A stretch of DNA of 31,434 bases from a virus, in the IMG/VR virus record IMGVR_UViG_3300007541_000107, positions 1 to 31,434 of that record. One strand, written 5' to 3'. Position 1 is the first letter of the stretch, and every line of letters begins with the position of its first letter. The notes beneath the pieces are model-generated. The model was not told where the DNA came from, made no database searches, and saw only the letters and a program-made list of their open reading frames with translations. The translations under genes were made by a program, and so were the position numbers. Shown here piece after piece: positions 1-31,434 of the stretch.

Positions 1-248
1 ATATTCCTTACCTTGATTCGAACGCTGGGCCCTCCTGGAGTCTTGGACCTTACGTCATACTCAACGGTGCGCGTATTGTCGGGAGCCACAGTCACAACCA
101 AGTCAGAGTCGGACCAAAAGCCTTTACGCGAGTATTCGAGATCCCCGACCTGTCCGGCCATAACTCTTGCTTGATGTATTTGTTTCTCAAGGCTGGTGCA
201 TCCTGTGAGTCCAGCCAATAATAGAACAATCATGAGTTTGTGTTTCAT
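1..248 (-). CDS. Lipoprotein, partial (cut by window edge); possible outer-membrane spanin
   Basis: An open frame starts at the ATG at 248 and runs off the left edge with no stop, giving about 82 residues. The N-terminus (MKHKLMIVLLLAGLTGCTSL) is a signal-peptidase-II type signal: basic start, short hydrophobic core, and lipobox L-T-G-C with Cys17 as the expected lipidated residue. The start overlaps the TGA of the hydrolase gene by four bases (ATGA). The mature part is polar and matches no family I recognise. Its place right after a holin-like gene and a cell-wall-hydrolase-like gene suggests an Rz1-like outer-membrane spanin, but it is not proline-rich as Rz1 proteins often are. The lipoprotein call is firm; the spanin role is inference. 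Confidence 0.75.
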   Translation of the reverse strand, partial: MKHKLMIVLLLAGLTGCTSLEKQIHQARVMAGQVGDLEYSRKGFWSDSDLVVTVAPDNTRTVEYDVRSKTPGGPSVRIKVRN

Positions 249-709
249 TGTATGATTGGTCTTGGAATTGGTTTTATTAGAGGTGAAATGGCAAGCAGTC
301 CCGGTGATACTTCATCGGGTTGAATGTCTCTAAAAAGGTTGGCCCCCGCGTAATGGAGGGCCGCATAAACGAGTTCGGAACAGAACCAGGATTGGTTGGC
401 CCCTGTCTTGCGACGGGAGACGAACCGTAGAACCCCGCTGTAGTCATACCCTTCTCCAACTTTATCCAAGCAGAACCCTATCACATTGTCCCAGTCCTCA
501 GGAGTCAGTTCGGGAACTTCAAAGCAGTCAATTCCCTTCCAGTCTTTCAGTGTCTTGACCCTTACTCCGTCTCCCTGCCAACTCTCTACAATGCGTCCGT
601 CACGCATTAGGATGGCAGCGTGGGAATAAATGCCTCTGGTCTGCCAACGGATAAGCGAGGATATGATTCCACGTCCCCGGAAGAGTAGTATGCAGGGAAT
701 TGTTTTCAT
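245..709 (-). CDS. Permuted papain-like cysteine hydrolase (YiiX/NlpC-P60-like), candidate lysis enzyme
   Basis: A 154-residue protein with the layout of permuted NlpC/P60 (YaeF/YiiX, C92-type) hydrolases. An early histidine lies in YSHAAIL (His30), followed by VESW with Glu42, and a later cysteine lies in SWFCSELVYAAL (Cys110). In the permuted class His precedes Cys, as here. Known members cleave amide or ester bonds in peptidoglycan or lipids. The start forms an ATGA overlap with the holin-like gene, and the stop overlaps the lipoprotein start, so the three are translationally coupled. No signal peptide is evident, so access to the wall would need the holin. No lysozyme, amidase_2 or transglycosylase gene is seen in the window, which makes this the best endolysin candidate. 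The fold is well supported; the substrate is inferred. Confidence 0.78.
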   Translation of the reverse strand: MKTIPCILLFRGRGIISSLIRWQTRGIYSHAAILMRDGRIVESWQGDGVRVKTLKDWKGIDCFEVPELTPEDWDNVIGFCLDKVGEGYDYSGVLRFVSRRKTGANQSWFCSELVYAALHYAGANLFRDIQPDEVSPGLLAISPLIKPIPRPIIQ

Positions 710-894
710 GTTTCATCCTTTTTTTTAAGCCCAGTCTTTTCCATGGCCCAGTTTCTTGTTGGTTTGTGGAGTAATGGTAAGCCAAAGACAGAAGCCAAGG
801 CGACAACAATTAAACCGCCTATAGTAAAGCCCATTCCTACGTCAACATTCATCCACGCTTGAAATGCTTCAGGAGTTATTGCTACAAATTCCAT
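706..894 (-). CDS. Small one-span membrane protein, holin-like
   Basis: A 62-residue protein with one strongly hydrophobic segment at about residues 19-42 (GMGFTIGGLIVVALASVFGL) and a charged Lys-rich tail (GLKKKDET). Size, topology and position directly before a hydrolase gene fit a class III-type or small phage holin, which would permeabilise the inner membrane at the end of infection. The stop overlaps the next start (ATGA), so translation is probably coupled to the hydrolase. I see no good ribosome site before the ATG (ACTAAAACAATATG). Holin families are too diverse for the sequence alone to prove the function; a generic phage membrane protein is the alternative. Confidence 0.62.
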   Translation of the reverse strand: MEFVAITPEAFQAWMNVDVGMGFTIGGLIVVALASVFGLPLLHKPTRNWAMEKTGLKKKDET

Positions 895-906
895 ATTGTT
901 TTAGTG

Positions 907-1941
907 TTATGCAGATATAAATATCAGACCTTGCCCGTTAAATGAAACACTCCCGGTAAAAGTGTATAAGACATCACTAGGGGTTGCGACTGAAGTGGTA
1001 GTAAGCGTGTCCCATGTAAATCCATATGATTTCCAAGCACCTGCCGAACCTGCTGCCTGTCCCGCAAGAGACCAACCGCTAGGCGGAGGAGATGTTGCAA
1101 TTGTGTCAGACGTTGGGAATAATTTGAAAACGTGAACAAAAACAAGGCCACCAGTAACTCCAGGAGTCATGGAAGGCGAAGTAATGTTTGTTGTATAGCC
1201 AAATGAATTTGCCCATGTGCCAGAGTCAATCGGACTACCCGATGCGTTCGCACCTCGAATGACATAACAGATCGCTGCAACTTCGCTAGTATTGCTCGAA
1301 TGGATTGCATTTATGGTTGGGTTGGCCGTTGCCCCATCAGTTGCCCTGATCCACTGCATTGCAATAACATTTGGCCCAAGATCAGTTCCAGCTGAGTATC
1401 TATGAGCGGTCCAACCGGTAGAAGCCGACCAGGAATTAATGACGTTGCTTAGAGACTGAATACACATAAACAATATGTCTCCTGCTTCATGCTCAGGAAG
1501 CGTGAACTCCCAAGTCTCAGAGCTGCTAGTATGATAATCTGTGCCGGAGGTTACAACATATGGGCGATCATAAGGCATAGCCGACGCTTCGCTGCTGTCC
1601 ACAGACTCGTTGTTGCTGGTGTCCTTGGCAGTTACCACATAGTAGTAGGTCGTAAAGTTTGCAGCGGTATTGTCATTGTAGCTGTTGGTAGCCGAAGTTC
1701 CAATGGCAGAGAATCCGCTCCCACTGGTTGTGCTCCTGTAGATGGTGTATGGAGTGGCGGCCAGATCACCCTCGGCATTTGCGTCCCATGATAAAGCTAC
1801 AGTAGCATCTCCTGGTGTTGCAGCAAGATTAGCTGGAGCTGCCGGAGCTGTTACATCAGGGGGTGATCCACCACCTGCCTCTGGCTGACACTGGGCCAGC
1901 ACAAGACCTGAAATCTGAGACTTTACCTGGGGGGTTATCAT
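907..1941 (-). CDS. Fibronectin type III domain tail-fibre-like protein
   Basis: A 344-residue protein. After a short leader with a Gly/Pro linker (about residues 20-32), residues 33-122 form a fibronectin type III domain: APAAPANLAATPGD, then LSWDAN, YTIYRST and TTYYYVVTAKD are the usual FN3 strand motifs. The remaining 220 residues are rich in Ser, Thr and aromatics, with alternating hydrophobic positions typical of a beta-sandwich. FN3 and such C-terminal domains are common in distal phage fibres and secreted bacterial adhesins. The gene lies downstream of two tailspike-like genes and its start overlaps the previous stop (ATGA). It is probably an accessory receptor-binding or carbohydrate-binding fibre. 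Unlike its neighbours it has no clear signal peptide. Confidence 0.7.
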   Translation of the reverse strand: MITPQVKSQISGLVLAQCQPEAGGGSPPDVTAPAAPANLAATPGDATVALSWDANAEGDLAATPYTIYRSTTSGSGFSAIGTSATNSYNDNTAANFTTYYYVVTAKDTSNNESVDSSEASAMPYDRPYVVTSGTDYHTSSSETWEFTLPEHEAGDILFMCIQSLSNVINSWSASTGWTAHRYSAGTDLGPNVIAMQWIRATDGATANPTINAIHSSNTSEVAAICYVIRGANASGSPIDSGTWANSFGYTTNITSPSMTPGVTGGLVFVHVFKLFPTSDTIATSPPPSGWSLAGQAAGSAGAWKSYGFTWDTLTTTSVATPSDVLYTFTGSVSFNGQGLIFISA

Positions 1942-2237
1942 ATCTGCGTCACATGGATGTCTATGTCTGCGGAAGCTCCAGCCACACTGGTAACCACAAA
2001 TCTTATACGGGATCCGGATGAAATAAATTCAAAACCCTCAGCTTCGGTGATAGCATTTTTAGTGGCCAGGACGTCCCAGGCTCCACCTCTGTAGAGTTGG
2101 ACCGCTATGGAGCCTGAGTCAAAGGCTGAACCGATTATCTCCACCAAATATCGTTTTCCCGGGAATATCCTGTAAAACGCATCTGTGGTTCCGGTCTGAG
2201 CCGTGGTTGGAAAGGTGCCATTGTCTGTTATGTTCAT
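1938..2237 (-). CDS. Small beta-rich hypothetical protein in the tail-fibre module
   Basis: A 99-residue protein I do not recognise. It has alternating hydrophobic and polar residues (KRYLVEIIGSAFDSGSIAVQ, GSRIRFVVTS) and no cysteine, consistent with a small all-beta domain such as a fibre trimerisation, capping or decoration module. It sits between a tailspike-like gene (7-base gap) and the FN3 fibre gene (ATGA overlap), so a part in fibre assembly is likely but not shown. No convincing ribosome site precedes the ATG (AATAAGTAAATCATG). Confidence 0.6.
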   Translation of the reverse strand: MNITDNGTFPTTAQTGTTDAFYRIFPGKRYLVEIIGSAFDSGSIAVQLYRGGAWDVLATKNAITEAEGFEFISSGSRIRFVVTSVAGASADIDIHVTQI

Positions 2238-2244
2238 GATTTAC

Positions 2245-4428
2245 TTATTCAAAGAAGTTAATAAATGTGGGCGGAATCCCACCATTAAGCTGTTCAATGT
2301 AAAGAGGATGAAAGCTAACTCCAGCATCCTTTGTCCAGTCTTTCCAGATAAAATTCTGCCGCCCCGTTGTCTGCGAAGAGGTATCCGTCCATAAAGATCT
2401 TATGGTTCCCGAGCCTGCGAAATGGACTGCTTCAATAGTCCAAGGACTTTCATTGCCAGCCGCAGCCGCTCCTGAAACGGTGTAGATCACAGACTGGTTG
2501 GAAGCCAAGTTCCTTTCTATGTTGATGGTAAGTCCCAGCCAAAGGATTTCAGTTGTGCCCCCTGCCAACCCATAGAGAGCTTGTGGAGTGGTCCATATAT
2601 AGAGTACTTGTTGAGTGTCAGCAGCATTCAATGGTGTAAAGTCTGCATTGAACAGGAATCCGTTGTGATAGTCATACCAAGGACCAAAGGCGGGCTTCAA
2701 GCAATCCCTGAAGACAGTATCTGTGACTGACTGGTAGGTTCCAGGTTCGTTGAAGCATTGCCAGCCAGCAAAATTCCTAAGTCCAGGAAGGTTTTTCATT
2801 ACCCCGTCAGCAGTTTGGTCAAGCCCGTAAATGGTGCACCCCCGCATAATATGGTTTTGAATAAACAGGCGACCACTAAACCCACTAATATAATGGTCAA
2901 ATACCGCGCTTTCCAAGGCTCCGTTGGCAGAATCGGAAATGATGGTATCAACAATTTCGACGTCGGCAGACATGCTTATTGCGCTCGAGTTGGCTTGTCT
3001 GAGTTCGCAGTTTTTAATCAGGATTTTCTCCCCATCGGTTCCGCAGTAGATCATCTCCCCGCGACAATTAGTGATGTTTACCGTATCAAAGACCACATTC
3101 CTAAACGTGTAAGTCCCGTAGCTTGAGAATAACTTATGGCTAATGTCCCATTGATTTCTTTTTTCATCCAAAGAATACCACTCTTTTCCAGTATTAACAG
3201 GATTTGCTCCCATATCAATGTCCAGATTTTTGAAAGTAAGATTCTCGACTGCATTAGGTCTGAATACGGTGTAACGTCTGACATTACTAACCGCTGATCC
3301 TGATGCTCCAGTAAGCACATTAAGCCATTTAGTTGCTGGTTCTTTGCCCCAGAGATACAGGTTCCAGAAAGTTGTAGGCGATCCTCCAGAGGCATCCCCA
3401 AGAAAGGTGATGTTGTCAGAAGTAATATCAAACAAAAAACTGGTTGCAGTTTCTCCGCTTTCAATTTCTGGGTATCCGTCAACAATATCAACGTCAGCAT
3501 CAACGGGCCAGAGGTCATAGGTTCCAGCAGGGGCATAGATAATCCCGCCGCCAGCCGCTTGAGCAGCAGCCAATGCCGCCAAGACTGCCGGATAATCATT
3601 CAGTCCGTCTCCTGCAATAGCCCCGTAAGCCCCATCCGTGATGTCATACGTTAGTTTTAATCCACCGGCTAAGGTAGTAGTGGTTGCTGCCCCGTAGAGC
3701 CATCCAGAGAACGTAGGAATAGCCGCATCTTGGTAATGCTCTGACAAGTTGGTGACAACTCCAACCCTATAATAATAAGTGGTTCCTTCCGATAAGTCTT
3801 CGATGTCAACGTAGTTGTCGGCATTGACCCCAAGGAATCGAAAGGTTGAGGTTGACTGATTATCCGTCAAATCTGTTGGGTCAGTAAAGGAAGGCGTTTC
3901 ACTTCTTTGAATAATCCAGGGATCATCCCACGCTTCCACATCAGTCCATGATAGATAAACACTTAGGTGATTTGTTTCAAGAGTTGTGATTTCATATTCA
4001 GGCAATGGGTTTGCCGGAGCAAGCACGTTAATTACTTGAGTGTTTGAAACATCCGTTGCCCCGTCATTGTCCGTTGCCGTCAAGGTAACTGAAAAGTTTC
4101 CTGGTGTTGTGTATTCGTGACTGGGGTTTTGGCTTGTTGAGGTGCCTTCACCATCACCAAATGACCATAGCCAACCAGAAATAGTCCCATCTGAATCCGT
4201 TGAGGTATCGGTAAATGCAACCGTTAAAGGTGCGTCACCGCTTGACGTATCAACCGTGAAGGATGCAACGGGAGGATTATTTAGTGGCACAGGGTCCTCC
4301 TGGGCTTCCGTCAAGGCTCGGCCAATAAGGTTCCCCGTAATTGTAATAGTCCCCTCAAAGATGATGGTTCCTTTTTCTTGACCAAGCAGAGCAAGAGGTA
4401 TGAGCAATAGTAGGATTAGATGTTTCAT
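2245..4428 (-). CDS. Tailspike-like protein: Sec signal peptide, PKD domain, FN3-like domain, beta-helix
   Basis: A 727-residue multidomain protein. Residues 1-17 (MKHLILLLLIPLALLGQ) look like a Sec signal peptide. Residues 52-135 form a PKD domain with the diagnostic WSFGDG (88-93) and TLTATDNDG. Residues 141-227 look FN3-like (SVYLSWTDVEAW, GTTYYYRVGVV). From about residue 258 a pectate-lyase-type beta-helix begins: DGAYGAIAGDGLNDYPAVLA and GGGIIYAPAGTYDL are the usual first-rung signature of phage depolymerase tailspikes, followed by repeated rungs (NITFLGD, FRNVVFDTVNITNC). It probably binds or cleaves a surface glycan. A signal peptide is odd for a protein expected to assemble onto tails in the cytoplasm. 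The start has no Shine-Dalgarno match and overlaps or abuts the upstream mini-ORF. Confidence 0.78.
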   Translation of the reverse strand: MKHLILLLLIPLALLGQEKGTIIFEGTITITGNLIGRALTEAQEDPVPLNNPPVASFTVDTSSGDAPLTVAFTDTSTDSDGTISGWLWSFGDGEGTSTSQNPSHEYTTPGNFSVTLTATDNDGATDVSNTQVINVLAPANPLPEYEITTLETNHLSVYLSWTDVEAWDDPWIIQRSETPSFTDPTDLTDNQSTSTFRFLGVNADNYVDIEDLSEGTTYYYRVGVVTNLSEHYQDAAIPTFSGWLYGAATTTTLAGGLKLTYDITDGAYGAIAGDGLNDYPAVLAALAAAQAAGGGIIYAPAGTYDLWPVDADVDIVDGYPEIESGETATSFLFDITSDNITFLGDASGGSPTTFWNLYLWGKEPATKWLNVLTGASGSAVSNVRRYTVFRPNAVENLTFKNLDIDMGANPVNTGKEWYSLDEKRNQWDISHKLFSSYGTYTFRNVVFDTVNITNCRGEMIYCGTDGEKILIKNCELRQANSSAISMSADVEIVDTIISDSANGALESAVFDHYISGFSGRLFIQNHIMRGCTIYGLDQTADGVMKNLPGLRNFAGWQCFNEPGTYQSVTDTVFRDCLKPAFGPWYDYHNGFLFNADFTPLNAADTQQVLYIWTTPQALYGLAGGTTEILWLGLTINIERNLASNQSVIYTVSGAAAAGNESPWTIEAVHFAGSGTIRSLWTDTSSQTTGRQNFIWKDWTKDAGVSFHPLYIEQLNGGIPPTFINFFE

Positions 4429-4527
4429 TCAGTGATATAAAAACCGTTGAATCTCAGAGTTGCGGACGGCGCCTTGGGCGACGGTTAAAAGAGGGATAAA
4501 GAGTGCCAGGTAGATTGGTTTTTTCAT
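4429..4527 (-). CDS. 32-residue signal-peptide-like mini-ORF, possibly frameshifted
   Basis: An ORF from the ATG at 4527 to a TGA at 4431-4429, filling the gap between the two tailspike-like genes. The product starts MKKPIYLALFIPLLTVAQGA, a convincing Sec signal peptide with a possible cleavage after VAQ or AQG, followed by only about 12 residues. In the +1 frame the 3' end instead reads PSATLRFNGFYITE, and its TGA overlaps the next ATG as ATGA, the junction used throughout this genome. So the frame may be broken by an indel or joined by a +1 frameshift near the GCCCAAGGCGCC stretch. No ribosome site is clear. It may be a small secreted peptide, a remnant or a frameshift gene. Confidence 0.4.
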   Translation of the reverse strand: MKKPIYLALFIPLLTVAQGAVRNSEIQRFLYH

Positions 4528-4532
4528 GTGTT

Positions 4533-6569
4533 TTATTTGGCAACCCAGCCAGTGTTTCCCGTTCCAGACTCTTTAATGTAAAGTGTTGTCCCCGTCCCAC
4601 CGTCTGTCCTCATGTAGGTAGACCCAATATCAGCAGTTGCCACACCGTTTGGGTCCCCGGTCCCGGTTAAAATCCTGACAGACCCGGCACCCATGTAAAC
4701 GTCCGCACCAGATATCCGTGCAACTCCTAATGCTCTTAATGTTCCACCCACCCTGAAGTCATCATCGGTTTTCAGGCTGTTAGAACTATCTCTGTATAAA
4801 TTAACATCGGTTGTTGACCCATCCCCAAACTCAATTGAATCCCCAGAAATTAGGAATCGGTTGGAAACATCCCCCAAAACTTTAACTTTCAAGGCTTCGT
4901 CGGTATCTTCGCCTAAAATAAACTCATTAAAGGTGTTTGTAGTTTGGAACAAATTTTCAGTATACGTGATTGTGTTGGTGGTTGCTCCCCCGATGTGACA
5001 ACCAAGGATTCTTACAATCCCATAGTTAATCATAATGATACCATCATTGACACCCCCATCAAATTGGCAATTTGTGATCGAAACCCTGCGTCTATAATGG
5101 GCTATTGGATCGAAGTTTATACCCGTTCCACTATACCCAAACTGACTGCCGTTGACTGTGATGTCCCCTATGTTATTGTACTTTGCAATTGTGAAAACTG
5201 AAGTGGCATCAGGGTTTACAGCCCACTGTCCACCGGTAAACGAAACAGAAACGGTTGCCGTTTTTGTCGATCCAACATAATCAGTTATTGTGCCAATCTG
5301 GTTAGCCCCTGTGCCTGAGTTGATTGCCACGGAATACCCGTTGTAAGTGTCATCAGAACCGCTTGCCCCGGCATCCAGGACAATGGTTGTTGAAGTAGAA
5401 GAGACGGCGGTTCCGGTGTGTTGTATGTCCAAGGCACCGGAACTAAAGTTGATGCCAACCCCGTTACTGAGCAATGTGCATCCCTCAATTACATTCCCTG
5501 TCCCACTACCGTATGAAAAATCAATGGAGTTTTCTACTTGATTAGCCCCTAAATTAGTGGTCCTTACATTTGATATGATGCCCCAGTTTACCCTAGCTTC
5601 ATTGGAAGGCCCTGCGACCGCTTTGTTAAAGTGAATCCCGCGATAAGTTCCAGCGAAAAGCAGGTCAGTAAAAATGAAATGGTTAAAATAGTAAGGGGAA
5701 GATCCTGCTAGTGCGTAAACTTCGATACCTGTGTTTGATGTCCTTGTGCCTGAAACACCGCCTTCAAAACTAAGAGAACTTGCTTGGAAATAATATGCGT
5801 TCCCGCTAGAGCAATCTATCCGAACCATCGGAATATCACTTGTTGTAACGATCCGACTTGTTTGTCCATCGCCTCTTATGCCCCTGTAATTTCCGGTAAA
5901 TGTTAATGTGCTGCTTATCAGAAATCTCCCAGATGGAACATAGACAACACTCCAGCCACTGGCGGGCTGGCTTTCAATGTAGTCAATTACTGCCTGGATT
6001 GCGCTTGAATCATCGGTTGAACCGTTTCCCAATGCTCCCGCCCATCTGACGTTTATGTCACTATCAAACTCCCTTACCAGCCGCCCCGCCCCGCTTGCCA
6101 CAGGATCAAACACGCTCAGTCCGTCAGCAGTAGCCGTGCTGCTGGCGTCCCAGAACACATCAGGGCCAAAGAACTGATCTCCGGCTGTGTTGTAGCCATT
6201 GCACTTGACCCTTGCCCCGTCCGAAACTGAGGAAAAATCATAGTTAAGCATTGCCGTAACGCTGGAAAACTCAAGTTCAACGGCTCCTTTAATCACCCCA
6301 CCAATATCAAGGTCACCATCTAGTGTCATGTCAAATCCAGATACAGTCCAAGTTCCTTCTGATGAATCCCAGACAAAGGTTGCCCCGTCAGCAAAAGAAA
6401 CAGTGTGATCTTCACCGACTGTCCCAATTGTCATTGGAGCAGCACCCGGCAGAAGTAAAGTCCCGTCAACTGTTTCATTTCCGGTAACTCGTTGATCACC
6501 GTATCTAATAAATTGCCCAAATAACGGAACAGCAAAAATAAAAGTTAAAGCCGCGATTATTTTTTTCAT
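4533..6569 (-). CDS. Tailspike-like beta-helix protein with N-terminal Sec signal peptide
   Basis: A 678-residue protein. Residues 1-19 (MKKIIAALTFIFAVPLFGQ) form a textbook Sec signal peptide: two lysines, hydrophobic core, small-residue end. Residues 20-100 are repeats like those of fibre shafts (RVTGNETVDGTLLLPG, MTLDGDLDIGG). Residues 100-200 carry the usual entry to a phage pectate-lyase-type beta-helix (FDSDINVRWAGALGNG, DDSSAIQAVIDYI, VVYVPSGRFLISSTL), followed by many beta rungs to about 560. The C-terminus (GTGDPNGVATADIGSTYMR, then LYIKESGTGNTGWVAK) resembles a module I know from the ends of many phage fibre proteins. Role: glycan recognition or depolymerisation at adsorption. The signal peptide conflicts with simple cytoplasmic tail assembly. 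The upstream sequence (CAGGTATAATATTATG) has at best a weak ribosome site. Confidence 0.82.
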   Translation of the reverse strand: MKKIIAALTFIFAVPLFGQFIRYGDQRVTGNETVDGTLLLPGAAPMTIGTVGEDHTVSFADGATFVWDSSEGTWTVSGFDMTLDGDLDIGGVIKGAVELEFSSVTAMLNYDFSSVSDGARVKCNGYNTAGDQFFGPDVFWDASSTATADGLSVFDPVASGAGRLVREFDSDINVRWAGALGNGSTDDSSAIQAVIDYIESQPASGWSVVYVPSGRFLISSTLTFTGNYRGIRGDGQTSRIVTTSDIPMVRIDCSSGNAYYFQASSLSFEGGVSGTRTSNTGIEVYALAGSSPYYFNHFIFTDLLFAGTYRGIHFNKAVAGPSNEARVNWGIISNVRTTNLGANQVENSIDFSYGSGTGNVIEGCTLLSNGVGINFSSGALDIQHTGTAVSSTSTTIVLDAGASGSDDTYNGYSVAINSGTGANQIGTITDYVGSTKTATVSVSFTGGQWAVNPDATSVFTIAKYNNIGDITVNGSQFGYSGTGINFDPIAHYRRRVSITNCQFDGGVNDGIIMINYGIVRILGCHIGGATTNTITYTENLFQTTNTFNEFILGEDTDEALKVKVLGDVSNRFLISGDSIEFGDGSTTDVNLYRDSSNSLKTDDDFRVGGTLRALGVARISGADVYMGAGSVRILTGTGDPNGVATADIGSTYMRTDGGTGTTLYIKESGTGNTGWVAK

Positions 6570-6590
6570 AATATTATACCTGTTTATTGA

Positions 6591-7469
6591 TTATAGAGCC
6601 GTAACGGAAATCTGGTTGTCATCATCATATGTTCGACAGACACAACGCAAAAAGCAAACTCGAGTTGCCAGCAATCCAGTTTTATCAATTTGAAAAGTGA
6701 TGCCACCGCTTAATGAGCTAACGCTTACCACAAACTTTTCGCCAGAAGCTTCAATATCTTCCATCAGTTCTTTTTGCGTACAGCTATAACCGCCCGTCAG
6801 TCTTTTAGCCATAAAAAGGGAATAATGGGAATATCCGATTCCCTCAATCCAGGCATCGACTTCAATTCGACAGCCATAACCAACTGTTCCGATATTCACT
6901 CGAAAAGCATCGACATTTGCAGCAGTGGTTACGGTCTTTTGAACCGCCAGAGAAATTGCAGCCTGCCCCACGTCCGAGCCATCAGAGACTTCCGGCAATC
7001 CAGTTGTTGCGTTGAAGTGAAGATACTTTCCGGCACGAGCCGAAGCAATTGGAAGAACCACATCAGTTGCAATATCACCAACTGGAAGTTTGATTGACCG
7101 CCTGGAAAGATTTAAAAGCCGTTTTGTAATCCCTACAATGTAATCTAAAGCACCTTCAATCTTTGTCCTCGAAAACCCTTTCATATAAGTGAAAGTATTT
7201 GACTGAAGCAATGGCATTACCGGTTCGATAACGAAAACGTCATCTTCAAGAAAGTCCCCATCCAGAAGGACATTCCCACCCGTTGAATTGCCGATTCCAT
7301 CAAGAGTGTAATTCGTTCCATGGACCAAAACCGTTTCTATTCCAACACGAACCAGAGTTACCTTTAATTGATCCTGATTAGTGATCTTGAAAGGATAACT
7401 TAGAATCGGATCGGTTTCATCAGCCGCCAACATGGGATTGTTGTAGGTCGTACTTGTCGAAATGCTCAT
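6591..7469 (-). CDS. Tail-fibre adaptor, T7 gp17 N-terminal-like
   Basis: A 292-residue protein placed like T7 gene 17, directly after the last internal virion protein. Residues 20-130 have the pattern of the T7-type fibre N-terminal domain that docks on the tail: YPFKITNQDQLKVTLV, GTNYTLDG (51-58), a D-V-F-V-I stretch (77-81), FSRTKIEGALDYIV (99-112) and RRSIKLP (123-129). The C-terminal half is a compact beta-rich domain of unknown role, much shorter than a full fibre. It therefore probably acts as an adaptor on which the separate tailspike-like proteins are mounted. A good ribosome site (AAAAAGGACAATAA) precedes the ATG, which also overlaps the previous stop (ATGA). It is the only protein of the fibre block with both a docking domain and no signal peptide. 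Confidence 0.8.
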   Translation of the reverse strand: MSISTSTTYNNPMLAADETDPILSYPFKITNQDQLKVTLVRVGIETVLVHGTNYTLDGIGNSTGGNVLLDGDFLEDDVFVIEPVMPLLQSNTFTYMKGFSRTKIEGALDYIVGITKRLLNLSRRSIKLPVGDIATDVVLPIASARAGKYLHFNATTGLPEVSDGSDVGQAAISLAVQKTVTTAANVDAFRVNIGTVGYGCRIEVDAWIEGIGYSHYSLFMAKRLTGGYSCTQKELMEDIEASGEKFVVSVSSLSGGITFQIDKTGLLATRVCFLRCVCRTYDDDNQISVTAL

Positions 7470-10400
7470 TTATTGTCCTTTTTCTTTTGCTTTTGATTTT
7501 TGATTTTTTCATTTCCTCCACCGAACCACCAGTAGTAAGGAGCTCCGAAAAGAGGCACGACGCGCCAAGTTTCGGCATCCTCAAGATTAAATTCCTTCTT
7601 ATCATTTAAAATCGTTTGAGCATCACGGAAAGGATAATCGAACCAAGGCATCGGAGGTGACAAGGTAATCAAAGCCGTATCCCGAATCCCATGCTCCCGA
7701 GCATAATATAGGCTGTACCTCGACAATCCGCCAAGCTTCCAGACGTTATCAACTGCGATGTCAGAAAGAGTCGGATCACGCCCCATCACAAAATCCTTCA
7801 GCCAGTCCGTAGGAATTCCAGCCAGCCAGAGAAAAGCCAGCAATCGGGTAAGATTCAGGAATCCTTTGGTAAACCGGCCCCAGTCTTTTGTTTCATAGCC
7901 TTTAGCCATTTCTACAATTCCTTCACGGCGATAGGAATCAATCTGTTTAATTGTGAAGGTTTTCAGCATATAAGCCACCCGGCCACGGGGATTTTCAAGA
8001 TACCCTTTAGGCATTTCCGACAAGTCAACAGGATGATAATCAAGCAGGATATTCCATCCGAGCAGAAGCACATCATTAGACTTCCGGCCTTCCGCCAGAT
8101 CATTCTTCAGCTTGTTGATTCGTGCCTGGTCATTCGCAAAGTATTCGTTCAGCCGTTCCTGATTCCGCGCAAGAAAGCGACCCTTTCGAGCTTGAGCCCG
8201 ATAAGCTCTGATTCCGCTATTGACCAAGGTATTTTGCCCAGCCCTGCCAAAATGTTTAAGCCCAATAGCAGTAAAGACCGTATCGACCGCCTTGGCCATC
8301 GAAACCATGTCTTTGTATTCAGTGTTCAGGTTTCCAAGTCCCAAGTCCCGCTGGATTTTGATTTCGCTGATTCCGAAAACACTGGCCAGCCAGGAACTTC
8401 CCGCACGTCCAATTCCAGCTTCAAAAGCAGCAAAGGCAATATCCTGAAACTGGGTAATCGTAGAGGTAATGCCGCTTCCCATAGTGGTCAGATAGCCAAG
8501 CGAACGAAAACGCGCCCAGTTCTTGGGAGTTGCCTGGAATCCAAAGTAAGCTTTTAGATCCTTAACAAGTTCATCCTGTTCCAAGGCACTGATTCGACCG
8601 GCTTCAAACTCCGGAAGAAGGTAAGCCCCTATGGACTGATCCAGGTCAATTCGCTTTGAAACCGGCTTTGCTTCCTCATCTCCGTATTTGTTTTGTCCCG
8701 TAGTGACCAGATTCCAGATAACCTTATCACCAAAGAAGTTCTTGCGCTCGATAGCCGTTACAATGCTGGTAATGTACCTATCCAGAGAATCAAAAGGATT
8801 CGTGGAGTAGTACTTTTCAAATTGTTCCGGAGTAACTTCCTCGATTTGACGTTGCTTGAAGTTGGAAGGCTTTGCATCGCCGGGAGCCCGGAAACCTTTC
8901 AAGACCTGATTGATAACCGTAATTTTTTCTTCCTCAGTAAGAAGCCCGTTTTTGCTTTCAGCATTCCGAATTGCATTTCTGATTATTCCATCACGTTCCC
9001 GGCCAAACGATCCAAGCAACCCGTCCAGATCCTTTATATGTCTTGGCCAGTAGTTATCTATTTCCCCGACCTCGTAACCGGCTTTAATCGCCGCTTTCCG
9101 GAGCCCTGCCATCACGTCAATTGCTTCCTGAAGTTCTTCCCCATTGAGAACACTTCGAACAAAATCAAAATCCCCGTTGATCAGAGCAAGACCCACTTGT
9201 TTCCGCTTTTCCTTGCTCAAAGCAGAGTAAGCAATTCTCAAAGGCATTGTCCGAGCAATGCTGTCCTGAATCTGTACGTTTACATCCAAGCCAAATTTCC
9301 GGAGCCGGGAGAATACCCCCGGAGAAATCCGCCTTATACGACTCGACAAAGGCAACCCCGCATAGGAAATAAAGCCGCGTTCCTTGGTAAGCGGAATCCG
9401 GCCTTCAGCCAGGGCTTTTTCTTCTTCTTCACGTTGAGTTTCCGCCCGTTCCCTCATCAGCCTGGAATGATACTCATTAAACAACTCATTTGCCGGAGTA
9501 ATTCCATAATCATCCGGAGGTGGATCAGGAAGCTTTTGGCTGTCCATCATCGAAAATGATTCATTTATGAGCCCCGACCTTTTCATGGAAAGCCATCCGG
9601 AAGACGTTACATCAAGCAAGTCAATTTGATACACTTCAAGATCCTTTTGAAGCTGGCGAAAATCCTGAATCGGACGCTGATTAGTTGTTGCAAGCAGGAT
9701 TGACGGAGATCCAAAATCAGAAGCACCGCGAACAATCATATCCAGCAATTCCCGATAAGTAAGATTCCTTGGATGCTGCTCAATAGCCGTCAAAGCATTT
9801 TTTGTAGTCAGATAAATGATGAAATCTTTATCTTCCGCGTGAGTTCTTAACCCAGTAGCAATTGAATTTAAGGTTTCGGGATCACTAACAAACGGAAGAT
9901 TCCGCCTTGGCACCAATTCCCATGGCGGCATTTTTGGAATTTCCTCAAATTTTCTAAGCAACCCGTAATCAGATTGGAAAAAAGAACCCATCGAATAATA
10001 TCTGTCCCCATTCGTGATAAGTTGACCGCCATAACTTACATTTTTTCCGAAGGTAGTTCCTTCCATCATTTTATGGATCATCATATCAGCTGCACTGGGA
10101 TTAGGATTACCAGAAGGATGATTGTGCCAGATGATCACTTTCCGCGCATTGTCACCGGCCTGATTCACAAGTTTTCTGATCAGCTTTACATCCACCAAAG
10201 ATGAACTGATAGTCCCGGCCGTGAGGATTTGGGCTCTAATAATTTCCCCGTCCTCATTCAAGACCGCAGCCCCAAACAATTCCTGATAAGGATTCCGAAG
10301 CGTTGCAGCCAAATAGGCAAAATCCTTGTGATTCAGAACCTTTTGACCTTCCCACTTCAGATTAGGTATATCACCTTTTACCAAAGCGGGAGCAATAGAA

Positions 10401-13400
10401 CTAACACGGCCACGCAGATTCAATGACTGGGAAACCATTGCCTGACCCTCTGTAGTTAAGATATCTTCGAGTAACCGGCCTGAAAAGGCCTCCTGACTCA
10501 ACAACTCATTAAAAGCCGAATCGATTGCCAAAGATTTGTTCTCACTTTCCGGGATTGGTTTCCCCGAGAAATCGAATTCACCTTGAGTTCCGGATTCCTC
10601 AGCCAAACCTGGAAAAGATTTAGAAGCCTTCAAATATTTATAAACTTGCGCCGGAGTCATTTCCCGGAGCCTTCCAAGGGTCTTTTGCTTATCTCCTAGT
10701 GAAAAAGTGTCTTCTATGGTGATATCAGAGGCATCGAAAATTACGTAATTGAACGCTTCTTTTTCTGTTCCACGAGCATAGTTTTTATACTTGATTCCCC
10801 GGATTCCGTAAGAATGAAGTAATTCACTGGCATCCCGCTGCCCTGTTTCTTGACTGATCAGTGTGTAAAGATTTTGACCAGTGGGATTGACCCCAGCCGC
10901 AGAGGCCCGGTTCTCAATTTCAGCCCAATAGCCAGTGTTTTCATCCAGCTTTTCCAGAGCCGCTTGAACCTTGGGAGACTGCTCATCAAGCATTTCGTCC
11001 CAAAGCAGGTATTCATCCTGTTCCGGAGCCAGATTCACCTTATAAATCTTACCGGACCTTGTTTCCCCTGGAACAAACTTGAAGCCCTCGAGTACAATCA
11101 TCTGTTCAGTAAATTGCCTGATTTCCCTGTCCCGTAAGTCTCTTAGAATCTGATCACGAATTTCACCATCGGGAAGGTCAGCGAATGATTGTGCTCTTAC
11201 TTCCGGAAACTCCTGTACCAAATAAAGGTTTAAATCATGCGGTTCCAATCCATACGTTAAACTAGCTTCCTTCAGATTTCCATGAAACTCAATAGCCCAT
11301 TGAAGCCCTTCGAGAGCGCCTTCCCGGGCCTTATCAAATTCACTTTGACTCCATTGGCTTACATCCTTCCAGGTATCCGCGTGCGATTGCAGCAACTCAA
11401 AAGCCTGGTACTCCGTCAGGCTTCCTCCGACTGGTATGTAAGGATTTCCATCAGCCTTTAGCAATACCCCGGGATTGTTTTGTTTACTCAGTTTGTCCCG
11501 GTAATGCTTTGCAACCCCTTCCTTATCCGCAAAATAGAGACCCCATCCAAAAGCTTGATTTCCTTCACCCTTTCCAATCCAGTCATTGCTGAACTTGTCA
11601 AAGTTGTAAGGTGATCCATGCCAGGCAGAATGAAAGGTATCCTCAATCAAACCGGAGTCATGTTCGCTGAAAAGTTCATCAACCCCTTCCTCACCGAAGA
11701 CCCGTTTCAGTTTGGATTTCAGTTCATCGACATTCCCGGCCTTGGCAAAGTCCCCGCCAAGCTTTTCCGAATCGATCATAAAAGAAGGGCTGAAGCCCGT
11801 GGGATCATCTTGCCGACCGTATTTCTCCAGCCACTTCAAACGCTCCCTGAAGATCGTCATACGCTGTTCAGGAGTGAACGAAGGATCAGTTAAGTAATCC
11901 CCGGAGATCGGCACCATTTGAAAGGTATCGCCTAATGGGTATTGCTCCAGCCCGTGCATCGAGTCATTCAGAGCCGAAAGCATTTCATCAATCGTTTCAA
12001 ACTGAAATCCCTGTTCGTTCAGAGACTCCCTGATATGATCCAAGTCAGTAACCTTCACATCCTTTGGGAAAAACCTATCAGCAGCAGCCGTATTGCGCCG
12101 CCTAGCGGTTTTCACGACCGGACTCGACTTGTCCCCCCTGCGAGCCCTTATCCGGTAAGAAACGGTCTTTACAAGGTTCTCATATAGTTCCGCCACATCC
12201 GAAGCCATCGGATCACCTTTGGTCCTCAAGATTTGAGGATGCGGAATCTTCCCCTTCAGGATATTCGAAAGTTCCGTTGCCGGATCAGGAATGAAACCAG
12301 CTCCAGCAGCTTCATTGCGTTCCCGTTCAAGATTGTAATCCTCATCCCGACCCAGGGCACGTAAGATATGGGTTTCAAGATTTGCGTCCAATTGTCCGAG
12401 CTCCTTCATGTAGACAAGGTTCATTGCGTGATTAAGCACAGCCCGGAAATAAACCTGGAGTTTCCGAACAAAGGTTTCAAACCACGTCGGAAGGATTTCT
12501 CTCAGAATCTTGGAATCCCCGACATCTCTAACTGTTCCGCCATCGGTCAGCACGTAATCAACTACCAGATCAGAAAAGAGCTCGAGAGCCCCTTCCCGGG
12601 TGTCAGCGTATTTGTTTTCCCCCAGGAAATCTTCCCATTGGTGTTTCCAGTCCATCAGTTCAGCTTCAGTCAGTTCCCCGGAGTCCAGAGCCCATTTGAT
12701 GTAACCTTCAGACCTTTCCTCGATGACAGTCAGAGGATTTCCGTTCTGATAGATGTAAGAAATGTCTTGAACCATGCGGTTTGTTTTTGGATCACGGATT
12801 GCCTGATTCCGGCCAAAGATAGAGATTTCCTGCATATCCTCCAGAGTGGGACGTTCATTCCCATCCAAAGGTTTGATTGCCCGGATTGCCCGAAGAGCCG
12901 CCGACTGTCTGACACTGCCCTTTCGAACCAGATCTGCCAAAGTAGGATTCACTTCCGACATATGAACAAAGGTACTATTTCCATCCATGAACTGTTCAAA
13001 GTAGCCAATCGCTTCATTGGTCATCGCAACGCCGGCACGTTTGGGAGCTTCAACTACGTACTGGGTAAGATACTCCAGCCCTTCCGCTTCAGTTTTGAAG
13101 GTTTGAACTACTTCCTCATCCGGATCCAACATCACCCAATCATCCCCGCGCTTTACGAGAGTTGGCACTGTTTCCATTCCAGAAACCTGAGATTGAAGCC
13201 GTTCCGCTTCGAATTCTTCAACGACATCAATTCCCGTCAGTTCTCTAAGTTCGAGAGTCTTTGACCGTTTTTGCCAGTCAGCCATGAACTGTTTCCCCTG
13301 TTCCGTAGTGGTATCAATCTCGAAAACCCGGACTTCCTCCGGACCTTTGTGCAAGGCAAAGACAGAATTCCCGGACTGGTAAAGGTCAACCCCTTCCATC

Positions 13401-14863
13401 GAGTCCAGTTTCTTAAAGCCGGTTCCTTCCAAATTGGGGGAAAGCATTGCATTGTATGCCAGTTGAGCAATACGGCTTCCGTTCATCGCCTGAATAAAGG
13501 TATCAGCCGCATCGCCGAGACGTTCCCGAGCTTGTTTATCCGTCATGTACTCCCGCGCCTGAAGAAATTCCGACTGAGTAAGCGGTTCCCCTGTCTTGCT
13601 TCTGATCAGGTTATCCTTCCGCCTGTTCTCGAGTACGGATCCAGTTGCTGAGAATACGGAACTGATTCCACCCCCGGCGATAGCTCCGACCGTAAATTCA
13701 AGGACACGTTTCTTGAAAGCTTCCTCAGTAAAGAGCTCCCGGCCTTCATCGTATGAGAGTGACGCGATAGAATCGAGCAGGAGGCCTTGCAAGGCTTCAG
13801 TGGACCCTTCAGCCGCGCCAGCCGTTGCAAAGGCTTTCGCAGCCCCTTTTGCTATTTCTGCCCCGGAAATCTTGCCTTTCTTGGGAACGTGTTTCCAGAT
13901 TTTGCCAATAACCGACTCAATACCCATTCTTTCAAGGATCATCCCAGGTATTGCGTACTGCATTCCAACCCGGAATTCTTCCAGTTGATCAGTCCCACCA
14001 TTTTCCCGGTAATCATCCACCGCTTCCTGATATAAAGCTGACTCGATGGCCATCGGCCCAACGTAGGGAACAAAAGCAGCCGGGATGTAAACTCCCATCT
14101 GTCCAACCGCATCGAGAACACCGCCGACAACAGATTCACTAAATTCCTTATCGATTTTATTCCACTCAACAAAGGCCTTCCGCTTTGCCCCGACATCCTT
14201 TGACCAGTCCATGAAAAGCGAATCCGTTGCCTTTACAGCAATCCGCTTTCTCAAGTTCTCGTGATGTTCCGCCAGTTGAGCATTTAGCTCCCGGAATTCA
14301 GCCTGTTCCGCAGCCGTTAAAAAGTTCCAATCAAGAATCTGTCTTTCCGGTTCAGCCACCGCGGTAATGAACATGTTCCCAGGTCCAGCGATTTCCTTCA
14401 TCCTGTCCTTGATTTCAGCAATGCTTTTCTTTTCCGGCTCGGAGTAATGGCCACCCATTGCCGCAGATCCAAGAACAGCCGTTTGAGCCAAAGACCCTTC
14501 AGCCACCATCAAACCGGTTTTGACAGTTCCGCCCATAACGGTTTTCCCGGCATCGATGAAATCGTTCTGAGTTCCACGGGGAACATTGTTCGATTTGAAA
14601 TAATCGACCAGCGAAGCATACGCTTCCGAATCACTGACTTCCTTTTTAAAAAAGTTGCCTTTCAAGGCATCGTAATCTCTCAAGACTTCCTGATGTGGTT
14701 TCTTCATCCGTTCAGACAGGAAAGCGGATACAAACCACTTATCAGCCACCGCTTCAGGATCGCTTGAACCCTCCATGGCCTTAGACAATTCAGCCCTTGT
14801 TTGTGGTCCAAGGGCGTTTAGGCGTTGATCGGGATCAACAAAATATGGCGCCAGATTACTCAT
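7466..14863 (-). CDS. Giant polyvalent internal virion (ejection) protein with ADP-ribosyltransferase-like and RadC/JAB-like domains
   Basis: A 2465-residue protein in the position of T7 gene 16, the large ejected core protein. The N-terminal 410 residues are helical with several glycine/alanine-rich hydrophobic stretches (about 105-135, 245-275, 385-405), plausibly membrane-interacting. Around 700-860 are VIEERSEGYIK and a helical segment typical of large phage polyvalent proteins. At about 1080-1377 lies an ART-PolyVal-like ADP-ribosyltransferase: AWHGSPYNFDKF (His1082), FGWGLYFADKEGVAKHY, and YVIFDASDI. At about 1500-1620 lies a RadC-like JAB domain with a complete metal site: Glu1528, HNHPSG (His1580, His1582), Ser1590 and Asp1593. 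The C-terminal 600 residues contain IDNYWPRHIKD and end in WRVVPLFGAPYYWWFGGG, like other LPD38-type polyvalent proteins. The start is coupled by ATGA overlap. I saw no transglycosylase motif like that of T7 gp16. Confidence 0.85.
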   Translation of the reverse strand: MSNLAPYFVDPDQRLNALGPQTRAELSKAMEGSSDPEAVADKWFVSAFLSERMKKPHQEVLRDYDALKGNFFKKEVSDSEAYASLVDYFKSNNVPRGTQNDFIDAGKTVMGGTVKTGLMVAEGSLAQTAVLGSAAMGGHYSEPEKKSIAEIKDRMKEIAGPGNMFITAVAEPERQILDWNFLTAAEQAEFRELNAQLAEHHENLRKRIAVKATDSLFMDWSKDVGAKRKAFVEWNKIDKEFSESVVGGVLDAVGQMGVYIPAAFVPYVGPMAIESALYQEAVDDYRENGGTDQLEEFRVGMQYAIPGMILERMGIESVIGKIWKHVPKKGKISGAEIAKGAAKAFATAGAAEGSTEALQGLLLDSIASLSYDEGRELFTEEAFKKRVLEFTVGAIAGGGISSVFSATGSVLENRRKDNLIRSKTGEPLTQSEFLQAREYMTDKQARERLGDAADTFIQAMNGSRIAQLAYNAMLSPNLEGTGFKKLDSMEGVDLYQSGNSVFALHKGPEEVRVFEIDTTTEQGKQFMADWQKRSKTLELRELTGIDVVEEFEAERLQSQVSGMETVPTLVKRGDDWVMLDPDEEVVQTFKTEAEGLEYLTQYVVEAPKRAGVAMTNEAIGYFEQFMDGNSTFVHMSEVNPTLADLVRKGSVRQSAALRAIRAIKPLDGNERPTLEDMQEISIFGRNQAIRDPKTNRMVQDISYIYQNGNPLTVIEERSEGYIKWALDSGELTEAELMDWKHQWEDFLGENKYADTREGALELFSDLVVDYVLTDGGTVRDVGDSKILREILPTWFETFVRKLQVYFRAVLNHAMNLVYMKELGQLDANLETHILRALGRDEDYNLERERNEAAGAGFIPDPATELSNILKGKIPHPQILRTKGDPMASDVAELYENLVKTVSYRIRARRGDKSSPVVKTARRRNTAAADRFFPKDVKVTDLDHIRESLNEQGFQFETIDEMLSALNDSMHGLEQYPLGDTFQMVPISGDYLTDPSFTPEQRMTIFRERLKWLEKYGRQDDPTGFSPSFMIDSEKLGGDFAKAGNVDELKSKLKRVFGEEGVDELFSEHDSGLIEDTFHSAWHGSPYNFDKFSNDWIGKGEGNQAFGWGLYFADKEGVAKHYRDKLSKQNNPGVLLKADGNPYIPVGGSLTEYQAFELLQSHADTWKDVSQWSQSEFDKAREGALEGLQWAIEFHGNLKEASLTYGLEPHDLNLYLVQEFPEVRAQSFADLPDGEIRDQILRDLRDREIRQFTEQMIVLEGFKFVPGETRSGKIYKVNLAPEQDEYLLWDEMLDEQSPKVQAALEKLDENTGYWAEIENRASAAGVNPTGQNLYTLISQETGQRDASELLHSYGIRGIKYKNYARGTEKEAFNYVIFDASDITIEDTFSLGDKQKTLGRLREMTPAQVYKYLKASKSFPGLAEESGTQGEFDFSGKPIPESENKSLAIDSAFNELLSQEAFSGRLLEDILTTEGQAMVSQSLNLRGRVSSIAPALVKGDIPNLKWEGQKVLNHKDFAYLAATLRNPYQELFGAAVLNEDGEIIRAQILTAGTISSSLVDVKLIRKLVNQAGDNARKVIIWHNHPSGNPNPSAADMMIHKMMEGTTFGKNVSYGGQLITNGDRYYSMGSFFQSDYGLLRKFEEIPKMPPWELVPRRNLPFVSDPETLNSIATGLRTHAEDKDFIIYLTTKNALTAIEQHPRNLTYRELLDMIVRGASDFGSPSILLATTNQRPIQDFRQLQKDLEVYQIDLLDVTSSGWLSMKRSGLINESFSMMDSQKLPDPPPDDYGITPANELFNEYHSRLMRERAETQREEEEKALAEGRIPLTKERGFISYAGLPLSSRIRRISPGVFSRLRKFGLDVNVQIQDSIARTMPLRIAYSALSKEKRKQVGLALINGDFDFVRSVLNGEELQEAIDVMAGLRKAAIKAGYEVGEIDNYWPRHIKDLDGLLGSFGRERDGIIRNAIRNAESKNGLLTEEEKITVINQVLKGFRAPGDAKPSNFKQRQIEEVTPEQFEKYYSTNPFDSLDRYITSIVTAIERKNFFGDKVIWNLVTTGQNKYGDEEAKPVSKRIDLDQSIGAYLLPEFEAGRISALEQDELVKDLKAYFGFQATPKNWARFRSLGYLTTMGSGITSTITQFQDIAFAAFEAGIGRAGSSWLASVFGISEIKIQRDLGLGNLNTEYKDMVSMAKAVDTVFTAIGLKHFGRAGQNTLVNSGIRAYRAQARKGRFLARNQERLNEYFANDQARINKLKNDLAEGRKSNDVLLLGWNILLDYHPVDLSEMPKGYLENPRGRVAYMLKTFTIKQIDSYRREGIVEMAKGYETKDWGRFTKGFLNLTRLLAFLWLAGIPTDWLKDFVMGRDPTLSDIAVDNVWKLGGLSRYSLYYAREHGIRDTALITLSPPMPWFDYPFRDAQTILNDKKEFNLEDAETWRVVPLFGAPYYWWFGGGNEKIKNQKQKKKDNK

Positions 14864-16311
14864 CTCGATAGATCAATTGTGCTTTCAGATGCCCCGGCCA
14901 TCAATTCAAGAATCATGGGGTTAGTGATCTTATCCTTCAGGAAGGCCTGAACATCCTCATAGGTTGCCTTGGGATTGTTATCAAAGAATTGCCGAATCAT
15001 TTTTTCATGGTTCATCGACATTTGCCCAACCGACAAAGCCCCATACCGCGGAAGCAGTTCCCGGTAGGTTTCAATCAGATTAGTACGCATTTCCTGTTCA
15101 GGAGGTGTAATGTCTCGATCAAAGATCCAGCCGGTTCCTTCTTCCTGCATATCCGACAAATCAGAAGCTTTTAGATCAAAGTAATCGTTCATCAACTGAA
15201 TCTTGGAATCCCGGGTAAGATCGGAAGTAACAATCGAATCAAGAATCTCTTTGTATTTCCCGTCATAGGGTTGTCGTACTTGCCCAGTCCAAGCCAGCAC
15301 CATCCAAGGAGCCATATCATCCTTAATCGCCTTGTATTCTGTTTTGTCCCCGTAGGCGTCCGTTTCGGTAAACTTTTCAAACTCCGTTTGCGCTTTAATG
15401 ACGGTCTTTAAAGCTTCCCCGTCATCCTTGGAAATCTCTTTGTTAAAAATAGCGTTATCAATGTCTAGTTCCCCGGCATCACCTTTTTCCAAGTCTCTCG
15501 AAAGCTTTACCGCAGTTGATGTTTGGTTTCGATGAATAGTACGGATCCGAGCTTTTGCCATCTTTTCAAGCTGAGTCCTGCCGCCCCATGAAATACCGCC
15601 CCGGCCTTCAACCTCCATGTTCAGGTAATTTCCGTCCTTGTCGGTTGCCGTCAGGTTCTCGATATACTCATTTATCAGATCTTCATCTTCCGGAAGACTG
15701 TAGAGCTCGATTTCTCCCATGTTATAGAGTCCTTCCTCAAGACCCCGCCTGATCTTTTGTTCCTTCTGTTCCGGAGTCGCATCAAGCTTTTCCATTTCCT
15801 GAAGAAATCCCTCATGGTCGCCTTGTCTAAGCTTCAGTTGAGCCAGCCCTTCGATTTGTGCGTTTGCCTTTGAAATCAGAGCCTTATTCTGAACGACTCT
15901 GAAACGTGCAGCGCTTTGAGCTTCCCATTGCTGCATACGCAACTTATCGAGGTTTTTTACATCGGGACCGGCATTCTCCAGATCCTTTTCCCGAAGTTCC
16001 TTGTAACCCTCAAGCATGCGTTGACGTTCCAGCCCCCAGGATCGAATATCATCCGGATTCTGATCCATGTATTGCTGAATCTGGCTTTCAAGGTCGATTC
16101 GCTTTGCTTCCTGATCGGCCAAAATCCCCTCATTGATGTGATCCTGTTTCCTTTGTTCATAGGCATCGATCATGCCCCCAATCTGAGAGACAGCCCTTCC
16201 GATGTTTGCTTGCGCCTGGAATTCCGCATTCCTTGCATTGGGATTGACCTGAACGCCGGGAGCCGTTGCACCGATCGTCGCGTTTCTGACTGGTTCGAAT
16301 AATCTAGGCAT
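14860..16311 (-). CDS. Internal virion protein, T7 gp15-like position
   Basis: A 483-residue protein, almost wholly helical and highly charged (EQRKQDHINEGILADQEAKR, DLENAGPDVKNLDKLRMQQW). It has no signal peptide or membrane span. Its place between a gp14-like gene and the giant polyvalent protein matches T7 gene 15, whose product builds the internal core and, with gp14 and gp16, the DNA-ejection conduit. Proteins of this class diverge quickly, so the assignment rests on order, composition and size (T7 gp15 is larger, about 750 residues). A clear ribosome site (GGGAGGACTTTCTAAAT) precedes the ATG, and the stop overlaps the next start (ATGA). Confidence 0.72.
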   Translation of the reverse strand: MPRLFEPVRNATIGATAPGVQVNPNARNAEFQAQANIGRAVSQIGGMIDAYEQRKQDHINEGILADQEAKRIDLESQIQQYMDQNPDDIRSWGLERQRMLEGYKELREKDLENAGPDVKNLDKLRMQQWEAQSAARFRVVQNKALISKANAQIEGLAQLKLRQGDHEGFLQEMEKLDATPEQKEQKIRRGLEEGLYNMGEIELYSLPEDEDLINEYIENLTATDKDGNYLNMEVEGRGGISWGGRTQLEKMAKARIRTIHRNQTSTAVKLSRDLEKGDAGELDIDNAIFNKEISKDDGEALKTVIKAQTEFEKFTETDAYGDKTEYKAIKDDMAPWMVLAWTGQVRQPYDGKYKEILDSIVTSDLTRDSKIQLMNDYFDLKASDLSDMQEEGTGWIFDRDITPPEQEMRTNLIETYRELLPRYGALSVGQMSMNHEKMIRQFFDNNPKATYEDVQAFLKDKITNPMILELMAGASESTIDLSR

Positions 16312-16313
16312 AT

Positions 16314-16865
16314 TTAGAAAGTCCTCCCTGAACTGCTACCACTTGAAGAGCTACCCGCAGCGGGACCCGGTGAGCCTTGAGGTGCTTTCGTTTGATCCCT
16401 GCCTGAACTGCTAGCACTTGAAAAGCTACCCACAGCCATTCCGATACCTTGAAGAATTGTACCAATGGCAGCTTGTTTCCCAGCCTTCTTTGCCGCTTTC
16501 CCTTCATATCGGTCAGTTGCAGCTTTGGTAAGCATGTTTCTGATGTCATTTTCTCCCTGTCTTTGAAGTTCTAGCGTTTGAAGTTCCAGGTTCCCGGCAT
16601 CCTCAGCCAGAACTTCCAGAGGTGAACCTTCGATAGCAACACCGCTTGAAAGGAAGGAAAGCCGTTTTCTGCCAATCAGTTTCCTGTCATCCAAACGCTT
16701 TTGCTTTGCCGCGGCGATGGTTTCCAGCCGACGAGCCCGGGCATCAGCTTCCCGCTGTTGTGCGTTACGCTCAAGAATAGCTTCCTGAGTTTTTCCTTGC
16801 TGGTATTGAGCATTCGCAGAGTAGCCAGCCCCAATCAAAGCGATTATTGCGCCAACGTATCCCAT
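16314..16865 (-). CDS. Internal virion protein, T7 gp14-like
   Basis: A 183-residue protein in the T7 gene 14 position and of about the same size (T7 gp14 is 196). It has the family layout: a hydrophobic glycine-rich N-terminus (MGYVGAIIALIGAGYSANAQ), a long charged helix (about 20-75, ERNAQQREADARARRLETIA), the segment SSGVAIEGSPLEVLAEDAGN, and a second glycine-rich hydrophobic stretch (AAIGTILQGIGMAVGS). Proteins of this type form the outer-membrane part of the ejection tunnel. The C-terminal 35 residues are a Ser/Gly/Pro-rich tail made partly by an internal duplication (16327-16436). Only a weak ribosome site is seen. Confidence 0.75.
   Translation of the reverse strand: MGYVGAIIALIGAGYSANAQYQQGKTQEAILERNAQQREADARARRLETIAAAKQKRLDDRKLIGRKRLSFLSSGVAIEGSPLEVLAEDAGNLELQTLELQRQGENDIRNMLTKAATDRYEGKAAKKAGKQAAIGTILQGIGMAVGSFSSASSSGRDQTKAPQGSPGPAAGSSSSGSSSGRTF
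16327..16436 (-). repeat. Imperfect in-frame direct repeat in the gp14-like gene
   Basis: Two 35-base copies (16327-16361 and 16402-16436) differ at three positions and start 75 bases apart, that is 25 codons. They encode the related Ser-rich segments AAGSSSSGSSSGR and AVGSFSSASSSGR at the C-terminus. The duplication keeps frame and probably only lengthens a flexible tail. Confidence 0.8.
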
Positions 16866-16866
16866 T

Positions 16867-17259
16867 TTATTGTTTTACCAAAAGGGTTAAATCGGAATCG
16901 CATACCTGCCATCCGACCAGTTTCAAGGTTTCCACAAGTCCGGGAGCCGCAGTAAGAATAAATCCATGAGTATAATCATGATTCAAGGCGATCAGCTCAA
17001 GGCTTTCCAGCATCCAAACAATAGCTCTTGCCTTTGCCGGTACTGCTATTTCCGGATTAACCACCACATACTGAACGTAATAAACACCCATCCCGAGCAT
17101 CATTGCCAGGAATGCCATTGCCACCGGTTTCCCTTTATGTTCGACCACAAACCCAAGCGGAGGAAGCAAAGCTTCGTACGGAGCCAATAAGCCGCTTTCA
17201 ATCCACCAGCTGTTAAAAAGATCAAGATCGGTTTCTTTATCAAGTTTGCGTATCTGCAT
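16867..17259 (-). CDS. GNAT-fold acetyltransferase-like protein, T7 gp13-like position
   Basis: A 130-residue protein with the strand/helix order of a small GNAT fold: MQIRKLDKETDLDLFNSWW (first strand and helix), FVVEHKGKPVAMAFLAMM (central strands), VYYVQYVVVNPEIAVPAKAR (core strand then helix) and a C-terminal GFILTAAPGLVETLKLVGW. The acetyl-CoA loop is not a strong R/Q-x-x-G-x-G/A match (VNPEIAVPAKARA), so enzymatic activity is uncertain. T7 gene 13 and many T7-like phages have a small protein of this kind between tail tube B and gp14. It may act in virion assembly rather than catalysis. The ATG overlaps the previous stop by one base (TAATG). Confidence 0.7.
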   Translation of the reverse strand: MQIRKLDKETDLDLFNSWWIESGLLAPYEALLPPLGFVVEHKGKPVAMAFLAMMLGMGVYYVQYVVVNPEIAVPAKARAIVWMLESLELIALNHDYTHGFILTAAPGLVETLKLVGWQVCDSDLTLLVKQ

Positions 17260-20200
17260 TAGTCATCAGTTGTTTCAATTTTCGGAACCAAGGCAAGCAG
17301 AGTGAAAGGTAACGGGAGATCCTGGACAATGTGGATTGATTGACCGCTTTCCGCATCGCCACCGATTTCAACAGCATGCTCATCCTCCAGACTTGCTTGC
17401 TGCCCGTCGAGAAGATCCTCCATCAAACGGGGATGAATATCCTCCAGGTCATCAAAGGAAACGCCAGCTTTGCCACCGTAAGACCGCCAAAGAGTCAAAA
17501 CCAACTGATGAACCATTTGAATCCTTCCACGGCCCGAACCCATTGGAAGCCGAATATCAATCTTTTGAGTTTTCATCCTTCCAGTGTAAGGCAAACCCAC
17601 ATGAGCCCAGTTGCCATAAACTCCATCTGGCAATGTAACGATTCCCGTTATATCATCGGCGGACAAATCATCATAAGGAATTCCATCTACCAAGGCCGAA
17701 AGATCATTTTCACCTTTGAGCCCGGAACATGGGAAGGAATTTGAAACAACCTCAATTAAACCAAATCCAGCCAAAACAATTCCCGAATGATCATCATAAT
17801 CGACATCTATAGAGGGACGCACATAAATTGTTCCTCCTGAAGAATAACTTGTATATCCCGAAGAATCTATTCCGTCCAAAAAGATGCCCCCTGAAGCTCC
17901 ATTGATAAAATTAAATTTCAGATCATTAACTTCCGTCATTCCAACGACACCTTGAATGATTCCTGATCGTGGCAATCCTCCAAATCCAGCAACTGTCAAT
18001 TCAGTGTTAGAATAGGCATCAAGGCCATCGTTTGAAGGCATCGTTCCAGTGTTTTGAATATTAGTAATCGTGTAAGTGTCATCTTTATCACATAAATAAA
18101 ATTTGGTGCTCGAAATAACCACAGCCTGACAAACAAGTCCATTGATCGCATTCAAGCTTGCATTGCCTAATTCAAGTGCCGCATCTGGTAAAATTACTCT
18201 TACCAGATCACCAGTTGAAAGCCCGTGCGCTCCATCGGTTGTAATCTTCCAAAGCTTATCAGCGTAAGACAAATGGAAATTCGGTCCACCAAATCCATAA
18301 AATGAAGTTCCTGAAGTTGAACTAAGATTTATTTCAGCAATGCTAATTGTCCCTAAATCAGTCGTTTCCGCACAGTCTAAGAACAAGGCAGTTTTTAAAT
18401 CAGTAAGAGTTTCATCCTCATACCAGCCGCCTTGATCAAATTTTTCAATTGTTCTGACAAATGAATCATTGAGCCTACGCTTTACGGAAACAAAAACATT
18501 ATCACCGCCTAACCCATCGGGAACGACCGCTACTGATTCATAACAATCATCATACGCAGAAAAGGCACTTCGTCTAGTTTTTCGCCTCGACCAACCTACA
18601 ACCCCTTCCGATCTTTCATAAGTCAGACGAAGCAATTCCCCATCAGCCCTAACAAAATAAAGATACGTTTCAGGATTTTCCGAAAACGCCAAATCCACAA
18701 TACCACCTTGTGTGATATGGTGTGCCAATCGGGTAAGATCCGCGCTTGTATATCCGTCCTTTTCAAAGGAATAAACGTACTCCCGGACCTTCCGACCGCC
18801 CGATTGAACGAAAATTGCGACATCATTCACATTGACTGCCGGGAGCCTTGCGGATCCGTACTGATTCGCTTTCTTTGCCTTGATTGGATTTTCAGCATTC
18901 AAAGCCACGTCAACACCTGCTGTAATTGCTGAAATCTCACCAGTTGAACCGGCCAAAATTTCACCCCTAATTTCCAGTAACCACTGAAGCGGATTTCTGG
19001 TACCAAGCGCATTGAAATAAAAAGGGCTATCGGCATCCGTTCCCCACTCGAAATTTTCGAAATCATCAAGACCTGATTCCCAAAACCGTTTTGGGTCAGT
19101 AGCATTGCCACCGCACATCAACCGGCTGTTTTCCTTTACGCACGTTCTTGGATGACCGCGATAATCCGACCAAGCACCTTCAGCCCAAGCATCCGTTGCC
19201 GAAGTAGATTCAAGCTCCTTTTTGACTGTCACCGTAACCTGGGTCGGTGAACTGAAGTGCGTAACCTGGACAAAGCCACCCTGATAAAGCTCATCGGATT
19301 CAATATAAGCCTTGGCAGCTACAAAATCAGCCGGAGCTGTGCCAGACCAGACACCGGGCCCATATGGATTACCCGTAGCCGTATAAGTCAACCGGAGAAG
19401 CGTTTTCTGAATCTCTGTTCCAGTTGCAACCACGTTTCTATTTGCTTCACTAACCCATTCCTGAACATCAAGCCAGGTAGAGCCGCCATCATAGGACCGC
19501 TGAAGCTTCAAAGTTCCATACCACCTGTCAGTTGTAGTGACCGACCAAGCCCCACTCATTTTGATGGGAATTGAGTTTACCGTTCCGGAGGTTCCGGAAA
19601 TATTCAGTTCCTCACTTTTGCCGCTTTGCCGATGTTCAATCTCCCAATAGCTTCCAACATGGGAAGCATTGAAAGGAGTATGACCACCACTGGCAACAAG
19701 GTTCCCGGAAGCTCCAACAGCCGTAACGGTACAAGCCAGAAGCAATGCTTCATCGAAATTCCCTTCCATCATCGGAGGATAAGAAAACGGCACTTCCTGA
19801 TAGATCCAGACCGTTTCTGTTTGCCTGATCAGTTGCGCCAAAGGTTCTTCATCCGTTGCAATATAGATCACATCATTGATTGGACAAAAGGAGAGCTTTG
19901 TAAACTCATCCCCAGTGTAAGGAGTCAAAAGCCTTAACGTGACGATTTTCACCCATCTAAGATATGCCAAATCCGTTGCAAACGTGCCCGAGGTGTGATC
20001 AGAAAGGCAGAAGTAGTAAGATCCGCTTTCAGACACAATTGCCCCCATTGTGTAAGCAGTCAAAGTAGTCCAAGCAGTCGAGGAATCAGCCGGAGAGACT
20101 AAAGATCCATCTTGATAATAGAATTGAACGTAACCGCTTCCAAACTCCAAAAGATAGGAAGTTGTTTCAGAATAAACAAACCCGTAGAGATAGCACTTAC

Positions 20201-20378
20201 CGTAAGCATCATTGACCCAGGTTGTACCGGGACAAAACTGGATTGGACCGTAGGGAGTAATATTAAAGTTTTCGAGCACCTTACAGCCAAATCGATACCG
20301 ATCCAGGTCAAATCGTGCATCCACCAATGGACCAAGTTCGCCAGCGTTGAAACTGATCTTTTCCGGAAGTTGAGGCAT
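17259..20378 (-). CDS. Tail tubular protein B (T7 gp12-like nozzle)
   Basis: A 1039-residue protein starting MPQLPEKISFNAGELGPLVD. The pattern ISF.AGELGP, then a D..RY..GC..L.NF pattern and GPIQFCPGT (residues 40-48), is the hallmark of phage tail tubular protein B / nozzle proteins. The body is beta-rich, with WLLEIRGEILAGSTGEISAI and VFVQ-type strands, ending in short acidic segments. It forms the distal tail tube on which fibres dock. It is longer than T7 gp12 (about 800 residues); the extra length lies in beta-rich inserts around 640-900. The frame stays open 14 codons further upstream, but the conserved N-terminus begins at the ATG at 20378. The stop overlaps the gp13-like start (TAATG). 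Confidence 0.88.
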   Translation of the reverse strand: MPQLPEKISFNAGELGPLVDARFDLDRYRFGCKVLENFNITPYGPIQFCPGTTWVNDAYGKCYLYGFVYSETTSYLLEFGSGYVQFYYQDGSLVSPADSSTAWTTLTAYTMGAIVSESGSYYFCLSDHTSGTFATDLAYLRWVKIVTLRLLTPYTGDEFTKLSFCPINDVIYIATDEEPLAQLIRQTETVWIYQEVPFSYPPMMEGNFDEALLLACTVTAVGASGNLVASGGHTPFNASHVGSYWEIEHRQSGKSEELNISGTSGTVNSIPIKMSGAWSVTTTDRWYGTLKLQRSYDGGSTWLDVQEWVSEANRNVVATGTEIQKTLLRLTYTATGNPYGPGVWSGTAPADFVAAKAYIESDELYQGGFVQVTHFSSPTQVTVTVKKELESTSATDAWAEGAWSDYRGHPRTCVKENSRLMCGGNATDPKRFWESGLDDFENFEWGTDADSPFYFNALGTRNPLQWLLEIRGEILAGSTGEISAITAGVDVALNAENPIKAKKANQYGSARLPAVNVNDVAIFVQSGGRKVREYVYSFEKDGYTSADLTRLAHHITQGGIVDLAFSENPETYLYFVRADGELLRLTYERSEGVVGWSRRKTRRSAFSAYDDCYESVAVVPDGLGGDNVFVSVKRRLNDSFVRTIEKFDQGGWYEDETLTDLKTALFLDCAETTDLGTISIAEINLSSTSGTSFYGFGGPNFHLSYADKLWKITTDGAHGLSTGDLVRVILPDAALELGNASLNAINGLVCQAVVISSTKFYLCDKDDTYTITNIQNTGTMPSNDGLDAYSNTELTVAGFGGLPRSGIIQGVVGMTEVNDLKFNFINGASGGIFLDGIDSSGYTSYSSGGTIYVRPSIDVDYDDHSGIVLAGFGLIEVVSNSFPCSGLKGENDLSALVDGIPYDDLSADDITGIVTLPDGVYGNWAHVGLPYTGRMKTQKIDIRLPMGSGRGRIQMVHQLVLTLWRSYGGKAGVSFDDLEDIHPRLMEDLLDGQQASLEDEHAVEIGGDAESGQSIHIVQDLPLPFTLLALVPKIETTDD

Positions 20379-20383
20379 ATTTA

Positions 20384-21007
20384 TTAACCGTTTGTTGAGA
20401 CACGCCGGGAACGAACCCAACGCGATTGATAAGTTGTACTTTCAGGTTTTGCAGCCATCTCCAGAGCATCAGCAGAAGCCGCCATTTGAGAGATGTAAGA
20501 GACATAGATTTCGAGTAACTGTTTTTCCCGCGAAGCTTTGGCCAACACAGGAAAGGCCAGCTTGCTGGCTAGCAGATACGTCATCCCCATAACGCATAAA
20601 CTGTCAAGCCGGCCTATTTCCTGGTTAAAGACATAACCAATGGTACAAACCGACTCATCCGTATGAAGCCAGATTCCAGAATCATCGCCCCTGATTTCCC
20701 AGTACTTCGCATATTCAATTCCGGGATCGAACTGATTTAGTTCCCAAACTCTAATGTAATCAGCAGGAAGCCGGTAACGATAAGCAAACTTAGTCAAAGG
20801 AACTTGGGAATCTTGTTCAAGAGTCAAGTCCTTCATTGCCCGATTCCATTTATGCGCCCGAAGAACTTCCTCTTTGGTTGAATCGAAATGAAGGTTGCAC
20901 TTTTGAGCCGCTTTGCCCGTTCCATTGGTCAGGGAATCCTCAGTTATCGGATTGACGTTCAGGAGCCCGAGAGCCCGATTGCAGATGTCTAATTTTGTGG
21001 AGGCCAT
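20384..21007 (-). CDS. Tail tubular protein A (T7 gp11-like)
   Basis: A 207-residue protein starting MASTKLDICNRALGLLNV, the typical N-terminus of phage tail tubular protein A. Further family-like features follow: KAAQKCNLHFDSTKEEVLRAHKW, then YRLPADYIRVWEL and a C-terminal helical segment. It forms the adaptor ring between portal and nozzle. An upstream in-frame GTG at 21043 exists, but it lies inside the loop of a terminator hairpin, and the conserved N-terminus fits the ATG at 21007. That ATG has no ribosome site; the six-base U tract of the terminator lies 6 bases before it. Expression probably depends on terminator read-through from the capsid genes. Confidence 0.9.
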   Translation of the reverse strand: MASTKLDICNRALGLLNVNPITEDSLTNGTGKAAQKCNLHFDSTKEEVLRAHKWNRAMKDLTLEQDSQVPLTKFAYRYRLPADYIRVWELNQFDPGIEYAKYWEIRGDDSGIWLHTDESVCTIGYVFNQEIGRLDSLCVMGMTYLLASKLAFPVLAKASREKQLLEIYVSYISQMAASADALEMAAKPESTTYQSRWVRSRRVSTNG

Positions 21008-21013
21008 TTTATG

Positions 21014-21058
21014 AAAAAAGGGGGGAAGTAACCTAATGGCCACCGTCCCCCCCCCTTA
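21014..21058 (-). terminator. Intrinsic terminator after the capsid/cement genes
   Basis: Read on the minus strand: AAGGGGGG, a 24-base loop, CCCCCC (21025-21020) and then six T (21019-21014). The stem is 6-8 base pairs, and the G run could slip because it is nine bases long. A second small hairpin, CCTAA-CAC-TTAGG, lies just upstream on the same transcript (21068-21080). The position, between the capsid/cement genes and tail tube A, matches terminator T-phi of T7. Confidence 0.72.
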
Positions 21059-21090
21059 TAAATCGTTCCTAAGTGTTAGGTATGAATTTC

Positions 21091-21549
21091 TTATTCGTCG
21101 ACAAACGCGATCAGGAACAGCACCAGCTGACCAGCCGTAGTTGTGACAACTGTTACAAGGGTTGCGAAAACAATTTCACCGCCTTCAGCGACATCAGCCG
21201 GGACAAAGCGATTATCACCACCGATAAACGGTTGATCAAGTTCCGCGTCCGTTGTGTCCATTGCATCAGCGTATTTGTTATCGTTCCCGGCAACCCCGAT
21301 GTTCATATCAGAAACATCGAAAGCCGCCTGAGAAGCCACACGTGAAAACTGAGTGATCACGCGAGCTCCTTCCTTCAGCTTGCAAAGGTTGATGGTATCG
21401 CCGGAATTTTCAGCCCCATCCACCGTATAGGGGATGATTGCCAAACGCATTTTCCCAGCACTTTGTTTTGCGGGAGGATAGCCTACCGCGGGAGTTTGAC
21501 CGGCGCTGCCGATCTGGCTCGTGTATAATGGTGCATCGAATGAAGCCAT
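21091..21549 (-). CDS. Capsid cement/decoration-like protein (Bbp16-like position)
   Basis: A 152-residue acidic protein right after the major capsid protein. Its central motif DTINLCKLKEGARVITQFSR resembles the D-x-I-x-L-x-x-L-P-x-GARV pattern I associate with capsid-stabilising proteins next to capsid genes, as with Bbp16 of Bordetella phage BPP-1. The rest is alternating beta (MRLAIIPYTVDGAEN, VFATLVTVVTTTAGQLVLFL). A strong ribosome site (AAGAAAGGAATAAATTATC) precedes the ATG, and a terminator follows the gene, so it should be made in large amounts with the capsid protein. A fibre or accessory head protein is possible. Position and composition support the call more than sequence identity does. 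Confidence 0.65.
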   Translation of the reverse strand: MASFDAPLYTSQIGSAGQTPAVGYPPAKQSAGKMRLAIIPYTVDGAENSGDTINLCKLKEGARVITQFSRVASQAAFDVSDMNIGVAGNDNKYADAMDTTDAELDQPFIGGDNRFVPADVAEGGEIVFATLVTVVTTTAGQLVLFLIAFVDE

Positions 21550-21582
21550 GATAATTTATTCCTTTCTTGGACCTGTTAAGGA

Positions 21583-22488
21583 TTAGGGCGATTCGTCGGT
21601 ATAGACCGCTACCACCATTTCTTCCTGCATCCGGGTTGCTCCAATATTCATATTGTAGTAGACCTGAGTTGCATAGTTCTTGTCGTCACGTTCGGATACC
21701 CGCCCTTTTGCGTCCTGTCCTACAGAACACAGCAAACCTGGATAAGCATACGCGAAACAAGTTCTAATGTCGGTTGCAGCCGCCAATGTCAGAAGCTCAG
21801 TCCGGATGAACTCAAAGCCCATGAAATTGTCCACTTCACCTTCAACCAGAGCTTTGACAGCCGCATAATCAGCACTCGAAACCTGAGTGATGTTATTGAG
21901 CATGTCATCCAGCTGTTGCTGAGTGATAGCGAAATATTTCTTGGTTCCACGAGGGACTTCATTCTTTCCCAAGATAGACTTAGCTTTTACAAGCTTTGGA
22001 AGGGTCATTCCTGAGTTTGTGGCACTTCCTGATAAAACGTAATCTACAGCCACTTCCTGAGTGGATGGCAGAGTTACGGCAGCAGTTGCGCCTGAACCAT
22101 TAACATCCGCATAGGAAGTTCCTGTTGCGGCTTCGATAACCTCTTCATCCTTTGCACGATTCATCGCCATTCCGGCAGATTGTGCGTAAGGAGAGACCGG
22201 ATTGATTAACATCCGGGTTTCTTCGAGTGAATCCACTAAGTCGGACCAGTCATAATCATAAGTGATTACTTGTCTCCGACGATGTTTGGAATCTACGCGG
22301 GGAGTATCAGCATGGCGAGCAGTACGCTTTACGGCACGGGTTGCGCCCAACTGTTCGAAAAACTGAGTCTTACCCTTTTGGGTAGCCATTCGAACCTTGC
22401 CCATAAAACGGCTGTCACCTTGCTGAACGAGCATTTCCACGTTTGAGGAGAATTGCTCATTAAATGCAGCATCTATTTGAACAGACAT
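21583..22488 (-). CDS. Major capsid protein (HK97-fold, Phage_capsid_2-like)
   Basis: A 301-residue protein that opens MSVQIDAAFNEQFSSNVEML, a pattern common in podovirus capsid proteins (an ..Q.F...V..L.QQ motif). It continues with ITYDYDWSDLVDSLEETRML, then SPYAQSAGMAMNRAKDEEVI and a central nucleic-acid-free alpha/beta region with GTKKYFAITQQQLDDML, as in HK97-fold capsid proteins. It assembles the icosahedral shell with the scaffold and cement proteins. It has the best ribosome site of the window (CCAAAGGACAATAG-ATG) and is bracketed by two terminators, with a 242-base leader, implying a separate strong transcript. Confidence 0.88.
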   Translation of the reverse strand: MSVQIDAAFNEQFSSNVEMLVQQGDSRFMGKVRMATQKGKTQFFEQLGATRAVKRTARHADTPRVDSKHRRRQVITYDYDWSDLVDSLEETRMLINPVSPYAQSAGMAMNRAKDEEVIEAATGTSYADVNGSGATAAVTLPSTQEVAVDYVLSGSATNSGMTLPKLVKAKSILGKNEVPRGTKKYFAITQQQLDDMLNNITQVSSADYAAVKALVEGEVDNFMGFEFIRTELLTLAAATDIRTCFAYAYPGLLCSVGQDAKGRVSERDDKNYATQVYYNMNIGATRMQEEMVVAVYTDESP

Positions 22489-22663
22489 CTATTGTCCTTT
22501 GGTGAGTGATTAAAAACGAGTGTTTAGAATCGGCCTGATTATCCGGGAAGGGTCAGTTCCTAGAGATTAAAGTCCTCATCGACTTTGTGATTTCAGGCTT
22601 CCAAAAGGAAGTTGTCTTGATCAACGGATTTCAGGTTTCAGTAAAAATTGAAATACAGTCAAT
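22489..22663 (-). promoter_or_regulatory. Capsid-gene leader with direct repeat, hairpin and palindrome (putative promoter region)
   Basis: This is the largest non-coding gap in the window, between the terminator that follows the scaffold gene and the capsid start. On the plus strand it holds a 13-base repeat GATTTCAGG(C/T)TTC at 22589-22601 and 22627-22639, a palindrome TTGATCAA at 22617-22624, and a small hairpin CTTCC-AAAA-GGAAG at 22598-22611. A fresh promoter is expected here because transcription should stop at the upstream terminator. I see no convincing sigma-70 pair: the -10-like TTTAAT and GATAAT on the minus strand lack a good -35. A phage-specific promoter or activator site is plausible. 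Confidence 0.45.
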
Positions 22664-22692
22664 AAAAAAGACCGCCTCTTTCGAGACGGTCC
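22664..22692 (-). terminator. Strong intrinsic terminator between scaffold and capsid genes
   Basis: On the minus strand GACCGTCTC-GAAA-GAGGCGGTC forms a nine-pair stem (one G-U pair) closed by a GAAA tetraloop, followed directly by six T (22669-22664). It lies 39 bases after the scaffold stop. This is a textbook rho-independent terminator for the upstream packaging/portal transcript. Confidence 0.92.
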
Positions 22693-22730
22693 TTCTTTAT
22701 GCGTGAGTAACCTACCAACAAAATAAAAGT

Positions 22731-23741
22731 TTATTGGCCCTTGCTATGTTTGTTTTTCAACCGTGTCAAACGGTCTACTTCAGCAACTATCTTTTCATCA
22801 CCGGCCAAGTAACGCTTGTGTTTATCATAGTTCGCATCGTTCCGAATCTTCCACAGTTCTTCCTCAACTGTTTTGGCGTCATAATCTTCATCCAGTCTCG
22901 GAAGCTCCGATTCCTTGAACAGCTTCGAAATCTCATTCAAAGCAATCAAAGTGTCGGCATGATCCAGCAGGTGGGAAGCGGTCAAATCAATAGGATTGTC
23001 CTCGGTGGAGATCTTTTGAGAAAGATATTCCGCCACCCTTTTAGCGTTCAAAAGGCCTTTTTCCCCGATCCTATCGAGAGCCCGTGCCTTTTCTTCCGCC
23101 TGATGTTGAGCCATTGAATCCGTCATGCTGGCGACATCCCCGCCCCGAAGCTCAAGATCCTTATCCACTATCTGTTGAAACTGTTTATTCGACAGCCCAA
23201 TTTCCTTGGCAAAGGACTTGAAGGCATTCAAACGATCATCATCGAACTGAACCCCTTCCGGAAGTGCTTCCGGCTTTTGATAGGAGTACTCGTTTGGATC
23301 ATTCGGAATCCCCATCATGGAGTTGAAATGCTGGATCTGTTCCGAAGTTGAATGCTCATCCGGTTTCACAAAAGCATTTTTACCAAGCAATGATTCAAGG
23401 TTGATATGACTTTTGACCATTGCCGGAATCGAAGTGAATTTCTGCCCGAAAGGATGTTCAGCGAATTCTTCTCCCAGAAGTCCTTTTGTCCATCCCGGCT
23501 TTAGCGATCCATCCGGACCAATGTAAGCAGACCTGGATTCATACTCATTCAATTTGCCAGTCAGTTCATTGACCTTGGAATCGAAATCCGCCTTTGGAAC
23601 GTATCCATCAGGAGTAGATGGAGAATTACCATCGCCACCATCGCCACCATCGCCACCATCGCCACCATCGCCGGGAGGCACGAAATAGAAGCGATTCAGC
23701 CCGAACAGGAAGAAAAACCACAGATTCTTTAAAGTTCGCAT
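22731..23741 (-). CDS. Capsid scaffolding protein
   Basis: A 336-residue acidic, helical protein directly before the capsid gene. It has features of podovirus scaffolds: a SAYIGPDGSLKPGW segment, then FTSIPAMVKSHINLESLLGK, a PNEYSYQKPEALPEGVQFDD segment, and a charged C-terminal helix ending KNKHSKGQ. It guides prohead assembly and is then lost. The N-terminus is odd: MRTLKNLWFFFLFGLNRFYF is phenylalanine-rich and hydrophobic, followed by VPPGDGG and a run of GGD repeats. A strong ribosome site (TTAGGAGGTAGCGAATA) supports this start. The ATG shares one base with the previous stop (TAATG). Confidence 0.8.
   Translation of the reverse strand: MRTLKNLWFFFLFGLNRFYFVPPGDGGDGGDGGDGGDGNSPSTPDGYVPKADFDSKVNELTGKLNEYESRSAYIGPDGSLKPGWTKGLLGEEFAEHPFGQKFTSIPAMVKSHINLESLLGKNAFVKPDEHSTSEQIQHFNSMMGIPNDPNEYSYQKPEALPEGVQFDDDRLNAFKSFAKEIGLSNKQFQQIVDKDLELRGGDVASMTDSMAQHQAEEKARALDRIGEKGLLNAKRVAEYLSQKISTEDNPIDLTASHLLDHADTLIALNEISKLFKESELPRLDEDYDAKTVEEELWKIRNDANYDKHKRYLAGDEKIVAEVDRLTRLKNKHSKGQ
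23628..23672 (-). repeat. Five tandem 9-base units in the scaffold gene
   Basis: ACCATCGCC (plus strand) is repeated five times without error and encodes Gly-Asp-Gly units just after the hydrophobic N-terminus of the scaffold protein. Unit number can change in frame by slippage, giving a linker of variable length. Confidence 0.95.
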
Positions 23742-24409
23742 TATTCGCTACCTCCTAAGCGGTTTCCATAGACTTCCTCGAACTCATCAGCAGTCAGATT
23801 TTCCTTTGCCCAAGCAATAACAATGGGATCTTTATCACCCATCGACTTTGCCCCCCTTGGTCCATAGTCAGCCAGTTTTTGACGCGCTGGAGAGAGTACG
23901 GATCCGCCATAGATAGGATGCTGCCCGGGATCCAAGTGAGTTTCCGAAACAGGGATTGCCGGAACTGGATTAACCTTCCGAGCAGAGTTTAAAGCCGCCT
24001 TGAGCCGATCGTTTTCTTCAGTCAGGGTTTTCAACTGTTTTTCCAGACCTTGGCAGCGCTCATACAAGCCAGCAGCTTCAGATTCACCATCGGGATTAGG
24101 ATTGTCCTTCTTTTTGACAGCAACCGTATTGAGGGCCTTGGCAGCCTCAACAGGTTTGGAAGCTTCCGGAGCCTTAAGAGCAGCCGGAAGAACCACCGGA
24201 GCAGCTTGATCAAGCTCATCCAGAATTTCATGCTTGGAAACTTCCACATCAAGGGAAGCTAACTTTTTGATCATCTCACCGCGGAGATTCCCAAACCCCT
24301 TTTGGATCTGAAGAATACCGTTCGAGAGTTGATAACGTGCGATCACATCGCCGTTGCTTGAGAAGCTGAAATCTTCGTTCAGCTCCATTGGGGATTGTTC
24401 TTTTGCCAT
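23741..24409 (-). CDS. Hypothetical coiled-coil protein of the head module
   Basis: A 222-residue protein I do not recognise. The N-terminal 75 residues are mixed alpha/beta (DVIARYQLSNGILQIQKGFG). Residues 75-115 are Ala/Pro/Lys-rich and look disordered. Residues 120-145 form a short coiled coil (YERCQGLEKQLKTLTEENDR). The C-terminus is charged (ENLTADEFEEVYGNRLGGSE). It sits between a Bbp19-like gene and the scaffold gene, so a head-assembly role such as a second scaffold component or protease partner is possible. No protease motif is evident and no good ribosome site precedes the ATG. Confidence 0.65.
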   Translation of the reverse strand: MAKEQSPMELNEDFSFSSNGDVIARYQLSNGILQIQKGFGNLRGEMIKKLASLDVEVSKHEILDELDQAAPVVLPAALKAPEASKPVEAAKALNTVAVKKKDNPNPDGESEAAGLYERCQGLEKQLKTLTEENDRLKAALNSARKVNPVPAIPVSETHLDPGQHPIYGGSVLSPARQKLADYGPRGAKSMGDKDPIVIAWAKENLTADEFEEVYGNRLGGSE

Positions 24410-24411
24410 GT

Positions 24412-24705
24412 TTATTTCTCATCATTGAGGATTATTGTCGGCAACTTGGCTTCCACATTCAAACAGTATTCAATGTGTAAAAGCGGTTGCTTCATTCCTT
24501 CTCTGAGAAACCCGTCAACATCATCAACCTTCATTCCCATTTCGAAAGATGGACACAACCAACCGAACTTGTCTTTCAGGTCATTCAAGACCCGTTGACC
24601 GCGTTCGGAGTTGAATAATTCCTTGTAATCCTTGAGCAGTTGCACCGCTTCAGCTTCTCGCTTTAACAGTTCCGCCCTAAATTCTTCTACTTTCTTGCTT
24701 GGCAT
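24412..24705 (-). CDS. Bbp19-like phage protein
   Basis: A 97-residue protein with a helical N-terminus (KVEEFRAELLKREAEAVQLL) and the segment FNSERGQRVLNDLKDKFGW. This matches my memory of the small Bbp19-type proteins encoded between portal and scaffold genes in BPP-1-like and other podoviruses, where an E/R-G-x-x-V-L-x-D-L motif is followed by a G-rich stretch and a C-terminal helix (here DGFLREGMKQPLLHIEYCL). Its function is unknown. It lies three bases after the portal stop, consistent with one head operon. Confidence 0.62.
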   Translation of the reverse strand: MPSKKVEEFRAELLKREAEAVQLLKDYKELFNSERGQRVLNDLKDKFGWLCPSFEMGMKVDDVDGFLREGMKQPLLHIEYCLNVEAKLPTIILNDEK

Positions 24706-24708
24706 AAA

Positions 24709-26364
24709 TTACACCGCTTGCTTCAAAAGCCCTTCTCCTCCTTCCGGAAGCTTACTCATGGCACTTGCACTTGTTTCCGCCAGTTGAGCCGCTTGCATTG
24801 CCTGTTGCATGCTCATCTCCTGATTCAGCGCAGCCCTGATAGCCTGTTCACTTTCAAGCAACTTGGGATCCACTCCCATGTTTTGAGCCAGTTTCCGGAA
24901 AATGTCCCGGCTTTTCAGCACCTTGATAACACTCGGGTCATATTGAGCCACAACGCCAGCCATGTCCAAAAGCTGTAGCAATTGCCGGTTTTCAAAGAGT
25001 TTCACCGCCAGAGCGATTCTCGAGGAGTACTCAACCTTGAAATCCCCGCCACTCATCAGGACTTCAGCCGGAGGCTGAGGCAAACGACCTTCCCGCCAGG
25101 CAATACCCAGGCACCGGCCAAGGATCGGAGTCAATTTCTCCTTTGTGTATCGAGTGAAGAAAGGAGTAAAAAGAACCAACTTTTGTTCAATCATCGCCAG
25201 AACTTCGGTTGCAGTCCTTTGCTTGGGAGCATCGGCAAACATCTGAAACATGTCTGAAAACCATGATCGGGCCACTTCATTCCGCTTCCGCATCAGGGTT
25301 TCCTCAGTGTGAACCGTATCGTTTTTCAGATCCACCTGAGAAGGTCTATGCCTTGGATCTTTATCCGCTTTGTAGTAGGTAGTTCCGCCCGGGATATTCA
25401 CGGACCTAAAGGAACCATCATCGGGAGCCAACCACGGGGGATTGTTCCGGAGTTCTTGCGCCAACATCAAATCTTCCTCCATTTGGCAAAGCTGTTGCAC
25501 CTTTGGAAGCGTTCGCATTGCCAGAGAGTGACCCCAAAAAGAATCAATGCAGAGATACATTCGATTTGTGATGTAGGGGTTTTCATAGAAGCCACCTTCC
25601 GGGCCTAACTGATGATTGTTCTCAACATCGATCCAGTATTCACAATAGGGCCTTTCATGGGGAGGAACCATCAAACCCGTTCTTCCACCTTTTCTTGGCT
25701 CGACAAGATAAAGAATCTTCCATTCCCGGAAACCGCCAGAATCTCCACCGGCTGAGTCGTGTCCATCAAGATCCTTCAGCATGTTATCATGCAAGGCTTC
25801 CCGGCCAAACTTGTCAGCGCATTGTTTAGCGGTCCAATCAATTTCCTGGTAGTGAACATCTGGTTCATCGTCATTGTTGTTTTCCAACTGGTAACGGCCT
25901 GGATAAAGATTTGTGAACCGGTATGGATTCTTGTCGCCCTTTTCAACTCGAACCGTGGCAGTTCCGAAAACCCCTGAAATCAGGAAGTCATCATGGGCGC
26001 AAAGGTGGAAGCTACTGGAAACCATGTCCTCGAGGATTATTTTTGTAGCTTCCTGCCAAAAATCAATTTCAGCCTGAGAAGGATCGGGGTTGCGAGACTC
26101 GAACCGAGCCCAAGTTTCCCCGGGAGGAATGATATAATTGACGCAGCCAGAAGCAAAGTCCTCAGCCGATTCCTTTCCAATGTCCTCATAAAGATCCGCA
26201 TGAATCACATCGGCCATTCCACGTTTCACGGTAATCCCGGCCATACGTGGCGCGAAGTATTGTGCCAAGGTTTGCCAAAGATCCATCCATGGCATTGTCC
26301 AGCTTTTCAGCTTCTCATTCCTTGAAGCCTTTTTAGTGCAGAATTCCTTGTTTTGAGATTCCAT
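24709..26364 (-). CDS. Portal protein (T7-type head-tail connector)
   Basis: A 551-residue portal of the podovirus head-tail connector type. Characteristic stretches are MPWMDLWQTLAQYFAPRM near the N-terminus, SAEDFASGCVNYIIPPGETW, then FRFTNLYPGRY-like strands, HERPYCEYWIDVENN and, in the C-terminal half, RTATEVLAMIEQKLVLFTP and RLPQPPAEVL. Twelve copies form the ring through which DNA is packaged. The frame is open for 22 codons further upstream, but I chose the ATG at 26364 because it follows the preceding TGA by one base and starts the family-like sequence (MESQNKEFCTKK). The Gln/Ala/Met-rich C-terminus (QEMSMQQAMQAAQLAETSAS) is usual. Confidence 0.9.
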   Translation of the reverse strand: MESQNKEFCTKKASRNEKLKSWTMPWMDLWQTLAQYFAPRMAGITVKRGMADVIHADLYEDIGKESAEDFASGCVNYIIPPGETWARFESRNPDPSQAEIDFWQEATKIILEDMVSSSFHLCAHDDFLISGVFGTATVRVEKGDKNPYRFTNLYPGRYQLENNNDDEPDVHYQEIDWTAKQCADKFGREALHDNMLKDLDGHDSAGGDSGGFREWKILYLVEPRKGGRTGLMVPPHERPYCEYWIDVENNHQLGPEGGFYENPYITNRMYLCIDSFWGHSLAMRTLPKVQQLCQMEEDLMLAQELRNNPPWLAPDDGSFRSVNIPGGTTYYKADKDPRHRPSQVDLKNDTVHTEETLMRKRNEVARSWFSDMFQMFADAPKQRTATEVLAMIEQKLVLFTPFFTRYTKEKLTPILGRCLGIAWREGRLPQPPAEVLMSGGDFKVEYSSRIALAVKLFENRQLLQLLDMAGVVAQYDPSVIKVLKSRDIFRKLAQNMGVDPKLLESEQAIRAALNQEMSMQQAMQAAQLAETSASAMSKLPEGGEGLLKQAV

Positions 26365-26365
26365 A

Positions 26366-26596
26366 TCAGCCGCCCAGCCCTTGGAGGATTGAAGGTTGAT
26401 TGTTTTCGCCAGCGTAGACAGTGGAAGCAAAGCCCCGCCGTTTCTGTTGCTGTTTTTTCAGATCACGCCCCGCTTGTTTGAATTCACGGGAACTTTGAGT
26501 AATCGGGAGAGGTGCAGAAGTTACCGGAGGAAGATCACCGCCGCCCCCGCCTTTTTCAAAAACCAGACCATCAGGATTGTGGAATCGATTGTGCAT
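26366..26596 (-). CDS. Small Gly/Pro/Gln-rich hypothetical protein next to portal
   Basis: A 76-residue protein with a glycine-run linker (EKGGGGGDLPPVTSAPLPI) and a basic helix (SSREFKQAGRDLKKQQQKRR). It is probably largely disordered. Small proteins like this are common just before podovirus portal genes, but I know no function for them. The start is supported by AAAGG nine bases before the ATG. It overlaps the upstream gene by 26 bases and ends one base before the portal start. Confidence 0.6.
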   Translation of the reverse strand: MHNRFHNPDGLVFEKGGGGGDLPPVTSAPLPITQSSREFKQAGRDLKKQQQKRRGFASTVYAGENNQPSILQGLGG

Positions 26597-26942
26597 TCAG
26601 GAACCTTTGTTTAATAGTGATTAGATGATAGATGCGCGGTTTATTGCGCTTTTCCCATCCGACCAGTGGTAATTCAAACGGTGCCCATGTAAAGAGTTTT
26701 TCGATTTTGCCTGAAAAGCAGTGAATCCACCAAGTGTCACCATCCTGCCAATTGATAGTGGGATCGACCAGCAAACCCAGTGACATCTGAGAAGGAACAA
26801 CCCGAGCCATTACAAAAAATTCCGGGCAGTTGATGACATATCCGTGCGCGTAATGCCAGAACAGATCTTCATGGAAGGTCCGTTTCGACCATTCCCGGCG
26901 ATACACCAGCTTTGCCTGTTCATAAGGGGTCAGATACTTCAT
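26571..26942 (-). CDS. Conserved-looking hypothetical protein between terminase and portal
   Basis: A 123-residue protein rich in aromatic residues (EDLFWHYAHGYVINCPEFFV, GDTWWIHCFSGKIEKLF). It resembles small proteins encoded between large terminase and portal in podoviruses, where a W-x-R-T-F-x-x-D motif (here WSKRTFHEDLFWH) is followed by a beta-rich core. I know no function. The start overlaps the terminase stop (ATGA). There are no signal, membrane or metal motifs. It may be a packaging accessory or a GNAT-like fold; the sequence does not decide. Confidence 0.62.
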   Translation of the reverse strand: MKYLTPYEQAKLVYRREWSKRTFHEDLFWHYAHGYVINCPEFFVMARVVPSQMSLGLLVDPTINWQDGDTWWIHCFSGKIEKLFTWAPFELPLVGWEKRNKPRIYHLITIKQRFLNAQSIPQS

Positions 26943-28615
26943 CGGGTTCTTTTCATTCCCTGATACCGTTTCCGGCCGGTTTTGCTATTATCATAAGCTG
27001 ACTTAGCCAAGCCACTCAGTAAAGGCTTTTTCTCCCGGTATTCAGAGGGAATCAAGGCATCGGAGGGAATTAGACCCAGGCTGTAAGCCTCAGCAAACGT
27101 CCTTGCTGCATCTGAATCATGCGAACTCCAGTCGTGAATTGGCTCATGGTGCCACATGTTTTCTTTCTCCAGCCATTTCCGCCGATAGGATTCCAGGCAG
27201 GTAACGCCGGAAGGAATTTCCTCACCCAGTTGATTAACATCCGTCGCACATCTGGTTTTGTGAAAGAAGGATTTTTTTAGCAACCCCTGAAGGGTATTGA
27301 TTCCTTCCCAAATACTCCCGGTTCTGGGAAGTAAATGGATATTTTTCAAACCTGCCTGTTCAAGCTTTTCCTTAAAACTCAAGGCATCATTCGCACTTCG
27401 AGCCCCGCAGTCATGGGGAAGGAAGTTCATTGCCACGTTCCAAGGCTTATTGTTCAGAATATTCACGTAGAACGGAGCCCCTTCACCATAAAGCCGGAAG
27501 TGATCGACCCAGTAAATCCATGGCCCGACGATCTGAATCCACCAAATTGAGCAATAATCCTCAACGCCTTTGTCCCAGTAAGTGCAAAGCGGGTAATCCT
27601 GATGATGTTCAAAATCGATGATCTGCCCCTTTGCCCTGATTGCCGAAATAGTCGGACCATAGATCGCCCCTTCAACCGGAGCCTCAAAGCATTCCTGAGG
27701 AGTCGAAGGAAACTCCCGTTTGATTTCTTCCCCTAGCTCGTGATGTTTTTTGTAGTACCAAAGCCGCTGCCCTTTGGTAAGCCAAATCCCGTGCTCATCC
27801 TGAAGCTTTTGAAAGTATGCCTCATGTTCCTTGTCAATCTGCCCGTAATTACCTTCCAGCGTATAGCTTGGCTCATCGAACCACGGGAAGAACTGAAACA
27901 GGAAATCCAGTTTGGTCATATCTTCCGGTCGAGTTTCCATTGCCCGTTTCAGTAAGCCGTAGAAATCCCCACCTTTTCCACCTTCAAAGGTACTTTCTAC
28001 GATGCACCCGCCATCAACAGGAATCGTCGGAAGCATACCCGTTTTGACTTCCCGGGATCTGCCTGGATCAGTGGCAGCGATCTTTCCCCACTCCGAAATA
28101 TGGCCGAACTGGTTTGTTCCGGATCTTTGCCTAGTGCCAGCCGAGACAGAAGAACCGTTCTCCAGCTCCATAAGGGATTGGTTCTTTGTGAGAGTACCGG
28201 CGCCACGTTTCAAATCTTGCGCCACATGGTCATAGGCGAACTTGATCTTGGTTTTCATCAGCTTTTTGGCGTTTTCCGCGGTATCCGCCAGGATACAAGC
28301 CTGGAAAAGATTGGTCCAGAGAATCATGTCCAGAATCATAATCTCAATCAGTGTGGACATTCCAAGCTGGCGAGCCTTGAGAATTACCTGTCTTTTGTAG
28401 CCTTTGACGTAGTAATCCCGCAACACCTTCAACTGTTGATCGTTTGGAATGAAAAGGATGTCCTGCCCATCCCGATCCACAATGTAATACAGGTTTGAAA
28501 TCCGCCAGATTGGATCCTTTAGCAGTTCCTCGAGTTCTGCCGCCTGTTCCGGAGTAAGATCCAGTTCCGCAGTACTGGTAACGCCGTTGAAGACTCCATC
28601 GAGATCAAAAACCAT
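26939..28615 (-). CDS. terL: Terminase large subunit (ATPase/nuclease DNA packaging motor)
   Basis: A 558-residue large terminase. The N-terminal ATPase has a Walker A-like VILKARQLGMST (77-88), a Walker B region in FGHISEWGKIA (170-180), and ADTAENAKKLM as the adenine-side segment. The C-terminal RNase-H-like nuclease has its acidic sites in YWDKGVEDYC (Asp348), FLPHDCGARS (Asp402) and the final SSHDSDAARTFAEA (Asp499/502). It translocates and cuts DNA at the portal. The start shares one base with the preceding TGA (TGATG). The deviant Walker A without GKT is usual for this terminase family. Next genes: small terminase upstream and portal downstream. Confidence 0.93.
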   Translation of the reverse strand: MVFDLDGVFNGVTSTAELDLTPEQAAELEELLKDPIWRISNLYYIVDRDGQDILFIPNDQQLKVLRDYYVKGYKRQVILKARQLGMSTLIEIMILDMILWTNLFQACILADTAENAKKLMKTKIKFAYDHVAQDLKRGAGTLTKNQSLMELENGSSVSAGTRQRSGTNQFGHISEWGKIAATDPGRSREVKTGMLPTIPVDGGCIVESTFEGGKGGDFYGLLKRAMETRPEDMTKLDFLFQFFPWFDEPSYTLEGNYGQIDKEHEAYFQKLQDEHGIWLTKGQRLWYYKKHHELGEEIKREFPSTPQECFEAPVEGAIYGPTISAIRAKGQIIDFEHHQDYPLCTYWDKGVEDYCSIWWIQIVGPWIYWVDHFRLYGEGAPFYVNILNNKPWNVAMNFLPHDCGARSANDALSFKEKLEQAGLKNIHLLPRTGSIWEGINTLQGLLKKSFFHKTRCATDVNQLGEEIPSGVTCLESYRRKWLEKENMWHHEPIHDWSSHDSDAARTFAEAYSLGLIPSDALIPSEYREKKPLLSGLAKSAYDNSKTGRKRYQGMKRTR

Positions 28616-29067
28616 CAGAGTTCAAACTGTCTCGCAGCCAGCGAAGTACCATGTTGAACGCTAAAGACGTTCAGTTTTTCGATGATTGCGTTCCCAGGTA
28701 TTTCCAAGCCGTTTGAAATGTTCAAGACATCCGAAGGAGACTTTCCAAGCCGGTTGAGGTAAATCCGCCGCTCATACCGCTTTGAAGTGTCTGGATCGAG
28801 GAAACGAGTGAAAAAGCAGTAGGAACTATCACCGGCATACGGCAACCCCAACCGATGGCATTCACCCCACGGAATCCTTCTGATTGTCTCGGTATTGATC
28901 CAATCGAAACCCAACCAAGAACCCAGTTCCGCATTTACAACCGCTTGAACAACGGGAGGTGAAGCCAGAACCTCCGGAACAAAGATCTTCGTAGCCTCAG
29001 AGACAATGATTGCCTTTGTGGCAGCCGGAACCAGTCCGAGCATTTTTAAGAAGCTTCTCCTGTTCAT
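28615..29067 (-). CDS. Tat-signal-bearing hypothetical protein
   Basis: A 150-residue protein starting MNRRSFLKMLGLVPAATKA: twin arginines at 3-4, then Ser, Phe-Leu-Lys, a mild hydrophobic stretch and Pro/Ala-Ser residues up to about residue 38. This matches the S/T-R-R-x-F-L-K consensus of twin-arginine signal peptides, with Asn in the first place. The mature part (about 110 residues) has GFDWINTETIRRIPWGECHR and RYERRIYLNRLGKSPSDVL, and I recognise no domain. The ATG at 29067 shares a base with the previous stop (TGATG); a GTG just upstream is in frame. It sits immediately before terL and two genes after a TatA-like ORF, implying a role at or beyond the inner membrane. Confidence 0.72.
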   Translation of the reverse strand: MNRRSFLKMLGLVPAATKAIIVSEATKIFVPEVLASPPVVQAVVNAELGSWLGFDWINTETIRRIPWGECHRLGLPYAGDSSYCFFTRFLDPDTSKRYERRIYLNRLGKSPSDVLNISNGLEIPGNAIIEKLNVFSVQHGTSLAARQFEL

Positions 29068-29456
29068 CACATGTCAACGTATTGAATGTCCTCAGGCCTT
29101 ACAGTCCATTCAATCTTCCAATGGATTCCGCACTTTTTGGCTTCCTCCCGAAACTTTTTGATTTCCGCCTTATGGATCTGGTCCTTTCCATCACAGATTG
29201 CTTTGAACCAGTTTAGCTTTACTTCGTACTCATCCTGATCCTTCACGACCCCGTAAATATCCCCTAGCTCATGCTTAGAATCCGGAGGGTAATAATGAAC
29301 GCATTCAATCAGTGTGGGGGTTCCTCTTATAATCTCATTATCCGCTACCCGGCATTCCCGCAAAAAGAAACCGATCACAATAATGACAAGCATTCCAACA
29401 ACGACCAGAGCCGGAGCCGCTTCCTGAAGGGTAATTCCAAACAAATCAAGATTCAC
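29067..29456 (-). CDS. One-span membrane protein of unknown function
   Basis: A 129-residue protein with a single hydrophobic span (about residues 15-32, PALVVVGMLVIIVIGFFL) followed by a charged soluble domain (KLNWFKAICDGKDQIHKAEI). Start is a GTG at 29456 with an AAAAGGA ribosome site seven bases upstream; an ATG two bases before it is out of frame. It lies between the TatA-like/HNH locus and the Tat-signal gene, and its stop overlaps the latter's start. A membrane accessory to those genes is possible, but I know no homologue. Confidence 0.68.
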   Translation of the reverse strand: MNLDLFGITLQEAAPALVVVGMLVIIVIGFFLRECRVADNEIIRGTPTLIECVHYYPPDSKHELGDIYGVVKDQDEYEVKLNWFKAICDGKDQIHKAEIKKFREEAKKCGIHWKIEWTVRPEDIQYVDM

Positions 29457-29664
29457 ATCGATCCTTTTTATCGTGGTTTAAGTGGCAACGCTGACAAAGA
29501 GCAGCGACATTCAAAAGAGAACAATCCCCGGGATCTTTGTCAAACACGTGTGCAGTGGTCAGCCAGCTGAGGCAATTTCTTCCCGCCAAAGAGCAGTAAA
29601 AGCACAAATACGATAATTCCGATTTCCCAAAGACCAAGCCCCGCCAAGAACGCAATTGTTTCAA
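29446..29664 (-). CDS. HNH-type zinc-binding nuclease-like protein, overlapping tatA-like ORF
   Basis: A frame of up to 72 residues (first start a TTG at 29664). The second half is a clear HNH fold: LTTAHVFDKDPGDCS (His39), LLNVAALCQRCH (Asn52, Cys57, Cys60, His61) and LNHDKKD (His64). An upstream LCFYC (Cys21, Cys24) could supply the other half of a treble-clef zinc site. HNH proteins often accompany phage terminases and can be needed for genome cutting. The first 125 bases are shared, in another frame, with the TatA-like ORF, so the true start is uncertain; it may be any TTG or GTG inside the overlap. If the TatA-like ORF alone is real here, this is a partial remnant. Confidence 0.6.
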   Translation of the reverse strand: MKQLRSWRGLVFGKSELSYLCFYCSLAGRNCLSWLTTAHVFDKDPGDCSLLNVAALCQRCHLNHDKKDRCES

Positions 29665-29671
29665 TCCTCAT
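29540..29671 (-). CDS. TatA/E-like twin-arginine translocase subunit, phage-encoded
   Basis: A 43-residue ORF from the ATG at 29671 to TGA at 29540. It reads as the TatA core: short N-terminus, LGLWEIGIIVFVLLLLFGG as the membrane segment (about 8-30) with Glu16 as the polar residue, the FG hinge at 28-29, then KKLPQLA (31-37), exactly the G-x-K-K-L-P-x-L-A pattern of TatA/TatE. TatA oligomers form the passage for folded proteins carrying RR signals. This product ends six residues after the pattern (DHCTRV), so it lacks most of the amphipathic helix; it may work with host TatBC or act as a small membrane-active (holin-like) protein. The ATG lies 11 bases inside the upstream gene's 3' end. Most of it overlaps the HNH-like frame. 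A phage-encoded Tat signal protein is two genes downstream. Confidence 0.7.
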   Translation of the reverse strand: MRIETIAFLAGLGLWEIGIIVFVLLLLFGGKKLPQLADHCTRV

Positions 29672-29816
29672 TTTCTTCCTTTTCTTGTTTTGCTACCAAC
29701 CAGCCCTTCACGAATTCATTGTGATAACGCAAGGGAAAGACCTTTTTCAAAGGGTCAAAGTCATACCCATCCCAAAAAGCCGCATAGCCCATGCTCCAAA
29801 AATCCGCGGGCGTCAT
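29661..29816 (-). CDS. Small hypothetical protein
   Basis: A 51-residue protein starting MTPADFWSMGYAAFWDGYD, with many aromatics and a charged tail (VAKQEKEENED). I chose the ATG at 29816 because it makes an ATGA overlap with the previous stop; an upstream in-frame TTG at 29849 (62 residues) is the alternative and would overlap the previous gene by 37 bases. I recognise no family. The FW..GY.AFWDGYD..P pattern suggests a compact fold. It may be coupled to the TatA-like ORF, whose ATG lies within its last codons. Confidence 0.55.
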   Translation of the reverse strand: MTPADFWSMGYAAFWDGYDFDPLKKVFPLRYHNEFVKGWLVAKQEKEENED

Positions 29817-30124
29817 CTTGGCTCGAGCTCTTTTCCATAGTTTACCCAAACCCTTCCGTTTTTTCCGAAGTTCTCATCATAGCAGAAAGTTACCACCGGC
29901 CTGTTTTGATACTCACCACTCAGTCTTTCCAATATCTCCATCGAGGCTTTCTTACTGATCTGAGTAATCGGAGGAGGCATGTAAGTTAAAGGAGGCCCTA
30001 TCTTTTGTCGCAGCTTTAGCCAGGACGTAACCAGAAGGCTTTCCTCCAGCGTCATTCCATATACACCCTTTGCGCCTGGATTGATGTCAATCACATAGCA
30101 AATGTCTTCATCTTCAGTCATCAT
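29813..30124 (-). CDS. Hypothetical protein downstream of small terminase
   Basis: A 103-residue acidic-to-neutral protein with no signal or membrane span (DICYVIDINPGAKGVYGMTL, PVVTFCYDENFGKNGRVWVN). Not recognised. The beta-hairpin-like ends and central helix (ESLLVTSWLKLRQKI) suggest a small alpha/beta domain. Its start overlaps the small terminase stop by four bases and its stop overlaps the next start, so it belongs to the packaging operon. Confidence 0.62.
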   Translation of the reverse strand: MMTEDEDICYVIDINPGAKGVYGMTLEESLLVTSWLKLRQKIGPPLTYMPPPITQISKKASMEILERLSGEYQNRPVVTFCYDENFGKNGRVWVNYGKELEPR

Positions 30125-30534
30125 TTCTTCCTTGAGTTGTGTTCTCTCACTCTTGCAAGCAGTTCGTCAAGATTAGATTGGATGTTCACCTTCTGAGGAG
30201 CGTTTTCACCCGTCATCTTGTTATCCAGGTCAATTGCCCTCAAGGCATCGGTATCCCCGCCAGTCATTGCGATGACATAGAGGCGGCCACGTTTGAGAGC
30301 CCGATTCATTGCCAGCTTCTCAATATCCCTGTTCTGGAAGTATCGTAGCAGCCTTTGAATATTATCATTTTTTAGCATGCGACACACTGTAACCGCAGCC
30401 GTTGTTTCAGTGTAACCGGCCTTGATACCGGCTTCCTTATGGTTCATCCCATCGGCAATGAACTGAAGCGTTTTCCTTTGCTTTGGCGTTACTGACTTGA
30501 GCAAAGCTTCTATTGATTTTGGGATTTTACTCAT
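30121..30534 (-). CDS. terS: Terminase small subunit-like DNA-binding protein
   Basis: A 137-residue protein starting MSKIPKSIEALLKSVTPKQR. Residues 16-60 carry a helix-turn-helix typical of small terminases (TPKQRKTLQFIADGMNHKEA, then AGYTETTAAVTVCRML: a K-E-A-x-x-x-AGY core). A central helical oligomerisation part and the basic tail LDELLARVREHNSRKK follow. It would recognise packaging DNA and hand it to the large terminase, encoded about 1.5 kb further along. I chose the ATG at 30534, whose GGAGG lies 11 bases upstream inside the preceding gene, over a longer frame beginning at 30585. It overlaps the upstream stop by eight bases. Confidence 0.78.
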   Translation of the reverse strand: MSKIPKSIEALLKSVTPKQRKTLQFIADGMNHKEAGIKAGYTETTAAVTVCRMLKNDNIQRLLRYFQNRDIEKLAMNRALKRGRLYVIAMTGGDTDALRAIDLDNKMTGENAPQKVNIQSNLDELLARVREHNSRKK

Positions 30535-30832
30535 CCAGCACAAACCCTCCTTTCCGGAATATATTGAGAACCTCGAGAGTTTCATCCTGAGTCAGCTTTC
30601 CGCCTTTCTCTATATAAGATTCGTAAAGAAGCTGGGCTTCGATTCCCGACAGAGTGATTCCCTTTGGAACATCGGCACAATAGACCAGAGCAAAGGATTC
30701 AACCCCAGGATAGGACTCAGATCCGAAAGGAAAGTACGGAGACTCATAAACCTTGGTCCAGTTCCTTGCCGGGATTTCCTTAATCTGTTTCTTCCATCGA
30801 GTCTTTCTGTAATTGGTCCAGCTTTCCTTCAT
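30527..30832 (-). CDS. Hypothetical protein upstream of small terminase
   Basis: A protein of about 101 residues (MKESWTNYRKTRWKKQIKEI...FRKGGFVLDE) with a basic N-terminus and an acidic, helical C-terminus (GKLTQDETLEVLNIFRKGGF). Not recognised. The ATG at 30832 has GGAG five bases upstream and would overlap the preceding gene by 53 bases. The frame remains open to an ATG at 30895, which would add an amphipathic leader (MNRLIMWLLDKLTWLQMELE) and extend the overlap to 116 bases; that start has no ribosome site. Confidence 0.55.
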   Translation of the reverse strand: MKESWTNYRKTRWKKQIKEIPARNWTKVYESPYFPFGSESYPGVESFALVYCADVPKGITLSGIEAQLLYESYIEKGGKLTQDETLEVLNIFRKGGFVLDE

Positions 30833-31328
30833 TAACTCCAGTTCCATCTGAAGCCAGGTCAGCTTGTCCAGAAGCCACATTATTAGTCGGTTCATCTTTT
30901 TTTCGTTGGGGATTGGTTTTGTCTTTTGCGTGAATCACTACGGAAGGCCTTATTCCACGTTCCGCTTCCTCAAATTTTGAAATAGCCTGGATACGGTATG
31001 ACTTGAACAAAGCATCCGGAAGGATAGTACTCATGGGAAACAGAGGATCATGCTTACCGCCAGCAAGCTTTACATCCTGAGGATTGAGCCAGGAATACCA
31101 TTCGTACGTTTCACCATCGAACAGTTTTGCAAGGTAACACAAGACCAGGTTGCCTTCCTGATCACCAAGAACTGCTTCCCGGAAGTACCACCAGCGATTC
31201 CTGAAGCAGATTGAGCAATCACGTTTCTGAATCGTTTTCCACTTCGAATAGGTCAACGCATCGGGACGGTGTCCCAGGTCAATGTTCAATCCGTGGGGGA
31301 TGTCATCGGGTTTCAGTATTTTAGCCAT
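30780..31328 (-). CDS. Hypothetical protein, first gene of the packaging cluster
   Basis: A 182-residue protein. Residues 1-125 look folded and aromatic-rich, with a CSICFRNRWWYFREA segment (two cysteines spaced CxxC) and YEWYSWLNPQDVKLAGGKHD. The last 55 residues are polar and low in complexity (DKTNPQRKKDEPTNN), probably disordered. Not recognised; a single CxxC is not enough to call a zinc site. AGGGAAAG precedes the ATG. It is the first gene seen in the cluster, so a promoter is expected in the roughly 100 bases to its right. Confidence 0.62.
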   Translation of the reverse strand: MAKILKPDDIPHGLNIDLGHRPDALTYSKWKTIQKRDCSICFRNRWWYFREAVLGDQEGNLVLCYLAKLFDGETYEWYSWLNPQDVKLAGGKHDPLFPMSTILPDALFKSYRIQAISKFEEAERGIRPSVVIHAKDKTNPQRKKDEPTNNVASGQADLASDGTGVNEGKLDQLQKDSMEETD

Positions 31329-31386
31329 CTTTCCCTAATTCAGAATTCTAAAACAATGGGGGTCAACAACAGAAGCGGTCCCCGTA

Positions 31387-31432
31387 GGGTACTTCGTACC
31401 CCTTAGGTACACGGCGTACTGTACTGACGTAC
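31387..31432. repeat. GTAC-rich segment with a perfect small hairpin
   Basis: Six GTAC palindromes occur in 46 bases (starting at 31389, 31396, 31407, 31416, 31421 and 31429). The first two form a perfect six-pair hairpin, GGGTAC-TTC-GTACCC (31387-31401), and the last part holds three copies of GTACT(G). It lies upstream of the first packaging gene, at the window edge. It could be a protein-binding or packaging site, a promoter-region element, or the border of a larger repeat. I see no clear sigma-70 promoter in 31329-31434. Confidence 0.5.
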
Positions 31433-31434
31433 TG

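Follow-up and report, generated by a model that had tools for sequence, protein, structure and literature searches.

The window analysed here is the whole 31,434 nt of the IMG/VR virus record IMGVR_UViG_3300007541_000107. Its virion genes are podovirus-like (tail, internal virion protein, head-tail adaptor and major head protein), and the genes for the small and large terminase subunits lie where a preliminary description of this DNA had placed them (Table 1). There is a gene for a 2465 aa protein between the tail and internal virion genes (7466-14863), and where the tail-fibre region ends a 154 aa protein (245-709) matches phrog_1128 (E 3e-32), which is labelled enoyl-CoA hydratase/carnithine racemase-like. 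The run of genes between terS and terL includes a very short ORF whose start falls within the 3' end of the ORF before it and is preceded, a few bases upstream, by AAGGA. The 129 aa protein of this run gave no family match in Pfam or PHROG profile searches.

Table 1. Positions of the features around the 43-residue ORF in the window
Feature	Position	Strand	Evidence
Terminase small subunit (terS)	30121..30585	minus	PF03592 32.2 bits; phrog_51
62 aa ORF, no assigned function; 3' end overlaps tatA start	29661..29849	minus	ORF list; upstream sequence
43 aa ORF, truncated phage tatA	29540..29671	minus	Translation; PF02416 32.5 bits; shuffle control
TatA-homologous part of the 43 aa ORF	29561..29671	minus	Profile match stops at residue 37
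HNH endonuclease gene, 3' remnant, in another frame than tatA	29446..29562	minus	phrog_1571 match; HNH frame extends upstream in L003
129 aa protein with N-terminal hydrophobic segment, between HNH remnant and Tat-signal gene	29067..29456	minus	ORF list
Putative Tat cargo, 151 aa, just upstream of terL	28615..29070	minus	PF10518 20.1 bits; motif rule passed
Terminase large subunit (terL)	26939..28615	minus	phrog_2; phage TerL relatives

The translation of the short ORF is MRIETIAFLAGLGLWEIGIIVFVLLLLFGGKKLPQLADHCTRV. Its TatA-homologous part consists of an N-terminal extension, a membrane helix with a glutamate, an FGG hinge and KKLPQLA, and the membrane helix with its polar residue followed by the FG hinge can be seen in GLWEIGIIVFVLLLLFGG. 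The search with the Pfam family TatA_B_E (PF02416) that had been suggested beforehand exceeded the curated cut-off of 21 with 32.5 bits (E 5e-8) and aligned residues 12-37 to positions 1-26 of the 53-position profile. The TIGR01411 tatAE model reached only 30.4 bits with a cut-off of 53.9, as expected because the ORF encodes a half-length protein. Against a profile of 80 bacterial TatA sequences the ORF scored 49.2 bits, and none of 20,000 shuffled peptides exceeded 14.6; the 80 sequences were chosen as relatives of the ORF, which makes the absolute score favourable but does not account for the distance from the shuffled peptides. In the window, this profile matched only the frame of this ORF. 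These scores show a real ORF that is genuinely related to TatA, as the preliminary description had proposed, and the TatA core listed there is present in both sequence and alignment. Its remark that most of the amphipathic helix is missing also holds: the extent of the profile match and the alignment agree that homology ends at residue 37 and that no amphipathic helix follows the hinge. Only residues 1-37 are TatA, and the last six (DHCTRV) are HNH-gene DNA read out of frame. A tblastn search of phages with the 43-residue peptide gave no match.

TatA homology stops at 29561 and homology to phrog_1571 (HNH endonuclease) begins at 29562, in a different frame. Between window positions 29562 and 20952, the record IMGVR_UViG_3300007542_000434 (L003) and the window share 99.85% identity. 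On the upstream side of the junction L003 lacks tatA, and the HNH frame runs on with its CxxC half, GCCEWCGARHKEDHPVTGSRVILTTAHVFDKDPG; the phrog_1571 match is 42.7 bits in L003 compared with 30.6 bits for the window remnant. Because HNH sequence spans the junction in L003, the 43-residue product is probably a tatA that lost its amphipathic helix, either by deletion or by recombination. The L003 sequence stops 66 nt upstream of the junction, and for that reason no intact tatA was seen at this site in a sister phage. Comparison of L003 (1-177) with the window (29446-29562) shows near-identical phages that differ at one locus, the HNH gene being continued in one and tatA being fused to the HNH 3' half in the other. 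As judged from this alignment, the difference is an example of local allele replacement beside an HNH gene.

The product of the gene just before terL, which is on the same strand as tatA, has a putative twin-arginine (Tat) signal at its N-terminus, MNRRSFLKMLGLVPAA. Its opening as given with the match to PF10518 (TAT_signal) is MMNRRSFLKMLGLVPAATKAI, and the putative cargo begins (M)MNRRSFLKMLGLVPAATKAI. The PF10518 score of 20.1 bits (E 6e-4) is just under the cut-off of 22.7. This gene is two positions from tatA rather than adjacent to it, with the HNH remnant and the 129 aa gene intervening. The mature part of the product belongs to no known family in the searches made, its INPHARED matches were insignificant, and its predicted structure (pLDDT 40) was uninformative.

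Further TatA genes were sought by pattern and alignment scans of IMG/VR. Loose DNA patterns gave mostly chance frames, and only frames confirmed by PF02416 or clearly TatA-shaped were kept; PF02416 confirmed every one apart from the later finds L150 and L151, which were read by eye. Nine phage-like contigs with TatA were counted, and in all nine a Tat-signal gene lies directly downstream, at a spacing of -23 to +12 nt and mostly with a 4 nt overlap. The TatA proteins of these contigs are 44-69 residues long, and the alignment shows that the amphipathic helix is kept in every phage TatA found other than that of the window. The cargoes fall into five homology groups (L023/G010 with L150/G135; L016/G006, a TRKDFLK variant; L018/G008 with L017/G007; L015/G005 with L027/G011 and L019/G009; and L014/G004), making six lineages when the window is included. 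There was no PF00902 (tatC) match in the window or in the nine contigs, all of which are possibly incomplete.

The virus status of the contigs rests on their IMG/VR assignment and on named marker genes. Five of the nine carry a terminase, capsid or tape-measure gene: G004 has a terminase and a tape measure, G005 a terminase and a major head protein, G006 and G011 a terminase, and G009 a tape measure. Two groups are weakly marked as phage. In the first, G008 has an internal-virion-like match and an ART-PolyVal match, and G007 has RusA and a Strawberry-notch-like helicase; in the second, G010 has a sub-threshold SU10 adaptor and G135 is marked by its resemblance to G010. One further TatA, L008 on G003, has no adjacent Tat-signal gene; this contig, which did not match the one terminase profile tried and is not demonstrably viral, is an exception to the pairing.

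Three of the Tat-signal proteins are tiny (61-82 aa; L015, 11763-11972; L019, 4932-5117; and L014, 1120-1368) and have a proline-rich tail after the signal, which in two of the three ends in a hydrophobic LLLLF terminus. In L019, a DUF1996 protein whose N-terminus is of secretion type (3651-4616; PF09362, 151 bits) is encoded a short way downstream of the tatA-cargo pair. Several of the phage TatAs weakly match phrog_29532, a PHROG family with no assigned function (best E 2e-5); on this basis the family may be one of phage TatAs that has gone unrecognised.

Other candidates were discarded. L151 (G136) was rejected as cellular DNA, the contig carrying TatC, and INPHARED matches to E. coli and phage TatA queries were rejected as host-like DNA. 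In the four unannotated INPHARED records examined (L248-L251) tatA is followed by a TatC-like gene, and most of the other matching records are annotated as tatA or tatE. The INPHARED entries OR848130, OR849886, MT837480 and MT835496 are unverified phage deposits with tatA and then a TatC-like gene, and are apparently host DNA.

The bacterial baseline comprised 165 tatA loci, 80 of them closest to the query and 85 from three phyla. Tat signals were called by a motif rule combined with manual sorting; the final rule was slightly looser than an earlier, stricter one, which had missed the cargo of the window. Ten of the bacterial loci gave a regular-expression hit, of which only one was accepted as a Tat-signal gene beside tatA (L145, Alistipes, +143 nt); the other nine, judged by eye, were mostly TatC N-termini (E-x-LRRR). 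The stricter rule was passed by six of 473 ORFs from the phage contigs and the window, and two of the six are tatA partners. On these counts the pairing of tatA with a cargo is not a background effect.

Taken together, the data are probably best explained if the window ORF corresponds to the 5' portion of a phage tatA, truncated and likely to be inactive, whose intact versions pair with a Tat cargo and use the host TatC. The intact pair would be a minimal TatA, with membrane helix, hinge and amphipathic helix, and a Tat-signal cargo encoded by an overlapping gene. During infection, newly made phage TatA would join the host TatC receptor and aid export of the cargo in folded form. In E. coli, TatE and foreign TatA-type proteins are able to replace TatA (reviewed in PMC6708511), so it is plausible that a phage TatA could join the host translocase. 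The window lineage would have carried an intact tatA until deletion or recombination fused it, just after the hinge, to the 3' half of the neighbouring HNH gene. This fusion would have removed the amphipathic helix and left the 43-residue product, and the Tat-signal protein before terL would then probably depend on the host TatA. The preliminary description had suggested that the phage could use its own TatA for its own exported protein. Since a Tat-signal gene adjoins tatA in nine of nine phage-like contigs but in only one of 165 bacterial loci, this idea fits a recurring phage arrangement; it probably does not extend to the window ORF, which is truncated by the HNH fusion and is unlikely to work as part of the pore.

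It is unlikely that the 43-residue protein is instead a working micro-TatA, whose Glu-bearing helix docks on the TatC of the host so as to aid, adjust or inhibit Tat export. The membrane helix, its glutamate, the hinge and KKLPQL are all retained, neither the start nor the ribosome-binding site is damaged, two records carry the fusion in this form, and even phage TatAs that are intact are very short. However, the missing amphipathic helix has been described as important for TatA function (PMC6708511) and is retained by all the other phage TatAs found, and the end of the protein is dictated by out-of-frame HNH DNA.

The junction could also be an assembly chimera in which the tatA and HNH sequences of two related phages were joined. 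L003 ends near the junction and the sequence differences cluster there: L003 and the window differ by three substitutions, and two of these lie within 40 nt of the junction. Against this, the junction is present unchanged in IMGVR_UViG_3300025655_001021, which shares an identical stretch of 9 kb with the window, although the two records are possibly from one sampling project. The only other copy of the 43-residue form found is identical, so that there is one distinct copy in all. We consider an artefact of this kind quite improbable.

A use of the TatA-derived peptide as a holin-like or membrane-active lysis element, also raised in the preliminary description, found no support and appears very unlikely. 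The ORF does encode a short single-helix membrane protein, and TpeE-family holins, which are likewise small membrane proteins, have been proposed to act somewhat like TatA although they have no sequence relation to it (PMC9527704). Among the genes adjacent to the ORF, however, no endolysin or spanin was recognised with Pfam or PHROG profiles; the intact relatives are partnered by Tat-signal cargo, and the 3' end of the ORF looks accidental. Finally, a chance resemblance or a non-coding frame might be suspected of only 43 codons that overlap another frame, but the Pfam match and the gap to the shuffled peptides already refute this as regards homology, and we give it hardly any credence.

Returning to the reading of the window ORF as a truncated phage tatA, we lean, with some reservation, towards a broader proposal. 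Several unrelated phage lineages would carry a two-gene export module, TatA without TatC and an overlapping cargo, that boosts or re-tunes the host Tat system, and the window would hold such a module decaying by fusion with a homing-endonuclease-type gene. If this is true, the module lets a folded phage protein reach the envelope during infection; receptor masking, superinfection exclusion or lysis timing are guesses at the role of the cargo there. We found no description of a phage TatA paired with its own cargo in the open-licence PMC papers searched. Such a pair would be a way to commandeer folded-protein export, and would offer a compact natural test of TatA-substrate matching. Additionally, the window copy is a natural truncation at the hinge and is directly usable to test residual function.

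With the TatA/TatE family (PF02416, TIGR01411; E. coli TatA and TatE, B. subtilis TatAc) the window form has in common the membrane helix with a polar residue, the FG hinge and the KKLP motif. It differs in stopping six residues past the TatA part, without amphipathic helix or tail, and in lying in a phage packaging region without tatC. The minimal TatAs of uncultivated phages (L014-L019, L023, L027 and L150) are like the window in being phage TatAs without TatC and with a Tat-signal gene nearby; in these, however, the amphipathic helix is kept and the cargo directly abuts, whereas the window gene is truncated and separated from its cargo by the HNH remnant and the 129 aa gene. An example of bacterial genes that pair a Tat component with its own substrate is phoD-tatAd-tatCd of B. 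subtilis. As there, a dedicated Tat component adjoins a Tat-signal gene in the phage pairs. In contrast with phoD-tatAd-tatCd, the phage pairs consist of TatA alone without TatC, mostly overlap the cargo gene by 4 nt and recur in unrelated phages.
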